Below are positions 1-64,000 of a DNA stretch of 64,000 nt, one piece after another. Position 1 is the first letter of the stretch. Each line of letters starts with the position of its first letter. The stretch covers positions 1,011,226 to 1,075,225 of the forward strand of contig NZ_BAAADV010000001.1 in the NCBI RefSeq assembly GCF_039522665.1, in the 5' to 3' direction. The stretch comes from Natronoarchaeum mannanilyticum. Lineage in GTDB: Archaea > Halobacteriota > Halobacteria > Halobacteriales > Natronoarchaeaceae. Both the position numbers and the translations under genes were made by a program. The notes below the pieces were generated by a model. That model ran no database searches. It saw only the letters and a list, made by a program, of their open reading frames with translations, and had not been told where the DNA came from.

Positions 1-1455
1 CTCGAGGACAAGATGGGCGCGTTCCTCGACCGCGGCGTCGACGCGCCGGGGATCGACCTGGACAAGACCTGGGAGTTCACCCCCGAGGTCGAGGAAGGCG
101 ACGAGGTCGGCCCGACGGACGTCGTCGGGACCGTCCCCGAGACCGAGAGCATCGAGCACAAAGTGATGGTCCCGCCGGACTACGAGGGCGGCGAGGTCGC
201 CGCCGTCGAGTCGGGCACCTTCGACGTCGAGGAGACGGTCGTCGAACTCGCCAACGGCGAGGAGGTCCAGATGCGCCAGGAGTGGCCGGTCCGCGAGCAG
301 CGCCCGGCCGAGGAGAAGCGCACGCCGCGCACGCCCCTCGTTTCGGGGCAGCGCATCCTCGACGGCCTGTTCCCGATCGCGAAGGGCGGGACGGCCGCGA
401 TTCCCGGTCCGTTCGGATCGGGCAAGACCGTCACCCAGCACCAGCTCGCCAAGTGGGCCGACGCCGACATCGTCGTCTACGTCGGCTGCGGCGAGCGCGG
501 CAACGAGATGACGGAAGTGATCGAGGACTTCCCCGAACTGGAAGACCCCAAGACGGGCAAGCCGCTGATGAGCCGCACGTGCCTCATCGCGAACACCTCG
601 AACATGCCCGTCGCCGCCCGGGAGTCCTGCATCTACACCGGGATCACCATCGCGGAGTTCTACCGCGACATGGGGTACGACGTCGCGCTGATGGCCGACT
701 CCACTTCGCGGTGGGCCGAGGCCATGCGCGAGATCTCCTCGCGACTCGAGGAGATGCCCGGCGAGGAGGGGTACCCCGCGTACCTCGCCGCTCGCCTGGC
801 GGAGTTCTACGAGCGCGCCGGCAAGTTCGAGAACCTCAACGGCCGCGAGGGGTCGGTGTCGGCGATCGGCGCCGTCTCCCCGCCCGGCGGTGACTTCTCC
901 GAGCCGGTCACCCAGAACACGCTGCGGATCGTCAAGACGTTCTGGGCGCTCGACGCCGACCTCGCCGAGCGTCGGCACTTCCCCTCGATCAACTGGAACG
1001 AGTCGTACTCGCTGTACCGGGACCAGCTGGACCCGTGGTACCGCGACAACGTCGCTCAGGACTACCCCGAGCTGCGCCAGTGGGCGATCGACGTGCTCGA
1101 CGAGGAGGGCGAACTGCAGGAGATCGTCCAGCTCGTCGGCAAGGACGCCCTGCCGGAGGACCAGCAGCTGACCCTCGAGGTCGCCCGGTACCTCCGCGAG
1201 GCGTGGCTCCAGCAGAACGCGTTCCACGACGTGGACACGTACTGCGAGCCGACCAAGACCTACCGGATGCTCCAGGCGATCGAGACGTTCAACGACGAGG
1301 CGTTCGACGCGCTCGACGCCGGCGTCCCGGTCGAGGAGATCCAGGACATCGACGCCGCCCCGCAGCTCAACCGCATGGGCGTCGCCGAAGACTACGAGGA
1401 GTTCATCAGCGACCTCGAAGACGACATCGCGACCCAGCTCCGGGAGCTGTACTAA
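1..1455 (+). CDS. atpA: A-type ATP synthase catalytic subunit A, 5' partial
   Basis: Catalytic subunit of the archaeal A1Ao ATP synthase, which makes ATP from the ion gradient at the cytoplasmic face of the membrane. The reading frame is open from base 1, so the gene begins upstream; about 100 residues of a usual ~585 are missing. The nucleotide site is complete: the P-loop GPFGSGKT lies at bases 406-429 and is followed by the conserved GERGNEM and [16 protein letters not shown] segments. The bulge region typical of A subunits (around [15 protein letters not shown]) is present. There is no intein. The stop codon is 2 bases before atpB, so the two are one operon; subunits H, I, K, E, C and F would be expected upstream. 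Confidence 0.97.
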
Positions 1456-1457
1456 CA

Positions 1458-2879
1458 ATGAAAGAGTATCAGACAATCACCGAGATCAGCGGTCCGCTGG
1501 TGTTCGCCGAGGTCGACGAGCCCGTCGGCTACGACGAGGTCGTCGAGATCGAGACCCCGAACGGCGACACCCGGCGCGGCCAGGTACTGGAATCGAGCGA
1601 AGGCGTCGTCGCGATCCAGGTGTTCGAGGGGACCGGCGGCATCGACCGCAACTCCTCGGTCCGCTTCCTGGGCGAGACGATGAAGATGCCGGTCACCGAG
1701 GACCTGCTCGGGCGCGTGCTCGACGGGTCGGGCAATCCGATCGACGGCGGGCCCGAGATCGTCCCCGACGACCGGATCGACATCGTCGGCAAGGCGATCA
1801 ACCCCTACGCCCGCGAGTACCCCGAGGAGTTCATCCAGACCGGCGTGTCCGCCATCGACGGCATGAACACGCTGGTGCGGGGCCAGAAGCTGCCGATCTT
1901 CTCCGGATCGGGGCTGCCCCACAACGAGCTCGCGCTGCAGATCGCCCGCCAGTCGACCGTCCCGGAGGAAGAGGAGTCCGGCGACGACGACGAGGGCTCG
2001 GAGTTCGCGGTGATCTTCGGCGCGATGGGGATCACCCAGGAGGAGGCCAACGAGTTCATGCAGGACTTCGAGCGCACCGGCGCGCTCGAGCGTTCGGTCG
2101 TGTTCATGAACCTCGCGGACGATCCCGCAGTCGAGCGGACGGTCACGCCGCGGATGGCGCTCACTACTGCGGAGTACCTCGCCTTCGAGAAGGACTACCA
2201 CGTGCTGGTCATCCTGACGGACATGACCAACTACTGCGAGGCGCTGCGCGAGATCGGCGCCGCGCGCGAAGAGGTCCCGGGCCGCCGTGGCTACCCCGGG
2301 TACATGTACACGGACCTGGCCCAGCTCTACGAGCGGGCCGGCCGCATCGAGGGCCGCGAGGGCTCTGTCACCCAGATCCCGATCCTCACGATGCCCGGCG
2401 ACGACGACACCCACCCGATCCCGGACCTGACGGGATACATCACCGAGGGCCAGATCTACATCGATCGGGACCTCAACAGCCAGGGCGTCGAGCCGCCGGT
2501 CAACGTGCTGCCGAGCCTGTCGCGCCTGATGGACGACGGCATCGGCGAGGGCCTCACCCGCGAGGACCACGCCGACGTCTCCGACCAGATGTACGCCGCG
2601 TACGCGGAAGGTGAGGACCTTCGGGACCTCGTGAACATCGTCGGTCGCGAAGCGCTGTCCGAGCGCGACAACAAGTTCCTCGACTTCGCGGACCGCTTCG
2701 AGGAGGAGTTCGTCCAGCAGGGCTACGACACCGACCGCTCGATCGACGAGACGATCGAGCTCGGCTGGGACCTGCTCTCGATGCTCCCCAAGGAGGCGCT
2801 CAACCGCATCGACGAGGACCTCATCGCGGAGCACTACCGCGAGGAGGAAGGCGAGACGGTCGAAGCGACCGCCGACTGA
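1458..2879 (+). CDS. atpB: A-type ATP synthase regulatory subunit B
   Basis: Non-catalytic B subunit that alternates with A in the A3B3 head of the A1Ao ATP synthase. The 473-residue protein has the usual length. The P-loop position reads [10 protein letters not shown] instead of a Walker A motif, which is the family hallmark of B subunits, and the conserved segments [28 protein letters not shown] and [12 protein letters not shown] are all present. An acidic insert (residues ~170-180, [13 protein letters not shown]) is typical of salt-in haloarchaea. The ATG follows the atpA stop by 2 bases, so translation is probably coupled. The next gene downstream is on the other strand, so subunit D is not part of this stretch. 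Confidence 0.97.
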
Positions 2880-2893
2880 TCGGCGACTGCGGG

Positions 2894-2905
2894 CATTTCT
2901 TTCTC
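2894..2905 (+). terminator. T-rich transcription stop after atpB
   Basis: The run CATTTCTTTCTC begins 15 bases after the atpB stop codon. Archaeal RNA polymerase commonly stops in short T-rich tracts, and the next gene lies on the opposite strand, so termination is expected here. There is no hairpin; this is a weak composition-based call. Confidence 0.35.
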
Positions 2906-3004
2906 GGCGTACTCGTCCCGTCAGTCGCGGCTCCGGCCTGCGCGTGCGATCGTCGACCGATACCGTCGGAGCGATCAGGCGCTCGCACGAACCGTCGCGA
3001 CGTC

Positions 3005-3199
3005 CTACGAATTCTCGCGCTCGTCCGTCTCCGGCGTCTCGTCGTCCCTCCGATCGCGCCCTTCGCCGGCTCGGTCCCCCATTTTCCTGTCGAGTCCGCC
3101 CGGCGACCGTACTCCGGTCTTGACCTGCAGGTACAGTACGAGCGGTGCGACGATTCCGAGCGCGAGAAGTGCGGCGACGCCGACACCGATTCCCGGCAT
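3005..3199 (-). CDS. Small single-span membrane protein
   Basis: A 64-residue protein of unknown function. One hydrophobic helix (residues ~5-25, GVAALLALGIVAPLVLYLQV) is followed by a charged tail rich in Arg, Asp and Glu, giving a single-pass membrane protein with a cytoplasmic or exposed polar end. It is convergent with atpB and transcribed alone. A weak TATA-like stretch about 30 bases upstream of the ATG would give a leaderless transcript. The composition matches haloarchaeal coding sequence. I do not recognise a named family; a chance open frame is possible but the clean membrane helix makes a real gene more likely. Confidence 0.5.
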   Translation of the reverse strand: MPGIGVGVAALLALGIVAPLVLYLQVKTGVRSPGGLDRKMGDRAGEGRDRRDDETPETDERENS

Positions 3200-3262
3200 T
3201 GTTGCTACTCGGGTACTGTGCGCCGAGTTACAAGTACGTTGCCGCTCGCGCGTGCGACGCGC

Positions 3263-4768
3263 TCAGTCCGCCTTCGCGGGCTGCCCGGCGCCGACGGACT
3301 CCCGGAGGTCGCGGGGCAGCCGGATCGCGACGACGGTGCCGCGGGGCTCGTTGTCGCGGATGTCGATCTCGCCGCCCGACTGGGTGACGATCCAGTTGAG
3401 CAGCCACAGTCCCAGCCCGCTGGCGTGCTGGAGCTGAGTGATCTCGTTGGTGCCGTCGAACAGCCGGCGCTCGGAGTCGGGGATGCCGGGCCCGTCGTCC
3501 GCGATGCGGATCTCCGCGTAGTTCTCGTCGACCGGCCCGACCGACACGCGGACGGACTGCTCGGCGCCGTCGTTGTGCTCGAAGGCGTTCTCGACGGCGT
3601 TCTCGATCGCGGTGTCGATCAGGTCGTTCGCGATCACGTGGACGCCGTCGGCCAGCTCGCGTTCGACGCCGACGCCGGGGTGGCGCTCGGCGACCTGATC
3701 GAGCACGTCGGCGACGACCGCGCCGGCGTCGATCGTGCGCCGGGAGTAGTCGCCGGCGTCGAGCGAGCGCTCGATCTCGCGGGTCTGGCTGGAGAGGTCG
3801 ATCAGCTCGTCGGCCGACGCGGTCAGCGACTCGGCCCACTCCCGTAGTTCGGGATCCGAGAGCCGCTCGAGGATGATCTCGGCGTTGCCCTTGACGACGT
3901 TCATCCGGTTGCGCAGGTCGTGGCGCAGCACCCGATACAGCACCTGGAGGCGCTGGCGCTGCTCGCGCTCGTCGGTGATATCGGAGTAGATGGCGTACGC
4001 GTCGACGTCGTGGGCGTCGGCCTCGACGGGGATCCCCTTGAACGCGAACGTCCGGAAGCTGCCGGCGGTGCGGCGCTGGACCTCGCGCTCGACGACCTCG
4101 CCCGTCCGGACGCGATCGACGATGTCGGCCGACTCCTCGCGGCGCTCGGGCGGGACGATGAACTCCGCGAGCGACCGGCCCTCGATCGCGTCGGCGTCGT
4201 AGCCGAACACCGCCTCGAACGCCTCGTTGACGTGCCGGACGACCGGCTTCGACTCCTCGAAGGTGACGCCGACGGCGGGCGAGGGAACGTGGTCGAAGAA
4301 GGCGACGAACTGGTTGCGCTCGCCGCGGAGGTGGCGCTCCTTCGTCGAGCGCCGGTCGTCGTAGTAGCCGACGACGGCGCCGAGCAGCGCCGCGAGGATC
4401 AGGAAGTAGCCGAGCGGGTACAACAGTCCCTCGCCCCGGGCGCCGAGCAGCGAGCCGTGGAACGCGGAGGACCACAGCAACAGCGCGAGCGCCGCCGCCC
4501 CGGCCGCGAGGCACCACCGCGCGACGGCCACCGCCCGGCCCGCGGGCACGTCGGCCACGAACAGCCACCCGCCGAAGGCGACGAGCGCCCCGCACAGCAA
4601 CGCGGGCAGCGAGTTCTCCAGCGCGGCGATCGCGAACGGCTCGTCGCGAGCGACGTGGACGTACAGATCGAGGAGCGGAACGGCGAGCAGGGCGCTACCG
4701 ATACCCACGACACAGCCGGCGGCGAGGCGACGCTTCGTTGTGGGATCCATGAAGACCGCGTTCGTCAC
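3263..4768 (-). CDS. Membrane PAS sensor histidine kinase
   Basis: Signal-transducing histidine kinase of the haloarchaeal type. Four N-terminal hydrophobic helices (residues ~15-130) are followed by one PAS domain (~150-265, with the VNEAFEAVFGYDADAIEGRS signature) and a HisKA-like helix carrying the phospho-acceptor in VLRHDLRNRMNVVKG near residue 285. The HATPase_c domain has the N box (NAVENAFEHND), G1 (DDGPGIPD) and G2 (GLGLWLLNWIV) motifs, so it should be active. There is no receiver domain or neighbouring response regulator, as is common in haloarchaea. The first ATG is used; a second in-frame ATG six codons in is also possible. The signal is not evident. Confidence 0.93.
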   Translation of the reverse strand: MTNAVFMDPTTKRRLAAGCVVGIGSALLAVPLLDLYVHVARDEPFAIAALENSLPALLCGALVAFGGWLFVADVPAGRAVAVARWCLAAGAAALALLLWSSAFHGSLLGARGEGLLYPLGYFLILAALLGAVVGYYDDRRSTKERHLRGERNQFVAFFDHVPSPAVGVTFEESKPVVRHVNEAFEAVFGYDADAIEGRSLAEFIVPPERREESADIVDRVRTGEVVEREVQRRTAGSFRTFAFKGIPVEADAHDVDAYAIYSDITDEREQRQRLQVLYRVLRHDLRNRMNVVKGNAEIILERLSDPELREWAESLTASADELIDLSSQTREIERSLDAGDYSRRTIDAGAVVADVLDQVAERHPGVGVERELADGVHVIANDLIDTAIENAVENAFEHNDGAEQSVRVSVGPVDENYAEIRIADDGPGIPDSERRLFDGTNEITQLQHASGLGLWLLNWIVTQSGGEIDIRDNEPRGTVVAIRLPRDLRESVGAGQPAKAD

Positions 4769-4799
4769 ACCTGCGAACGACTACCGGTACTGAGCGGAA

Positions 4800-4810
4800 T
4801 CATATAAGCG
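4800..4810 (-). promoter_or_regulatory. TATA element of the histidine kinase gene
   Basis: Read on the minus strand the stretch is CGCTTATATG, a good haloarchaeal TATA box, placed about 35 bases before the first ATG and about 55 before the second. A short or absent 5' leader is expected. Confidence 0.5.
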
Positions 4811-4966
4811 CTGTGGCAGTATAAGCGATCGTACAGAAGAGCGACGGTACGGAACTTCCACCGCGATACCTCGGTTCCTGTCCGGACGACGGGGAGATGG
4901 TATCGGCGAGTCCGTGGTCGACCGCAGGAAACATTACCAGAGTTACACTAGTGGCCGTGGCGACCG

Positions 4967-5395
4967 TCACTCGCCGTCCGGTTCCGGCAGCACCAGCACC
5001 GGACGATCAGTTTCGTTCACGATCGACGACGCGGTGTCGCCGGTCAACAGGCGGACGAGCAGCCCGGCCTCACGGGGAGTGAACGCGACGACCGACGCGT
5101 CGATCGCCGCGGCGTGGTCGAGGATCGTCTCGGCGACGTCGGTGCCGTAGAGGATTTCCGTCGCGACGTCGCGATTCGGGAAGCGATCGGCGACGACTGC
5201 GAAGATCTCCTCGGCGACTTCTTCGCGCTGCTCGACGGAGGCCTTGTCCGGCGCACCGCCGGCTTTCTCGATCACGTGGACGGCAACGAGTTCGCAGTCG
5301 TCGGGGAGGTGGGGCTCGATCGCCCGGCACGTCGCGCGGGCGTCGTCTTCGCTGGCGAGCGGAACTAACGCGCGCTCGAACAGTTGCGTCGTCAT
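4967..5395 (-). CDS. UspA-family universal stress protein
   Basis: A 142-residue single-domain universal stress protein. It opens with the beta strand RALVPLASEDDARA, has the long central helices, and ends with the strand RPVLVLPEPDGE after a segment resembling the ATP-binding G-2x-G-9x-G(S/T) motif (GDTASSIVN). It lies 60 bases downstream of the permease-UspA fusion on the same strand and is probably the last gene of a three-gene operon (UspA, permease, UspA). It is a clear paralogue of the UspA at the head of that operon; both share the segment VIEKAGGAPDKASVEQRE. A regulatory role for the transporter is an inference from context. Confidence 0.9.
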   Translation of the reverse strand: MTTQLFERALVPLASEDDARATCRAIEPHLPDDCELVAVHVIEKAGGAPDKASVEQREEVAEEIFAVVADRFPNRDVATEILYGTDVAETILDHAAAIDASVVAFTPREAGLLVRLLTGDTASSIVNETDRPVLVLPEPDGE

Positions 5396-5455
5396 ACGAG
5401 GAATACGCCGGTGCAGCGGGAAAACTGTACCGTCGCGGAGGCGACAGATCCGGAG

Positions 5456-7780
5456 CTATCGGCCGAACAGTCGCTCTCGGAGCGACCGGTCGGAAGCCGT
5501 CTCGGTCAACAGCACCGAGCACTCGACGTCGTCTAACACGTCGAGCACGAGCGCCTGATTCACCAGCCGCGAGAGCAGCCCGCGCTCGGTCGCGCCCATC
5601 ACGACCATCGTCGCGTCGTCGGCCGCGCGGTCGATCGCCGTCTCGACGTCGCGGTCGTCGACGACGAGTTCGGCGTCGGACAGGCCGCGCTCGGCCGCCC
5701 AGTCCGCGAGGAACTGCTCGGCCTCCTCGTAGCTCTCGTCCTCGCCGACGGCGTGGAGCAGCGTGATCTCGGAGCCGTACTCCTCGCGAAGGAGCTTGAC
5801 GACCTCGGCGCTGAGGTCGGTGCTCGGGCCGCCGGCGGTCGGCAGCAGGATCCGCTCGGGGTCGAACCCGCGATCCTTCAATACGAGGAAGTCGCAGGGT
5901 AGATCCTCGGTCAGCTCGTCGACGCGAGACTCGGCCCGGCCGTGGGAGTGGGGACCCCAGCCCATCACGACCTGGTCGGCGTCGAGCCGCCGCGCCGAGT
6001 CGAAGATTTCGTCGAACGAGCGGTGGGAGACGACGGTGTGCGTTTCGACGGGGACGCCGAACGTCTCGGCGTCCTCTCGCGCACGCGCGAGCAGATCCTG
6101 CGACTCGGCGTCGATCCGATCGACCGCGTCGGCACCCCGGTCGAGCGGCGTCTGGTCGGGGACCTGGACGATGTGGACCGCGTGGACGGTGCCGCCCTTC
6201 TGCTTGGCGACGGCACCGGCGAGCGTGATCAGGTCGGTCTCGGTGCGCGGGTTCGCCAGGGGCACCATCACGCGGAAATCACCGCCGTCCGTCACGGCCG
6301 ATCCTCCGGCGATCGGCGCCACGGAGTCCGCGGCGTCCGGCCGAACCGCGTCGGCCGCCGACACCGCCGCGTCGGGCAGCCGATCGGCCCGCTGCAGCAC
6401 GTGCTCGGTGAGGACGCCGGCCCGCTCGGTGCGAGTCCGGGCGTACAGCAGGTACCACGCCACGGCGACGGCGACGAACACCATGCTCAGCAGAATTTCG
6501 CGCGTGTCCATGAACGCGACCAGCCCGAACGAAAGCGCGGCGCCGACGATCGGCGTCACCGGGTACAGCGGCACCTCGAAGTCCGGGTCGTACTCGGGAG
6601 TGTCGGCCTCGCGGAACGCGATCAGCGCGAGGTTCATCAGCCCGTAGACGATCAGGTGGAGGACGCTCGCGGCCTTGGCGAGCACCTCGATGTCCCCGCC
6701 GAGCGCGATGATGAAGAACACGATCATCCCGCCGGTCAGCAGGATCGAGCGGTACGGCGTCGCGAACGAGGGGTGGATCTCGTTGAGCCAGTCGGTGACG
6801 ATCTTGTCCCGGCCCATCGCGAAGTTGATGCGGGCCGAGGAAAGGATCGACGCGTTCGCGCTGGAGGCGGTCGCCAGCATCGCCGCCACCGAGATCATCG
6901 TCACGCCGACCGCGTCGAGGAGCGGGACGCCGGCGAACGTGATCTCTGCGACCTGCGAGACGGGCACGTTGTCGTCGAGCGTGTCCCACGGAACGATGCC
7001 GAGCATCGTCGTGACGAGGATGGCGTAGATCACCGTCACGATGCCGACGCTCCCGATCACCGCGATCGGGAGATTTCGGCCGGGATTCTTGAGCTCCTCG
7101 GCGACGGTCGCGATCTTGGCGTACCCGAGGAAGGAGACGAACACCAGCGCGGTCCCGGGGAGAATGGCGCCGTAGCCCATGTCGGTCGGCGCCAGCCCGT
7201 CGGTGGTCACGGTCGACCACTCGAAGTGGAGGAAGCCCGTCGCGGCGAACACGGTGAGGATACCCAGCAGCGTCAGCACGATCACCGTTTGGACGCCGCC
7301 GGTCTCCTTCGCGCCGAAGTAGTTGACGCCGACGAACAGCGCGCCGGCGATCGCGGCGCCGAGCTGGACGTCGGTCAGCGTGAACACCAGCAGGTCGATC
7401 GTCGGGAGGGCCAGCGCGGTGCCCGCGAGCAGGTCGGTGAGGTAGCCCCCGAAACCGATGCAGTAGAACGCCGAAGCGAAGGCCAGCCCCATCCAGTCGC
7501 CCATCCCCGAGATCGAGCCAAAGAGGGGGCCGAGCCCGCGGTTGATGTAGTAGTACCCCCCGCCGGCTTTCGGCATCGCCGTGCCGAGCTCCGAGACCGC
7601 CAGCGCGTTGATCATCGCGATGACGCCGCCGACGACGAAGGAGACGACGACGACCGGGCCCGCCTCCTGAGCCGCGACGCCGGGCAGCACGAAGATGCCC
7701 GCGCCGATCATCGTCCCCATCCCGATCATCAGCGCCGAGAGAAGCCCGAGGTCCTTGGCGAGCTCCTCGTCCTCAGCCAT
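5456..7780 (-). CDS. APC-family amino acid permease fused to two UspA domains
   Basis: Membrane transporter of the amino acid-polyamine-organocation superfamily with a cytoplasmic sensor tail. The N-terminal ~430 residues hold about 12 membrane spans, starting with the substrate-site motif GMGTMIGAGIFVLPG in span 1. Residues ~490-620 and ~630-760 are two tandem UspA domains, with ATP-site-like segments MGWGPHSHGRAESR and MGATERGLLSR. The ATG chosen lies 6 bases after a full Shine-Dalgarno sequence (GGAGGTGAT) and gives MAEDEELAKDLG, matching the start of its paralogue; a GTG three codons upstream is less likely. It overlaps the preceding UspA gene by 8 bases. The transported substrate is not evident. 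Confidence 0.93.
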   Translation of the reverse strand: MAEDEELAKDLGLLSALMIGMGTMIGAGIFVLPGVAAQEAGPVVVVSFVVGGVIAMINALAVSELGTAMPKAGGGYYYINRGLGPLFGSISGMGDWMGLAFASAFYCIGFGGYLTDLLAGTALALPTIDLLVFTLTDVQLGAAIAGALFVGVNYFGAKETGGVQTVIVLTLLGILTVFAATGFLHFEWSTVTTDGLAPTDMGYGAILPGTALVFVSFLGYAKIATVAEELKNPGRNLPIAVIGSVGIVTVIYAILVTTMLGIVPWDTLDDNVPVSQVAEITFAGVPLLDAVGVTMISVAAMLATASSANASILSSARINFAMGRDKIVTDWLNEIHPSFATPYRSILLTGGMIVFFIIALGGDIEVLAKAASVLHLIVYGLMNLALIAFREADTPEYDPDFEVPLYPVTPIVGAALSFGLVAFMDTREILLSMVFVAVAVAWYLLYARTRTERAGVLTEHVLQRADRLPDAAVSAADAVRPDAADSVAPIAGGSAVTDGGDFRVMVPLANPRTETDLITLAGAVAKQKGGTVHAVHIVQVPDQTPLDRGADAVDRIDAESQDLLARAREDAETFGVPVETHTVVSHRSFDEIFDSARRLDADQVVMGWGPHSHGRAESRVDELTEDLPCDFLVLKDRGFDPERILLPTAGGPSTDLSAEVVKLLREEYGSEITLLHAVGEDESYEEAEQFLADWAAERGLSDAELVVDDRDVETAIDRAADDATMVVMGATERGLLSRLVNQALVLDVLDDVECSVLLTETASDRSLRERLFGR

Positions 7781-8228
7781 CCGTATCACCTCCCGGTTCG
7801 TCGGCCGGCGCGGGCAGCACGAGCACCGCCCGGTCGGTCTTTCGGACCAGCGCGCCGCTCACGTCGCCGGAGACGAGCTTGAGCCACCGGCTCGCCCCGC
7901 GGGGGGTGAACGCGATGGCCGACGCGTCGATCTCGGCGGCGGCGGCCAGCACGGTATCGGCGACGTCGGTGCCGTAGAGAACCTCCGACGTGACGTCGAC
8001 GCCGGAGTCGGCGAAGCGCCGCTCGACGACGCCGAAGATGCGCTCGGCGCGCTGCTCGCGCTGTTCGACGGAGGCCTTGTCCGGCGCGCCGCCGGCCTTT
8101 TCGATCACGTGGACGACGCGTACTTCGGGGTCGGCGTCCAGGTACGGCCGGAGCGCCTCGGCGGTCGCCGCGGCGTCGTCCTCGCTGGCGATCGGGACGA
8201 GCACCGTTTCGAGCAGGTCCTCAGACAT
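7773..8228 (-). CDS. UspA-family universal stress protein
   Basis: A 151-residue single-domain UspA protein with the initial strand TVLVPIASEDDAAAT, the glycine-containing nucleotide-site segment (SGDVSGALVRK) and the final strand RAVLVLPAPADE. It heads the operon UspA - permease-UspA fusion - UspA; its 3' end contains the Shine-Dalgarno sequence of the permease gene, and the two frames overlap by 8 bases, so translation is probably coupled. It is closely related to the stand-alone UspA at the other end of the operon. Family members bind ATP or AMP and often regulate the transporter they are encoded with; that role is inferred here. Confidence 0.92.
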   Translation of the reverse strand: MSEDLLETVLVPIASEDDAAATAEALRPYLDADPEVRVVHVIEKAGGAPDKASVEQREQRAERIFGVVERRFADSGVDVTSEVLYGTDVADTVLAAAAEIDASAIAFTPRGASRWLKLVSGDVSGALVRKTDRAVLVLPAPADEPGGDTDG

Positions 8229-8370
8229 CGTGCCGCCCTCCGTCGGGAAGCTCCGTTTCGAAGTCGGACCGGAACGTCACCGTCGGCCGACCGGGCGGTC
8301 GGGGAGCGCGTATCGGATGACTCATTGGAACGACCGTTGACAGCGGTGGAGCATAAAGCGCCCGGTTTTG

Positions 8371-8415
8371 TTAGCGTATCCTGAAAATAGAGTCATCGAA
8401 TTCAGTATCCGCTAA
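8371..8415. promoter_or_regulatory. Imperfect inverted repeat in the divergent UspA/Lrp promoter region
   Basis: The arms TTAGCGTATCCTGAA (8371-8385) and TTCAGTATCCGCTAA (8401-8415) are inverted copies with two mismatches, 15 bases apart. The site is in the 254-base AT-richer gap between the UspA operon (minus) and the Lrp-family regulator gene (plus). It is a candidate operator for a dimeric regulator, most simply the neighbouring Lrp protein. Confidence 0.45.
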
Positions 8416-8471
8416 AATAGACACTTTTCGTATGTTTTCGGGATCAGAACGACGTATGGTTCTGGGCGCCT

Positions 8472-8485
8472 CATGACGCGTCATG
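8472..8485. promoter_or_regulatory. 14-bp perfect palindrome at the start codon of the Lrp-family gene
   Basis: CATGACGCGTCATG is a perfect palindrome whose right half contains the ATG of the Lrp/AsnC-RCK_C gene. A protein bound here would block transcription or initiation, so it is a candidate autoregulatory site. Only sequence symmetry supports this. Confidence 0.45.
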
Positions 8486-9226
8486 GAGCATCGGCTGGAC
8501 GAGATCGACCGCCGGATCATCCACGCGCTGATGGACGACGCCCGCAACGTCTCCGCACCGACCATCGCGGAGGACGTGAGCGTCTCCCCGGGGACGATCA
8601 GAAACCGGATCGCGCAGTTGGAGGATCGGGGCATCATCACGGGATACCACGCGAGCATCGACTTCGAGCGAGCGGGCGATCGGCTCACGAACCTGTTCAT
8701 GTGCAACGCGCCGGTCTCGGAGCGCGAGACGGTCGCGCGCCGGGCGCAGGTGATCCCGGGCGTGACCAACGTCCGCGAGCTGATGACCGGTCGCCGGAAC
8801 CTCCACGTCCTCGCGGTCGGGGAGGACACCGACGACCTGCGGCGGATCGCCCGGTCGCTGTCGGACCTGGGTATCGAGATCGAGGACGAGGTGCTCGTCC
8901 AGAACGAGACGACCCACTCCTACGCGCCGTTCGGCCCGAACGACGGCGAGCGCGCCGAGACGGTGACGGACTTCATCAGCCTCTCGGGCGACGCCGAAGT
9001 CGCCGAGGTGACCGTCGAGCGCGGGGCGCCGATCGCCGGCATCTCGCTCGAACGGGCCGTCCGCGAGGGCGTACTGGACGACGACTCGCTCGTGATCGCG
9101 ATCGAGCGGGACGACAGCGTGCTGACGCCCCACGGCAGCACGGAGATCCAGCCGGACGACATCGTCACCGTGTTCTCGCGGGGCGGCGTCGACGAAGAGA
9201 CGATCGAGACGTTCCGCGGCGAGTAG
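8483..9226 (+). CDS. Lrp/AsnC-type regulator with RCK_C (TrkA-C) ligand domain
   Basis: Transcription regulator of 247 residues. Residues 1-60 form an AsnC-type winged helix (DEIDRRIIHALMDDARNVSA, then IAEDVSVSPGTIRNRI with the recognition helix), residues ~65-150 a RAM-like sensor region, and ~165-245 an RCK_C/TrkA-C domain (AEVTVERGAPIAGISL to DDIVTVFSRGG), which in other proteins binds small ligands such as cyclic dinucleotides or nucleotides. It stands between two permease-UspA genes, divergent from one and convergent with the other (its stop is 1 base from that of the second). That position makes control of these transporters its likely job. Confidence 0.9.
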   Translation: MEHRLDEIDRRIIHALMDDARNVSAPTIAEDVSVSPGTIRNRIAQLEDRGIITGYHASIDFERAGDRLTNLFMCNAPVSERETVARRAQVIPGVTNVRELMTGRRNLHVLAVGEDTDDLRRIARSLSDLGIEIEDEVLVQNETTHSYAPFGPNDGERAETVTDFISLSGDAEVAEVTVERGAPIAGISLERAVREGVLDDDSLVIAIERDDSVLTPHGSTEIQPDDIVTVFSRGGVDEETIETFRGE

Positions 9227-9227
9227 G

Positions 9228-11519
9228 TCAGTCGTCGGACCGGCCGCCCAGGAGCCGCTCTTTGATCGAACGGCTGTGAGCTTTCTCGGTCAACAGGACG
9301 GAACACTCGACGTCGTCTAACACGTCGAGCACGAGCGACTGGTCGACCAGCCGCGAGAGCAGCCCGCGCTCGGTCGCGCCCATCACGACCATCGTCGCGT
9401 CGCGGGACGCCCGCTCGATCGCCGCCTCGACGTCGCCGTCCTCCACGACGACCGACGCGTCGTCGAGGCCGCGCTCGGCCGCCCAGTCCTCGATGAACGA
9501 CTCGGCTTCCTCGCGAGGTTCGTCGTCGGCGACGTGCAGTAGCGTGATCTCGGAACCGTACTCCTGGCGGAGCAGTTTGGCGACCTCGGCGCTGAGATCC
9601 GTGCTCGGGCCGCCGGCGGTCGGCAGCAGGATCCGCTCGGGGTCGAACCCGCGGTCCTTGAGTACCAGGAAGTCACACGGCAGGTCCTCGGTGAGTTCGT
9701 CCATTCGGGATTCGGCCCGGCCGTGGGAGTGGGGACCCCAGCCCATCACGACCTGGTCTGCCTCGAGGCGCCGCGCCGAGTCGAAGATCTCGTCGAACGA
9801 ACGGTGAGATAGCACGGTGTGGGTCTCGACGGCGGCGCCGAACGTCTCGGCGTCCTCGCGGGCGCGGGCGAGCAGATCGGCCGATTCGGCGTCGATCCGA
9901 TCGACCGCCTCGCCGCCGCGGTCGAGCGGCGTCTGGTCGGGGACCTGGACGATGTGGACCGCGTGGACGGTGCCGCCCTTCTGCTTGGCGACGGCGCTGG
10001 CGAGCGTGATCAGGTCGGTCTCGGTACGGGGGTTCGCCAGCGGCACCATCACGCGGAAGTCCCCGCCGTTTGGCACCGCGGCCCCCGCGGCGTCCGGTCG
10101 GACCGTGTCGGCCGCCGAGACGGCGGCGTCGGGCATCTCGTCGGCCCGGTCGAGGATCCAGCCGGCGAGCACGCCCTCGCTCTCGACGCGCGAGCGCGCG
10201 TAGAACAGGTACCAGAGGGCGGCGAAGCCGACGAGCCCGGCCGAGAGCCCGATCACGAGCGGCTCGATGTACGCGATCAGCGCGAACGACGTGACGGCGC
10301 CGATGATCGGCACGGCGGGGTACAGCGGCACCTCGAAGTCCGGATCGTACTCCGGCGGGTCGGCCTCGCGCATGACGATCAGCGCGACGTTCAACAGCCC
10401 GTAGACGATCAGGTGAAGCACCGAGCCGGCCGTCGACAGCAGTTCGATATCGCCGACCAGCAGGAAGAACACGATGAGCCCGCCGGTGATCAGGATCGAC
10501 TTCGAGGGCGTCCCGAACCGCGGGTGGATCTCGTTGAGTTTCGGGGTGATGATCTTCTCGCGACCCATCGCGAAGTTGATCCGGGACGAGGAGAGGATCG
10601 ACGCGTTCGCGCTGGAGGCGGTCGCAAGCAGGCCGCCGATCAGCAACAGCGCCGACCCGACGACGCCGAGGTCGAACCCGAGAATGCTGTACTTGCCGAA
10701 CAGCAACTCGGCCGCGTCGACGACGGCCGTGCTGTTGTTGGCGACGAGCTCGTTGGGCACCGCCGCCAGCAACACGACTAGGAACAGCGCGTACACGACG
10801 GTGACGATCAGCACCGACCCGATCACCGCGAGCGGGAGATTGCGGCCGGGATCTTTGATCTCCTCGGCGACCGACGTGATCTGGACGAAGCCGAGATACG
10901 AGACGAACACGATCGCCGTGACCGGGAGCACCTCGCCGGTCGTCCCCTCGGGCGCCAGCGGCGTCAGCGAGTTCATATCACCGTTGAGCAGTCCGACGAC
11001 GGTGAACAGACCGAGAATCCCCATCAGCGTGAGGACGATCACGATCTGGAGGCCGCCGGTCTCCTTGGCGCCGACGTAGTTGATGCCGATGAAAAGCAGG
11101 GCGCCGAGCAAGCCGATCGACTGGGCGGCCGAGATCGTCACCGGACCGAGCGCGAGCGCGGGAGCGCCGACGAGCGTGTTGACGTACTCGCCAAAGCCGT
11201 ACATGTAGAACGACGAGGCGAACGCCAGCCCGAGCCAGTTGGCCCAGCCGCTGATCGATCCAAAGAGGGGACCGAGCGCGCGGTTGACGTAGAAGTACGC
11301 CCCGCCGGATTTCGGCATCGCCGTGCCGAGTTCCGACGCCGACAGCGCGGTAAAGAGCGCGATGACGCCGCCGATGACGAACGTCGCCGCGGCGAGCGGG
11401 CCGGCCCGCGCGACGGCGGTGCCCGGCAGCACGAAGATGCCGGCGCCGATCATCGTCCCGATGCCGATCGTCAGCGCGGACAGGAGCCCGAGGTCCTTGG
11501 CGAGTTCCTCGTCACTCAT
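9228..11519 (-). CDS. Second APC-family permease fused to two UspA domains
   Basis: A 763-residue paralogue of the permease-UspA fusion 2 kb away. About 12 membrane spans fill residues 1-430 (first span GIGTMIGAGIFVLPGTAVA) and two UspA domains fill ~475-750. The UspA halves of the two proteins are nearly identical over long stretches (for example SHRSFDEIFDSARRL, DLPCDFLVLKDRGFDPERIL and GATERGLLSRLV), whereas the membrane halves differ at many positions, which suggests a shared sensory input and different substrates, or gene conversion of the tail. It starts with ATG giving MSDEELAKDLGLLSAL. No stand-alone UspA gene accompanies it. The transported substrate is unknown. Confidence 0.93.
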   Translation of the reverse strand: MSDEELAKDLGLLSALTIGIGTMIGAGIFVLPGTAVARAGPLAAATFVIGGVIALFTALSASELGTAMPKSGGAYFYVNRALGPLFGSISGWANWLGLAFASSFYMYGFGEYVNTLVGAPALALGPVTISAAQSIGLLGALLFIGINYVGAKETGGLQIVIVLTLMGILGLFTVVGLLNGDMNSLTPLAPEGTTGEVLPVTAIVFVSYLGFVQITSVAEEIKDPGRNLPLAVIGSVLIVTVVYALFLVVLLAAVPNELVANNSTAVVDAAELLFGKYSILGFDLGVVGSALLLIGGLLATASSANASILSSSRINFAMGREKIITPKLNEIHPRFGTPSKSILITGGLIVFFLLVGDIELLSTAGSVLHLIVYGLLNVALIVMREADPPEYDPDFEVPLYPAVPIIGAVTSFALIAYIEPLVIGLSAGLVGFAALWYLFYARSRVESEGVLAGWILDRADEMPDAAVSAADTVRPDAAGAAVPNGGDFRVMVPLANPRTETDLITLASAVAKQKGGTVHAVHIVQVPDQTPLDRGGEAVDRIDAESADLLARAREDAETFGAAVETHTVLSHRSFDEIFDSARRLEADQVVMGWGPHSHGRAESRMDELTEDLPCDFLVLKDRGFDPERILLPTAGGPSTDLSAEVAKLLRQEYGSEITLLHVADDEPREEAESFIEDWAAERGLDDASVVVEDGDVEAAIERASRDATMVVMGATERGLLSRLVDQSLVLDVLDDVECSVLLTEKAHSRSIKERLLGGRSDD

Positions 11520-11690
11520 CGAGCGACCTCCGCTCGTTCGCGCGATCGTTCGTCTCCGGCGGGCGGACGGTACTTGCGGGATCGTCCGCTGGAGAGTGCG
11601 GTGACTGGCGAGTCGTGTTCATGTGCGTGCACTGGTTACCGAGTCGTTAAGGGTGCTACGATACGCGCGGACGCGAGCGACCGAGAAAGC

Positions 11691-11698
11691 CTTTAACG
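11691..11698 (+). promoter_or_regulatory. TATA element of srp54
   Basis: CTTTAACG lies about 29 bases before the srp54 ATG, the spacing expected for a leaderless haloarchaeal transcript. Confidence 0.5.
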
Positions 11699-11722
11699 AC
11701 TGGCAGTCCTACCTCTCGGCAA

Positions 11723-13126
11723 ATGGTACTCGACGATCTGGGGACCTCCCTCCGCGACACGCTCGACACGCTGAGCGGGAAGTCCCGAATCACCGAGGAG
11801 GACGTCGACAAGGTCGTCAAGGAGATCCAGCGCTCCCTGATCCAGGCCGACGTCGACATCGCGCTCGTCCAGGAGCTGTCGGACAGCATCAAAGAGCGCG
11901 CGCTGGAGGAAGAACCGCCCGGCGGCACGTCAGCCCGCGATCACGTGCTCAAGATCGTCTACGAGGAGATGGTCGCCCTCGTCGGCGAGAGCACCGAGCT
12001 ACCGCTCGAAGAGCAGACGATCATGCTCGCCGGCCTGCAGGGGTCGGGGAAGACCACCTCCGCCGCGAAGATGGCGTGGTGGTTCTCGAAGAAGGGGCTC
12101 CGGCCCGCCGTCATCCAGACCGACACGTTCCGCCCGGGCGCGTACGACCAGGCCAAGCAGATGGCCGACCGCGCCGAGGTGGAGTTCTACGGCGACCCCG
12201 ACGCCGACGATCCGGTCCAGATCGCCCGCGAGGGACTGGAAGCCACCGAGGACGCCGACGTCCACATCGTCGACACGGCCGGTCGCCACGCCCTGGAGGA
12301 CGACCTGATCGACGAGATCGAGGACATCGAGGAGGTCGTCGACCCCGACCGCAACCTGCTGGTGCTCGACGCCGCGATCGGGCAGGGCGCCAAGGATCAG
12401 GCCCAGCAGTTCGACGAGTCGATCGGCATCGACGGCGTCGTGATCACGAAACTCGACGGTACCGCGAAGGGTGGCGGCGCGCTGACGGCCGTCGACCAGA
12501 CCGACTCCTCGATCGCGTTCCTGGGGACCGGCGAGGAGGTCGCCGACGTCGAGCGCTTCGAGCCCGACGGGTTCATCTCCCGGCTGCTGGGCATGGGCGA
12601 CCTGCGCCAGCTCGCCGAGCGCGTCGAGCGAGCGATGGAAGAGACCGGGCAGGAGGAAGACGACTGGGACCCCGAGGACATGATGTCCGGGTCGTTCACC
12701 CTCAAGGACATGCAAAAGCAGATGGAGGCGATGAACAACATGGGCCCGCTCGACCAGGTGATGGACATGATCCCCGGCATGGGCGGCGGGCTGATGGACC
12801 AGCTGCCCGACGACGCGATGGACGTCACCGAAGAGCGGATGCGGGACTTCGAGGTCGTCATGGACTCGATGACCGACGAGGAGATGGAGTACCCGCGCGC
12901 CATCGGCGCCAGCCAGATCGAGCGCATCTCCCGCGGCTCGGGCAAGCCCGAAGAGCGCGTCCGCGAACTGCTCCAGCAGCACAAGATGATGGAACAGACG
13001 ATCAAGCAGTTCCAGGGGATGGGCGACGGCGACATGCAGCGCATGATGAAGAAGATGCAGCAGGGCGGCGGCGGCGGTGGCGGCGGCATGGGCGGCCTCG
13101 GCGGCGGCGGGCAGGGGCCGTTCTGA
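11723..13126 (+). CDS. srp54: Signal recognition particle protein SRP54
   Basis: GTPase of the signal recognition particle, which binds signal sequences and 7S RNA and delivers ribosomes to the membrane receptor FtsY. The 467-residue protein has the N domain (1-90), the G domain with P-loop [13 protein letters not shown] (from ~residue 105), [17 protein letters not shown] and the closing G-region, and a methionine-rich M domain (~300-450) with many Met residues in [20 protein letters not shown]. The C-terminal tail is almost pure glycine ([16 protein letters not shown]), which is frequent in haloarchaeal SRP54. A TATA element 29 bases upstream suggests a leaderless mRNA. Confidence 0.97.
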
Positions 13127-13210
13127 ACCGGCTATCGTGCCACGATACCCCGATCGGTGCGGTGCCGAGAGCGCTCGACGTTGCGAGCCGCTGCCGAACG
13201 GTCGAGCGGT

Positions 13211-13459
13211 CTACCGAACGGTCGCGAGGTCGACGAACGCGTCGTGATCCGCGGTCAGCCAGGTCGACATCCGCGCCACGCCGGTCGCGTCGGGCGGAAA
13301 GATCGTACACCGATCCGGGGCGTCGGGATAGCTGACGACCTCGTGGCGAAGGTCGCGGATCCGGCGTCGAGCACCGTTCGATTCGGCCGGCACCCTTCCC
13401 GCCCCGGATTCATTTTTGTGGTCGCCGCCGGTCCCGTCGAGCGGAGAGTCGGTCGCCAT
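13211..13459 (-). CDS. Small haloarchaeal protein resembling the DUF7511 family
   Basis: An 82-residue soluble protein. The second half carries a pattern I associate with small haloarchaeal DUF7511 proteins: PDRCTIFPPDATGVARMSTW followed by LTADHDAFVDLATVR, the conserved core being an aromatic-flanked Cys, a TWLTAD segment and a final VDL. The N-terminal third is polar and probably disordered. The gene stands alone, convergent with srp54. Function is unknown; the family name is from memory of the motif, not from a search. Confidence 0.65.
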   Translation of the reverse strand: MATDSPLDGTGGDHKNESGAGRVPAESNGARRRIRDLRHEVVSYPDAPDRCTIFPPDATGVARMSTWLTADHDAFVDLATVR

Positions 13460-13639
13460 CTCGTCCGGAAGAGCGGAGAGAGGACGGAAATACGTTGCTA
13501 GTAGTTGACTAGAGTTTCCGGTACGGCTTCGTATCGGTACCGACCGGTACGCGGTCGGCGATCGGCCGGCGTACGCCAGTAGGATTCACTTACCGGCTGG
13601 GCGACAACCGTTAAGGGGATCCGACGGCACCGTACGGAC

Positions 13640-14818
13640 ATGGATCGACGACGCTTCATCTCGACGCTCGCGGCGACCGGCGCGACCGCGTCGCTCGCCG
13701 GCTGTTCGAACCCGCTCTCGGGTGACGGGTCACCGCCCGAGCGGGACCCTGAGAACGCGGTCATGGACAAACTGTACACCGCCGTCGGGGAGCTCAACAC
13801 CGCGGCGCTGGCGCTGGGAACCGTCAGCTCCGACATCCAGAACCCCGCGGACGTGGAGTTCGACGCGTCCGAACCGCGCGGGCGGATCGAAACCGCGCGA
13901 GCGGCGCTCGATGCCGCCGAGGAGGCCGATTCGGGCTCGTTCGAGACGGAGATCGAACAGGCTCGGACGTACGCCGACGCGATCGAGGCGATCGTCGACG
14001 CGTTCGTCGAGCTGCTCGACGGCGCCGCCGCTCTGTCGACCCTCGAGGGCGAGTTCGACCCCGACGCGCTCGGCGCCGTCGAGGACGCGCTCGAGGAAAG
14101 CCGCGATCCGCTGGAGACGGCGGTCTCGGAGAGCGAGGCCGCCTCGACGGCCGTCGAGAACGCTGACGCGGATGTCCTCTCGGAGCTGGACGCCGAAATC
14201 GAGCGCGTCGCCGACGCCGTCTCCGAGCTCGTCGGGTTCTCCCAGGGACTCGACGGCCTCTCGCGTGGCTACCGGCAGCTCGTCGACGGCGTCGACGACA
14301 TCACGACGGCCCAGCAGGGGTTCGACGACGAGAACTACGACGAGTCCGGTACCGCCTTCGAGAACGCCCGGAGCCACTTCGGCGACGCGCGGAGCACGTT
14401 CGAGAGCGGCTCGGAGGCGGCGCCCGACCAGCTCGACGACCGGTTCGGGCGGGCGCTCGAACGGAGCGACTCGCTGGTCGCGCTCTCGGGCGGCTACGCG
14501 ACGCTACTCGACGGGATGGACGATCTGGAGACCGGACGACAGCAGTCCGAGAACGAGGAGTACGCCGCCGCCGAAGAGTCGTTCGCGGCAGCGGGGACGG
14601 CGTTCGCGGACGCCGACGAGACGTTCGACATGAAGCCGTCACCGGAGGGAGAGTTCGACGCCCGATTCGATACCGCGGGCTGTCGTAGCGGCCACTTCGT
14701 CGACGCGGCGAGCTCGCTGGAAGAAGCGGCCGCCGCCGCCGCCGACGGTGACTTTCTGACGGCCCGGAACAAGCGCGAGGAGGGGCGACAGCAGGTCCAA
14801 GAGGCGCGGAACTGCTAA
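13640..14818 (+). CDS. Tat-exported helical lipoprotein of unknown function
   Basis: A 392-residue secreted protein. The N terminus MDRRRFISTLAATGATASLAGC is a twin-arginine signal ending in a lipobox, so the mature protein would be lipid-anchored at Cys22 on the outer face of the membrane. The rest is strongly acidic and helical, made of Ala/Glu/Asp heptad-like stretches, with two similar segments near residues 205-260 and 275-335 (YRQLVDGVDDITTAQQGFDD against YATLLDGMDDLETGRQQSEN). A late Cys pair (residues ~350 and 392) may form a disulfide. A TATA-like TTAAGGGG sits 25-30 bases before the ATG. I do not recognise a family. Confidence 0.85.
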   Translation: MDRRRFISTLAATGATASLAGCSNPLSGDGSPPERDPENAVMDKLYTAVGELNTAALALGTVSSDIQNPADVEFDASEPRGRIETARAALDAAEEADSGSFETEIEQARTYADAIEAIVDAFVELLDGAAALSTLEGEFDPDALGAVEDALEESRDPLETAVSESEAASTAVENADADVLSELDAEIERVADAVSELVGFSQGLDGLSRGYRQLVDGVDDITTAQQGFDDENYDESGTAFENARSHFGDARSTFESGSEAAPDQLDDRFGRALERSDSLVALSGGYATLLDGMDDLETGRQQSENEEYAAAEESFAAAGTAFADADETFDMKPSPEGEFDARFDTAGCRSGHFVDAASSLEEAAAAAADGDFLTARNKREEGRQQVQEARNC

Positions 14819-14845
14819 GCGATCGGTTGGTGCTTTCCGTCTCCG

Positions 14846-16081
14846 TCAGAGATCGCGCCAGACGTCGTCGTCCCAGTCGCCGGGACCGTGACTCGATTTT
14901 TCGTCCGACTCGCCGTCGTCCGTCGCGTCGTCGGGGACGTCGGCCGAACTGCTGTCGGCGTCGTCCCCTGCCAGCTCGTCGCGGCCGGGCAGGTCGCCGA
15001 GGCCTTTCGACAGTTCCCCGCCGACGTCGACCGTGTCGTCTTCGCTTCGGCCCGACAGCTCCATACGGGGCCAGGAGGACTGGTCCCAGTCGCCGCTCTT
15101 CGAGTAGTAGTAGACGACGTCCTCGCTGATCACCGCGAACAGGTCCCGGCGCGTGTCGTGGACGACCCGCTCCTGGGTGTCGATCGCGACGTCGACGACG
15201 CCCTCGAGGCTGTCGAGCTCGACGTAGTTCTGGCCGACCCACATCGGGATCGAGCCCTTCGAGATCCAGTCGGCGTACTTGCGGCGGTGTCGTTCCTGCT
15301 TGATCGCGTCGACGTCGAGTTCCTCCGGGCGGGTCGCGAACACCGTCCAGGCGCCGGTCAGCGACAGCGCCGCCAGCAGCGTCGCGAGCAGCACCGCGAA
15401 CCAGTTCGGCGAGTGGCTCACCTGCCGGGTGGTCGTCGCGTAGTGAGGCTGGGAGTCCGAGAGCTCGCCGCCGAGCCAGTACGCCCGGTCGGTCACCTCA
15501 AGGGGCGCCGAAGCGTCGAGCGTGCCCGCGTACCGGCCGGTGTCGTACTCGACGGTCAGCAGCAGCTCGGTCTGTACGGAGCCGACGCCGGCGAGGCGCT
15601 CCCGGAGGGTCGCGAGCCGCGCCTCGAGGTCGCGGACGTCGATTTCCGTGCGGGCGGTCGCGGTGCCGTCCTCGGCAGTCCGAGTCTCGTTGACCAGCGT
15701 CTCGGTCGACGTCCAGAACACCTCGTCGTCGCGGGTCGCGGTGATCCGGAGCCGGACCGTCTGGGTGACTGACGAGCCCTCGGGGACCGTAGTTTGGGGT
15801 TCGACGGCCAGCGCGGGCGACGCGTTCGTCAGGTAGACCGGGTTGTTGCGCAGCTCCGTTCCCCGCTCCCAGAGGTCGCTGTCCCCGGTGACGGTCGCAA
15901 CGGTGTCGGCGCCCGTCGAGGCCGTCGCCGCGGTCCGCTGCTCGGTCGCCGTCGTGGTCGGCGGCGTGAGCGCGACCCAGCCGCCCACGAGGAGCAACAG
16001 CGCGCCGACGACGACGAGCGCGATCGCTAGATTTCTGCCGTATCGGGCGATCAGCAGCTGAAACCGCGGGTCGTCCATCAT
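14846..16081 (-). CDS. DUF5305 membrane protein
   Basis: A 411-residue protein matching the haloarchaeal DUF5305 family: a membrane helix near the N terminus (ALVVVGALLLLVGGWVAL), an exterior domain of ~200 residues rich in beta strands with the segments TNASPALAVEPQTTVP, LLTVEYDTGRYAGTLDA and DRAYWLGG, a second helix (WFAVLLATLLAALSLTGAW), and a cytoplasmic tail with RKYADWISKGSIP that ends in a long acidic stretch. The family is regularly found beside signal peptidase I and small secreted proteins, as here, which suggests a part in assembly or processing of surface proteins. ATG at 16081 is preferred; ATG at 16078 and an upstream GTG are possible. Confidence 0.82.
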   Translation of the reverse strand: MMDDPRFQLLIARYGRNLAIALVVVGALLLLVGGWVALTPPTTTATEQRTAATASTGADTVATVTGDSDLWERGTELRNNPVYLTNASPALAVEPQTTVPEGSSVTQTVRLRITATRDDEVFWTSTETLVNETRTAEDGTATARTEIDVRDLEARLATLRERLAGVGSVQTELLLTVEYDTGRYAGTLDASAPLEVTDRAYWLGGELSDSQPHYATTTRQVSHSPNWFAVLLATLLAALSLTGAWTVFATRPEELDVDAIKQERHRRKYADWISKGSIPMWVGQNYVELDSLEGVVDVAIDTQERVVHDTRRDLFAVISEDVVYYYSKSGDWDQSSWPRMELSGRSEDDTVDVGGELSKGLGDLPGRDELAGDDADSSSADVPDDATDDGESDEKSSHGPGDWDDDVWRDL

Positions 16082-16138
16082 GGGCTGGCCCACCCCGTCG
16101 CGTCGGCGTCGTGGTGGCCGCGGAAGGATGGCACAGCA

Positions 16139-16215
16139 GAAGCGGCGTCGAGACGGCGGGCCGCTGCGGCCGAAGCGGCGTCGGGACGCCCGGATGCCGC
16201 CATCGAAGCGGCGTC
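16139..16215. repeat. Three 11-bp repeats at 33-bp period in a gene-free gap
   Basis: GAAGCGGCGTC occurs at 16139, 16172 and 16205, exactly 33 bases apart. The gap (16082-16376) between the DUF5305 gene and the signal peptidase gene otherwise shows nothing clear. A period of 33 is a multiple of three, so it may be the remnant of a coding repeat or a set of regulator sites. Confidence 0.5.
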
Positions 16216-16376
16216 ACGGCGCCGCGGCTGCGAACGCCGGCGTCCGGGCGCTCGACGGCCGCGCAGCGACGGGGGCGACGCAGGAGGCCGGATTCGCGGT
16301 TGCATGCGTAGAACTATCGGTGTAACTACACCCGATCACAATAATAATACCGAACGACTGCGCGAAATTCGCCGTT

Positions 16377-17543
16377 CTACAGCCACTTGCGGAGCTTGCG
16401 CCGGAGCCGCACCGAGAGCGACACGTGGTCGGCACCCGACCGCAGCCGGAGATCGCCCGTGCCGAACAGCGCGACGGCGATCGACAGCCCGACGCCGACG
16501 ACGACGGCGTCGACCGCGAGCAGCGCGAGCGTCGGGTGGATCGCGTGCAGCGCTGCGATGAGCCCCGGCGGGAGCAACAGCAGGTAGCGCCGCTGGGTGA
16601 CGTAGCGATCGTACTGGCCTTCGCTCTCCGGCGCGTTCAGGGTGACGCTGCTCGCGGCTTCGCCGCCCGCACCGACGCGGAGCCTGTCGGGCTCGGCGAC
16701 GGCGCCGTCGCCGGTTTCGAGAAAGACGACGACCGGTACGACCCCGCCGTTGGTGACGGGGTACTCGACGGTCGATGAGCCGCCGGCCTCGATCACCAGC
16801 GGATCGTCTGCCGGCTGTTCGGCGCTGACGATGCCGTACTCCGTCGTGCCGGAGGGAACGACCATCGCCGCGGTCGCGAACAGGACGATCAGGATCGCGA
16901 CAGTGCCCGCCACGGACCACACGGCCACGACCCCCGGGCGGTCGGCCGATCGCGCGAAGTCCCGAACCGCGCCGCCGCGAGCGCCCGACAGCGCCGCGAC
17001 GCCGAGGAGGACGAGGCCGAGCGCTACCAGCAGGCCGCCGACCTGCGAGCTGTCGAGCCCGCCGCCGACGCCGACCGCGCTCGCGGCCGTCGACTGGGCG
17101 CTCGAAACGCCCGATTGGATGCCCATCACCGCGGTCCCCAGATGCGGGATGACGACGACCTCGCCGTTGATCTGGAGCGCCTCGGCGACGATCTGCTGAT
17201 CGCTTACGGGCGGCTCCCCGCCGTCCTGATCGGTGAAGGGGTTCGCGTCGCCCTTGGTCACGTAGCCGCGATCGGTCTCGCCGACGACGCGGTGGGTCGT
17301 CAGCCCGCCGCCGTGGAGCTGCTCGGCCTCGAAGACGACCACGTCGCCCTCCGAGACGTCGCCGGCCAGCGGCGAGGGGATTGCGATGAATCCGTCGCCG
17401 GCGTCCATCGTCGGCTCCATGCTGTCGGTCGCGACGTAGCCCAGCAGGATCGGCTGGCCCAGCAGCTGGCCGACGACCAGCGCCGCGACGACGACCAGCA
17501 GCGCCGTCGCGGCCGCGCCCTTGGCGTAGCTCCCGAGTCTCAT
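16377..17543 (-). CDS. Signal peptidase I (S26B, archaeal/SipW type) with C-terminal membrane domain
   Basis: Membrane serine protease that removes signal peptides. The first membrane helix (residues ~10-30) is followed by the catalytic Ser in ATDSMEPTMDAGD and by the segment GGGLTTHRVVGE, where His replaces the bacterial Lys general base, as in archaeal, eukaryotic and SipW-type enzymes; VTKGDAN is the third conserved box. The protein is 388 residues, about twice a minimal enzyme: after two further membrane helices (~175-240) it has an exterior domain (SSTVEYPVTNGG...) and ends with two more helices and a basic tail. It sits among secreted DUF1102-type proteins that are its plausible substrates. 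Confidence 0.9.
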   Translation of the reverse strand: MRLGSYAKGAAATALLVVVAALVVGQLLGQPILLGYVATDSMEPTMDAGDGFIAIPSPLAGDVSEGDVVVFEAEQLHGGGLTTHRVVGETDRGYVTKGDANPFTDQDGGEPPVSDQQIVAEALQINGEVVVIPHLGTAVMGIQSGVSSAQSTAASAVGVGGGLDSSQVGGLLVALGLVLLGVAALSGARGGAVRDFARSADRPGVVAVWSVAGTVAILIVLFATAAMVVPSGTTEYGIVSAEQPADDPLVIEAGGSSTVEYPVTNGGVVPVVVFLETGDGAVAEPDRLRVGAGGEAASSVTLNAPESEGQYDRYVTQRRYLLLLPPGLIAALHAIHPTLALLAVDAVVVGVGLSIAVALFGTGDLRLRSGADHVSLSVRLRRKLRKWL

Positions 17544-17687
17544 GGCTGTGCCGAGAACCGGGGCAACTGTGGCAGCGGTGCGATACTCACGTCACCGTCC
17601 TCTGGGCGGCCGATTCGGAAATATCTACCTCCCGATCGGTCCGACGCCGCGGTCGGTTCGGCCGACCCGGTGACGGACTCGCTCGGA

Positions 17688-18839
17688 TCATCGGAGCAAA
17701 GCGAGCAACTCCCGCGGGTTGCGCCGGCTGACCAGCAGCGCGCCCGCGACGAAGGACAGCCCGACCACGCCGGTCGCCGGCGACCGGAGCTGCTGTTCGA
17801 CCGCCTCGACGCCGGAGCCGCCCGGCGAGGACACGTCGAGTTCGCCCGCCGTCGCGCCGCTGACCGCAATCTCGTACGTCCCGGGCTGCTCGAACGTTCG
17901 CGTGAACGTGACCGTCGTCGTCTCGCCTGGGCCGAGGCGAACGGGTCGGGTTTCGAGAACGGTGCCGCCGACGGCCAACTCGGCGGTGAACTCGCCGGTC
18001 GACCCGCCGGCGTTTTCGATCGTCGCGGTCACGTCGACGTTCTCGCCGGGCGCGATCGACGCCGATGAGAGTGCGGCGTCTCGCACCGCGTACGACGCGG
18101 CGTCCGGCGCGGGCGGTTCCCTGACGGTGACCGTTCCGCCGGGGGTGTGGTCGACGGCGACCTCGTACGCGCCCGACCGCTGGAACGTCCGCTCGAACGT
18201 CACGGTTCGGCGCTCGCCTGCCGGGACGTACACCGCGCGCTGGGAGACCTCGACGCCGTCGACGAGGAGATCGGCCGAGTGAGTGCCGCCCTCAGTCCCC
18301 CGGTTCGCGACCGTCGCGGTGATCCTGGCCGACTCGCCGACCGCGATCGAGCCGTTCGCGTCGAGTCCCTCGATTTCGACGTCTGTGACCGCGAAGTCCG
18401 GCCCGCCGTCGCCCTCGGCGCGGATCGTGAGATCGCCCGGCTTGACGTCGGCGTCCCGCGTATCGGTCCGGACGCCGAGCGACGCGGTCTCGCCCGCGTC
18501 GAGGTCGAAGGCGGCGCCGCGACTCTCGACGGTGTTGCTCGGATCGCCGCGGTAGATCGTCGTCCCCGCCAGATCGTGCTCGACCCATACGCGCGCGTCC
18601 TCGTCGTCGGTGTTCGTGATCGTGAACACGTCGTCGGCGGTCGTCGTAGCCCGGTCGTTGAGTCGGTCCATCTCGACGGCGAGCTGTCCGTCGGCGTCGA
18701 TATCGGCGTATCCGCCGTTCGAGTCGCCAGGGGAAAGCGAGAGGTCGCCCGCGCGGTCCTCGTCGACGGTGGCCGCCATGGTGGGGACTGCCAGCAAAAG
18801 GGAAACTGCTACGAGGAGTAGTGCGACCTTGGTTCTCAT
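17688..18839 (-). CDS. Secreted protein: DUF1102-like head, two CARDB repeats, C-terminal anchor
   Basis: A 383-residue surface protein. A Sec-type signal (MRTKVALLLVAVSLLLAVPT, cut near Ala25) leads into a DUF1102-like beta domain (~26-130) with the pattern RATTTADDVFTITNTDDEDA shared with the next gene. Two repeats follow (~135-240 and ~255-345) of the CARDB/immunoglobulin type: each has a GES/GENVDVTATIEN-like opening, a SADLLVDGV or TAELAVGGT strand and an RRTVTFERTF / TTTVTFTRTF strand. A final hydrophobic helix (GVVGLSFVAGALLVS) with Arg residues would anchor the C terminus. It lies upstream of the signal peptidase gene on the same strand. The first ATG five codons upstream is less suitable. 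Confidence 0.85.
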   Translation of the reverse strand: MRTKVALLLVAVSLLLAVPTMAATVDEDRAGDLSLSPGDSNGGYADIDADGQLAVEMDRLNDRATTTADDVFTITNTDDEDARVWVEHDLAGTTIYRGDPSNTVESRGAAFDLDAGETASLGVRTDTRDADVKPGDLTIRAEGDGGPDFAVTDVEIEGLDANGSIAVGESARITATVANRGTEGGTHSADLLVDGVEVSQRAVYVPAGERRTVTFERTFQRSGAYEVAVDHTPGGTVTVREPPAPDAASYAVRDAALSSASIAPGENVDVTATIENAGGSTGEFTAELAVGGTVLETRPVRLGPGETTTVTFTRTFEQPGTYEIAVSGATAGELDVSSPGGSGVEAVEQQLRSPATGVVGLSFVAGALLVSRRNPRELLALLR

Positions 18840-18938
18840 TCCGTTTGTCACCGTGCTGCACTAGCGAGTCTCCTTGCTAGAGCATCCCAATGATGAGTTC
18901 ACCGTCTCGATCACGCGGTGGCGACATTATAGGTATCT

Positions 18939-19460
18939 TCAGGCACCGGAGTGGCTACTGGTATCTGCGACGAATGTAATCGAGCCAGGGATGTCGTCAG
19001 CGATGTTATCGCCGGTCAGGTCAAACACCAGATCGAGGTCAGCGCTTCCATTGGAAGCATTGAGGTCTACCGAATTACTGCTACCCACGATCGAAGTACC
19101 GTCGACTTGAATATCTATCTCATCAACGCCAGACACCTGACTACTCTCATCGTCTACGTAGAATCCGACAGCGTTATCTCCCGTGTTTGTAACCGTGATT
19201 GCGTCTTTTGCAGTTGTGGTCGCATCCTTGTTCAGGTTGCTTGCCGAAATTTTGAGAAGATCACTATCATTACCACCGTCCAGATTGACGAGAGTGCTGC
19301 TGCCACTGAACTGTAGCAGGGCCCCACTGTCCCCGGTAGTGCTTATATCAACAGTTCGTTCCGCTTCCACTTGCGAGAACGCCCCCGAGCCGAACACGGC
19401 TCCGCCGCCAGCAGTCAGTGCGCCGATCCCAGCCAGTACGTTGCGTCGATTCATTCTCAT
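18939..19460 (-). CDS. DUF1102 secreted protein with twin-arginine-like signal
   Basis: A 173-residue exported protein. NRRNVLAGIGALTAGGGAVF is a twin-arginine signal; the mature part begins near AFSQVEAERTVDI, the characteristic start of haloarchaeal DUF1102 proteins, and continues as a beta-rich domain with ATTTAKDAITVTNTGDNAV. Codons are clearly more AT-rich than in the flanking transport genes, which hints at transfer or a different age. It lies first on the minus strand ahead of the CARDB protein and signal peptidase, in a likely functional set. Bacterial TasA and camelysin, also cut by SipW, have a similar organisation; relation to them is an inference. Confidence 0.82.
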   Translation of the reverse strand: MRMNRRNVLAGIGALTAGGGAVFGSGAFSQVEAERTVDISTTGDSGALLQFSGSSTLVNLDGGNDSDLLKISASNLNKDATTTAKDAITVTNTGDNAVGFYVDDESSQVSGVDEIDIQVDGTSIVGSSNSVDLNASNGSADLDLVFDLTGDNIADDIPGSITFVADTSSHSGA

Positions 19461-19803
19461 GGTAATCGTCTCTTACTGTACGCGAGTAGTCCACAGGGTG
19501 TGGCTACCGCGCCTTGTACCACCCGTGGAACCCCACCCACTTTGTATTGAGGAGCTTGGAGCCATGAAAGGCGGTCTTGAGCCCTGGAAAGGTGAGCTTG
19601 AAGGACGTCTCAGCCAGGCGAAAACCGCGAAGCCCGTGAAAAGAAGCAACATCACCCTCTATTAGCGATGGCCGCCTGCCTATCGGGCCCGGTTTGATAC
19701 ATGACTGAGGGTAGTCGCGTTCGGTCGCGCAAACCCCTGGTGTAGTTATCAGAAAATCCGAAAGTGTTTTGCAGGTGCGACATTAGTAATAGAACAGTTG
19801 AAG
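19461..19803. other. Gene-free divergent region of the surface-protein cluster
   Basis: 343 bases between the DUF1102 gene (minus) and the winged-helix gene (plus). It must hold both promoters. An open frame of 33 codons from the ATG at 19564 is too short and unlike anything I know. No tRNA, hairpin terminator or repeat is evident. Confidence 0.5.
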
Positions 19804-20340
19804 ATGGCAACCAGTAGCGATGAGTCGCCGGGTCGGGGCGAGATCTTCGACCTGTTGAGCAACCATCGTCGTCGGTACGCCATCCACTTTTGCAAGCAAC
19901 GCGACGAGACCGTGACGCTTTCGGACGTCGCCGAGCAGGTCGCCGCCTGGGAGCAGGACAAGCCCGTCGAGGAGCTGACCTCCGCCGAGCGCAAGCGCGT
20001 GTACACGTCGCTCCAGCAGACCCACCTGCCGACACTTTCGGAAAGCGGGATGATCGAGTTCGACGGGTCCGAGGTGATGCTGACCGAGGAAGCCGAGCAG
20101 ATGGAGGTGTACATGGACGTCGTGCCCGGGGACTCGATCCCGTGGGGCGAGTACTATCTGGGGCTGTCGGCGGTCGGCGCGCTCGTGCTCGCGGGCGTGT
20201 GGTTCGATATCCTTCCGACCGATCCCGTGCCGGCGGTAGGCTGGGCTGCGATGGTGGTGGCTACATTTGGTGGATCGGCAGCCTACCACGTCTACCAGAG
20301 CCGGCAGAACCGGCTGGGGGAAGTCGAGCGACCGCCATGA
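19804..20340 (+). CDS. Membrane-anchored winged-helix protein (DUF7344-like)
   Basis: A 178-residue protein with an N-terminal winged helix (FDLLSNHRRRYAIHFCK, then TLSDVAEQVAAWEQDKPVEE and RKRVYTSLQQTHLPTL) of the kind called DUF7344 in haloarchaea, and two C-terminal hydrophobic helices (YLGLSAVGALVLAGVWF and VGWAAMVVATFGGSAAYHVY). It would bind DNA from the membrane. Its stop overlaps the start of the following secreted protein in ATGA, so the two are co-translated, and it is divergent from the DUF1102 gene: it is a likely local regulator of the surface cluster. ATG at 19804 is chosen over a TTG two codons upstream. Confidence 0.82.
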   Translation: MATSSDESPGRGEIFDLLSNHRRRYAIHFCKQRDETVTLSDVAEQVAAWEQDKPVEELTSAERKRVYTSLQQTHLPTLSESGMIEFDGSEVMLTEEAEQMEVYMDVVPGDSIPWGEYYLGLSAVGALVLAGVWFDILPTDPVPAVGWAAMVVATFGGSAAYHVYQSRQNRLGEVERPP

Positions 20341-21626
20341 GGTCGCGTAGCTTCGCGGCGATCGGTATGCTGTTGCTCCTCTGTGGCGGCGTCGTTATGG
20401 CCGGATCTACATTTGGTTTTACTACCGTCGCCGCAGATCGGGTGACAGCAGCGTCCGTCGCAGAGGACCAGAATGCGTATCTCGGCGTCGAAAGCGTTGG
20501 ATCTGCTGGTCAACTCCGAAGTGACAGCGAACCCGTTCGGGTCGGCACACTCACGAATAACCTTGGTGCGTCGATGACTATTGATGACGTAGTCGTCGAT
20601 AACATCAATGGAAGCACCAACGCTGACGTCCTCACCGTTTCAGCCCCAAGGCGGGGAACGTCCATTGCCCAGGGAGGTAGTACTGATGTACACGTTGAGT
20701 GTGCCCAGAAACAACAACTTGGCCAACGAGAGGTACAGTTCCGTGTAACCGAGGCTAGTAGCCAGACGGTTAGCATCGCCGAGGTTACGTTTACGGCGAC
20801 AATAGATATCCAGTGTCAAAAGGGCAGAAATAAGCCAGGAAATGGATTCGCCAGTGTATCTGTCGAGGATGTTGATTCCTACACATCACCCGGACAGGAA
20901 CGACAGACCATACGGTTCACGCCATCTTCGAAGCTCCAACCGAACAGCGAAGTCATAATAGATGTCAGTGAACCTCACCCAAGTGCGGTCGACTATGAAG
21001 CACCACCGAGCAACTGGCCGGATGTCTATGTTGAACAAGGCCAAGGCAGCGTCACCTACGACAGCGGTACGGAGTCGTTCATCTATCAAGCTGGGTCCAA
21101 CGATAGAGGCGGTAACGAGATCATGCTCTCAATCGGCGAATACGGCACTAGCCAAGCCAGTTCTAGCCATCAAGTTTCGATCACACGCCAAGACAGTGGT
21201 GAGCAGGCGCTTGCGGTATTCGACGTCGTTGAATCCGGAACCAGACCGATTGAATCGGTGACGGTGAGTGATGTAGGAGCCAACGTCCAACCAGGAGATG
21301 AACGTCAGATGATCGGATTCGATCTGGGGACAACTCCGAGCGGGAGCGATCCGATTGAGATCGATCTGAGCGAAGCCCAAGGGAACGGTGTTGATTACAT
21401 GGCAGGAGACTGGCCGGATACGCGCGTTGAGCAGGGCGGGGGGTCAGTGCACTACGATGAAAACAGTCAGTCGCTCATTTATTGGCCAAACAACGACGGC
21501 GCGAGTGACCGAATCGAAATTAGCGTCGGCGACTACGGTACGGAGTCGTCCGGTGGCCCCTACGAGGTCGCCATCTATCGCGCCGACGCCGATTATGAGG
21601 CCAGCGATACGTTCAGTATCGAGTGA
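20337..21626 (+). CDS. Secreted protein with DUF1102-like head and two ~125-residue repeats
   Basis: A 429-residue exported protein of unknown function. A signal peptide (AAIGMLLLLCGGVVMAGSTF) precedes a DUF1102-like domain (~35-165, DRVTAASVAEDQNAYLGVES, with Cys near 120 and 160 that could pair). Two tandem repeats follow (~170-302 and ~303-429); shared landmarks are SPGQERQTIRF / QPGDERQMIGF, NWPDVYVEQGQGSVTYD / DWPDTRVEQGGGSVHYD and LSIGEYGT / ISVGDYGT. There is no C-terminal anchor. The gene is much more AT-rich than its neighbours. It is translationally coupled to the membrane winged-helix gene by ATGA. A fibre or adhesin role is inferred from the cluster only. Confidence 0.8.
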   Translation: MRSRSFAAIGMLLLLCGGVVMAGSTFGFTTVAADRVTAASVAEDQNAYLGVESVGSAGQLRSDSEPVRVGTLTNNLGASMTIDDVVVDNINGSTNADVLTVSAPRRGTSIAQGGSTDVHVECAQKQQLGQREVQFRVTEASSQTVSIAEVTFTATIDIQCQKGRNKPGNGFASVSVEDVDSYTSPGQERQTIRFTPSSKLQPNSEVIIDVSEPHPSAVDYEAPPSNWPDVYVEQGQGSVTYDSGTESFIYQAGSNDRGGNEIMLSIGEYGTSQASSSHQVSITRQDSGEQALAVFDVVESGTRPIESVTVSDVGANVQPGDERQMIGFDLGTTPSGSDPIEIDLSEAQGNGVDYMAGDWPDTRVEQGGGSVHYDENSQSLIYWPNNDGASDRIEISVGDYGTESSGGPYEVAIYRADADYEASDTFSIE

Positions 21627-21828
21627 CAGCAGCCGAAGTAGCGTCATCATCTCGGGGAAGGTCCTCAGTTCGTACTGATCGAGTCAGAATTGTTTGTGAC
21701 CGGCCTGTCCTCCTAGCCGGCATGTGGCGTAGTTGTTGAAGAGCACGACGTCGAATTTTTCAGCGTAAGCGAGACCGCATCCACTCGGAATCGCAACAAC
21801 CAATCCAGTCGATTACCTGACGACGAGC

Positions 21829-22791
21829 GTGGAGTCGACGCTGAACCTCCTGCTCGCGGACATCCTCCCCCGGGTCGCCAGCATAGCCCTTTTTATCGCG
21901 GTCGGCGTTGCCCTCGCCAATCTTGCCGTCGAGTTCGGTGCCGTCGAGTACATAGCAGTGCTCTCGAAGCCGCTGACCGGCCCGGCGAACCTGCCCGACG
22001 AGGTCGGCACCGCGATCCTCGCGACCGCGACGTCGCCGACCGCCGGCTACGGCATGCTCGCGGAGTACCGCGAGTCCGGGTTGATCGACGACCTCGCGAC
22101 GCTGGTCGCGATCACCGTCAACACGTTCTTCGGGTTCGTCCAGCACATCTTCACGTTCTACGCGCCGGTGTTGATCCCGATTCTGGGCCTGGAAGTCGGC
22201 GTCATGTACGTCGGCGCGCGAGCGGGCATCTCGCTGGCGATCACCGTCGTCGGGATCCTCGCGGGAGCGGCACTGCTCTCCGAAGAGAACGTCGACCCGA
22301 CGGCCCGACCGGCGGCCGACAGCGGTGAAGAAGAAGCCGAACGGAGCCGCCGAGAGCGGGTCGTCAGCGCCGCGGAGAGCACCTGGTCGAAGCTGCGGAC
22401 GATCGTCCCGCGGCTGGCGATCGTCTACGCGCTCGTCGCCGTGCTGACGGCGCGGGACGCCTTCGACGCGCTGTTCGCGGGCGTCGAGCCGCTGACCGCG
22501 CTGGTGGGGCTACCACCCGAGAGCGCCGGCGTCGTCGGCGTCTTCGCGATCGACACGACCAGCGGCGCGGCCGCGATCGCGCCCCAGCTCGGCGCGCCGT
22601 TCACGCCCCAGGAAGCCGTCACGACGATGCTGATCGGCGGCGTCGTCTCCTTCGCCTTTTCGACGTTCAAGCGTTCGATCCCCTTCCAGTACGGCATCTG
22701 GGGGCCGGCGTTCGGGACGAAGGTGATCCTGGTCAACACGGCGCTGAAGGTCGGCTTCATCGCGCTGACTGTCGTGCTGCTGCTGATCTAA
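21829..22791 (+). CDS. Nucleoside-recognition (gate) domain membrane protein
   Basis: A 320-residue multi-span membrane protein with two copies of the gate/nucleoside-recognition fold: the segments DEVGTAILATATSPTAGYGM and PPESAGVVGVFAIDTTSGAA are the paired motifs, each followed by a glycine-rich membrane helix. Around eight hydrophobic helices are present, with a charged loop near residues 160-195 (EENVDPTARPAADSGEEEAE). Related proteins occur in spore maturation proteins SpmA/B and in nucleoside transporters; the substrate here is unknown. The start is GTG (MESTLNLLLADILP). It is transcribed alone, back-to-end with the UPF0201 gene. Confidence 0.85.
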   Translation: MESTLNLLLADILPRVASIALFIAVGVALANLAVEFGAVEYIAVLSKPLTGPANLPDEVGTAILATATSPTAGYGMLAEYRESGLIDDLATLVAITVNTFFGFVQHIFTFYAPVLIPILGLEVGVMYVGARAGISLAITVVGILAGAALLSEENVDPTARPAADSGEEEAERSRRERVVSAAESTWSKLRTIVPRLAIVYALVAVLTARDAFDALFAGVEPLTALVGLPPESAGVVGVFAIDTTSGAAAIAPQLGAPFTPQEAVTTMLIGGVVSFAFSTFKRSIPFQYGIWGPAFGTKVILVNTALKVGFIALTVVLLLI

Positions 22792-22807
22792 GAGAAAAGC
22801 GGTCGAC

Positions 22808-23221
22808 TTACGCGTCGTCGGCGACCGGCTTGCCCTCCTCGGTCGGCGGCGCGACGTGGTCGACGAAGGACTCGGCGTCGGGCTCGTCGACGCGCACGCG
22901 CACCTGGATGTCGCCGAGCTCGTCGGGGTTGCCGACGGCGAAGTTGACGACGCCCTCGAAGGCGGGCTGTTTCTTCAGGGCGAACGAGAACGTATCGTCG
23001 CGCAGGTCGCCGAAGAACTCGCCGCGGGCGGTGTCGAGGATCTCCTGGCGGTGGAGCTGCTCGGAGAAGTGGTCCATCGAGTGGGCCTCGGCGAGCAACT
23101 CGCCGTGCTGGAACTCGACGTCGGCGTCGGGGAACAGATTCGTGATGGCGTCTCGGACGCGGTCGGTGACCTCGGTGTCGTTGACCGGCGCCGTGATCTG
23201 GATGTCGACGCTGTAGATCAT
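22808..23221 (-). CDS. UPF0201 family protein
   Basis: A 137-residue archaeal protein of the UPF0201 (COG1325) type, recognised from the opening YSVDIQITAPVNDTEVTDRV, the AITNLFPDADVEF segment and the helical LHRQEILDTARGEFFG motif. Members are thought to be RNA-binding from their fold; no activity is proven. Its ATG overlaps the stop of the preceding UPF0200 gene (ATGA, 4 bases), so the two are co-translated; UPF0200 and UPF0201 are even fused in some archaea, which supports a joint function. The last residues are acidic and probably disordered. Confidence 0.88.
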   Translation of the reverse strand: MIYSVDIQITAPVNDTEVTDRVRDAITNLFPDADVEFQHGELLAEAHSMDHFSEQLHRQEILDTARGEFFGDLRDDTFSFALKKQPAFEGVVNFAVGNPDELGDIQVRVRVDEPDAESFVDHVAPPTEEGKPVADDA

Positions 23222-23781
23222 CGCGTGATCGCCTCCGGACCGCTCTCGAGTACCGTGCGAACCGTGCGGCGGAACGACTCCAGCGAGCCGGTGTTGTCGA
23301 TGCGCACGTCGGCCCGCTCCATCGCCTCGCCCATGCCGAAGCCGAGCTCGCGCTCGTCGCGCTCTTCGAGGCTCTCGCCGCCCTCGTCTTCGCTCTTGTC
23401 GCGCCCGCGCTCGGCGAGCCGCTCCTCGCGCACCTCGAACGGCGCCTCGACGCTGACCAGCGAGAACCGCTCGCCGAAGGCGTCCTCGAAGGCGTCGACC
23501 TCGACGTCGCTGCGGATGCCGTCGACCAGCACCGCGTCGGCGTCGTCGAGTTCCTCGCGGATCAGCGGCAGCGATCGCTCGGCGACGGCGGCCGGCCCCT
23601 TTTCCTCGCGCAGCGCCTGCGCGACCTCGCCGTGGTGGGTCGCGGGGTCGAGCCCGCGGTCCCGGCACTCCCGGCGGATCACGTCGCCCATCGTCACGAC
23701 GGGCACGCCCAGCTCGCGGGCGACTTCGGCCGCCTCGCCCTTGCCGCTGCCCGGCAGGCCGATGGTCCCGATAACTCTCAT
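23218..23781 (-). CDS. UPF0200 family P-loop nucleotide kinase-like protein
   Basis: A 187-residue P-loop protein related to dephospho-CoA and adenylate kinases. The Walker A motif is GLPGSGKGE at residues 8-16; VTMGDVIRRECRDRG is the NMP-binding-like segment, and VLVDGIRSDVEVDAF the Walker B region with VDG in place of the usual acidic pair. The RLAERGRDKSEDEGG stretch is a lid-like loop. The substrate of the family is unknown. It is the first gene of a two-gene operon and overlaps the UPF0201 gene by 4 bases. The ATG starts MRVIGTIGLPGSGKG directly at the first beta strand, so the start is firm. Confidence 0.9.
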   Translation of the reverse strand: MRVIGTIGLPGSGKGEAAEVARELGVPVVTMGDVIRRECRDRGLDPATHHGEVAQALREEKGPAAVAERSLPLIREELDDADAVLVDGIRSDVEVDAFEDAFGERFSLVSVEAPFEVREERLAERGRDKSEDEGGESLEERDERELGFGMGEAMERADVRIDNTGSLESFRRTVRTVLESGPEAITR

Positions 23782-23864
23782 CGACTCGGTGTAGCGCTGA
23801 CGGGCGCTTAAGCGCTGTGTTCCGGGCGTCGGACGAGAACGAAGCGACGACCCGAAACGCGGCG

Positions 23865-24464
23865 TCAGAACTGCCGGAGCGGCCGGCCGAGCCGCGCGAG
23901 GGCCTTGTTCACGAGGCCGCCCCAGTCACGGTCGGGATCGCTGGGTTCGTAGACGCCGCGAGTCTCGGCGACGCGACCCTGGCGCTCCAGCTCCGCGAGC
24001 GCCCGATCGACCCGCTCGGCCGGCAGGTCGACGGCGTCCCGGAGCGCCTCCGCGGATCGCGGTTCCCGGTCGAGCGCTCGCCAGACCGTCCCGGCGTCCT
24101 GCACGGTGACGTAGGGGTCGCCGGTGCGTCGCGGCGAGGCGCCGACCCGCAGGTCGCAGACGCCGTCGAGCGCGAGCCACGCGCCGGCGCCGAGCATCCC
24201 GAGCTTGATCCACAGGATTCCGTCGGGGCGCAGCAGCGCCGCGGCGCCGAGGCCCGCGAGCGCGACGCCGAGGATCGCCTTCGCCCAGCCGGGGTTGAAC
24301 TCGTAGCGATCCCGCGCCAGCCTGTAGACCCTCACGGCCGCGAACGCAAACACGATGGGGAGCAGGCGCTCGACCGGCCAGTCGAGGACGAACACCAGCA
24401 GCGCGAGCCCCGAAACGGTCCCGGCGACCTCGATCAGCGAGCCGGTGATGCGACGCGCGTCCAT
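23865..24464 (-). CDS. Four-span membrane protein with C-terminal winged-helix-like domain
   Basis: A 199-residue protein of unknown function. Four hydrophobic helices lie within residues ~8-110 (LIEVAGTVSGLALLVFVLDW, LLPIVFAFAAVRVYRL, ILGVALAGLGAAALL, LGMLGAGAWLALDGV). The remaining ~90 residues are polar, with a winged-helix-like run AEALRDAVDLPAERVDRAL, then ELERQGRVAETRGVY. Such a layout suggests a membrane-bound regulator, though the cytoplasmic helices could have another role. The gene is transcribed alone, 83 bases downstream of the UPF0200 gene region on the minus strand, and no family name comes to mind. Confidence 0.75.
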   Translation of the reverse strand: MDARRITGSLIEVAGTVSGLALLVFVLDWPVERLLPIVFAFAAVRVYRLARDRYEFNPGWAKAILGVALAGLGAAALLRPDGILWIKLGMLGAGAWLALDGVCDLRVGASPRRTGDPYVTVQDAGTVWRALDREPRSAEALRDAVDLPAERVDRALAELERQGRVAETRGVYEPSDPDRDWGGLVNKALARLGRPLRQF

Positions 24465-24575
24465 CGTGCGACGGTTCGTCCGACCGACCCATTAGCGTTG
24501 CGGGAGTGACACGACGGAGAGCGCGAGCGCTCGCCGACCGGGACGAGTATACGTATCTGGCACCTACTCGGCAGC

Positions 24576-24953
24576 ATGACAGAACGGTCCCTGCCGGTCC
24601 GTGCGCTCTGGTTCGTCCTCGTGGGCTGGTGGCTCACGCCGATCGTGGTCAACCTCGCGTGGGCGCTGAACGTCACGATTCTCCTGCTCCCCTTCGGCAT
24701 CAAGCTGATCAACCTCGTCCCGACGGTGCTGACGCTGAAAGAGCCCCGATCGCTGTCGGACCCGGACAGCGCACGCGGGCAGAATTCGCTTCTCGTGCGG
24801 GGCGTGTACTTCGTGCTCGTGGGGTGGTGGGCCAGCCTGCTGTGGGCGAACGCCGCCGCCCTGCTCGCGGTGACGGTGATCGGCTTGCCCGTCGCGTACT
24901 GGATGTTCAACCGCCTGCCGTACGTGACGTCGCTGTACCGCTTCCACGGCTGA
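24576..24953 (+). CDS. YccF-domain inner membrane protein
   Basis: A 125-residue membrane protein made of two copies of the YccF (DUF307) domain: each has the run VLVGWW followed by a hydrophobic span with an Asn (VVNLAWALNVTILLLP and LLWANAAALLAVTVIGLP) and an LP.xYWxFN-type end. The function of the family is not established. The start at ATG gives MTERSLPVRALWFVLV; a TATA-like GTATACGTA about 27 bases upstream fits a leaderless transcript. The gene is divergent from the four-span membrane protein and is the last gene of normal GC before the AT-rich island. Confidence 0.87.
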   Translation: MTERSLPVRALWFVLVGWWLTPIVVNLAWALNVTILLLPFGIKLINLVPTVLTLKEPRSLSDPDSARGQNSLLVRGVYFVLVGWWASLLWANAAALLAVTVIGLPVAYWMFNRLPYVTSLYRFHG

Positions 24954-24997
24954 AGCCCCTTCCCAAGCATTATAGCCGGCGATATATTTTCACAAGT

Positions 24998-25417
24998 ATG
25001 GACCCGAATGCAAAAGGAGACAAAGTGGAGGCGATGGTTCTGTCTGACTTGGTGAACAGAGAGTTTGATGTACTAATACCATTCAGCGAGAGTAATCGGT
25101 ACGACTTGGTCATTCAGGGAGAGGCCGGATTCCATAAGCTCCAATGTAAGTCTGGACGTTATAAGCAGGATAGGATAATATTCAGTACTAAGAGTTCTAG
25201 ACCTAATACAACAGGGAGTACTAGAGAAGACTACAGAGGAGACATCGATTATTTTGCCGTTTACTCGTTCGGTACAGAAGAAACATATCTGGTCCCAATC
25301 TCCAAAGCGGCTAATGGGGAGATGACGTTGCGAACTCAACCGCCGGACAATGGGCAGTCAAAGGGTATAAATTGGGCCGAAGACTATCTGATAGATGCAC
25401 AGTTAAGAGACTTGTAG
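24998..25417 (+). CDS. PD-(D/E)XK endonuclease of the group I intron-associated (PDDEXK_5) type
   Basis: A 139-residue single-domain nuclease resembling the PF11645 family, whose best-known member is the homing endonuclease I-Ssp6803I. The active-site residues can be assigned: Glu11 (KGDKVEAMVL), Asp36 (RYDLVI) and Gln49-x-Lys51 (LQCKSGRY), followed by the family motifs DIDYFAVY and YLVPI and a final RTQPPDN segment. No group I intron surrounds it. The gene is AT-rich against a GC-rich background and its TAG stop shares its last G with the first base of the tRNA-Arg gene. It could act as a free-standing homing enzyme or a junction-type nuclease; the former is favoured by the family. Confidence 0.85.
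   Translation: MDPNAKGDKVEAMVLSDLVNREFDVLIPFSESNRYDLVIQGEAGFHKLQCKSGRYKQDRIIFSTKSSRPNTTGSTREDYRGDIDYFAVYSFGTEETYLVPISKAANGEMTLRTQPPDNGQSKGINWAEDYLIDAQLRDL
25365..25372 (+). promoter_or_regulatory. Probable TATA element of tRNA-Arg, inside the endonuclease gene
   Basis: GTATAAAT starts 52 bases before the first tRNA base and lies within the coding sequence of the endonuclease. It would start a tRNA precursor with a leader of roughly 20 bases, to be removed by RNase P. The tRNA can therefore be made independently of the endonuclease mRNA. Confidence 0.5.
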
Positions 25418-25520
25418 GGCACGTAGCTCAGTCCGGATAGAGCGTCGGACTTCTATCTCTAATACGGCAGTATTAGAGGAAGACATCCGACGGTCGTGGG
25501 TTCAAATCCCATCGTGCCCG
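25417..25520 (+). tRNA. tRNA-Arg (anticodon UCU) with a 29-nt intron
   Basis: A complete cloverleaf: acceptor stem GGGCACG/CGTGCCC, D stem GCTC/GAGC, anticodon stem TCGGA/TCCGA, five-base variable region, T stem GTGGG/CCCAT with loop TTCAAAT, discriminator G, no encoded CCA. After removal of the intron the anticodon loop is CTTCTAA, anticodon UCU, reading AGA/AGG Arg codons. Intron position is canonical, between bases 37 and 38. The gene's first base is also the last base of the upstream endonuclease stop codon. Introns are usual in haloarchaeal tRNA-Trp and elongator tRNA-Met; one in tRNA-Arg(UCU) is uncommon to my knowledge. Confidence 0.95.
25456..25484 (+). other. Archaeal tRNA intron with bulge-helix-bulge splice sites
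   Basis: The fold is a textbook bulge-helix-bulge: a 4-bp central helix CTTC (25450-25453)/GAAG (25479-25482), a 3-base bulge TAT (25454-25456) and a 3-base bulge ACA (25483-25485). Cutting after the second base of each bulge releases exactly 29 nt. The intron's own stem is CTCTAATA/TATTAGAG with loop CGGCAG. The splicing endonuclease EndA would process it. Confidence 0.93.
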
Positions 25521-25745
25521 TTCTGAGATCTCCGGTTCCTCATTTTCACCAATTATCCATTAAGATCCATTAATTCCACCAACTAGAGTATAGAAATCTA
25601 TTTTTCTATGTTACCACATATAAGATAGGTGGTGATATATCTGCTTCACAGTTGTCGAACTCGGCGTAGATCTCTGTACCCGAAAGCGAATTGACGAGGA
25701 CGGATTGGCGATAGGGTTATTGTTCATCAGCAGATAACCGAAGTT

Positions 25746-26654
25746 ATGGCATTTAGACAATTCGAGTATCTTGATGATTTAGCTGTTCGCAGCCTATTAG
25801 CATCAGAGAATATTGCGATCCCGGAGGCAATAACAGAGGTTTCTGAGTCTACTACAGAAGGAGAAGGTGGTGCAGAGTTATCTGCGGGATTTGAGATACC
25901 CTATGTAGGAAAAGCAGAAGGGGGAGCTAACCTTGCAGGGTCAAAAATGGGAAGGCAGATGTTTGAAACATCTAAACGCATTAATGACCAGTATATTTTT
26001 AATGTTCTTCATGAAGAGGTAGAGGATGAGATTGTTGATATCACTGAGGGAGATACCGTTAGTTGCTCAGAAGGAGATCTAGTGAAAATCAGTGGGGCCA
26101 TAAATACAGATGCTATTTATAGAATTTTGACGATATTTAATGCCTACTCAGAAGTCATGGATATAGAAAACCAAGATCAGATACAGGAAGCTCACAAAAT
26201 ATTATATTCGGATGCGATCGGATTATCATTAGAAGTAGAAGATTCACGATTTGCCTACGGAATGAGAATAGACCCGGACAATCTCTGGACAGAAAGGAGA
26301 CAAGCATTTCTAGAAGCTAAAGAATATGTTGTTTTCGGTCGAGTATCAAAACAAATTGGAGGAGAAGATAGATGGGACTATCTCAATGTTGCAGAGCTAA
26401 TTGATTCAATATTAGTGGATGAAACAATGGATTCCTTGAGGAATTGGGCTTCAGGAATGATTAATGCGATAGATTCTGCGGAAGGAGATATGGAAGTTCC
26501 TGATGTGTCTTCTGCTGATATCGAAGCTTTCGCTGATTTAGGTGATATCGGTGAGGTAACTACTGATGCTCGTTTCAGTTTGGATGTTGAGGATAGAGAG
26601 ATAGCTCTAGAAGGACCAGGATTCGTCATCCATCCAATTGCAATATATTGGTGA
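25746..26654 (+). CDS. AT-rich gene of unknown function, resembling DUF6414
   Basis: A 302-residue soluble protein with codon use very unlike the window (many ATA, AGA, AAT). The opening FRQFEYLDDLAVRSLLASEN, then a glycine-rich AELSAGFEIPYVGKAEGG stretch and RINDQYIFNVLHEEV, is reminiscent of the DUF6414 family found in bacteria and archaea; I hold this loosely. No catalytic motif is visible and there are no membrane spans. A TATA-like TTATTG about 28 bases before the ATG fits a leaderless gene. It lies in the AT-rich island downstream of tRNA-Arg, so it was probably acquired. A defence or mobile-element role is possible but not shown. Confidence 0.75.
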   Translation: MAFRQFEYLDDLAVRSLLASENIAIPEAITEVSESTTEGEGGAELSAGFEIPYVGKAEGGANLAGSKMGRQMFETSKRINDQYIFNVLHEEVEDEIVDITEGDTVSCSEGDLVKISGAINTDAIYRILTIFNAYSEVMDIENQDQIQEAHKILYSDAIGLSLEVEDSRFAYGMRIDPDNLWTERRQAFLEAKEYVVFGRVSKQIGGEDRWDYLNVAELIDSILVDETMDSLRNWASGMINAIDSAEGDMEVPDVSSADIEAFADLGDIGEVTTDARFSLDVEDREIALEGPGFVIHPIAIYW

Positions 26655-26773
26655 AATCACTGATCGCGACCAGTCCGTATTGTTCCGCAATAATGGGCTA
26701 TATACCAGAGAAAACACCTACTTTACTATATCATAGATAGAATTATTTGATGCGTGTATTATTCGTTATAGAT

Positions 26774-28255
26774 CTACTGCAGCGGGCACGCGTACCGCAA
26801 CACCTGCCGCTGACCCGTCGGACTGGTACCACCGTCGTACACGTACCGCTCGTACTCGGTGATCGTCACGTGCTCGGCGTCGGCGTCGTACCGGGCGCTC
26901 GCCCGCCGGCAGGCGTATTCGGCGAGGCGCTCGGCCGTGACGCCCGAACCGTCGATGTCGCTCATGAACTTGCGCCACCGGAAGTTTCCGTACGTCCGGG
27001 CGGCGTCGGGCGGGGCGGTCCAGTCCTCGACCGATCGGCCCAGCGCGTCGACCTCGCGCCCGGTGTCCAGCCGGGCCGTGACGCCGTACCAGCGGTAGGC
27101 GGCGGGCGGGTCGTCGAACATCGCCCACTTGTAGTCCTCCGTCTCGGCGCCGTCGACCGGCGCCAGCGGGTCCGCGGCGCCGACCGAGCCGACGCCCCAC
27201 GCCAGCACCGAGACGAGCGCGAGCGCCGCGAGGGCGAGGCCGGCGCGGCGACGCCAGCGCGCGATCGCGGGCGACGTCGGGAGCGCGGGGGCGCGCCGGC
27301 GGGCGACGGTCAGCGCGTCGGCCCACCAGTCCAGCGCGAACGGGGCGAGGTGCGGTCGAACCCGGCGCTCGACGGCGTCCCACGCGCTCGCGGGGAGAAA
27401 CAGGACGACGCCGGCGGTCAGCACGAGCGGGAACAGGCCGACGGTGACGGTCAGAAACATCCCCAGGTGCGCGCCGAGGAACAGCAGCACGAGCGCCGTG
27501 CGGGCGCGCCCGGTCAGCAGGATCAAGAGCGGCGACGCGACGAGCAGCGCGAGCCAGGGGACGGCGACCGCGCCGGCGAGGTCCGGAATTTCGGCGAGGT
27601 AGTTTCCCAGCAGGATCGTGAAGCTGTCGAGCCGGACCACGTCACGGACGGCGTCGCCGCCGAGCCAGCGGCCGCCGCGGAGCTTGAACACCGCGTTCGT
27701 CGCGTAAACCGTCACGACCTGCAGGCACAGCGCCGCCGTCGCCGCCGAGGCGACGTGCCGGTCGCGATCGGAGCGGCCGAGCGCGTCGACCGACCAGCGC
27801 TCGCCCAGCGGAACGAGCAGCGAAAGCGCCAGCAGCGTCGCGAGCAACACGTCGCCGGAGTTCAGCACGAGCGGGTTGCGCAGCTGCACGGAGACGAGCA
27901 GCGCCAGCGATCCGGCCGCTGCGAGCCGGGACCGGACGCCGAGCAACAGCGCGATCGCGAGCACGGCCGCGAGGACGAACAGGCACGCCTGAAACCACGC
28001 CGCACCGGAGACCGCGTGGAGCGACAGCGACTCGGCGAGGGGGTACTGCTCGGCGAGCGCCGCGCGGGGCAAGACGCCCCGATCGGCGTGGAACGCGACC
28101 AGATCGGTCGCCCGGAGCAGGAGATCGACCAGCAGCGTGATCGCGACGAGGGCGCGAAACGCCGCCAGCGCGCGGGCGTCGACGCCGAGGCGCCGCGCCA
28201 GCGCCGCGTGGAGCCGCGCCGCGGGTGAGGAGGCGTCGTTCGGGTGGAGGGACAT
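26774..28255 (-). CDS. HTTM-domain membrane protein
   Basis: A 493-residue multi-span protein matching the HTTM (horizontally transferred transmembrane) domain, related to vitamin K-dependent gamma-carboxylase. Landmarks are LAAFRALVAITLLVDLLLRA at the first span, LLLGVRSRLAAAGSLALLV, the loop LRNPLVLNSGDVLL and NAVFKLRGGRWLGGDAV, all typical of HTTM proteins. The last ~140 residues after the final helix (near residue 365) are a polar, partly aromatic exterior domain (RWYGVTARLDTGREVDALG, CRRASARYDADAEHV). The reaction of the archaeal family is unknown. The gene is transcribed towards the AT-rich island and stands alone. Confidence 0.87.
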   Translation of the reverse strand: MSLHPNDASSPAARLHAALARRLGVDARALAAFRALVAITLLVDLLLRATDLVAFHADRGVLPRAALAEQYPLAESLSLHAVSGAAWFQACLFVLAAVLAIALLLGVRSRLAAAGSLALLVSVQLRNPLVLNSGDVLLATLLALSLLVPLGERWSVDALGRSDRDRHVASAATAALCLQVVTVYATNAVFKLRGGRWLGGDAVRDVVRLDSFTILLGNYLAEIPDLAGAVAVPWLALLVASPLLILLTGRARTALVLLFLGAHLGMFLTVTVGLFPLVLTAGVVLFLPASAWDAVERRVRPHLAPFALDWWADALTVARRRAPALPTSPAIARWRRRAGLALAALALVSVLAWGVGSVGAADPLAPVDGAETEDYKWAMFDDPPAAYRWYGVTARLDTGREVDALGRSVEDWTAPPDAARTYGNFRWRKFMSDIDGSGVTAERLAEYACRRASARYDADAEHVTITEYERYVYDGGTSPTGQRQVLRYACPLQ

Positions 28256-28360
28256 CGTCGGCGCTATCGTTCCCCGGTCGCGAGTAAATAGTTTGTGAAC
28301 CTGTTAGAAATAAACCGCAGTGCCGCGCAGCGACCGTGAACGGCGGGCGGGCGCCGCGGG

Positions 28361-28513
28361 TCAGGCCAGGCGACTGCTCACGTCCTCGATGTCGCCGCGG
28401 CAGAACGGACACCGATAGCTCGTGTCGAAGCCGCTGCGCTGGGTGACGGTACGGGCTTCGAGTTCGTGCATCGCGATGCTTCGATCGCAGTCCGGGCAAC
28501 TGACCTTGGGCAT
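28361..28513 (-). CDS. 50-residue zinc-finger protein
   Basis: A tiny protein with two CPxC knuckles: VSCPDCDRS at residues 5-13 and YRCPFCRGD near 33-41, with MHE and a polar spacer between, which makes a zinc-ribbon very likely. It is below the length cut-off of common gene finders. The start is ATG; a TATA-like TTTATGAA about 28 bases upstream fits a leaderless transcript, and codon use (GC-rich third positions, acidic residues) is that of the host. Function unknown; small zinc-ribbon proteins of this kind are frequent in haloarchaea. It lies between the HTTM and aminopeptidase genes on the same strand. Confidence 0.72.
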   Translation of the reverse strand: MPKVSCPDCDRSIAMHELEARTVTQRSGFDTSYRCPFCRGDIEDVSSRLA

Positions 28514-28623
28514 GCTACGATAACTGCGACGGATATTCATAAATAATTCTCAAGTTTGTAGACGGGATAGAAGATCAAATTACGGCATCGAGCGCATCTC
28601 CGGGACGCACCTCGCTAGCGGAA

Positions 28624-29712
28624 CTACCCCTCGAACCCGTCCTCGAACCTGAACGTCCCGTCGCGCTGCACCACTTCGCCGTCGACCTCGATCCGCGAGT
28701 CCTCGCTCATGTCGACGATCATGTCGACGTGGACGGCGCTCTCGTTCTGTTCGTTGCCCTCGCCGACGGTGTCCTCGTAGGCCCGACCGACCGCCATGTG
28801 GACGGTGTCGCCCATCTTCTCGTCGAACAGCATGTTGTAGGTGAACCGGTCGATGTCGCGGTTCATCCCGATGCCGAGCTCGCCGAGGCGGCGGGCACCG
28901 TCGTCGGTGTTGAGAATCTCCGTGAGGACGTCCTCGTTCTTGCTCGCGGCGTGGTCGACAACCTCGCCGTCCTCGAACACGAGGCGGGCGTCGAGCACCT
29001 CGCGACCCTGCTGGTAGACGGGCTTGTCGAACAGCACCTCGCCCTCGACGCTGTCGGGCTGCGGTGCGGTAAAGACCTCGCCGCCGGGGACGTTATGCTT
29101 GCAGGTGTCGTTGATCGTCGGGTTGTCGGCGACGCGCATCGTGACGTCGGTCGAGTCGCCCGAGACGATCCGGACCTCCTCGGCGCCCTCGAGGATCTCG
29201 ACCATCTGGGCCTGGAACGCCTCCTGGGCGTCCCAGTCCTTGTTGACGGCGTCCCAGACGAAGTTCTCGTAGCCCTCGGTGCTCATCTCGGCGAGCTGGG
29301 CGTTGGCCGGCGCGGGGTACTGCGTGAGCGTCCAGTTGTCGGTGAGCCGCTCGTCGAGGATGGGCCGCCGGGTCTGCTGATAGGCCGAGTTCTGCTCGGG
29401 GTCGATGTCGCTGGTCTCGGTGACGTTCTCGTCCGCCCGGACGTGGATGTGGGCGTCGGCCGCCTCGACGAGCGCCATCTCGTGGTCCGGAAGCTCGAAC
29501 TCGCCGTCGTGGGCTCGCATGTAGGCGCGGTGGGCGCGGGCGGTGCCGCCCAGCGACACGGGGTTGGCGCCGACGTCGCCCAGGACCTCGTAGATCGCGA
29601 CCAGCAGGTCCTCGGCGACGTCCGGTACTCTGACGATCACGTCGTCGCCCTCTTCCAGTTCGAGCGCATCGTGGACGAGCAGCGACGCGTGCTCGCGGAT
29701 TCGCGGGTCCAT
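28624..29712 (-). CDS. M29-family aminopeptidase
   Basis: Metallo-aminopeptidase of the thermophilic AmpS/AmpT type, cleaving N-terminal residues of peptides in the cytoplasm. The 362-residue protein has the family length. The metal-binding region is in the C-terminal half: LGIGMNRDIDRFTYNMLFDE followed by GDTVHMAVGRAYEDTVG and SAVHVDMIVDM, matching the H-x-A-x-G and H-x-D ligand patterns of M29. The N-terminal domain has DDVIVRVPDVAEDLLVAI. The ATG chosen gives MDPRIREHASLLVHDAL; longer upstream frames lack similarity and overlap the gene on the other strand's promoter. It stands alone. Confidence 0.9.
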   Translation of the reverse strand: MDPRIREHASLLVHDALELEEGDDVIVRVPDVAEDLLVAIYEVLGDVGANPVSLGGTARAHRAYMRAHDGEFELPDHEMALVEAADAHIHVRADENVTETSDIDPEQNSAYQQTRRPILDERLTDNWTLTQYPAPANAQLAEMSTEGYENFVWDAVNKDWDAQEAFQAQMVEILEGAEEVRIVSGDSTDVTMRVADNPTINDTCKHNVPGGEVFTAPQPDSVEGEVLFDKPVYQQGREVLDARLVFEDGEVVDHAASKNEDVLTEILNTDDGARRLGELGIGMNRDIDRFTYNMLFDEKMGDTVHMAVGRAYEDTVGEGNEQNESAVHVDMIVDMSEDSRIEVDGEVVQRDGTFRFEDGFEG

Positions 29713-29854
29713 ACCACCTTCTGAATCCGGGTCGTGCAAAACCGTTTGGTTTGGCGACGGTTGCGGAAGCGGCGCGCTCGCGGCACTCACCGACGACGGG
29801 TCGAGCGTCGGCATCGCGCCGGGTTCTATGTGCCCGTAGCTCCAGACGTGCAGT

Positions 29855-30214
29855 GTGCAGATCCACGGCCACGAAGTCCGGGGCGCGGTCGACGCCGAGA
29901 CGCGCTGCGCCCACTACGCGAGCGAGCGCGACGTCGTCGCGATCAAGTTCGCCTGCTGCGGGACGTACTACCCCTGCTTTCGGTGCCACGAGGCCGTCAC
30001 CGAGCACGACGCCGAGCGGTGGCCGGCCGACCGCCGGGACGAGCCGGCGGTGCTCTGTGGCGCCTGCGGCGCCGAACTCGCGGTCGAGGAGTACGTGGGC
30101 GCCGAAGGATGCCCGGCCTGCGACGCGGCGTTCAACCCCGGCTGCGCGGACCACTACCACCTGTACTTCGAAGAGTTCGGAAACGCCGGTGAGGAGAGCG
30201 CCGACGCCCCGTAG
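29855..30214 (+). CDS. CHY-type zinc-finger protein
   Basis: A 119-residue protein of the CHY zinc-finger family. Zinc ligands can be followed along the chain: TRCAHYASERDVVAIKFACC, YYPCFRCHEAV, CGACGAEL, GCPACDAAFNPGCADHYHLY. Such single-domain forms occur in bacteria, yeast (Hot13) and archaea; in eukaryotes the domain is part of RCHY1. A role in metal handling or redox is plausible but unproven. The start is GTG, because the upstream frame is closed by a TAG four codons earlier than the preceding Cys codon and no ATG is available. It is divergent from the aminopeptidase gene and upstream of threonine aldolase. Confidence 0.87.
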   Translation: MQIHGHEVRGAVDAETRCAHYASERDVVAIKFACCGTYYPCFRCHEAVTEHDAERWPADRRDEPAVLCGACGAELAVEEYVGAEGCPACDAAFNPGCADHYHLYFEEFGNAGEESADAP

Positions 30215-30283
30215 CTATTGACCGCCGCGCAGACCGCCTCGACGGCCGGGACCGTTTTTCCGCACGGACGCCAACGCGGGAGT

Positions 30284-31303
30284 ATGATCGACCTCCGGAG
30301 CGACACCGTGACGACGCCGAGCGACGAGATGCGACGGGCGGCCCGCGACGCCGAGGTTGGCGACGACGTGTACGGCGAGGACCCCTCGGTGAACGAGCTA
30401 GAACGTCGGGCCGCCGAGATCGTCGGGACCGAGGCCGCGCTGTACGTCCCGACGGGGACGATGGGCAACCAGATCGTGGCGCGGGTCCACGCCGAGCGGG
30501 GCCAGGAGGTGCTCGTCGAGCGCGAGAGCCACATCTACAAGTGGGAACTGGGCGGCCTGTCCCAGCACGCCCAGCTACAGGTCCGGACGCTGGACGGCGG
30601 CGACCGCGGCGTCCCGACGCCGGCGCAGATCCGGGCGGAGCACGTCGAGGAGGACCTCCACAGACCCGGCACCGGGCTGCTGACGCTGGAGAACACCCAC
30701 AACGCCAAGGGTGGCGTCGCCATCGCGCCCGAGCGGATCGACGCCGCCGCGGAGGCTGCCCGCGACCTCGACGTGCCGGTCCACCTCGACGGGGCGCGCC
30801 TGTTCAACGCCGCCACCCACCACGACGTGCCGGCCGAGCGGTTCGTGGAGTCGGTCGACTCGGTGATGTTCTGCCTCTCGAAGGGGCTCGGCGCGCCCGT
30901 GGGATCGATGCTGGCCGGCGACGAGAAATTCATCGAGCGCGCCCGGCGCACCCGGAAACTGCTGGGCGGCGGGATGCGCCAGGCCGGGCTGATCGCGGCG
31001 CCGGGAGTCGCGGCGCTGGCGAACCGCGATCGGCTCTCGGCGGATCACGAGAACGCCCGAGAGCTCGCCGCCGGGCTCGACGCCGTTCCGGGGCTCGCGG
31101 CGTCGGAACCGGAGACGAACATCGTGCTGGTCGACACGAGCGGCGCCGGACTGTCCGCGGAGGAGTTCCTCGACGCCGCGGAGCGTCGCGACGTGCTCGG
31201 CACCGCGTTCGGAGAACACACCGTCCGCTTCTGCACGCATCTGGACGTTGCGCGGGAGGACGTCGAAGCGGCCGTGCGGAGAATTCGGGACGAACTCCGC
31301 TAG
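30284..31303 (+). CDS. Low-specificity L-threonine aldolase
   Basis: PLP enzyme that splits L-threonine (and allo-threonine) to glycine and acetaldehyde. The 339-residue protein is of normal length and starts with the family signature MIDLRSDTVTTPSDEMR. GDDVYGEDPSV, YVPTGTMGNQIV, VHLDGARLFNA (Asp binding the PLP pyridine) and FCLSKGLGAPVGS (Schiff-base Lys near residue 200) are intact. The ATG at this position is chosen over an upstream in-frame ATG whose 22 extra residues do not belong to the family. It follows the CHY zinc-finger gene by 69 bases and may share its transcript; its stop codon overlaps a convergent small gene. Confidence 0.92.
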   Translation: MIDLRSDTVTTPSDEMRRAARDAEVGDDVYGEDPSVNELERRAAEIVGTEAALYVPTGTMGNQIVARVHAERGQEVLVERESHIYKWELGGLSQHAQLQVRTLDGGDRGVPTPAQIRAEHVEEDLHRPGTGLLTLENTHNAKGGVAIAPERIDAAAEAARDLDVPVHLDGARLFNAATHHDVPAERFVESVDSVMFCLSKGLGAPVGSMLAGDEKFIERARRTRKLLGGGMRQAGLIAAPGVAALANRDRLSADHENARELAAGLDAVPGLAASEPETNIVLVDTSGAGLSAEEFLDAAERRDVLGTAFGEHTVRFCTHLDVAREDVEAAVRRIRDELR

Positions 31304-31425
31304 CGGCGCGACTCGTCCATCCCTTCCTTGAAGGAGAGCAGCGTCCGGCGCACTAGCAGGAACAGGAAGAAAAACAGCCCGACGAAGACCGCGACGAGGC
31401 CGAGGAAGAACGGATCGAGGTTCAT
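31300..31425 (-). CDS. 41-residue single-span membrane protein
   Basis: A very small protein: MNLDPFFLGLVAVFVGLFFF opens it, the hydrophobic helix runs on through LFLLV, and it ends with a basic-then-mixed tail RRTLLSFKEGMDESRR. A clear membrane helix with positive residues at its cytoplasmic edge argues for a real gene rather than a random frame. The stop codon (TAG) overlaps the stop of the convergent threonine aldolase gene by 4 bases. No SD sequence or strong TATA is visible. Small membrane proteins of this pattern are widespread in haloarchaea without known function. Confidence 0.7.
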   Translation of the reverse strand: MNLDPFFLGLVAVFVGLFFFLFLLVRRTLLSFKEGMDESRR

Positions 31426-31555
31426 GTCTCGACGTTCAGTCGGCCGGAACAAAGGCGTTTCGACGGGTGTCGACGGTCGGTCCGGTGGGAGATTGCGGTC
31501 GCGGGCTCGCGCTCAGCCCGGAAAGTTCATGCAGGACGATTGAGATATGTAGCGC

Positions 31556-32404
31556 ATGGCCGACCTCCTGCCCTCCTCCCCCGACACCTCGGCCGCGGAC
31601 GGCGGCGACCCGCGGGTGGTCGGGTTAGACAGCGACGACGCCGACGACGTGCTGGCTGCCCTGTCCTCGGGCACCGCGCGCGAACTGCTCAGCGCGCTCC
31701 ACGACGACCCCGGGACGCCCTCGGAGCTGGCCGACCGCGTCGACACCTCGCTCCAGAACACCCAGTACCATCTCGAGAACCTGGCCGACGCCGACGTGAT
31801 CCGCGTCGCCGACACGATCTACTCCGAGAAGGGCCGCGAGATGAAGGTGTACGCCCCGACCGACCAGCCCCTCGTGGTGTTCGCCGGCGACGACGAGAAG
31901 GAGACCGGACTCCGCGCCGCGCTCTCGCGGCTGCTCGGCGGCATCGGCGCCGTCGCCGGCGCGAGCCTGCTCGTCCAGTATCTCGCCCCCGAAACGGCGA
32001 CGAGCGGCGGCGCGACCGACGGCGGAACCGGCGACAGCGGGTCCGGTGACGAACCCGCCGGTGGGGGATCGGACGACGGCGGCGGAGTCACCACGTCCGA
32101 CGCCGACGAGAGCGGTGACGGCACGGATTCGGGTGACGACACCACTTCGGACGGAGACAGCGCCGACGGCGGCGGGTCCGATGGTGGCGGCAGCGCCGAC
32201 GGAAGCGGCGCCGACGGCGGAACAGCGAGCGGCGGCGAAGACGGCGGCGCCGGCGGCGTCGACGTCCCCTTCCTCGACGACGTGCCGCTGCTCGGTGATC
32301 TCTTCGGGGCCGGGCTGCCGCCGGGCGCGCTGTTTTTCGCCGGCGGCGCGACGGTGATGATCGCGTGGTTCGTGCTCTGGTACGCTCGGGCCTACCGAGC
32401 GTGA
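31556..32404 (+). CDS. Membrane-anchored ArsR-like winged-helix regulator
   Basis: A 282-residue protein. The DNA-binding winged helix is at residues ~28-90: DVLAALSSGTARELLSALHD, PGTPSELADRVDTSLQNTQY and HLENLADADVIRVADTIYSE are typical ArsR/HTH_20 elements. A hydrophobic helix (LSRLLGGIGAVAGASLLVQY) follows, then a ~100-residue low-complexity linker of Gly, Asp, Ser and Thr, and a final membrane segment (PPGALFFAGGATVMIAWFVL). The linker would lie outside the cell or bridge two membrane helices. Regulators of this organisation are common in haloarchaea; the target genes are unknown. A perfect hairpin follows the stop codon. Confidence 0.85.
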   Translation: MADLLPSSPDTSAADGGDPRVVGLDSDDADDVLAALSSGTARELLSALHDDPGTPSELADRVDTSLQNTQYHLENLADADVIRVADTIYSEKGREMKVYAPTDQPLVVFAGDDEKETGLRAALSRLLGGIGAVAGASLLVQYLAPETATSGGATDGGTGDSGSGDEPAGGGSDDGGGVTTSDADESGDGTDSGDDTTSDGDSADGGGSDGGGSADGSGADGGTASGGEDGGAGGVDVPFLDDVPLLGDLFGAGLPPGALFFAGGATVMIAWFVLWYARAYRA

Positions 32405-32742
32405 GCGATCTTCGAGCCGGGATCTCCCGGCCGAGCGACGGCGTCGCTCGGCGACCATCCCCTCGCCGTCACGTGACTAAAATCGCTGTTTGACTCTACG
32501 GTGGCTATTTTCCCTTCCCCTACAAAGTCGTAGACGCGTCCAGTCGAGGACGCCGTGGCTGTCCGACGGCCCTCCGAACGGAACCGCCCGATCGGCCCCG
32601 CGACCCGAATCCCACTGTCCGAAGCCCTCCGCCGTCGCGCCGGTCCCTGACGCCGGCGCGGTTCCGACCCTCCACGGGCGGCCGGAAATCCTGGCGCCGG
32701 CCGTCCGCGTCGGCCGTCACTGCCGAACCCATTCCCCCACTC
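32405..32742. other. Gene-free region with a hairpin after the winged-helix gene
   Basis: 338 bases. A perfect inverted repeat at 32430-32452 (GCCGAGCGAC, 3-base loop, GTCGCTCGGC) lies 26 bases past the stop codon and may be a terminator, although no T tract follows directly; T-rich runs occur about 40-60 bases further on. A single open frame on the plus strand has no protein-like character. Nothing else is evident. Confidence 0.5.
32430..32452 (+). terminator. Perfect 10-bp hairpin downstream of the winged-helix gene
   Basis: Arms GCCGAGCGAC and GTCGCTCGGC with loop GGC. The position soon after the stop codon suggests a role in 3'-end formation or mRNA stability; the inner motif GAGCGAC..GTCGCTC is also the type of short inverted repeat scattered in haloarchaeal genomes. 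Confidence 0.4.
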
Positions 32743-33246
32743 TCAGATAGAGAACTCCTCGAACACCGTTCCGTCCGGCTGTACCAGTTTCCCGTCGAGC
32801 CCGTCGTCCGCGGGGACCAGTTCGGCGTGCCCCGGCCGGTTCCCGCGCGGCTGGGCGTGACTACCGGGGTTGAGCAGCGTCACCTCGTCGGTCTCGACCA
32901 CGCCGGGGTCGTGGGAGTGGCCCGAGATCACCAGGTCGGCGCCCTTCTGGCGGCCGAACAGCGAGAGCGCGGTCGGCCCGCCGTCCCGGCGGTGCGTGAC
33001 GGCGATGCGGACGCCCTCGTACTCGACGGTGCGGGCCGTCGGAAGCCGCTCGCGGACGGTTGCGCTGTCGGCGTTGCCGTGGACCGGGTAGAGGGTGTCG
33101 GCGACGTCGTGGAACGCGTCGAGCGCGCTCGTCGACGTGAAATCGCCCGCGTGGATCACCGCGTCTGCCTCGCGGACGGCCTCGATCGTTCGTCCTTCGA
33201 GCGCGTGGCCCTCGCTGCTGTGGGTGTCGGAACAGACCGTGAGCAT
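32743..33246 (-). CDS. YfcE/MJ0936-type metallophosphoesterase
   Basis: Phosphodiesterase of the calcineurin-like superfamily, close to MJ0936 and YfcE, which hydrolyse phosphodiesters with a two-metal centre. The 167-residue protein carries all five blocks: CSDTHSSE (DxH), AVIHAGDFTS (GDxxS/T type), YPVHGNADS (GNxD), IAVTHRRDGG (H) and LVISGHSHDPG (GHSH). The size equals that of MJ0936. Start at ATG (MLTVCSDTHSSEGHA) is certain because the first metal motif begins at residue 5. It is divergent from the neighbouring winged-helix-like gene. The physiological substrate is unknown. Confidence 0.92.
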   Translation of the reverse strand: MLTVCSDTHSSEGHALEGRTIEAVREADAVIHAGDFTSTSALDAFHDVADTLYPVHGNADSATVRERLPTARTVEYEGVRIAVTHRRDGGPTALSLFGRQKGADLVISGHSHDPGVVETDEVTLLNPGSHAQPRGNRPGHAELVPADDGLDGKLVQPDGTVFEEFSI

Positions 33247-33384
33247 GGCAGTGGCGAGGGGCGCCGTCCCGACCTGTCTTTCGACTCGGCGCGCAGCGGA
33301 ATCGGATCGCGACCTGCCGAGCGAGACGCCGTCGCGTGCTCGCGAAGGGGAAGGCCCATGGTGGATGCTCGCAAACGCCCAGCT

Positions 33385-33966
33385 ATGGCTGCGGACAGCG
33401 ACGCGGGCGGCGGCGCGCCCTCGGCCGACGAGGCGACGGTGCTGGCGGCGTTCGAGGACGCGGCGCCGCTCTCCGTCCAGGAAGTCGCCGCGGCGGCCGG
33501 GCTCGACGCCGAGGCGGCCGCGGCGGCGCTCGACGCGCTCGTCGAGCGAGGAGCGCTCCGGCGGAAGACGGTGTCCGGCGTCGACGCCGAGGCTCGGGAT
33601 CGACCCAGAGACGACGCGCGCGAGGAGCTCGACGTCGACCTCTGGTACCTTCCCCCGGAACGGCTGGCCGACGGCGACGTCGTCGTCACGATCGACGACG
33701 ACCGGGCGATCGAGGACGCCCTCGACGAGCTGGAGTTCCCGGGCGCCAGCGAGCTGATGCGCGACTGGCGTCGCGACGCCGTCCGGACGGCGTTCGAGTA
33801 TCTCCGAGAGCGCGGCCCGGCGGACCGCGAGGCGCTGGCCGAGGACGTGTATCCCGCCCACTCGGCGGGCTACGCGGACGCCGAAGTGTGGCTCGACTGC
33901 GTCGCGCCGCGACTGGCAGAACTGCCGGGCGTCGAGCGGGCGGACGGGGCGTTCCGGATCGACTGA
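33385..33966 (+). CDS. Haloarchaeal protein with winged-helix-like N terminus
   Basis: A 193-residue (202 with the upstream ATG at 33358) soluble, acidic protein. Residues ~15-60 (EATVLAAFEDAAPLSVQEVA, then AAALDALVERGALRRKTVSG) have the look of a small winged helix, and a similar helix pair occurs near the end (AFEYLRERGPADREALAEDV). The middle segment VDLWYLPPERLADGDVVVTI is likely beta. No catalytic residues are evident. I do not recognise the family; a conserved haloarchaeal regulator or adaptor is the best description. Convergent with a tiny zinc-finger gene, divergent from the phosphoesterase. Confidence 0.72.
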   Translation: MAADSDAGGGAPSADEATVLAAFEDAAPLSVQEVAAAAGLDAEAAAAALDALVERGALRRKTVSGVDAEARDRPRDDAREELDVDLWYLPPERLADGDVVVTIDDDRAIEDALDELEFPGASELMRDWRRDAVRTAFEYLRERGPADREALAEDVYPAHSAGYADAEVWLDCVAPRLAELPGVERADGAFRID

Positions 33967-33986
33967 GCGAAGCGAGTTCGTCCGGG

Positions 33987-34142
33987 TCAGAACTCCTGGG
34001 CGCCGATCCACCGGTCCGGACTCGTCTCGCACTCGAACTCGCGGTGGTAGTGGTCGCAGGCGGCGTGGATGGTCTGCCCGCACCGGCACCGCTCTGCCTC
34101 CCCCAGTCGGATCCGCTCCCCGCAGGCGCTGCAGTGCTGCAT
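33987..34142 (-). CDS. 51-residue zinc-finger protein
   Basis: A tiny Cys/His-rich protein: MQHCSACGERIRLGEAERCR, then CGQTIHAACDHYHREFECET. The ligand pattern is C-x2-C followed by C-x-C, C, H-x-H and a last C, as in a RING-like or double zinc knuckle. Too short for usual gene callers, but with host-like codons and a clean ATG. It sits between the winged-helix-like gene and alaS, on the opposite strand to both. The role is unknown; it resembles other single-domain zinc proteins of haloarchaea. Confidence 0.72.
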   Translation of the reverse strand: MQHCSACGERIRLGEAERCRCGQTIHAACDHYHREFECETSPDRWIGAQEF

Positions 34143-34342
34143 CGTGTAGAAATCGTAACTAGTTCGTCGTAAACGTGTGCATCGGACCGCTCGCGGACAG
34201 GTCCGGCGGGCGACGCGACAGCCGTCCGAGGCCAGTCGCTCGGATTCGCCTGCGATTCAGCGGGGCGAGACGCGCGACGCTCCGAGGCCGCCGTTCCGCG
34301 GTTGCGGAACTGTTTTACTTGCTGCGCGACCACCAGAGCATA

Positions 34343-37120
34343 ATGAGCGAACTCGAGGAGGAGTACCGCCTCGACTATTTCGAGGACAACGACTTCGTCC
34401 GAAAGCAGTGTTCGGAGTGTGGCGATCACTTCTGGACGCGCGACCACGACCGGGTGACCTGCGGCGAGCCGCCCTGCGCGGAGTACTCGTTCATCGACGA
34501 CCCCGGCTTCGACGAGGAGTACAGCTTAGAGGAGATGCGCGAGGCGTTCCTCTCGTTTTTCGAGGAGAACGGCCACGAGCGCATCGACCCGTACCCCGTC
34601 GCGGCGAACCGCTGGCGCGACGACGTCCTTCTGACCCAGGCGTCGATCTACGACTTCCAGCCGCTGGTGACCTCCGGCGAGACGCCGCCGCCCGCCAACC
34701 CGCTGACGATCAGCCAGCCCTGCATCCGGATGCAGGACATCGACAACGTAGGCAAGACCGGCCGGCACACGATGGCGTTCGAGATGATGGCCCACCACGC
34801 CTTCAACGCCCGCGAGGAGATCGAAGACCCCGAGCAGTACGCCTACGAGGGCGAAGTGTACTGGAAGGATCAGACGGTCCAGTACTGCGACGAGCTGTTC
34901 GAGTCGCTGGGCGCCGATCTGGAGGAGATCACCTACATCGAGGACCCGTGGGTCGGCGGCGGTAACGCCGGTCCCGCCATCGAGGTCATCTACAAGGGCG
35001 CCGAGCTCGCCACGCTCGTCTTCATGTCGATGGAGCAAGATCCGGAGGGCGAGTACGAGATGAAAGACGGGAACCGCTACTCGCCGATGGACACCTACAT
35101 CGTCGACACCGGCTACGGGCTCGAACGGTGGACCTGGATGAGCCAGGGCACGCCGACGGTGTACGAGGCGATCTACCCCGAGACGATCGCGTTCCTCAAG
35201 GACAACGCCGGCATCGAGCTCAGCGAGGGCGAGCAGGCGGTCGTCCACCACGCCTCGAAGCTCGCGGGCAAGATGGACATCGACGAGGCTGAGGACATCG
35301 AGGCCGCCCGCGGCGAGATCGCCGATCAGGTCGGCGTCACGACCGAGGAACTGGAGGCGCTGGTCGAGCCGCTCGAAGACATCTACGCGATCGCCGACCA
35401 CTGCCGGACGCTGGCGTACATGCTCGGCGACGGCATCGTCCCCTCGAACGTCGGGACGGGCTACCTGGCGCGGATGGTGCTCCGGCGCACCAAGCGGCTG
35501 GTCGACAACGTCGGCGTCGACGCGCCGCTCGACGAGCTCGTCGACATGCAGGCCGAACGGCTCGACTACGAGAACCGCGACACGATCCGCGACGTGGTCC
35601 GCACCGAGGTCGAGAAGTACCGCGAGACGCTCGACCGGGGCTCCCGGCGCGTCGAGCAGCTCGCCGAGGAGTACAGCGCGAAGGGCGAGCCGATCCCGAC
35701 CGACGAGCTGATCGAGCTGTACGACTCCCACGGGATCCAGCCCGACATGGTCGAGGAGATCGCGAGCGACCGGGGCGCCGCGGTCGACGTGCCCGACGAC
35801 TTCTACAGCCTCGTCGCCCAGCGCCACGACCAGGAGTCGGGCGCCGGGGGCGCCGACGAGATCGACGACCGGTTCGAGGATCTGCCCGAGACTGACAAGC
35901 TCTACTACGACGACCAGCAGGGCACCGAGTTCGAGGCGGTCGTGCTCGACGTGTTCGAGCGCGAGGACGGGTACGACGTCGTGCTCGACCAGACGATGTT
36001 CTACCCCGAGGGCGGGGGCCAGCCCGCCGATCACGGAACGCTGTCGAGCGACGACGCCACCGTCGAGGTCAGCGACGTCCAGATCGAAAACGGCGTCGTC
36101 CGCCACCGCACGGACGAACCGCTGGACAAGGGCGCGATGGTGCGCGGCCAGATCGACGTCCGACGCCGCCGCCAGCTGATGCGTAACCACACCGCGACCC
36201 ACGTGATCATCCACAGCGCCAAGCAGGTGCTCGGCGAGCACGTCCGGCAGGCCGGCGCCCAGAAGGGCGTCGACAGCTCGCGAATCGACCTCCAGCACTA
36301 CCGGCGCATCACCCGAGAGGACGTCAAGGAGATCGAGCGCGTCGCCAACGAGCTCGTGATGGACAACGTCGCGGTCACCCAGGAGTGGCCTCACCGGAAC
36401 GACGCCGAGGCCGAGCACGGCTTCGACCTCTACCAGGGCGGCGTCCCGCCGGGCGAGCAGATCCGGCTGATCCACGTCGCCGAGGACGTCCAGGCCTGCG
36501 GCGGCACCCACGTCGAGCGCACCGGCGACATCGGGTCGATCAAGGTCCGGACGACCGAGCGCGTCCAGGACGGCGTCGAGCGCATCGTGTTCTCGGCCGG
36601 CGAGGCCGCCATCGAAGGCACCCAGCGGACCGAGGATGCGCTCTACGAGGCCGCCGAGGCGCTCGACGTGAACCCCCAGGAGGTGCCCGACACCGCCGAG
36701 CGCTTCTTCGAGGAGTGGAAGGCGCGAGGCAAGCAGATCGAGGAACTGCAGGAAGAGCTCGCGGAAGTGCGCGCGGGCGGCGCGGGCGACGCCGAGGAGA
36801 TCGACCTCGACGGCGCGACCGCAGTGGTCCAGCGCCTCGACGGCGAGATGGACGAGCTCCGGGCGACGGCCAACGCCATCGTCGAGGAGGGCTCGGTCGC
36901 GGTGATCGGCAGCGGCGCCGACAGCGCGCAGTTCGTCGTCGGGGTCCCCGACGGCGTCGGCGTCAACGCCGGGCAGGTCGTCAGTGAACTCGCCGATCGC
37001 GTCGGCGGCGGCGGCGGCGGCCCGCCGGACTTCGCGCAGGGCGGCGGTCCCGACGTCGACGCGCTGGACGAGGCGCTGGAGGAGGCGCCCGACGTGCTCC
37101 GGCAGGTCCAGAACGCCTGA
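34343..37120 (+). CDS. alaS: Alanyl-tRNA synthetase
   Basis: Charges tRNA-Ala with alanine and edits Ser/Gly mischarging. The 925-residue protein has the archaeal form with an N-terminal cysteine cluster ([29 protein letters not shown]) and the class II core ([33 protein letters not shown]). The editing site is intact: NHTATH (36187-36204 region) and [10 protein letters not shown] supply the zinc ligands. The C-Ala domain with the glycine-rich [16 protein letters not shown] loop ends the protein. ATG gives [17 protein letters not shown]; upstream frame codons lack family similarity. A short T-rich terminator follows. Confidence 0.96.
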
Positions 37121-37130
37121 GAATACTCGG

Positions 37131-37148
37131 TCCTTCTTCGGGTTTTCT
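37131..37148 (+). terminator. T-rich stop after alaS
   Basis: TCCTTCTTCGGGTTTTCT begins 11 bases after the alaS stop. A T-rich tract is the usual archaeal termination signal; no other support. Confidence 0.4.
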
Positions 37149-37185
37149 CGCTGATAGCAGTAGCTACTGATACGAGGGGAACTAT

Positions 37186-37797
37186 CTCGAAAGCCCTCGG
37201 CCCGCTCTTAGCATCGGTGACGGCAGGGATTACTTTGACCACCTCGAAAGCCCTCGGCCCGCTCCGGTCGCGCGCCCCGCCTGCGCTCCTCGCTCCCTTC
37301 GGTCACTCCGGTGCTTGACGGGACGTGCTTCCCGGACCGTGCCTCGTCCTTTCAGTCCACCGGAAGACTCGCTCCGCTCGTCTTCCGAGCCCTGCCTCGC
37401 TTCGCTCGGCAGGACACCAGGCCCCGCAACCGCTTGCGCGGGTCGCCACAGGCGACCACGCGCAGCCCGGCCCTTCCCCGTCGGCGCGCCACGAGGGCGC
37501 GCCCGGCCGCGCAGTTGCGGTGGCGCGCGCTGTCGAGCCTTCATGGCGAGACAGCAGCGCGCGAGGGATGAGTGAGGGAGCGTAGCGACCGAACGAATCG
37601 GCTGGGGAGGACGAGGTTGTGGTTGGGTGGGACTGAGCGAACCCGAAGGGTTCGCGAGGGTCGAAAGACGCCGTCAGGCGTCTTTCGGGAATGAAAGGGG
37701 CCGCCGCACTCGACCGGGTGAGACGAAGCAAGGACCGCAGCCGAAGGCGAGGACCGCAGCGAGTCGCAACCGGTCGAGCGCGGCGGGGGGTTTCGGG
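37186..37797 (+). repeat. Dispersed modular non-coding repeat, copy 1
   Basis: A ~0.6 kb non-coding element filling most of the 845-base gap between alaS and the glutaredoxin gene. It has five blocks in order: block A twice (CGAAAGCCCTCGGCCCGCTC at 37188 and 37245, 57 bases apart), block B near 37345 (CCTCGTCCTTTCAGTCCACC), block C near 37430-37495 (GCGCGGGTCGCC...GGCGACCACGCGCAGCC), block D near 37510-37635 (GCGCGCTGTCGAGCC... ACGAATCGGCTGGGGAGGAC) and block E near 37690-37797 (GAAAGGGGCCGCCGC...GTCGAGCGCGGCGGGG). The same blocks occur in the same order, reverse strand, at 52.7-53.2 kb. Frames inside are open only because of GC bias. After the element (to 37965) nothing is evident. Confidence 0.85.
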
Positions 37798-37965
37798 AAG
37801 TTAGAGGCTGTAGCTGCTGTTCCAGAGAGCACGACGGGGGCTTTCGGGGTGTTGTCGTCCAATGGGATTCCGGAGAGCGTTGCAGAGGCTTTCAGGACGC
37901 CGTTGCCAATCGCTCGTGCGCCGGAGAACCCACGCCGAACACTTACGACCGAAAAAACCCGCTCT

Positions 37966-38211
37966 CTACGCGTACGTCTCTTCGAGGTACTCGACGATGT
38001 CGTCGCTCTCGGGCATCCCCTCGACGCCGTGCTCCGGGTCGACGAGCACCGGGACGCCGGTCTGGCCGCTCACTTCCTCGACCTCGGTACGCTCGGAGTG
38101 GCTCCGGGGCACCATGTGGGACTCGTAGTCCAGGTCGAGCTCGTCGAGCTTGTTCACGACTTTCGCGCAGTACGGGCAGCCTTCCAGTTCGTACAGTTCG
38201 AGGTTCGTCAT
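37966..38211 (-). CDS. Glutaredoxin-like protein
   Basis: An 81-residue thioredoxin-fold protein with the redox motif CPYC at residues 12-15 (YELEGCPYCAKVVNKLDEL) and the conserved cis-Pro segment TGVPVLVDP, followed by GMPESDDIVEYLEETYA, the end of a glutaredoxin/GST N-terminal domain. It likely reduces disulfides in the cytoplasm; haloarchaea use gamma-glutamylcysteine rather than glutathione. The ATG is followed directly by the first strand, so the start is firm. It is 76 bases downstream of the NCS2 permease gene's 3' end and probably separately transcribed. Confidence 0.9.
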   Translation of the reverse strand: MTNLELYELEGCPYCAKVVNKLDELDLDYESHMVPRSHSERTEVEEVSGQTGVPVLVDPEHGVEGMPESDDIVEYLEETYA

Positions 38212-38287
38212 CGACGACACGTAGGCCGTCCGGATAAAAAAGGGCCGCGACGATGTGTGCCCCAAACGCACCAGCGCGCGCCGGCGA

Positions 38288-39715
38288 TCAGGCGGCGCCG
38301 GTGAGAACGCCGCCCGTCCGGACGAAGAAGTAGACGATGAACGCCCCGGCGAGCGCCCACTGTCCGAGCGACACGTCCCGCGCCTCGCCCGTCGCGGCCT
38401 TGACGACGGGGTAGCTGATGATCCCCGCGGCGATGCCGTAGGCGATCGAGAACGTCAGGGGCATGATGATGATCGTCATTCCGGCGGGGATCGAGTGGGT
38501 GACGTCGTTCCACCGGATGTCGGTGACGTTGCCGAGCATGATGATCGCGACGACCACGAGCGCGATGTTAGAGGCGTACGACGGGATCGCGGCGGCGAGG
38601 GGAACGACCGCGAGCGAGAGCAGGAACAGCAGCCCGACGACCAGCGCGGTCATGCCGGTGCGACCGCCCTCCTCGACGCCGGTCGCCGATTCGATGTACG
38701 TCGTCACCGTCGAGGTGCCGAGGATGCCGCCGACGGTCGTGCCGACGGCGTCGGCCATCAGCGGCTTGTCGATGTCGGGGAGATTTCCGTTCTCGTCGAG
38801 GAAGTCGCCCGCCTGCCCGACGCCGACGAGCGTGCCGGCGGTGTCGAAGAAGTCGACGAAGAAGAACGTGAACACGATCAGCGCGAAGGCGAACGCGTCG
38901 ACGTTCTGGAACCCCTCGACGAACGCGCCGGCGAGGGGCGCGATGTTGTACTGGGCGTTCGGGAGACTCTGGGGCGCGAGCACGCCCTCGGCGGTCACGC
39001 CGCCGAGCGTCAGCCCCCAGCCCGCGAGAGCGGTCAGGATGATGCCGAGGATGATCGAGCCGCGGATGCCGTTGGCGTACAGCGCCAGCGTGGCGAACAG
39101 CCCGACGACCGAGAGGATGGCGACGGGATTGGACGCGAGATTGCCGAGCGCGAGGATGGTGCCCGCCTGATCGGCGCCGACGACGATCTGCATCGCCTCG
39201 AGCCCGATCAGGGCGAGAAACAGCCCGATCCCGGTTCCCACCGCGAACTTGACCGGTTCGGGGAACAGTTTGATGATGTACTCGCGAGCCCCGATGGCGG
39301 TCAGGAAGATGAACAGCACGCCCTCGGTGACGACGGCCGCGAGCGCCGTCTCCCAGGGGATGCCCATCGCGCCGACGACCGTGAACGCGAAGAAGGCGTT
39401 GAGCCCGAGCCCGGGCGCCTGTCCGAACGGGCGATTGGCGTACAGGGCCATCACGAAGATCGCGGCCGCCGACGCGAGTATCGTCACCACCGCGAGCATC
39501 TGGATGACCTCGGCCTCGGTGTAGCCCTCGATCGCGATGCCGGGCGAGGTCACTTCGCCCTCGGCGTTGGTCTGCTGGGCCATGACCCGGGGGTTGACCA
39601 CGATGATGTACGACATCGTGAGGAACGTCGTGATCCCCGCCAGGATCTCGGTCCCGAGATCCGTGTCGTGCTCCTCGAACCCGAAGAAGTCGGCGAGCGT
39701 ATCGGCGAGTGCCAT
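38288..39715 (-). CDS. NCS2-family purine/pyrimidine permease (AzgA-like)
   Basis: Nucleobase-proton symporter of the NCS2/AzgA (COG2252) branch, which takes up hypoxanthine, guanine or adenine. The 475-residue protein has about 12-14 membrane spans, the family N terminus (DTDLGTEILAGITTFLTMSY) and the motif LIVFTFFFVDFFDTAGTLVG, as well as the TTYIESATGVEEGGRTGMTA signature of AzgA proteins. Substrate cannot be fixed from sequence; hypoxanthine/guanine is the most frequent. A TATA element on the minus strand about 35 bases upstream indicates a short leader. No guanine or other riboswitch is apparent in the 230-base divergent region shared with the helicase gene. Confidence 0.92.
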   Translation of the reverse strand: MALADTLADFFGFEEHDTDLGTEILAGITTFLTMSYIIVVNPRVMAQQTNAEGEVTSPGIAIEGYTEAEVIQMLAVVTILASAAAIFVMALYANRPFGQAPGLGLNAFFAFTVVGAMGIPWETALAAVVTEGVLFIFLTAIGAREYIIKLFPEPVKFAVGTGIGLFLALIGLEAMQIVVGADQAGTILALGNLASNPVAILSVVGLFATLALYANGIRGSIILGIILTALAGWGLTLGGVTAEGVLAPQSLPNAQYNIAPLAGAFVEGFQNVDAFAFALIVFTFFFVDFFDTAGTLVGVGQAGDFLDENGNLPDIDKPLMADAVGTTVGGILGTSTVTTYIESATGVEEGGRTGMTALVVGLLFLLSLAVVPLAAAIPSYASNIALVVVAIIMLGNVTDIRWNDVTHSIPAGMTIIIMPLTFSIAYGIAAGIISYPVVKAATGEARDVSLGQWALAGAFIVYFFVRTGGVLTGAA

Positions 39716-39746
39716 TTGGACGATTATGCAAAGGGCACAGACCCAA

Positions 39747-39756
39747 CTTAAATATT
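39747..39756 (-). promoter_or_regulatory. TATA element of the NCS2 permease gene
   Basis: On the minus strand AATATTTAAG lies 32-41 bases ahead of the ATG, so the transcript would have a leader of about 10 bases or none. Confidence 0.5.
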
Positions 39757-39910
39757 TTCTTGTGTCTGAAAGCGTTGCGAGCACAAACTTGCATATCAGC
39801 GCCCCCGGCGCCGGCCGGTAGTTCGGCAGCGACGAACGAAACCGGTGGGAGCGCAAAACGGGACCGCATCCCGAGACCGGGAGTAAGGAATCGTTACCGA
39901 CCGCCCCGTG

Positions 39911-39918
39911 GTTTAAGT
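39911..39918 (+). promoter_or_regulatory. TATA element of the Hel308-like helicase gene
   Basis: GTTTAAGT lies 26-33 bases upstream of the helicase ATG, giving a leaderless mRNA. Confidence 0.5.
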
Positions 39919-39943
39919 AGCATCTGGCCGGAGAGTACGGTAG

Positions 39944-41923
39944 ATGGAGGTCCGGGAGCTACCCCTCGAAGACCGATTCGTCGAGCACTTCGAGGAGAAG
40001 GGAATCGAGTCGCTGTACCCGCCGCAGGTCGCCGCCGTCGAGGCCGGCGTCGCCGACGACCAGCGAGTCGTGGCGGCGCTGCCGACCGCCAGCGGGAAGA
40101 CCCTGGTCGCCCAGCTGGCGATGCTGACCGCCGACGGGCCGGCGCTGTACGTCGTCCCGCTGCGCGCGCTGGCGACCGAGAAGTACGAGACGTTCAGCGA
40201 GCTCCCCGGCGTGAGCGTCGGCGTCGCGACGGGCGACTACGACGGCGACGACGACGGATTCGAAGACGACGACATCGTCGTCGCCACGTGCGAGAAGGTC
40301 GACTCGGCGATCCGCAACGGCGCCGAGTGGGTCGAGCGGCTCGCCTGCGTCGTCGTCGACGAGGTCCACCTGCTCGACGCCCGCGGGCGCGGGCCGACGC
40401 TGGAAGTCACGTTAGCGAAGCTCCAGCGGCTTCGCCCCGACCAGCAGATCGTCGCGCTCTCCGCGACTGTGGGCAACGCCGACGAGATCGCCGACTGGCT
40501 CGACGCCGAACTCGTCCAGTCGACGTGGCGTCCGGTCGATCTGAAAACGGGCGTGTACGACGACGGCGCGATCGCGTTCGAGGACGGCGAGAATCGCAGG
40601 ATCGACGCCGACGATCGGCCGCCGACCACCGCGCTCGTGGCCGACGCGCTCGACGAGGGCGGCCAGTCGCTCGTGTTCGTCAACTCCCGGCGCGAGGCCC
40701 AGCAGCTCGCCGCGGAGCTGGCCGACGAGGGCTTCGCCGCGGCGCCCGAAATCGCCGAGGAAATCGGCCCCGACGCCACCACGAGCACGGGAGAAGCACT
40801 CGCGAGCGCCGCGAAGGGTGGCGTCGCCTTCCACCACGCGGGCCTGCGCGCCGAGCACCGCTCGATCGTCGAGAACGCGTTCCGCGAGCGCGAACTGCGC
40901 GTGCTCTGCGCGACGCCGACGCTCGCCGCCGGCGTCAACGTCCCCGCGCGCCGAGTGATCGTCCGGGACACCGAGCGGTTCACCGGCGAGGGGTACGATC
41001 CGCTCCCCGTGCTGGAGGTCCACCAGATGTTCGGGCGCGCGGGCCGCCCGGGGCTCGATCCCTACGGAGAGGCCGTGCTGGTCGCCACGGGCGAAAACGC
41101 TGATTCGCTTCGCGAGCGCTACGTCGGCGCCGAACCCGAGCCCGTCGAGTCGAAGCTGGCGGCCCGCGAGCCGCTGCGCACGCACGTCCTCGCGACGGTC
41201 GCCGGCGGCTTCGCGGACTCCCGCGAAGGGCTGCGCGACGTGCTCGCCTCGACGTTTTTCGCCCACCAGCGCGACGAGTCCGAACTCCGGGACCTGACCG
41301 ACGAGGTGCTGGCCTACCTCGACGCCACCGGGATGCTCCGCCGCGACGGCGGCCTCGCGGCGACCGATCTCGGCCGGCTGGTCTCGCGGGTGTACGTCGA
41401 TCCGCTGACCGGCGCCGAGGTCGTCGAGGCCGTCGAAACCGCCGCGGCGATGGAGCGGGTGACGGCGCTGACGATCCTCGAACTGGTCTGCGACACCGAG
41501 GACATGACGACCCAGCACGTCCGCAACGACGAGGCCGGCCGGCTCAGCGAGTTCGCCATGCGCCGCGAGGACCAGTTCACCAAGTCCGTCAGCGAGTTCG
41601 AGGGGAACTTCCAGTCCTGGCTCGGCACCCTGAAGACCGCTCGCTTGCTCGCCGACTGGGCCGACGGCGCCGACGCGGAGACGATCGACGAGCGCTACGG
41701 CGTCGCGCCGGGCGATGTCCGCCGGCTGGCCGAGAGCGCGGCGTGGTTGCTTTCCGCGACCGAGGTGATCGCCGAACACCTCGCCGACGGTGCCGTCGGT
41801 CGGGACGCCGATGCCGAGTCGGACGCGGCTGCCGACGGCGGAGAAACTGCGGACGCCGACTACGAGTCCGTGGTCGACCGGATCCGCGAGACGCGCGAGG
41901 CGCTCGTCGAGCGCGAGGACTGA
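39944..41923 (+). CDS. Hel308-like Ski2-family DNA helicase
   Basis: Superfamily 2 helicase of the Ski2/Hel308 group, which unwinds lagging strands at stalled forks. The 659-residue protein has motif I PTASGKT near residue 47, Ia YVVPLRALATEK, II VVVDEVHLLDARGRGPTLE near 140, III LSATVGNADEI, IV VFVNSRREAQ, V ATPTLAAGVNVPAR and VI QMFGRAGRPGLDPYGEA. A winged helix and a ratchet-like helical domain (AGRLSEFAMRREDQFTKSVS) follow. It is shorter than typical Hel308 (about 700+), the difference being at the C terminus, which ends in an acidic region. Whether it is true Hel308 or a parallel Ski2 helicase is open. Confidence 0.87.
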   Translation: MEVRELPLEDRFVEHFEEKGIESLYPPQVAAVEAGVADDQRVVAALPTASGKTLVAQLAMLTADGPALYVVPLRALATEKYETFSELPGVSVGVATGDYDGDDDGFEDDDIVVATCEKVDSAIRNGAEWVERLACVVVDEVHLLDARGRGPTLEVTLAKLQRLRPDQQIVALSATVGNADEIADWLDAELVQSTWRPVDLKTGVYDDGAIAFEDGENRRIDADDRPPTTALVADALDEGGQSLVFVNSRREAQQLAAELADEGFAAAPEIAEEIGPDATTSTGEALASAAKGGVAFHHAGLRAEHRSIVENAFRERELRVLCATPTLAAGVNVPARRVIVRDTERFTGEGYDPLPVLEVHQMFGRAGRPGLDPYGEAVLVATGENADSLRERYVGAEPEPVESKLAAREPLRTHVLATVAGGFADSREGLRDVLASTFFAHQRDESELRDLTDEVLAYLDATGMLRRDGGLAATDLGRLVSRVYVDPLTGAEVVEAVETAAAMERVTALTILELVCDTEDMTTQHVRNDEAGRLSEFAMRREDQFTKSVSEFEGNFQSWLGTLKTARLLADWADGADAETIDERYGVAPGDVRRLAESAAWLLSATEVIAEHLADGAVGRDADAESDAAADGGETADADYESVVDRIRETREALVERED

Positions 41924-42029
41924 GCGATCGCGGTGGGATCGGAGCGTACGAAGCCGGCGCTCGGCGCGCGATCTTCCGAAGAATGAAATCGTCGTTCAGC
42001 GCCGCCGTCAGGCGACAGTGAAGGAGATA

Positions 42030-42224
42030 TTAGTTGCGGACGACGTTCGTCGCGCGGGGACCCTTGGGGGCCTGTTCGATGTCGAACTCGATCTCGGTGC
42101 CTTCTTCGAGGTCCGGGCCGCCGACGTCTTCCATGTGGAAGAATACGTCATCGTCCGCGTCGTCCGTCGAAATGAAACCGTAGCCGCCTGTGTCGTTGAA
42201 GAAATCAACGTTTCCTTTCGCCAT
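42030..42224 (-). CDS. cspA: Cold-shock domain protein
   Basis: A 64-residue single cold-shock domain that binds single-stranded RNA or DNA and acts as an RNA chaperone. The RNP1 motif reads GGYGFISTDD and RNP2 DVFFHMEDVGG, the usual haloarchaeal forms, and the chain ends APKGPRATNVVRN as expected. The ATG gives MAKGNVDFFNDTGGYGF, so the start is certain. Transcribed alone on the minus strand, convergent with the helicase gene. Multiple CspA paralogues are usual in haloarchaea. Confidence 0.96.
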   Translation of the reverse strand: MAKGNVDFFNDTGGYGFISTDDADDDVFFHMEDVGGPDLEEGTEIEFDIEQAPKGPRATNVVRN

Positions 42225-42367
42225 TGCAAACAATCGTAGGGGCACTGCGGGGATAACCCTTCCGAGGGTCGCGGTATCACGAGGGTCGGCGGGCGGAACG
42301 CTCCGTCGCGGCGGACGCCGCCGCCGCGGACGCCGTCACCGTCGCCGACACCGCGGACGCCGCGGCG

Positions 42368-42865
42368 TCACTCCCGATCCAGATACTCCTGCTGAACTTC
42401 GACAACCTCGCTCGAATCCTCGCACTCCGCGTACCGGCGCAGGGGCTCCTCGTTCATCTCTAAGAACGTCTCGCCCCACCGGAACTTCGCCAGGATCTCC
42501 TCGGCGCGCTCGCGCTCGCCCAGAATCGTCAGTCCGGCGGCCAGCGCCTCGACGGTCGTCAGCTGGAACGGTTTCCCGTAGTTGATCGGGTTCGCCGCGA
42601 CCAGAAACGGCAGCGCCCGGTGCTCGCCGTGGATCGAGAACATCGCCTCGCCGGCGGTCTCCCACGAGCAGTCCAGCGCGACGAGCCGGTCGCTTTCCTC
42701 GCGGTCGGCCGGCGAGAGCGCCCGCTCGGCGTGGGGATTGAGGACGATCCCGTACGGCGTCGCCCGGTCGCTGCGGTGCAGTTCGGCGAGGTCGAACCGC
42801 GCGAGCTTCCGGGCGGTGCACTTGTCGGGATCGTCGTCGCCCTCGTACCGGACGTGCAGGTTCAC
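42368..42865 (-). CDS. tsr3: Tsr3-type rRNA aminocarboxypropyltransferase (DUF367)
   Basis: Transfers the aminocarboxypropyl group of S-adenosylmethionine to a uridine-derived base in the small-subunit rRNA. The 165-residue protein has the DUF367 signatures [56 protein letters not shown] and [20 protein letters not shown] start is used ([18 protein letters not shown]); no ATG lies between it and the conserved KCTA segment. It follows the DsbA-like lipoprotein gene on the same strand by 78 bases and may share a transcript; the functions are unrelated. Confidence 0.9.
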
Positions 42866-42942
42866 TGGCCGAGCGTTGGCGTCGGGCGAGCAAAAGCGAT
42901 GCGGAGCGGACGTCCGGCGGCGCCGTCGCTGCGCGGGGATCC

Positions 42943-43590
42943 TCAGGACTCCGCGGATTCGATCGCCGACCGGATCGCGTCGAACTGGCTCTCGCCCGAG
43001 TCCAGATCCACCTGCTCGTCGTTCACGAACACCGTCGGCGTCCCCTGGACGCCGCGGTCCTGCCCCTCGCTCCGGTCGGCCTCGAGCACCGGCGCGTAGG
43101 TGTCGTTCTCGGCGGCCGATCGCACTGCCTCGCCGTCGGCGTCGACCTCGCCCGCCAGGTCGGCGAGCACGTCCATCGAGTACGATCCCTGTTGCTCGAA
43201 CGCCAGCGCGGCGTACTCGAAGAAGGCGTCGTCGCCGACCTCGTCCTGGACGGCGCGGGCGGCGCCGGCGACCGCCCACGACCACCGCTCGTCGACGGGA
43301 ATCGGGAAGTCGTGGTGTTCGTAGCGGACGCGCTCGGTGTCGACGAACTCCGAGACGACGTCGGGGTAGACGTTCAGGTGGAAGTCCCGACAGTGGGGAC
43401 ACGAGAAGTCCTCGTAGACTGCGACGGTGACGGCCGACTCGGGGTCGCCCTGCACAGGCGTCGGGAGCGATTCGACGGCCTCGCCGTCGGGGTCGGGGGA
43501 GTCGCCGAGTCCGAGACAGCCGGCGAACGAAGCAGTAGCTAGCCCGCCGGCAAGCGAAAGGGCCCGGCGACGGGTGAGTCGAGGTGCCAT
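42943..43590 (-). CDS. DsbA-like thioredoxin-fold Tat lipoprotein
   Basis: Thiol-disulfide oxidoreductase outside the cell. The N terminus [20 protein letters not shown] continues to the lipobox SFAGC, a twin-arginine lipoprotein signal with anchoring Cys25. The thioredoxin-fold domain has the redox motif CPHC in [15 protein letters not shown] near residue 66, the helical DsbA insert ([20 protein letters not shown]) and the cis-Pro segment [13 protein letters not shown]. In total 215 residues, as for DsbA-family proteins. ATG at this point is chosen because the signal peptide begins right there. Substrates are likely secreted Cys-containing proteins; one candidate is the two-Cys surface protein 22 kb away. 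Confidence 0.9.
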
Positions 43591-43745
43591 GGCCGGCGGT
43601 ACGGACCGAACGAGTATCAACCGTCCGGCTTGCGATCGCCGTGAGGGGCGAGCGTGCTGACTAGCCACGCGCGGCCGCGACCGGCGCTGACGGGTCGCCG
43701 TCCTGATGCGGAACCACTTTGAGGACGGCAGCCACACCTCCGCAC

Positions 43746-45104
43746 ATGGAGGTTTTCGGGTCGAGCGGAACGCGGGGGACGGTCAACGAGTCGTTCACCC
43801 CCGAGTTCGTCGTACGGGTGGCCCAGGCGGCCGGGACGGTCTGGGACGCCGAGCGCGCCGCGGTCGCGCGGGACACGCGCGTGACCGGCGGGATGCTCGC
43901 CGACGCGGCCGCGAGCGGGCTCGCCAGCGTCGGGACCGACGTCGACCGGCTCGGCCGGACGCCGACGCCCTCGGCCCAGGCGTACGCCGAACGCGCGCAG
44001 GTTCCCGTGGTGATGGTGACGGCCTCGCACAACCCCCCGGAGTTCAACGGCATCAAGCTGATCGGCCCGGACGGCGTCGGCCTGTCGGTCGACGCGCTCG
44101 AACTGATCGAGGAGGCGTTCCTCGAGGACGGCGTCGAGACGGTGCCGTGGGACGAGGTGGGTACGCGCCGGCGCGTCGAGAACGTCAACGACGACTACGT
44201 CGCCGAACTGCTGTCGGCGATCGACCGCGAGCGCATCGCGGCGGCCGACCTGACGGTCGCGCTCGACCCCGGCCACGGCGCCGGGGCGCTGACCAGCCCC
44301 GAGTTCTTCCGCGCGCTGGGCTGTGAGGTCGTGACGGTCAACGCCCAGCCCGACGGCCACTTCCCGGGACGGGATCCCGAACCGGTCGCGGAGAATCTCG
44401 CTGATCTCGGGCGGCTCGTCCGGACGGCCGACGCCGACCTGGGGATCGCCCACGACGGCGACGCCGACCGCGCGATCTTCTTCGACGAGCGCGGCGAGTT
44501 CGTCGAGGGCGACGCCGCGCTCGCCGCGCTGGCGACGGCCGAGCTCGATCCCGGCGAGACGGCCGTCTCGGCGGTCAACGTCTCCCAGCGGCTGGTCGAC
44601 GCCGTCGACGCGGCCGACGCGAACCTCGAACTGACGCCGATCGGCTCGACCCACATCGTCAGCCGGGTGCTGGATCTCGAGCGCCAGGGCGCCACCGTTC
44701 CGATCGCCGGCGAGGGTAACGGCGGCATCTTCTTCCCGGATTTCAGACTCGCCAGGGACGGCGCCTTCACCGCCGCCCGCTTCCTCGAACAGGTGGCGAG
44801 CCGGCGGGCCAGCGAGGCCGTCGCGCCGTTCGCGGACTACCACAACGTCCGCCGGAACGTCGACTACGCGGACCGCGACGAGCGCGACCGGATGCTCGCG
44901 GCCGCCGAAGAGTGGGCCGAACGCGAGGACGCCGAGCTGACGACGATCGACGGCTACCGGCTCGACTACGGCGACGCCTGGGCGCTGACCCGCCCGAGCG
45001 GGACCGAGCCGCTGATCCGCGTCTACGCCGAGGCGCGCGACGCCGACCGAGCCGAGGAGCTGGCTGCGGCGGTCGGCGACGCGCTCGAGGCCGGCAGAAA
45101 CTGA
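43746..45104 (+). CDS. glmM: Phosphoglucosamine/phosphohexose mutase
   Basis: Alpha-D-phosphohexomutase family enzyme, in this archaeal branch usually a phosphoglucosamine mutase for UDP-N-acetylglucosamine synthesis, though phosphomannomutase activity is possible. The 452-residue protein has FGSSGTRGTV at the start, the phosphoserine loop MVTASHNPPEFNGIKL, the metal loop HDGDADRAI, the sugar loop GEGNGGI and the phosphate-binding end TRPSGTEPLIRVYAEA. The ATG at the first motif is right; nine upstream in-frame residues do not belong. It is transcribed divergently from the DsbA-like lipoprotein gene. The symbol is by similarity and the exact substrate uncertain. Confidence 0.88.
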   Translation: MEVFGSSGTRGTVNESFTPEFVVRVAQAAGTVWDAERAAVARDTRVTGGMLADAAASGLASVGTDVDRLGRTPTPSAQAYAERAQVPVVMVTASHNPPEFNGIKLIGPDGVGLSVDALELIEEAFLEDGVETVPWDEVGTRRRVENVNDDYVAELLSAIDRERIAAADLTVALDPGHGAGALTSPEFFRALGCEVVTVNAQPDGHFPGRDPEPVAENLADLGRLVRTADADLGIAHDGDADRAIFFDERGEFVEGDAALAALATAELDPGETAVSAVNVSQRLVDAVDAADANLELTPIGSTHIVSRVLDLERQGATVPIAGEGNGGIFFPDFRLARDGAFTAARFLEQVASRRASEAVAPFADYHNVRRNVDYADRDERDRMLAAAEEWAEREDAELTTIDGYRLDYGDAWALTRPSGTEPLIRVYAEARDADRAEELAAAVGDALEAGRN

Positions 45105-45168
45105 GTCCGTTCTCGCGGCGGGTGACGACGACGCCGAGCCGCGGCGCCGCCGGTTCTGCCCCCGGACG

Positions 45169-46305
45169 CTACGGTTCCGGAAGCTCCTCGAGCGCCGCTT
45201 CGAGTGCCGCGCGCTCCTCGCGCAGCGCGTCGAGTTCGTCGCCGACATCGCCCGACGCGAGGCGATCCCGATCCTCGGCGTCGAGGCGATGAGTCGCGAC
45301 CGCGGCGTCGCGCAGCCGCTCGTACCGCTCGGCGTCGGCCGCGAGCGCGCGAACGTCGCGGAGCTTCGCGATCGCGTCCTCGGGAGCGAACCGGTCGACG
45401 ACCTTCCGGAGTTCGACGACCCGCCAGCGCAGGACACCCCGTTCCGGCGGCGGCCAGCCGACCGTGAGCGGTTCGGCGTCGAGCCGTTCGAGGTACGTCC
45501 GCTCGGTCGCGACCGACCGCTTGAGCGCGTCGGCGTCGGCCGCGTAGTGCTCGAGCTTCGAGCGAGAGTAGTCGGTGTACTCCAGCAGCGCGGGGATCGG
45601 CTCTTCGCCGTCGGGCGACTCGCGGACGTATTCGAGCAGGTCCTCCGAGGGGCGGGGCAGGTCCACGAGCGGGAACGCTCGGGTGCGCTCGACGAACTCG
45701 AGTAGCTCGCGGGCCGACGCCGTCTCGCGATACTCGCGGAACGCCTCGCGGACCGCCTCGTCGTACGCTTCGATCGGCTCGCGCAGCTCCTCGACGGGCG
45801 CGTCGAGGTCGGCGTCACCGAGCTCCAGCAGGCGTTCGAGTTCGTCGGTACGCTCGTCGATCGCGTCGAGCCGGTCGCGGGCGTCGATGCGGGCTTCGCG
45901 GTAGGTTTCGCGGGCGTCGTCGCGATCGTCCAGTAGATCGACCAGATTCTCGGCGCGCGCGAGCGCCTCGCGGGCGCGGTCGAAGTCGCTCTGGTCGAGC
46001 CGGCGCTTGTCGACCGCCTCCAGGGCGTCCTCGAACGCCTCGCGGCGGGGGAGCTCGTCGGGCAGGTCCTCGACGAGCGTGGCGAACTCGCCGCGGAACT
46101 CGACGTAGGACTTGAAATCGCCGGTGCCCGTGGCGGCGTCGACGTATCGGTCGAGCAGTCGGTGGGCCGACCGGTACGTCTCCGCGACCGTCTCGACGTC
46201 GTCCTCGCCGTGGTCCGCGACCTCGGAGCGGAGCGCTTCGAGGCGTTCGTGAGCCGTCCGGAGCCGCTCGACCGAGTCGAACCGGCGGGTCGCTGACTCG
46301 CTCAT
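45169..46305 (-). CDS. Haloarchaeal coiled-coil protein (DUF7118-like)
   Basis: A 378-residue, highly charged, almost wholly helical protein, with long heptad-type runs rich in Glu, Arg, Asp and Leu (for example DARDRLDAIDERTDELERLL and EDDVETVAETYRSAHRLLDR), and one conserved-looking non-helical stretch around AFPLVDLPRPSEDLLEYVRE and LTVGWPPPERGVLRWRVVEL. No membrane span, ATPase motif or catalytic residue can be seen. It starts 4 bases downstream of the hisI stop codon on the same strand, so the two share an operon. It resembles a haloarchaea-specific family I recall as DUF7118; function unknown. Confidence 0.8.
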   Translation of the reverse strand: MSESATRRFDSVERLRTAHERLEALRSEVADHGEDDVETVAETYRSAHRLLDRYVDAATGTGDFKSYVEFRGEFATLVEDLPDELPRREAFEDALEAVDKRRLDQSDFDRAREALARAENLVDLLDDRDDARETYREARIDARDRLDAIDERTDELERLLELGDADLDAPVEELREPIEAYDEAVREAFREYRETASARELLEFVERTRAFPLVDLPRPSEDLLEYVRESPDGEEPIPALLEYTDYSRSKLEHYAADADALKRSVATERTYLERLDAEPLTVGWPPPERGVLRWRVVELRKVVDRFAPEDAIAKLRDVRALAADAERYERLRDAAVATHRLDAEDRDRLASGDVGDELDALREERAALEAALEELPEP

Positions 46306-46309
46306 CTGC

Positions 46310-46687
46310 TCACTCGTACACGGCGTCGGGGTCGAACACCTGCTCGCCGACGGTCTCGCCGTCGATCGTGCGGTAGAAGCAGGACTCGTAGCCGGTGTGG
46401 CAGGCGCCGCCCTCCTGGTCGACCTGATAGACCAGCGCGTCGCCGTCGCAGTCGACGAGAATCTCCTCGACGTGCTGAACGTGCCCGCTGGTCGCGCCTT
46501 TCTCCCAGAGCTCCTCGCGGCTCCGGGAGTAGTAGTGAGCGCGGCCCGTCTCGCGGGTGCGCTCGACGGCTTCGGGCGTGACGTACGCCAGCATCAGGAT
46601 CTCCCCGGAGTCGGCGTCCTGGGCGACCGCGGGGATCCGGCCCGACTCGCCGAAATCGAGGTCGACGGCGGCGGCTGCGTCGCTCAT
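46310..46687 (-). CDS. hisI: Phosphoribosyl-AMP cyclohydrolase
   Basis: Third step of histidine synthesis: opens the adenine ring of phosphoribosyl-AMP. The 125-residue single-domain form (no HisE fusion) is typical for archaea. The catalytic/metal region is intact: [20 protein letters not shown] with Asp ligands, [20 protein letters not shown] and CFYRTI. The ATG chosen starts [20 protein letters not shown]; an earlier in-frame ATG adds 20 unrelated residues. The coiled-coil gene follows after 4 bases. hisA and hisB lie 4-5 kb away on the other strand, so the his genes are near one another but not in one operon. Confidence 0.95.
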
Positions 46688-46920
46688 GCGAGAACCGAGG
46701 CCCGACGCCGAGGTATGCTTTTTGGTCGGCGGGGGTTCGGCCGTCACTGCCGGGCAACGTGGCGAACAGGCACCGCTTCTTCGGACAGGTAGCGTTCTGT
46801 CGGGCCGCGGAGCGCTGCGGTGCGCGACGGCGAGACGCTCCGCGCGATCGTCAGGTCACGTCGACCGTCGCCGCGGGATGGTACGTAAAGCTGTGGCGAC
46901 TGGCGTTCGGCGTCGACCGA

Positions 46921-48015
46921 TCAGACGAGCCCGAGCGCGCCCAGCAGCGAGAACAGCAGGTCGCCGTACGCCAGCGAGACGAGTAGTCCCGCGAACAGCG
47001 GGACGATAAAGGGGATGCCCGGGGAGATCCAGACGACCTCTTCCTCGGCGAGCACGTCGAGCCCGTCGCGGAGGTCCTCGGGCGTCGTCCCGTAGGCCGA
47101 GCCGTCGAGCGCGTCGAGGAAGGCGGCGGCGCCCCAGGGGTCGTCGTAGTCCGGGTCCTGACGGGGCGTTCCGCCGTCTGACGACGCCGCGCCCGCCGCG
47201 TCGCCGGCTGCCCCGCCCGACGAGTCGTCGGATGCCGCGCCCGCCGAATCGCCGGACGCCGCCTCCGCCGCGGCGTCCTCGGCGTCGCCCGCCCCGACCG
47301 CGCCGTCGGTCGGGGGGTTCGGGTCATCGGGGAGCGTGGCGGGATCGCGGTAGTAGTCCGGGCGCTCGCGCAGGTCCGCGAGCCCGAGGCCGCGCCAGCG
47401 CAGGTACATCCGGAGCGCGTCGAGATCTAGCCCGCGGCGGGTCAGGCCATCGGGCCGTTCCAGCAGCTGGCCGTGGGCGGTCAGCACCGCCGACCAGGGG
47501 CGTTCCAGCCCGACGGCCATCGCCGAGGAAAAGCGGCCGCGGACGGCGTTGTACAGCGCGAGCGCGAGCGGGTAGGCCGCGGCGACGATCACCGCGTTCG
47601 TCAGGACGCTAAAGGAAAACACGCCGATTCGGGTCTGAACCAGCGGGTACTCGGCGCCGCCGGCCAAGAAGTAGGACGGAAACGTCGGGAGCAGCACCGC
47701 CAGCACCATCAGCGCCTTGGCGTCGGCGCCGCCGAACCCGCCGATCCACCAGAACGCGTACGCCAGGGGGACGACCAGCCCGAGGCTGATCGCGACCTGC
47801 CTGACGAACAGCTGCCAGCGGTAGCCGCCCGTCGCGTGCAGCGAGGACGCCTGCCAGACGAGCGCGAGCAGGCCCAGCGCCAGCAGCGGGAGCCACGTCT
47901 TGTTCGGTACCCGACGGCTCTTGACGTCGCGCCAGGCCGCCCAGCCGAAGACGGGCACCGCGAGCAGGCGCAGGAGATCCCACTCCGGCGCCACGACGAA
48001 CCCGAGGTCGATCAC
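46921..48015 (-). CDS. Archaeal prepilin/preflagellin peptidase (PibD/FlaK, A24)
   Basis: Membrane aspartic protease that cuts type IV pilin and archaellin signal peptides. The two catalytic Asp regions are visible: [18 protein letters not shown] (first Asp) and [20 protein letters not shown] (GxGD-type motif, here GGAD). Six or more membrane helices surround them. At 364 residues it is longer than most PibD, because of a cytoplasmic loop of about 130 residues (~195-325) rich in Ala, Gly, Asp, Ser and then [18 protein letters not shown]. The start is GTG, as the upstream ATG is out of frame. The gene stands alone on the minus strand. Confidence 0.9.
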
Positions 48016-48087
48016 GTTCCCATGCGGGCGGGCGACCGTAAAATAGGTTCCGCCCGCCCTGCGGGGATCGCGGTCGCCGTAGCGGCG

Positions 48088-48354
48088 TCAGTGCCCGCTC
48101 CGGCCGAGCGCGATCCGCCGGCAGTCCTCGGGCGGCACCGTCGCCCTGGGGAGTCGCTCGGCGCAGATCCGGCAGTGTGCGAACTCGTCGCGGTTGAACG
48201 CGTGACAGAGTTCACAGAGCGCGAGCGGCGACTCGCCGTCCCAGTCCGCGGGGAGCAGACCGATCGAAAGCGCCTCCTCGCGTCGAGCGCGAGCGCGCTC
48301 GATGCCGTCGACGCCGCTTCGATCCGCCCGGCCAAGTCGTTCGAGTAGCCCCAT
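48088..48354 (-). CDS. Small zinc-ribbon protein
   Basis: An 88-residue protein of unknown function. The N-terminal half is helical and charged (MGLLERLGRADRSGVDGIER); the second half has a zinc knuckle ALCELCHAFNRDEFAHCRIC with two C-x2-C pairs. The ends RLPRATVPPEDCRRIALGRS adds one more Cys. The start at ATG is chosen because the upstream in-frame extension reads through an AT-rich promoter-like region. It lies 72 bases upstream of the prepilin peptidase on the same strand, with the 2Fe-2S ferredoxin gene before it. Confidence 0.7.
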   Translation of the reverse strand: MGLLERLGRADRSGVDGIERARARREEALSIGLLPADWDGESPLALCELCHAFNRDEFAHCRICAERLPRATVPPEDCRRIALGRSGH

Positions 48355-48511
48355 CGATCGTTCGTAGTCGCCTCTCGGCAAAGATCTATTCGGTTCGATC
48401 GGGGCGAAGAAAACCCGAACGAACGATCCTGAAAGATCCGGCGGCCGGGGCGCCGCGCTGGACGGTCGGCGACCAAAAAATGAAGCGTCGGTTAGGTGTA
48501 GGTGGGACCGC

Positions 48512-48901
48512 TCAGATGACGCGGTTCTGCAGGTAGTCGAGGTGCTTGGCGTTGTAGACGATCTTGACCTCGTCGGCATCGGGCGATCCGATGCAGGTCA
48601 GGCGCACGCCCTTCTCCTCGACCTCCTCGTCGCTGAGGATCTGCTGCATGTCCATGTCGATCTCGCCCTCCTTGACGATGGCTGCGCAGTTCGCGCAGGC
48701 GCCGGCGCGACAGGAGAAGGGCCAGTCGTAGCCCTGGGCCTCGGCGGCCTCGAGGATGTACTCGCCCTCGTTGACGTCGAGCGTGCCGTAGTCCTCGTCG
48801 TCGAGGCCGGCGTCGGCAGCCTGATCGAAGAGGTCGTCGTCGTCCATGTCCCAGCCCTGGTCGTCCAGTACTTCGTAGTTGAGGTATTCTACCGTGGGCA
48901 T
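48512..48901 (-). CDS. fdx: Halobacterial 2Fe-2S ferredoxin
   Basis: Electron carrier for 2-oxoacid:ferredoxin oxidoreductases. The 129-residue protein is the well-known plant-type halobacterial ferredoxin: [20 protein letters not shown] at the start with the acidic halophilic insert (~residues 10-35), cluster ligands in [11 protein letters not shown] plus the last Cys in VRLTCIGSP, and the strongly conserved end [17 protein letters not shown] right before PTVEY is the start; the GTG one codon earlier is not needed. It is transcribed alone and should be highly expressed. Confidence 0.97.
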
Positions 48902-49034
48902 CACGCCGAACTTCTCTGTCCAAACGGTTAGAAGTTGCTGTTTTGAGTTCGTCCGATGACCTATCCGCCAGCAGGGGCGACGACCCGGTGGACGGTCGTG
49001 GGACGAACACCCGTAGATGCCGACGGCCGGGCGC

Positions 49035-50201
49035 TCAGAACCCGAAGATCGGGACGAACTCGAACACCAGGTACGCGCCGGCGGTCGCGATCGTCGGCAC
49101 GAGATTTTGAAGCAGGATCACTCGCCCGGTCGTCTCCGGATCGAACAGGTCCGCGGCGCTCGGAACGTCGTCGGGGTCCTCCTCGCCCATCGCCGGCAGC
49201 GCCTCGCCCTCCTCGTCGGCCGCCAGCGCGCCGATCGTGTCCTCCGGCGAGCGGACGCTCTCGCGGACGCCCGCGGTGCGGGTCGCCCGACCCCAGCCCA
49301 GCCCGACGATGCTCATCGTCGCGATCACGACGAAGCTGGCGGGAATCTCGATCGCCGACAGGAAGATCACCAGCCCGGAGCTGACCGTCGCGACGACGAT
49401 CGCCGCGGTGAGCGGGAGCTCGGTGATGTCGTTACCCAGCGTGTCCAGCGTCCGTCGGGCGATCGTGAACGCGCCGACCGCGACGGCCGCGCTCGCCAGC
49501 AGGATGCCGGGGTTCATCTCCACCAGATCGCTGCCGACCAGCGGCGCGATGGCGTTGGCGACGTTGCTCGTCCCCGAGGAGAAGGCCATCAGGCAGCCGA
49601 TCGCGACGACGACGCCCGCGCCGACCAGCTCGCGGCGAGATGACTCGTCGGCGACGGCGATCCGCGGGACGACGCCCGAGCGGTCGATCTCCAGCAGGTC
49701 GGCGTCAGAGCGGTCGATCGCGATCCACTCGTTGATCGTCGGGTAGAAGTACCGGCCGATGACGCCGCTGACCCAGAAGCCGATCAGCGGCGCGACCAGC
49801 CACCAGATCGCGATCTCGCTCATCACGCCCCAGTCGAGCGTGCCGCTGGCGACGCCCAGCCCGGCGATCGCGCCGACCGCGGTCATCGACGTGGAGGCGG
49901 GGACGCCGAACACGTTGCCGACGAACAGCGCGAGGCCGATGAAAAACAGCACCGCGATGCTCGTCGTCAGGGTGAACACCGACGGGTCGACGAGGTCGGC
50001 GCCCAGCGTCGTGACGACGCGGCGGCCGATCGTGAACGCGCCGACGAAGAAAAAGGCCGACATCAGCGCGGCGGCGGTCGTCTTCGAGATCACGTCGGCG
50101 CCGACGGCGGGACCGAAGGCGGGACCGGTGGTCGCCCCACCGATGTTGTAGCCCACGAACGCCGCGACGACGAGCCCGACGAGCAACAGCGGTTCGATCA
50201 C
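49035..50201 (-). CDS. pitA: PiT-family inorganic phosphate transporter
   Basis: Cation-coupled phosphate permease of the PiT family. The 388-residue protein has the two inverted-repeat signatures, [20 protein letters not shown] near the N terminus and [20 protein letters not shown] in the second half, and about ten membrane spans separated by a polar loop (~175-210, [16 protein letters not shown]). The C terminus has one more helix after an acidic loop. The start is GTG ([19 protein letters not shown]), the only start codon before the first motif. No PhoU or Usp partner is next to it. The symbol is by family; sodium or proton coupling is unknown. Confidence 0.92.
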
Positions 50202-50397
50202 GGAGAGAGGTTGAGCGGGCACGCAGTTAACTGGTGTGAAACGCGCAGCCGGACGCCGAGTGCAACGGTAGCAGACACCACGGTCGCGGGGGCGTCTCGA
50301 CGCCGCGGCGGCCGGGGCGTCCGAACGCCGTCGCAGCGGCGGCGCCGAGCCGCCCCGCTTCGGAGCCTTTAGGCCGTCGCCCTCCCTCTCCCCGGAC

Positions 50398-51135
50398 ATG
50401 AGCGCGTTTCCGGAGTTCGAGGTGATCCCGGCGGTCGATCTACAGGACGGCGAGGTCGTCCAGCTGGTCCAGGGCGAGCGCGGCACCGAGAAGCGGTACG
50501 GCGATCCGGTCGAGGCGGCCGAGCGCTGGGTCGACCAGGGCGCCGAGACGCTCCACCTGGTCGATCTCGACGGCGCGTTCGATGGCGAGCGCGCCAACGC
50601 CGACGCCGTCGAGCGCGTGGTCGAGGCCGTCGACGTGGACGTGCAACTCGGGGGCGGCATCCGAACAGTCGACGACGCCGTCGACCTGCTGGAGCGGGGC
50701 GTCGATCGGGTGATCCTCGGGACCGCCGCCGTGCAGGAGCCCGAGATCGTCGGCGAGATCGGGGCGGAGCATCCCGGGACGGTCGTCGTCAGCCTCGACG
50801 CCAAAGACGGCGAAGTCGTCGTCGAGGGGTGGACCGAGGGCACGGGGCTCGATCCCGCGGAGGCCGCCGGGCGCTACGAGGAGCTGGGCGCCGGCGCGAT
50901 CCTCTTTACCGACGTCGACGTCGAGGGGCGGCTGGAGGGCGTCCAGACCGAGCCCGTGCGGAACGTGGTTGGGGCCGTGGAGATTCCAGTGGTCGCCAGC
51001 GGCGGCGTGGCGTCGATCGACGACGTGCTGGCGCTTCGGGATGCGGGTGCGAGCGCGGTCGTCGTCGGCTCCGCGCTGTACGAAGGAGAGTTCACGCTGG
51101 CGGCGGCGATCGAGGCCGTGGCGGACGAGTCCTGA
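50398..51135 (+). CDS. hisA: ProFAR isomerase
   Basis: Fourth step of histidine synthesis: isomerises the ProFAR intermediate to PRFAR. A 245-residue (beta-alpha)8 barrel with the family motifs IPAVDLQDGEVVQL (catalytic Asp), LHLVDLDGAFDG, QLGGGIRT, VVSLDAKDGEVVVEGW, ILFTDVDVEGRLEG and IPVVASGGVASIDDV, which includes both phosphate-binding loops. ATG gives MSAFPEFEVIPAVDLQ. The hisB gene follows 350 bases downstream on the same strand with a tiny minus-strand gene between, so they are separate transcripts. Haloarchaeal HisA is not bifunctional. Confidence 0.95.
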   Translation: MSAFPEFEVIPAVDLQDGEVVQLVQGERGTEKRYGDPVEAAERWVDQGAETLHLVDLDGAFDGERANADAVERVVEAVDVDVQLGGGIRTVDDAVDLLERGVDRVILGTAAVQEPEIVGEIGAEHPGTVVVSLDAKDGEVVVEGWTEGTGLDPAEAAGRYEELGAGAILFTDVDVEGRLEGVQTEPVRNVVGAVEIPVVASGGVASIDDVLALRDAGASAVVVGSALYEGEFTLAAAIEAVADES

Positions 51136-51181
51136 CCGAATTTTGGCGTCGGTCGACAGCTGAGCGACGCCGGCCGTGCGC

Positions 51182-51316
51182 TCACTGCTGAGCGCGCCCG
51201 GAGAGCTCGCCGAGAGTGCCCCTGTAGCGGAGCCAGACGTACAGCCCCGCCGGTAGCAGTACCACCAGCGCCGCGAGGACCGCTCCGAGAACCGCGGTGT
51301 GGAGGGCAGCGACCAT
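51182..51316 (-). CDS. 44-residue single-span membrane protein
   Basis: A tiny protein between hisA and hisB on the opposite strand: [20 protein letters not shown], then [15 protein letters not shown] and a short polar tail. The single hydrophobic helix (residues ~6-30) is followed by Arg residues, consistent with an anchored cytoplasmic tail. A TATA element GAATATTGTAC on the minus strand at 51343-51353 lies about 30 bases before the ATG, the spacing of a leaderless haloarchaeal gene, which supports a real gene. Function unknown. Confidence 0.6.
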
Positions 51317-51485
51317 CACACGCGGTGCAAGCGGATCGAGGTACAATATTCTTTCCGACGCGCGCTCACGCACGCAACGCGCCGCCGACTGTGGGAACGC
51401 CGACGGAAGGCACCGCTCCCGATCGCGGATCGGCGTCCCGCCGTCCAGCGTCAGAAGTATGGTGGTCGGGTCCGTCGTCTCGCGC

Positions 51486-52076
51486 ATGACCGACCGCGCA
51501 GCGGCCGTCGTCCGCGAGACGGCCGAGACGGAGATCGACGTCACGCTCGACGTGGACGGCGACGGCGAGGCGGCCGTCGACACGGGGATCGGCTTCTTCG
51601 ATCACATGCTGGAGTCGTTCGCCAAGCACGGCCTGTTCGATCTCACAGTCGAGTGCGACGGCGACCTGGAGATCGACGACCACCACACCGTCGAGGACGT
51701 CGCGATCGTGCTCGGCGAGGCGTTCGACGAGGCGCTCGGCGAGAAGCGCGGGATCGTCCGCTACGCCGACCGCAAGGTGCCGCTGGACGAGGCCGTCGCC
51801 GGGGTCGTCGTCGACGTGAGCGGGCGGCCGCTGTTCCGATTCGACGGCGAGTTCTCGCAGGCCTCGGTGGGCGGACTGACCAGCCACATGGCGAAGCACT
51901 TCCTGCGATCGCTGGCGACGAACGCCGGCCTGACGCTCCACGCCGAGGTCACAGGAGAAAACGCCCACCACGAGATCGAGGCGCTATTTAAGGCGACCGC
52001 CCGAGCGCTGGACGACGCGACGCGGATCGACGAGCGCCGCGGCGGCGACACGCCGAGCACGAAAGGCGAGCTCTGA
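51486..52076 (+). CDS. hisB: Imidazoleglycerol-phosphate dehydratase
   Basis: Sixth step of histidine synthesis: dehydrates imidazole glycerol phosphate. The 196-residue monofunctional archaeal form. Metal-binding motifs are both present: [14 protein letters not shown] and [19 protein letters not shown]; the first catalytic segment [16 protein letters not shown] is complete. The ATG gives [19 protein letters not shown]; another in-frame ATG nine codons upstream is possible but less usual. It lies downstream of hisA with an intervening minus-strand mini-gene. The next gene (an ACT-domain regulator) has its own TATA element. Confidence 0.95.
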
Positions 52077-52137
52077 GGCGACGGAAACTCCTGTCGAACC
52101 CGCAGTTAAAAGTGCCGGGCACGCCTCGCCCTACCTA

Positions 52138-52641
52138 ATGTTCGACGAGATCATGGAGAAGTTCGAGGGCAGCCCCTCCCAGCAGCGGGTGATCCGGCTG
52201 CTCCTCGAACGCGGGTTCTCGGTCAACGACGAGGGGCGGGTGGTCTCGGGCGGCATCGAGATCCCGAACACGGGGATCGCCCGCGAGATCGACGTCGACC
52301 GCCGGGTGGTCGACTCGACGACCGACGCGATCCTCGAGGACGACGAACTGCGCCGCATCTTCCAGAACATCTCGCAGGTGCCCAGCCTGATGGATCTGGC
52401 GCCGGTGCTCGATCTCACGGTCGTCTCGATCGCGGTGACCGACGCCGAGGCCGAGGGGATCGTCGCCGAGATCACGGGGCTGCTCGCCGATCGGGGCATC
52501 TCGATCCGCCAGACGATCAGCGAGGACCCGGAGTTCACCGACGAACCGCGGCTGTACCTGGTGACCGGGGAGCAACTGCCCGGCGATCTGATCAACGAGC
52601 TCAACGACCTGGCGTTCGTCCGCAGCATCGAACTGCAGTAG
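52138..52641 (+). CDS. Amino-acid-binding ACT-domain regulator (COG2150 type)
   Basis: A 167-residue archaeal protein. The N-terminal half is a helix-turn-helix-like domain (SPSQQRVIRLLLERGFSV, NTGIAREIDVDRRVVDSTT) and the C-terminal half (~95-165) an ACT domain (LTVVSIAVTDAEAEGIVAEI, RQTISEDPEFTDEPRLYLVT) that would bind an amino acid. This is the pattern of predicted regulators of amino-acid metabolism in archaea. It stands directly downstream of hisB, which suggests histidine or another amino acid as ligand. A TATA element AGTTAAAAG is 26-34 bases before the ATG, giving an own leaderless transcript. Confidence 0.87.
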   Translation: MFDEIMEKFEGSPSQQRVIRLLLERGFSVNDEGRVVSGGIEIPNTGIAREIDVDRRVVDSTTDAILEDDELRRIFQNISQVPSLMDLAPVLDLTVVSIAVTDAEAEGIVAEITGLLADRGISIRQTISEDPEFTDEPRLYLVTGEQLPGDLINELNDLAFVRSIELQ

Positions 52642-52702
52642 GATGTTGCTCTGGTGCGATCGACGTACTCTCTAAACACGGGACAGATACTGGTTCTAAC
52701 TC

Positions 52703-53188
52703 TCTGAAAGCCCCCGCCGCGCTCGACAGGTTGCGACTCGCTGTGCTCCTCGCTCCCTTCGGTCGCTGCGGTGCTTGCTTCGGCCTCACCGGATCGAGCG
52801 CGGCGGCCCCTTTCGTTCCCACCCACCGCAGCCTCGTCCTCCCCAGCCGATTCGTTCGGTCACTCCGCTCCCTCACTCATCCCTCGCGCGACGCTGTCTC
52901 GCCATGAAAGGCTCGACAGCGCGCGCCACCGCACCCGCACGGCCCGGCGCGGCCTCGTGCCGCGCCGACGGGGGAGGGTAGGGCTGCGCGTGGTCGCCCA
53001 TTGGGCGACCCGCGCAATGCTGTCCCTGGAGGATTGAAAGGGCGAGGCGCGGTCGCTGCCGCTGAGTCGGCTCTATCCGACCGAAGGGAGGATATCCGGC
53101 TCAGCGGCAGCGAGCGGGGCGAGGGCTTTCGCAGTAATCCTGTCAGTCGTTATGGTTACGGTTCCTCGGAGCGGACCGAGAGCTTTCG
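52703..53188 (-). repeat. Dispersed modular non-coding repeat, copy 2
   Basis: Second, inverted copy of the 37.2-37.8 kb element, filling most of the 652-base gap between the ACT-domain gene and a small membrane-protein gene. Read on the minus strand the blocks come in the same order: block A twice (near 53188 and 53131, again exactly 57 bases apart), B (GCCTCGCCCTTTCAATCCTCC), C (TTGCGCGGGTCGCC...GGCGACCACGCGCAGCC), D (GCGCGCTGTCGAGCC, ACGAATCGGCTGGGGAGGAC) and E (AACGAAAGGGGCCGCCGC to AGCGCGGCGGGGGCTTTC). Copy 1 has extra sequence between B and C and between D and E. No protein-like frame crosses it. Confidence 0.85.
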
Positions 53189-53293
53189 CAGTGTTGACGC
53201 CCGAAGCGATCGTTACGGCCAGCAAAAGCACACTGAGCGCACCCCAGCCTAGAACCGACGGGCTATTGCCCGCGGCGTCCCGACCCACCGAGC

Positions 53294-53809
53294 ATGGACG
53301 AGAGTACGCGCGGCACCCTCGGATTCGTCGCGGTCCAGCTCGCGGCGGTGTACGCCGGGTTGCACTTCTACTGGGCGTTCCCCAAGCTCGTTCGGATCGT
53401 CCAGTACGGCCAGCCGCTCTACCGTGACCCGCGGCCGCTGCTGTTCATCGGGCTCGCCGTCCTCGTGCTCGGCGCGCTGGTGCTGGTCCAGCAGGGCACG
53501 ATTCCCCGGACTGCGGCGTACGTCGCGGGGATGGCACTAATGGCCGTCTCGATCGCGGCGTGGGCGACCTGGCACCTCGGCGGGCACGTCGCGCTGCTGC
53601 CGTGGGCGCCCGAGGGCGCTGCCCAGACCCACGTGGGCAACCCCGTTGCGGTGCTGCTCGAACACGCCGTCGGCGATCCGATCGAAGGGATCTCGAAGCT
53701 CGTCGAGGTCGCGCTGTTCGGCGTGCTCGGGGCACTGCTGTACGACGAGGTCGCGACCGACGCATCCGCCGACCGAGAATCGACCGCCGAGTCGGACCCC
53801 GGCCGCTGA
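53294..53809 (+). CDS. Four-span membrane protein
   Basis: A 171-residue membrane protein of unknown function with four hydrophobic helices: GFVAVQLAAVYAGLHFYWAF, LLFIGLAVLVLGALVLV, AAYVAGMALMAVSIAAW and a last amphipathic-to-hydrophobic one (LVEVALFGVLGALLY), with a polar tail. The second half has a His pair in TWHLGGHVALLPW that might hold a metal or haem, but no known pattern fits. Six bases downstream begins the YigZ gene on the same strand, so the two form an operon. I do not recognise a named family. Confidence 0.75.
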   Translation: MDESTRGTLGFVAVQLAAVYAGLHFYWAFPKLVRIVQYGQPLYRDPRPLLFIGLAVLVLGALVLVQQGTIPRTAAYVAGMALMAVSIAAWATWHLGGHVALLPWAPEGAAQTHVGNPVAVLLEHAVGDPIEGISKLVEVALFGVLGALLYDEVATDASADRESTAESDPGR

Positions 53810-53815
53810 GGCGTC

Positions 53816-54424
53816 ATGACCGACGAACCGTACCGAACAGTCGAAAGCAGAGGGCGCGCCGAGTTCGAGGTGACGGGCTCGGAGTTCATCGGCCACGTCG
53901 CGCCGGCGCCCGACGTCGAGGCCGCCGAGGCGTTCGTCGCGGACGTGCGCGAGCGGTACGACGACGCGACCCACAACGTGCCGGCCTACCGCGTCCGGGC
54001 CGATCCGCTCCGGGAGTGGGCCAGCGACGACGGCGAGCCGACCGGCTCGGCCGGCAAGCCCGCGCTGAACGTGCTACAGCAGGAGGACGTGGAGAACGTC
54101 GTCGCCGTCGTCACCCGCTACTACGGCGGGACGAACCTCGGCGTCGGCGGCCTCGCGCGGGCGTACTCCCGGGCGGTCAAGGACGGACTCGATGCGGCCG
54201 GAATCATCGAGGAACGGCCCCACGAGCGCTTCGCGGTCGTCGTCGACTACGACGACTCCGGGACGGTTCGGGGGATCGTCGAGAGCGCGGGCGTCGAGTT
54301 CGACGCCGACTACGAGGAACGCGTGACGATCGCCGTCCGCGCGCCGATCGAGGACGCCGACGACCTGCGCGACCGGATCCGGAGCGCCACCAGCGGGCGG
54401 GCGGAGTTCGACGACGAACGCTGA
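53816..54424 (+). CDS. YigZ/IMPACT family protein
   Basis: A 202-residue protein of the UPF0029/IMPACT family. The N-terminal domain has the signatures SEFIGHVAPAPDVEAAEAF, RYDDATHNVPAYRV, SDDGEPTGSAGKPALNVL and VVAVVTRYYGGTNLGVGGLA, followed by RAYSRAVKDGLDAAG; the C-terminal ~70 residues are the DUF1949 EF-G-like domain. Bacterial and archaeal members are believed to act in translation or nucleotide-related processes, without a proven reaction; human IMPACT inhibits GCN2. Length is normal (about 200). It is co-transcribed with the four-span membrane protein gene 6 bases upstream. Confidence 0.9.
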   Translation: MTDEPYRTVESRGRAEFEVTGSEFIGHVAPAPDVEAAEAFVADVRERYDDATHNVPAYRVRADPLREWASDDGEPTGSAGKPALNVLQQEDVENVVAVVTRYYGGTNLGVGGLARAYSRAVKDGLDAAGIIEERPHERFAVVVDYDDSGTVRGIVESAGVEFDADYEERVTIAVRAPIEDADDLRDRIRSATSGRAEFDDER

Positions 54425-54608
54425 TCGGCGGAACAGATCACGTCCCGAAGGTATCGACGCCGCGCGTCAGTTTCGACAATTCTCGACAGTACGGCTCCGT
54501 AACAGACGGTCCCGGCGTCAGAATCGAGACGCGACGAGCGCCCCGTCTAGCGGTCTCGACACGAAACGAAGGGGTTCGACGCGCGTCGATCGGGACGGGA
54601 CGCGAGCG

Positions 54609-54806
54609 TCAGTCGACGATGATCTCGTCGTCGATCGTCTCGTGCTCTTCGGGTTGCATCTCCTCGCGGTAGCGCTCGATCCAGTCGGCGAAGCAGGCCG
54701 GACAGAGCCGCTGGGCGTCGACCTGTGAGCGGTCGACGGTGAGCCGCACCGTCCGCGCCAGCGGGTCCGAGATCGAGTCCCCGCAGCCGTCGCAGGCGTC
54801 TGACAT
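54609..54806 (-). CDS. 65-residue zinc-finger protein
   Basis: A small haloarchaeal protein: MSDACDGCGDSISDPLARTV has a first C-x2-C knuckle, and RLCPACFADWIERYREEMQP the second, spaced as in a zinc-ribbon, followed by an acidic tail. A plausible role is nucleic-acid or protein binding; nothing more can be said. The ATG is followed immediately by the first knuckle; an earlier in-frame ATG ten codons upstream is less likely. It stands alone, 111 bases from the zinc-ribbon membrane protein on the same strand. Confidence 0.72.
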   Translation of the reverse strand: MSDACDGCGDSISDPLARTVRLTVDRSQVDAQRLCPACFADWIERYREEMQPEEHETIDDEIIVD

Positions 54807-54917
54807 ACTGGACTGACCTGCGTTCCTCACCCACAAAGCTCTAGGGTCGGCGTCGACGCCGCGGCGGCCGTGGCGGCGACGAGACGACGCTCGTACGACG
54901 CCGACGACGCCGCGGCG

Positions 54918-55241
54918 TCAGGAGCGCCGCTCGCGAGTCGCGGTCCCGGTCGAACTGTTCCGAACGACGTACAGCAGCGCCGCGCCGGCCAGCCCCGGGG
55001 TTAGCCACCCGACGAGCGACTCGACCGAAACTGCCGGCATCGCGCCCTCGACCTGCCAGCGCGCGACGAGCGAGACGAGCCAGAACGTCGTGATGCAAAC
55101 GGCGAGCGCGCTGGCGCCGGCGACCATCCGCCGATTCCGCGGGGTCCACGGCGTCCGGTAGCCGCACTTCGGACACTCCGTCGCGTCGGCGGGAATCTCG
55201 GCGTCGCAGCGCTCGCACGGCGCGGTTGAGTCGGTCGTCAC
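54918..55241 (-). CDS. Zinc-ribbon protein with two membrane helices
   Basis: A 107-residue protein. An N-terminal zinc ribbon (PCERCDAEIPADATECPKCG) of the type often fused to membrane or peptidase domains is followed by two hydrophobic helices, VAGASALAVCITTFWLVSLV and VGWLTPGLAGAALLYVV, and a polar tail. Function unknown. The start is GTG (MTTDSTAPCERCD), as the longer in-frame extension is basic and unlike a haloarchaeal protein. It lies 49 bases downstream of upp on the same strand and may be co-transcribed. Confidence 0.7.
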   Translation of the reverse strand: MTTDSTAPCERCDAEIPADATECPKCGYRTPWTPRNRRMVAGASALAVCITTFWLVSLVARWQVEGAMPAVSVESLVGWLTPGLAGAALLYVVRNSSTGTATRERRS

Positions 55242-55290
55242 TGGTCGGACGTTCGTCCGAGGGTGCAAAAAAGCGCGCCTCGTCAGCGAT

Positions 55291-55965
55291 CTACTGCGTC
55301 CGGAACGCCCGGTCACCGGCGTCGCCCAGCCCGGGAACGATGTAGCCGTCGTCGTCGAGGTAGTCGTCGATGGCGACCGTCAGCAGATCGACGTCGGGGA
55401 ACTGCTCGCCGACCCGGAGCAGTCCGTCGGGGGCGCTGACCGCCGAGAGGACGATGAAGTTCTCCGGCTCGGGCGAGTTCTCGGTGACGTGATCGAGCAC
55501 CGTACACATCGTCGAGCCGGTCGCGAGCATCGGGTCGGCGACGATCACGGTGTCGTCCTCGGTGATCTCGGGCAGCTTCACGTAGTCGACAGTGATCGGG
55601 AACGAGCCGTCCTCGTTGCGGCCGGTCTCGTCGCGGCTGGCGCTGATCACGCCCTGTCGGGCGCGGGGGAACGCCTTCAGCAGCCCCTCGACGAACGGCG
55701 TCGCGGCGCGGAGAACGTTGATGATCACGACGTCGTCGAGCCCCTTGACCTGCTCGCCCATCGTCTCCTCCAGAGGCGTCTGGAGCGAGACGTACTCGGT
55801 GCCCATCCTGCCGTCGATGATCTCGTAGCCGCAGATGCGGCCCAGCTTCACCAGTCCCTTGCGGAACGCGACCTGCTCGGTCTCGACGTCCCGGAGCTTC
55901 GAGAGGGTGTGCTTGGCGAGCGCGTGCGTGACGACGTGCGCCTCGTCGCGGTCTTCGATCGTCAT
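55291..55965 (-). CDS. upp: Uracil phosphoribosyltransferase
   Basis: Pyrimidine salvage enzyme: uracil + PRPP to UMP. The 224-residue protein has the family motifs: [55 protein letters not shown] (PRPP loop) and [20 protein letters not shown] at the C terminus. Archaeal Upp is GTP-activated and feedback-regulated. The ATG gives [20 protein letters not shown]. The gene is divergent from the SRPBCC protein gene; the zinc-ribbon membrane protein may follow it in an operon. A purine/uracil-type permease lies 16 kb away. Confidence 0.95.
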
Positions 55966-56065
55966 TACCGGAGCGTCGTGATCCGGCGAGTATAACCTAC
56001 CGATCCTCTTCCGCGGCGCGACCGGGGGACGACGTTCAAGTGCCGCCTCGCTCACCGTCAACACG

Positions 56066-56476
56066 ATGCGCACGGTCGAAGTCTCGCGGTTCGTCCGGGC
56101 GCCGCCCGCGGCCGTCGAACGGGCGCTGACGCCGCGCCAGATCGTCGAGTACGAGGGCTCGTTTTCGGTCCGAGAGATCGAGGAGCGCGAGGACGAAACC
56201 GTCGTCGCGGCCGGCGGTCCCGGCCTCGAACTCGCGCTTCGATTCGAGCCCCGCGAGCGCGGCTACGACTACGAGCAACTCGGCACCGGCGGCCCGCTGG
56301 GCGCCATGGAGACGACGCTGACCTACGACCCCGAGGACGAGGGCACCCGCGTGCGGGCGTCCTCGTCGGTGAGCCTCGGCGCCCCGCCGGCCGCGATCGC
56401 CGACCGGATCGCGGGCTGGAAGCGCCGCGGCGAGCTCGATCGGCTACTGGACGCGCTGGCCGAGGTCGTCGAGTAG
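56066..56476 (+). CDS. SRPBCC-fold protein
   Basis: A 136-residue protein with the features of the START/SRPBCC ligand-binding fold: an initial strand [20 protein letters not shown] that enters the first helices (typical of polyketide cyclase-like proteins), alternating strands, and a long C-terminal helix ([20 protein letters not shown]). Such proteins bind small hydrophobic ligands. No catalytic residues can be assigned. Transcribed divergently from upp and 71 bases before the OYE-type reductase gene on the same strand. The name is by fold pattern only. Confidence 0.78.
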
Positions 56477-56547
56477 CTGCAACCCAGACCCGGAACTCCA
56501 GGGGGTTACCGCCAGCCCTTTCGACGCCTCGTTCCAACTCGCAGGCG

Positions 56548-57642
56548 ATGACCGACGACCTGTTTTCGCCCCTGGAGCTGCGCGGAACTGAGCTCCCGAA
56601 TCGCGTGATGGTCTCCCCGATGTGCCAGTACTCCTGCGAGGACCGGGACGGACTGGCGACCGACTGGCACCGCGTCCACCTCGGGAGTCGGGCGACCGGC
56701 GGCGCCGGCGTCGTGATGACCGAGGCGACCGCCGTCGAGCCGCGCGGGCGCATCTCGCCCCACGACCTGGGTGTCTGGAGCGACGAGCACGCCGACGCGC
56801 TGGCGCCGGTCGCCGAGTTCGTCCGCGCGCAGGGCAGCGTCCCGGCGATCCAGCTCGCCCACGCCGGCCGGAAGGCCTCGATCAGCCGTCCCTGGGAGGG
56901 CCACGAGCCGCTGTCGCCCGACGAGGGGGGCTGGGAGGCGATCGCGCCGAGCGCGACGCCGTATCCCGGCAGGGAGGACGTGGCGCTGCGCGAGATGACC
57001 CAGGCGGACGTTTCGGACGTGATCGAGGCGTTCCGCAGCGGCGCCGAGCGCGCGCTCGCGGCCGGCTTCGAGATCGCCGAAGTGCACGCCGCCCACGGCT
57101 ACCTGCTCCACGAGTTCCTCTCGCCGGTCGCCAACGACCGGACCGACGAGTACGGCGGGAGCTTCGAGGACCGCGCGAGACTGGTCGTCGAGGTGACCGA
57201 GGCCGTCCGCGAGGTCTGGCCCGACGATCGGCCGGTGTTCGTGCGCATCTCGGGCACCGACTGGCTGCCCGACCGGGACTCGTGGACGCGCGAGCAGTCG
57301 GCCCGCCTCGCCGACCTGCTGGCCGACGCCGGCGCCGATCTGATCGACGTCTCCAGCGGCGGGCTCCACCCCGACCAGCAGCTACCCGCCGGCGGCCCGA
57401 ACTACCAGGTTCCGCTGGCCGAACACGTCCGCGCGGAGAGCGAGCGCGACGTCGCCGTCGGTGCGGTCGGCGGCATCACGACCGCCCAGCAGGCCGACGC
57501 TCTCGTTCGCAACGAACGGGCCGATCTGGCGATCGTCGGCCGAGAACACCTCCGGGACCCACACTTCGCGCTCCGGGCCGCGCGAGAACTCGACGCGCTC
57601 GACCGGATCGACGTCCCGGAGCAGTACGAGCGGGCGTACTGA
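56548..57642 (+). CDS. Old-yellow-enzyme family NADH:flavin oxidoreductase (YqjM-like)
   Basis: FMN oxidoreductase of the old yellow enzyme group, which reduces activated alkenes with NAD(P)H. The 364-residue (beta-alpha)8 barrel has PNRVMVSPMCQYSCEDRDG, DWHRVHLGSRATGGAGVVMT, QLAHAGRKASISRPW (the active-site His region), IAEVHAAHGYLLHEFLSP (the substrate His with an Asn-to-His change usual in YqjM types), and GAVGGITTAQQADALV binding the phosphate. Start ATG gives MTDDLFSPLELRGTELPNRV. It is preceded by the SRPBCC gene. Physiological substrate unknown. Confidence 0.92.
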   Translation: MTDDLFSPLELRGTELPNRVMVSPMCQYSCEDRDGLATDWHRVHLGSRATGGAGVVMTEATAVEPRGRISPHDLGVWSDEHADALAPVAEFVRAQGSVPAIQLAHAGRKASISRPWEGHEPLSPDEGGWEAIAPSATPYPGREDVALREMTQADVSDVIEAFRSGAERALAAGFEIAEVHAAHGYLLHEFLSPVANDRTDEYGGSFEDRARLVVEVTEAVREVWPDDRPVFVRISGTDWLPDRDSWTREQSARLADLLADAGADLIDVSSGGLHPDQQLPAGGPNYQVPLAEHVRAESERDVAVGAVGGITTAQQADALVRNERADLAIVGREHLRDPHFALRAARELDALDRIDVPEQYERAY

Positions 57643-57685
57643 GCGCGACGCCGGAATCCACTCCCGGCGAGGCGCCGAATTCCGG

Positions 57686-58048
57686 CTACCGACCTGGCGT
57701 GCTGTGACGCTCGATCTGCCGGTCCATCGTGCACTGGAGACAGAGATCCTCGGCCGTGCAACCCGGCGATTCGTGGGGACACGCGCGGACGTCCTCACTC
57801 GCCGAGAGCCGCTTGCGTTCGAGGCGCCACTCGGCGGCCCAGTCCTCGATCGAGCCGTTCCGGGTCGAGTCGTAGACGACGGTGTCGTCGCGGGTGACGA
57901 TCTTCTCGCAGACGGCGTCGGGCGAGCGCGAGTTCTCGATCCGGTCGATCGCGTCTTCGATCGACGCGACGCGCTCGCTCTCGCGTCGCGTCTCGTAGAG
58001 CGTGAGCACCGTTATGCCGCCCGCCTCGCTGAGCGCCGGATCGGACAT
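57686..58048 (-). CDS. Haloarchaeal hypothetical protein with Cys-rich C terminus
   Basis: A 120-residue protein with no family I recognise. The N-terminal part is alpha/beta (GITVLTLYETRRESERVASI, then AIDRIENSRSPDAVCEKIVT and DDTVVYDSTRNGSIEDWAAE), and the end carries a Cys cluster CPHESPGCTAEDLCLQCTMD, which could bind zinc or an iron-sulfur cluster. ATG at 58048 is chosen; an earlier start would add a basic stretch. It is convergent with the OYE-family gene and divergent from the DUF5786 gene. Confidence 0.75.
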   Translation of the reverse strand: MSDPALSEAGGITVLTLYETRRESERVASIEDAIDRIENSRSPDAVCEKIVTRDDTVVYDSTRNGSIEDWAAEWRLERKRLSASEDVRACPHESPGCTAEDLCLQCTMDRQIERHSTPGR

Positions 58049-58179
58049 GACCGAGGCGTCGACCCGCGCCGGCAAAAACGCGGCGAACGATCGTGATAGC
58101 ACACGGCAGGATTGTGGACGACACCCGAACCGGTGGCCGGACCGAACTACCTTAGTAGTTCACCGCTCTCTGTTCGAGT

Positions 58180-58368
58180 ATGGGTTTTGGTAGCTACGAC
58201 GAATCCGAGCAGAAAGACCAGAGCGTCGACGAGGACGACGACTCTGAGGCCGTCAACGTCCACGAGGAAGACCACGACGGGGAAGTCTCCTTCGAGTCCG
58301 AGGAGACGACCGCGGATCTGGTCGGTCGCCTCCAGGAGATGAAAGACGACGGCGACGACGACGAGTAA
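58180..58368 (+). CDS. DUF5786 small acidic protein
   Basis: A 62-residue, extremely acidic protein beginning with the family signature MGFGSYDESEQ and ending in an amphipathic helix LVGRLQEMKDDGDDDE. This is the pattern of the DUF5786 family, found in nearly every haloarchaeon and usually highly expressed; function unknown (older notes call it a death-domain-associated protein, without evidence). A stretch CTTAGTAG 30 bases upstream is a weak TATA. Transcribed alone. Confidence 0.88.
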   Translation: MGFGSYDESEQKDQSVDEDDDSEAVNVHEEDHDGEVSFESEETTADLVGRLQEMKDDGDDDE

Positions 58369-58642
58369 TCGGCCGGTAGCACCCACTTTTCGCGCCCCGA
58401 ACGAGGCTCGCCAGCGGCCGGTCCGCGCCGCGACATCCGTTCATCGACTCCCGACGGCGTCCGGCCGCCGACCGCACAACGGCGTCCGACCATCATCGCG
58501 CTCGGCGACGCCGTCGACGGTCGGCTCCGCGCGTCAAAGCGCTCCCAAGCATATCGGGCAGGAAGCTTATGGCCCGGTGTCGCTTACGCCGGGACGACCC
58601 CGCCGCAGCGCGACAGCCGGTCGCGAGCGGCCCCACACCACT

Positions 58643-58960
58643 ATGGAACTACGGAACCGCCACCGGCGAGCCGTCGACCCGGTCCCGTTCCTCGTCGTCG
58701 CCGTGCTGGCCGGCACCGCGACGTTCTCGCTCGGCCCCGGCTACCTCCTCACGCTCGGGCTGTCGCTGCGGGCCGCGCTCGTCGCCTGCGCCGGCGCGAC
58801 GGTGCTGACGACCGTCGTCGCCTACCACCGCTTCGTCTGGACCGTCCGCCCCGAACTCAGGCGCGAGGTGCCCGTCGAGTTGCGGCTGCGGCGCCTTCTG
58901 TACGGCGGCCTCGCGCTCGTCGCGCTCGTCCCGCTGTTCGCGCTCCCGCTGATGCTGTAG
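58643..58960 (+). CDS. Small three-span membrane protein
   Basis: A 105-residue protein with three hydrophobic helices: PFLVVAVLAGTATFSLGPGY, LRAALVACAGATVLTTVVAY and LLYGGLALVALVPLFALPLM, joined by short basic loops (RHRRAVD, RPELRREVPVELRLRR). It begins with MELRNRHRRAVDP; the upstream frame adds an unlike Arg-rich extension. Function unknown. Transcribed alone in a stretch of small genes; the 274 bases before it hold nothing clear. Confidence 0.72.
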   Translation: MELRNRHRRAVDPVPFLVVAVLAGTATFSLGPGYLLTLGLSLRAALVACAGATVLTTVVAYHRFVWTVRPELRREVPVELRLRRLLYGGLALVALVPLFALPLML

Positions 58961-59153
58961 CGGGGCGCGAGGCTCGCCGGAGCACGGTAGCGTGGCGAGT
59001 GAGACCCGTCGGAGAAAAGCCCCTCGTCGGCATCGCGACGCCTCGGCGACGAGGTCACGACGCCGCCGTCTCGACGCCGATGCGACAGACGACACCGTGC
59101 GGTGCGGTTGCACACACCTCCCGTTTAACTGCCGATCGGACCTCACGTATCGT

Positions 59154-59450
59154 ATGAGCCTCGCCGATCGGATCGCCGCCTACCGCGAGTACCTCCGGGA
59201 GGTGCTCCACGGGCTCTACCACGGCATGATCGAGCACCCGGCGTACGAGCTGATCGAGAAGGAAGCCGAGGATCGGGAGGACGAGTTCCTGCTGGCCTGC
59301 TTCGCCGACGCCTTCGGCGTCCCGAGCCCGGCGTCGTACTACACCGCGGAGCTGCTGCCCTACCTCGCCGAGGAGTTCGAGCAGTGGGAGCGCCGGATGT
59401 GGGACCGCTCGTCGGTGCTCGAACGCAAGGGCCAGCAGTACCACTTCTGA
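59154..59450 (+). CDS. 98-residue acidic protein coupled to the Get3-like gene
   Basis: A small, helical, acidic cytoplasmic protein of unknown family: MSLADRIAAYREYLREVLHG, LYHGMIEHPAYELIEKEAED, then DEFLLACFADAFGVPSPASY and a helical end with LLPYLAEEFEQWERRMWDRS. It has one Cys and no membrane span. Its TGA overlaps the ATG of the Get3/ArsA-like ATPase in TGATG, so the two are translated together; functional linkage is therefore likely. TATA-like elements are not obvious upstream. The gene is in the region of the CstA transporter. Confidence 0.77.
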   Translation: MSLADRIAAYREYLREVLHGLYHGMIEHPAYELIEKEAEDREDEFLLACFADAFGVPSPASYYTAELLPYLAEEFEQWERRMWDRSSVLERKGQQYHF

Positions 59451-60469
59451 TGGCGGGCGATTCGACCGCAAACGACCGGCCGGACGCCGAGGATCGCTTT
59501 GTGTTCTTCGGCGGGAAGGGCGGCGTCGGTAAGACGACGGTGTCGAGCGCCTACGCGACGCGCTGTGCGGCGGCCGGGCTCGACACCCTGCTGGTCTCGA
59601 CGGATCCGGCCCACAGCACCGCCGACGTGTTCGACCAGCCGCTGGGCGACGATCCCCGCCCGGTCGACGGCCGCGAGAATCTGTGGGCGATGGAGATCGA
59701 CCCAGACGCCGAGGTCGAGGCCCACATGAACCGGATCAGGCGCTCGCTGTCCGATCAGGTGAGCCCGGCGATCGTCAACGAGATCGACCGGCAGATCGAG
59801 CTGGCCCACCGGACGCCCGGCGCCCACGAGGCCGCGCTGTTCGACCGGTTCGTCGACGTGATGCGCTCACGCGAGGAGTACGACCGGGTCGTGTTCGACA
59901 CCTCGCCGACCGGCGGGACGCTGCGACTGCTCTCGCTGCCCGAGCTGCTGGAGTCGTGGATCGACCGACTGGTCCGCAAGCGAACCGAGAGCATCGACCT
60001 CTACGAGAAGGCAGCGATCGGCGAGCGACAGGCCACGAGCGTCGACGAGGACCCGATCGTGGCCCGCCTGCGCGAGCGCAAGGAGAACTTCGAGTTCGCC
60101 GGGCGCGTGCTCCGCGAGGACGCCGCCTTCTTCTTCGTGCTGAACCCCGACGAGCTGTCGATTCGGGAGACCGAGCGGGCGATCGCGGACCTCGCCGAGC
60201 ACGATCTGGGCGTCCGCGGACTGGTCGTCAACCGGCTCACGCCCGCGCCGGACGATCACGAAGACGGCCGCGGCGCGCGGTACCTGCGGGCCCGCCGCGA
60301 GACCGAGCGCGAGCGGCTCGCGACGATCCGGTCGACGTTCGACGCGCCGGTCGTCGCGACGATCGAGTCGCGAGTCGAGGAAATCCGGGGCGAGCACCTC
60401 GACGCCGTCGCCGATGCGCTCGACGTCGACGCGGCGGCCGCGGCGGCGTCGGACGCGCGGTCGGGGTAG
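59450..60469 (+). CDS. ArsA/Get3-like ATPase
   Basis: P-loop ATPase of the ArsA/GET3 family, which in eukaryotes guides tail-anchored proteins to membranes and in bacteria drives arsenite pumps. The 339-residue protein has the deviant Walker A GGKGGVGKTTVSSAYA at residues ~21-36, the switch I region STDPAHSTADVF, and the Walker B/switch II VFDTSPTGGTLRLLSLPELL. There is no CPxC zinc motif of eukaryotic Get3, and no second ATPase half as in ArsA; archaeal Get3 looks like this. Thus tail-anchored protein delivery or a related membrane task is inferred. Translation starts within the stop codon of the small acidic protein gene. Confidence 0.9.
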   Translation: MAGDSTANDRPDAEDRFVFFGGKGGVGKTTVSSAYATRCAAAGLDTLLVSTDPAHSTADVFDQPLGDDPRPVDGRENLWAMEIDPDAEVEAHMNRIRRSLSDQVSPAIVNEIDRQIELAHRTPGAHEAALFDRFVDVMRSREEYDRVVFDTSPTGGTLRLLSLPELLESWIDRLVRKRTESIDLYEKAAIGERQATSVDEDPIVARLRERKENFEFAGRVLREDAAFFFVLNPDELSIRETERAIADLAEHDLGVRGLVVNRLTPAPDDHEDGRGARYLRARRETERERLATIRSTFDAPVVATIESRVEEIRGEHLDAVADALDVDAAAAAASDARSG

Positions 60470-60584
60470 TCGGCGCCGCGGGACGCCGAAGCGCGGCGGC
60501 GTCCGCGGCGTCGCCGGGCGCGCGATCGCGTCCCGACGCCGCCCCGATCGAATCGCTACGTCCCCCGTGGTATCCGGCACCAAG

Positions 60585-60605
60585 GTTTATTATCAGTATT
60601 GATAA
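60585..60605 (+). promoter_or_regulatory. TATA element and overlapping inverted repeat before cstA
   Basis: GTTTATTA (60585-60592) is a TATA element, and TTATCA (60590-60595) and TGATAA (60600-60605) form a perfect 6-bp inverted repeat with a 4-base spacer right beside it. An SD-like GGGGGAG lies 6 bases before the ATG. A dimeric repressor bound to the repeat would cover the promoter. Confidence 0.55.
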
Positions 60606-60627
60606 TGATAACATAGGGGGAGAACGG

Positions 60628-62565
60628 ATGGTCCAGGTGATCTGGCTCGTGCTCGGCGTGCTGGCGATGTTCAGCGCGGGGTATCTGGGGTACTCCCGGT
60701 ACCTGGCGAACTTCGTCGATCTCGACGAGGAGCGGACGACGCCGGCCCACGAGTACGAGGACGGACAGGAGTACGTGCCGTCGAAGAAGCCGGTCCTGTT
60801 GGGGCACCACTATTCGAGCATCGCGGGCGGCGCGCCGATCGTCGGCCCGATCACGGCGGCGCTGGTCTGGGGGTGGGTGCCGGCCGTGCTGTGGGTCGCG
60901 ATCGGCAACCCGCTGATGGGCGCCGTCCACGACTTCATGTCGCTGTCGGGGTCGATCCGCCACGAGGGCAAGTCGATCGGGTCGATCATCGGCTCGTACC
61001 TCGGCGAGCGCGGGAAGAATCGGCTGCTGTGGTTCGCGTTCCTGACGATCATCCTCGTGGTCGCGGTGTTCGCCTTGGTCGTCGGCATCGTGCTCGACGC
61101 CTATCCGCAAGCGGCGACCGCGAGCATCATCTACATCGGGCTGGCGCTCGCCTTCGGCGTCTACCTGTACCAGCTCGACCTGCCCTTTATTCCGGGGACG
61201 GTCGCGTTCGTCGCCGCGGTGTTCGCCGGCGTCTGGGTCGGCGTGCAGTACCCGCTGGCGCTGTTCCCGGCGGTGGGCGACGCGAGCTACCCCGCCGGCA
61301 CGATCGTGCTGTTCGCGAGCAGCGGCGCGTGGCTGCCCGGCGCCGAGCTGTTCAACCCGAACATCGCGGCGTGGATCGTCGTCGTGCTGCTGTACGCGTT
61401 CGTCGCCGCCGTGTTGCCGGTGTGGACGCTGCTCCAGCCCCGCGACTACCTCTCGTCGTTCCTGCTGTACGCCGGGGTCGGCGGCGCGCTGCTGGCGATC
61501 ATCGTCGGCACGGTCTTTGGCACCGCGGCCGAGCCGCTGACGATCAACACGCAGGCGTACTACGGGTTCTGGGGGAGCGACGTCGCCAGTTTCGCGCTGA
61601 TGCCGCTGTTCCCGCTGCTGTTTATCACGATCGCCTGCGGGACGATCAGCGGGTTCCACTCGCTGGTCTCCTCGGGAACGACGGCGAAGCAGCTCGACAA
61701 GGAGACCGACGCGCGCCTGATCGGCTACGGCGGGATGCTCGGCGAGGGGCTGCTCGCGACGGTCGCGCTCTGTACGGTGGTGCTGGTCGCCGACGTGGCC
61801 GCGTCGGGCGGCATCGGCCTCGCGCTGCCGAACTTCGCGACCGGCGGGGGCGTCATCTTCACGAGCTTCGGCATCCCGGCGTCGTACGGCGCGCCCTTCA
61901 TGGCGCTGGTGCTGGTGAGCTTCCTGCTGACCAGCACCGACACCGCGGCGCGGCTGGGCCGGTATATGCTCGAAGAGATCGTCGAGACGCCCGAGACGAC
62001 GACCCAGTCGGTCGCCGCGAACCGCTACTTCAGCACCGGCGTCCAGGTCGTGCTCGCGTACGTGCTGGTCACCAGCGGTCGATGGGAGGACCTCTGGCCG
62101 CTGTTCGGCGGCGCCAACCAGCTGCTGGCCGCGCTCGCGCTGCTGACCGCGACGGTCTGGCTCGCCAACTGGGACGAGACCAAGCAGCTGGTCAGCACCG
62201 GCGTCCCGATGGTGGTGATGGCGTCGATCACGGTGCTGGGCTTGCTCTGGCTGGCGCTGTACCAGAACATCGCGGTGAAGCTGCTCGATAGCTCCTGGAT
62301 GGCCGACGCGACCGTGCTCGATCTGGTCGGGACGTCCCTGCAGATCGTCATCGCGTTCGTGCTCGTGGGATTGGCGCTGTCGCTGGTCAGGATGGGGTAC
62401 AGCAACATCCAGCGCGTCCGGACGGGCGGGGAAGTGGCAGCGGCCGACGGCGGCGAGCCAGGCGAAGGTGAGAGATCCTTCGGATCTCGAACGTCGATAG
62501 ACGAGCAACGCGAGTCTATCGGAAGTTCGGACGAGCGAAGCGAGTCCGAAGGAAGCGACGACTGA
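60628..62565 (+). CDS. cstA: CstA-family carbon starvation/pyruvate-peptide transporter
   Basis: Large membrane carrier of the CstA family, linked to peptide or pyruvate uptake. The 645-residue protein has 16-17 membrane spans. Landmarks: KPVLLGHHYSSIAGGAPIVG, IGNPLMGAVHDFMSLSGSIR, LLQPRDYLSSFLLYAGVGGA, CGTISGFHSLVSSGTTAKQL and LTSTDTAARLGRYML; the CN-hydrolase is absent. The last ~35 residues (AADGGEPGEGERSFGSRTSI...) are polar and are coded by three adjacent hairpin-like inverted repeats. An operator-like inverted repeat and TATA lie upstream. It follows the Get3-like gene by 158 bases. Confidence 0.93.
   Translation: MVQVIWLVLGVLAMFSAGYLGYSRYLANFVDLDEERTTPAHEYEDGQEYVPSKKPVLLGHHYSSIAGGAPIVGPITAALVWGWVPAVLWVAIGNPLMGAVHDFMSLSGSIRHEGKSIGSIIGSYLGERGKNRLLWFAFLTIILVVAVFALVVGIVLDAYPQAATASIIYIGLALAFGVYLYQLDLPFIPGTVAFVAAVFAGVWVGVQYPLALFPAVGDASYPAGTIVLFASSGAWLPGAELFNPNIAAWIVVVLLYAFVAAVLPVWTLLQPRDYLSSFLLYAGVGGALLAIIVGTVFGTAAEPLTINTQAYYGFWGSDVASFALMPLFPLLFITIACGTISGFHSLVSSGTTAKQLDKETDARLIGYGGMLGEGLLATVALCTVVLVADVAASGGIGLALPNFATGGGVIFTSFGIPASYGAPFMALVLVSFLLTSTDTAARLGRYMLEEIVETPETTTQSVAANRYFSTGVQVVLAYVLVTSGRWEDLWPLFGGANQLLAALALLTATVWLANWDETKQLVSTGVPMVVMASITVLGLLWLALYQNIAVKLLDSSWMADATVLDLVGTSLQIVIAFVLVGLALSLVRMGYSNIQRVRTGGEVAAADGGEPGEGERSFGSRTSIDEQRESIGSSDERSESEGSDD
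62472..62550 (+). repeat. Three tandem hairpin-type inverted repeats in the 3' end of cstA
   Basis: 62472-62488: GAGATCC-TTC-GGATCTC. 62496-62520: GATAGAC, 11-base loop, GTCTATC. 62526-62550: TTCGGAC, 11-base loop, GTCCGAA. All are perfect in the arms and lie within the coding end; the loops carry GAGC...CGAG motifs common in haloarchaeal inverted repeats. They may form mRNA stems or act in termination. Confidence 0.7.
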
Positions 62566-62611
62566 CCGTCGGCGTCCCCACGCCGGACGCCGTTTTTTCG
62601 CCGGCGACCAA

Positions 62612-63214
62612 CTACAGCTGTAGCCGTCGCTTGAGCAGATCGAGCAGCCCCGGCTCGGCGCGCTCGATCGACTCCCACGTCGCGAACGCCGACCGAACGT
62701 CCGCGTTCTCGCTGGCGACGAGTTCCTCGTCCGAAGGCGCCGTGACGACGAGGTTGATCTCGTAGTGGCCGTGGTAACCGAACTTGATGAGCGTCCGGTC
62801 GCGAAAGTCCTCGACGAACGATCGAACGTCGTCGGTGAGCACCGGCGGAACGAGGACGACGGTGAACTCGGTTCCGTAGTGTTCCTCGTCGGGCTCGATC
62901 CAGTCGTCGGCCAGATCGTGACAGAAGTCGACGAGATGCTCCAGTTCGGCGACGTACAGCGCGTCGACCCGGCGGACGAACAGGTGCTCGTGGACCTCGT
63001 GCTGGGCGAACGAGATCGAGGGATGCAGGAAGTGCTTCCGGCTCTCCATGTCCATCCGGCCGTACAGCTCGAACGGCTCGTCCCGGATCGTCACGTCGCG
63101 CGCCAGATCGTAGTTGTGCGCGAGCCGGTCGGCGGCGTCGTCGAGGTACTCGTCGTCCCACTCGGGCGGCGAGTCGGTCGTCGGCGGCGGGCGTTCGACG
63201 GCGGAGGGCGCCAT
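62612..63214 (-). CDS. Haloarchaeal hypothetical protein convergent with cstA
   Basis: A 200-residue, soluble, acidic protein without a family I can name. The middle has a conserved-looking block FELYGRMDMESRKHFLHPSI, SFAQHEVHEHLFVRRVDALY and FVEDFRDRTLIKFGYHGHYE, with several His residues (HEVHEH, GYHGHY) that could bind metal. Secondary structure appears mixed alpha/beta. The ATG at 63214 fits a TATA box 27 bases upstream; a longer frame exists but reads through that promoter. Position beside cstA (convergent) may be coincidental. Confidence 0.78.
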   Translation of the reverse strand: MAPSAVERPPPTTDSPPEWDDEYLDDAADRLAHNYDLARDVTIRDEPFELYGRMDMESRKHFLHPSISFAQHEVHEHLFVRRVDALYVAELEHLVDFCHDLADDWIEPDEEHYGTEFTVVLVPPVLTDDVRSFVEDFRDRTLIKFGYHGHYEINLVVTAPSDEELVASENADVRSAFATWESIERAEPGLLDLLKRRLQL

Positions 63215-63236
63215 GTGTAAACTGTGATCGAACCAC

Positions 63237-63245
63237 CATATATAG
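63237..63245 (-). promoter_or_regulatory. TATA element of the hypothetical gene next to cstA
   Basis: On the minus strand CTATATATGG is placed about 25-30 bases before the ATG at 63214, giving a leaderless mRNA. Confidence 0.55.
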
Positions 63246-63404
63246 CTGACAGCGGCGTCTCCCGGCGCGAAACGCGACGCCCCCGCGTATCGGGATGACC
63301 GGCGTCGAGACGCCGAAACTCGGCCGAGAAAACGGGGCGAGTTCTGGTCGGCGCTCGGCGGCGCTGAAAACTTTACCAGATTGCGGTCCATAGTCACACA
63401 CAGC

Positions 63405-63617
63405 ATGGGGGAGAAACGGACGGAAGCCTGCGGCCGCTGTGGCATCAGCTCGGCCGTCGACGCGAGCGACGGGGACGGCGAGCGCGACCCGTTCGGTGAC
63501 GAGCGCATCGAGGTCGACGAGCGCGATGCCCGCGCGGCGATGCGACTCCAGGTCGCCGCCGGCCGGCTCAAACGACGCCTCGACGAGCTCGCGACCCGGC
63601 TGACGTACGGGCGGTGA
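63405..63617 (+). CDS. 70-residue protein with a CxxC motif
   Basis: A small protein with one Cys pair near the start (TEACGRCGISSAVDAS), an acidic middle (GERDPFGDERIEVDERD) and a helical C-terminal part (ARAAMRLQVAAGRLKRRLDE). A single CxxC cannot make a full zinc site, so a dimer or a redox function is possible. ATG gives MGEKRTEACGRCGIS; the element AACTTTACC about 30 bases upstream is a TATA box with leaderless spacing. It is divergent from the hypothetical gene beside cstA. Family unknown. Confidence 0.7.
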   Translation: MGEKRTEACGRCGISSAVDASDGDGERDPFGDERIEVDERDARAAMRLQVAAGRLKRRLDELATRLTYGR

Positions 63618-63751
63618 CGGCGCGGTGATGGCGAGTCGACAGTGGCGTTCGACCGCCGGAACCAAACCACGTCGGCACGGCGAGCGGGCGGTCCCTACGC
63701 ACCGGGGGCAAAGCGTTTAACCGCCCGTGTCCTTAGCGGCTACTCAACGGC

Positions 63752-64000
63752 ATGGAAGAGAGCATCTCCGGGTTCAAGATCCGCGGGGCGTGGGGCGATG
63801 TCGTCGAACACGGCGAGCGGATCACCCGGGCGCTGCGCGACGTCGACGCCAACGAGTCCGCGGGCGAGCCGAGCTACCCGGACGCGTTCGCCGAGTGGGA
63901 CGAGTGGCGACCCAAATCCCACGAGCGCATCGAAGAGGACGTCAGCGAGAAAACGGCCGACCAGGCCAGCGTCAAGGAGGGAAAAGGCGAACAGGCCGGC
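63752..64000 (+). CDS. DUF5828-like haloarchaeal protein, 3' partial
   Basis: The first 83 codons of a gene that runs off the window. The opening MEESISGFKIRGAWGDVVEH, then GERITRALRDVDANES, FAEWDEWRPKSHERIEEDVS and KTADQASVKEGKGEQ, are the start I associate with the DUF5828 family, which is confined to haloarchaea; its function is unknown. A TATA-like GTTTAACC lies about 35 bases before the ATG. The rest cannot be judged. Confidence 0.8.
   Translation, partial: MEESISGFKIRGAWGDVVEHGERITRALRDVDANESAGEPSYPDAFAEWDEWRPKSHERIEEDVSEKTADQASVKEGKGEQAG

Follow-up and report, generated by a model that had tools for sequence, protein, structure and literature searches.

A PD-(D/E)XK nuclease gene of the I-Ssp6803I type overlapping the start of an intron-bearing tRNA-Arg(UCU) gene in Natronoarchaeum mannanilyticum, and its possible part in the spread of archaeal tRNA introns

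Organization of the tRNA-Arg(UCU) locus

The locus lies within a 64,000-nucleotide stretch of the N. mannanilyticum genome (the window) and contains a YccF-domain gene, a free-standing nuclease gene and a tRNA-Arg(UCU) gene with a bulge-helix-bulge (BHB) intron, all on the same strand (Table 1). The original prediction had the nuclease gene directly adjoining the tRNA gene, which is an understatement because the two share a base, the last of the stop codon and the first of the tRNA. The tRNA is invisible to ARAGORN unless introns are allowed, in which case it is reported as tRNA-Arg(TCT) with a 29-nt intron. The intron recognized at the outset has the hallmarks of a BHB tRNA intron, with insertion at 37/38, a 4-bp central helix (CTTC/GAAG) and flanking bulges, and the pre-tRNA folds much better than shuffled sequences (z -5.5). 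It is also AT-richer than the introns of relatives. As predicted, there is no group I intron; tRNA alone scores above the gathering threshold in 20 related loci, and no group I intron was found in the window stretch.

Table 1. Features of the window tRNA-Arg(UCU) locus, and of the tRNA-Lys(UUU) locus of genome G018 (L162)
Feature	Position	Strand	Basis or remark
YccF-domain gene	24576-24953	+	PF03733; conserved neighbour upstream of tRNA-Arg(UCU)
Putative promoter-like AT-rich leader before the nuclease gene	24962-24990	+	Resembles the pre-tRNA leader of relatives, by eye against 12 upstream regions
PD-(D/E)XK nuclease gene, free-standing, I-Ssp6803I type, 139 aa	24998-25417	+	PF11645 (Pfam), 2OST, AlphaFold2
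GGGTATAAATTGGGC, within the nuclease ORF, coding for GINW	25363-25377	+	TATA-like; candidate internal tRNA promoter
TAG stop codon of the nuclease gene	25415-25417	+	Its G is tRNA base 1; sequence and tRNA call
tRNA-Arg(UCU) gene with intron	25417-25520	+	RF00005, 60.3 bits; ARAGORN with introns allowed
tRNA 5' exon	25417-25455	+	Intron position
CTTC, 5' strand of the central BHB helix	25450-25453	+	Pairs with GAAG at 25479-25482
BHB intron, 29 nt, tRNA positions 37/38	25456-25484	+	A37 and A38 directly joined in intronless relatives; fold
tRNA 3' exon	25485-25520	+	Intron position
tRNA-Lys(UUU) gene (L162; G018:C14)	1933-2459		Predicted 451-nt BHB intron at 1973-2423
PF11645 nuclease ORF, complete, 141 aa (L162)	1989-2414		Inside the predicted tRNA-Lys intron

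The nuclease gene has a GC content of 45%, compared with about 68% for most of the window. An AT-rich stretch also follows the tRNA (25521-26700); it holds a single 302-aa ORF (25746-26654; DUF6414, PF19952), which is absent from the other tRNA-Arg loci read. A second low-GC stretch lies at 18500-22000 (0.53-0.61, compared with about 0.69). The TATA-like sequence within the nuclease ORF is shared with the nuclease ORF of a tRNA-Arg locus in another family (L177), approximately 45-50 bp 5' of the tRNA, and from its sequence it is a possible promoter of tRNA-Arg(UCU).

Relationship to I-Ssp6803I

The window protein matches PF11645 (PDDEXK_5) over residues 1-131 (E 2.4e-34; 118.7 bits, cut-off 26.1), in agreement with the PD-(D/E)XK assignment first made from the open reading frame; there is no NCBIfam model for it. 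The catalytic residues picked out at that time (Glu11, Asp36 and Gln49-x-Lys51) are all invariant in an alignment of 11 family members, and in an alignment of 24 members Asp36, Gln49 and Lys51 remain invariant, with Glu11 present in at least 90%. I-Ssp6803I (PDB 2OST), already proposed as a relative, is the sole match in both a sequence search (3e-4) and a profile search (1.2e-19). It is also the top fold match (Foldseek 2.9e-10) for an AlphaFold2 model with a pLDDT of 92.7, built with 23 relatives from public contigs; single-sequence prediction gave a pLDDT of 33. The structural match has a Z of 16.5 and an rmsd of 2.7 over 136 aligned residues, with the next best match at Z 10.5, and the window protein is a homolog of I-Ssp6803I in both sequence and fold.

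A second, divergent PF11645 gene is present in the same genome (L216; G000:C7:386857-387174), with no tRNA gene nearby, and other members of its branch also lack tRNA neighbours. A scan of genome contigs with the window protein gave one distant match.

Precise insertion next to the tRNA gene

A genome of the same genus (G008; locus L044) provides the empty site, in which a 43-bp spacer separates the same YccF gene from a tRNA-Arg that has no intron. The YccF-tRNA spacer in the window is 463 bp, and the difference of 420 bp is exactly that of the ORF and its stop codon, which places the nuclease gene between leader and tRNA. The adjacency of nuclease and tRNA is not a matter of chance, given the ORF-exact difference in length from G008. 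Such presence and absence at a syntenic site is seen a second time in genus g7, where the spacers between tRNA-Asn and a CAU tRNA occur both with and without a nuclease gene.

The YccF-tRNA-Arg neighbourhood is old. The two genes adjoin at 15 of 101 loci in several families, and a nuclease gene is present at only two of these, the window and L177. The L177 locus (genome G234) has YccF followed by the nuclease and an intron-bearing tRNA-Arg(UCU), and its nuclease, 50% identical to that of the window, has a stop codon that falls within the tRNA. The nuclease stop at another locus, L206, is likewise in or on the tRNA. Because the window nuclease is only about 50% identical to its nearest relative, no recent transfer is seen.

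We considered whether the nuclease gene is simply cargo unlinked to the tRNA, carried into a tRNA locus that is a hot spot for insertion. The AT-richness of the window segment on both sides of the tRNA would fit such a passenger, as would the repeated tRNA 3'-end fragments downstream of tRNA genes in relatives. It accounts poorly for an insertion of exactly one ORF, for the perfect co-orientation of nuclease and tRNA genes, and for nuclease clades that track tRNA isotype (see below), and we regard it as most improbable. An integrated element with copies of the tRNA 3' end at its boundaries was rejected, since no second copy of that end is present elsewhere in the window with four or fewer mismatches. 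We note that many tRNA genes of haloarchaea are followed by fragments that repeat the tRNA 3' end (L038, L044, L177, L162, L185, L205 and L225), with or without a nuclease gene; the fragments are perhaps relics of integration.

Association of the PF11645 family with tRNA genes

PF11645 is present in 115 of 243 haloarchaeal genomes of the order. There is a tRNA gene within about 1.5-2 kb at 107 of the 115 loci (a count that excludes G018, whose intron-split tRNA is not detected by ARAGORN), and within 300 bp at 86 of them, where a rough calculation gives about 0.7 loci by chance. The linked tRNA is always on the nuclease strand. Five PF11645 genes without a tRNA form one divergent branch. Elsewhere in the phylum there are only matches below the cut-off, and none were found on plasmids.

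The linked tRNAs are Asp, Pro, Asn (often together with a CAU tRNA), Lys, Gly(UCC), Leu(UAA) and Arg(UCU), and the nuclease clades follow them, with 11 changes of isotype on the tree compared with 48 when labels are shuffled. Support is good for a clade uniting the Arg, Lys and Asn nucleases (99/92) and for the Arg pair (98/94). The ARAGORN calls of Gly(CCC) at L177 and Val at L205 are wrong; by sequence the two are an intron-bearing Arg(UCU) and an intron-bearing Asn(GUU). The family is sporadic in distribution and includes decaying copies with internal stops and truncations. One example is the tRNA-Asp spacer in the family to which the window belongs, which is intact in G002 and G004, a relic in G001 and empty in G003, as expected of the cycle of a homing gene. 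Supposed relics at L073 and L065 were discarded, the match at L065 proving to be a repeated tRNA 3' end. The tRNA-Pro-linked nucleases are often tandem duplications of about 265 aa (L119, L120, L123, L124, L154, L170, L172, L175, L176 and L180), with three domains in L175 (382 aa), and the later domains are degenerate. From these sequence comparisons, we consider the window gene very probably a tRNA-linked homing-type nuclease.

Viral members show a similar association, with a tRNA within 300 bp at 32 of 46 PF11645 loci; a shared strand means less in these genomes as viral operons are often co-oriented anyway. The haloviruses HSTV-4 and HATV-2 encode PF11645 nucleases beside intronless tRNA genes, that of HSTV-4 lying 2 bp after tRNA-Asn. 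A PF11645-type gene of phage My1 overlaps the 5' end of tRNA-Ile, and in Arthrobacter phage Talia1610 a PF11645-like gene (L307, 1989-2402), annotated as a Holliday junction resolvase, shares about 50 bp with the 5' part of tRNA-Ser(tga).

The two haloviruses raise the question of whether the family serves in conflict, with the nuclease attacking tRNA genes carried by a virus or mobile element, or a viral homolog attacking those of the host, and the host intron marking self. A review also cites the idea that integration is prevented by tRNA introns (PMC4090602). However, insertion at a single cognate tRNA, isotype-specific clades and decay are a better fit to a selfish element, and the stretch read shows no defence genes nearby; a role in defence seems to us rather improbable.

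Introns and nucleases at cognate tRNA genes

The original prediction was that nuclease and intron would co-occur at tRNA-Arg(UCU) loci. Both loci with a nuclease gene do have the intron, although with only two the association is not significant (Fisher p 0.13), and some 34 of about 100 loci surveyed have the intron without a nuclease, formally one of the outcomes that the original prediction had named as refuting it. With the intron this common (about a third) and the nuclease this rare, the tRNA-Arg survey was dropped as a means of deciding the matter. As a homing cycle predicts that introns outlive the nuclease, the Arg introns without one are not decisive against the idea.

The other isotypes of the Lys/Asn/Arg clade favour the idea. 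An intron in tRNA-Lys(UUU) is rare, being present in about 16 genomes (12 found by pattern, three more by reading, and G018). The six genomes with a free-standing Lys nuclease (G096, G101, G141, G185, G125 and G195) all have this intron, whereas the nuclease is in none of about 199 intronless genomes among the matches listed (Fisher 4e-8 by genome). One example is genus g50, in which both genomes with a nuclease have the intron and three others have neither. For tRNA-Asn(GUU), the intron is present in 10 of 15 nuclease genomes and in 27 of 138 other typed genomes (Fisher 3e-4), where introns ending in ACAG, outside the search pattern, were added from the loci read. A second within-genus example is g7, with an Asn intron in six of eight nuclease genomes and in none of six empty ones (p 0.01). 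Clade members share ancestry and are not independent; a permutation stratified by genus gives p 2e-5 for co-occurrence across the Lys/Asn/Arg clade, a value that takes the genomes of a genus as independent and may be overstated.

There are exceptions within the clade (G028, G044, G070, G129, G216 and G231). Among the Asn-type hosts, G028 and G044 have an apparently intact nuclease gene beside an intronless tRNA. In G129 the intron is in the neighbouring CAU tRNA. The G070 gene has an internal stop and those of G216 and G231 have lost Gln49 or Lys51, and these three fit decay in the absence of protection, the numbers being small. The CAU tRNA that neighbours the Asn-type nucleases (L189, 1814-1923; L186; L190) has an intron in G129 and none in g7, and by sequence may be tRNA-Ile2 rather than Met.

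Outside this clade there is no such co-occurrence. The large Asp and Pro sister clades, and also the Gly(UCC) nucleases, have intact motifs beside intronless tRNAs (e.g. L107, L130 and L119), so the expectation that no nuclease would be found beside an intronless allele fails for the Asp and Pro clades, as well as for the apparently intact Asn-type genes of G028 and G044. The family therefore has another means of sparing its host. One explanation is that the target is the leader/tRNA junction or a flank, which the insertion itself destroys, and that the intron is an independently inherited bystander. This is the main rival to collaborative homing, and is in keeping with the intronless majority formed by the Asp and Pro clades, with an insertion of exactly ORF size at the 5' edge of the tRNA in the window, with the phage and L206 ORFs that end on or in the 5' end of a tRNA, and with Arg introns that are common without a nuclease. 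We nonetheless think it unlikely, as it does not predict that six of six Lys and 10 of 15 Asn nucleases are at intron-bearing tRNAs, nor a nuclease ORF inside an intron.

A nuclease ORF within a predicted tRNA-Lys intron

Such an ORF is present in G018, in which a complete PF11645 gene lies within the predicted intron of a tRNA-Lys(UUU) gene (L162; Table 1). The 5' half of the tRNA ends at 1972 and the 3' half starts at 2424, and folding of the complete transcript gives a tRNA that has a BHB at the junction, such that splicing is predicted; no intronless tRNA-Lys was found in the G018 genome. On the tree, the encoded protein branches as sister to the free-standing Lys nucleases (98/87). Archaeal tRNA introns are given as 11-129 nt in a 2014 review (PMC4090602), a range which the L162 intron, at 451 nt, exceeds.

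Discussion

We propose collaborative homing of the nuclease with the BHB intron as the best single mechanism for the window locus, and judge its chances to be about even. A free-standing homing endonuclease gene of the I-Ssp6803I type would have entered the 5' leader of tRNA-Arg(UCU), with which it is probably co-expressed. The most likely target of the enzyme is the DNA of the anticodon arm in intronless tRNA-Arg(UCU) alleles, a site that the 29-nt intron would split, so protecting the host copy, and repair of the break from the window locus would copy the intron and nuclease gene together. The intron would be removed from the RNA by EndA. The homing idea put forward at the outset thus gains from the co-occurrence in the Lys/Asn/Arg clade and from the ORF within the predicted G018 intron, and loses from the Asp and Pro clades at intronless tRNAs and from the lack of a recent transfer in the comparison of the window nuclease with its nearest relative. 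A more general model, which we offer only tentatively, is that PD-(D/E)XK nucleases, either free-standing or intron-encoded as in G018, spread archaeal tRNA BHB introns by cutting intronless anticodon arms and carrying nuclease and intron together, with short introns lacking an ORF being the remnants after nuclease loss.

Several known systems bear comparison. I-Ssp6803I, from a group I intron in a cyanobacterial tRNA-fMet gene, has the same family and fold as the window protein, and is described as specific for a tRNA anticodon region in the title of a reference in PMC3984707. Unlike I-Ssp6803I, the window gene is outside any intron, and the adjacent intron is a protein-spliced archaeal BHB intron, not a group I intron. 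Mobile BHB introns with LAGLIDADG homing nucleases occur in archaeal rRNA genes (see PMC4496867), whereas here the host gene is a tRNA gene, the nuclease is a PD-(D/E)XK enzyme and it is mostly encoded by a free-standing gene. SegB, a nuclease of the GIY-YIG family, is similar in being a free-standing homing nuclease tied to a tRNA gene region, and differs in its nuclease family, in being phage-borne and in having no intron. Its action on a tRNA gene region in phages T4/T6 is indicated by PMC13096335 and the reference list of PMC10448857.

A further parallel is the collaborative (trans) homing of cyanophages and T7-like phages, which shares with the window a free-standing nuclease gene beside an intron-bearing gene, and for which cleavage of the intron insertion site by the free-standing nuclease has been proposed (PMC10448857; PMC3984707). 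Collaborative homing is already known with self-splicing introns (PMC10448857); the window would be a variant in which the intron is of the BHB type and in a tRNA gene. A search of the open-access literature turned up neither PF11645 nucleases beside archaeal tRNA genes nor a nuclease-coding archaeal tRNA intron.

The PF11645 family is tied to tRNA genes in both viruses and haloarchaea, with one branch linked to intron-bearing tRNAs. The mechanism of transposition of archaeal tRNA introns is still unknown according to a review (PMC4090602), and G018 and the intron-linked branch provide a concrete enzyme and target for the question of how these introns move. The sequence comparisons as a whole suggest that the family exploits tRNA genes and may contribute to the spread of archaeal tRNA introns.
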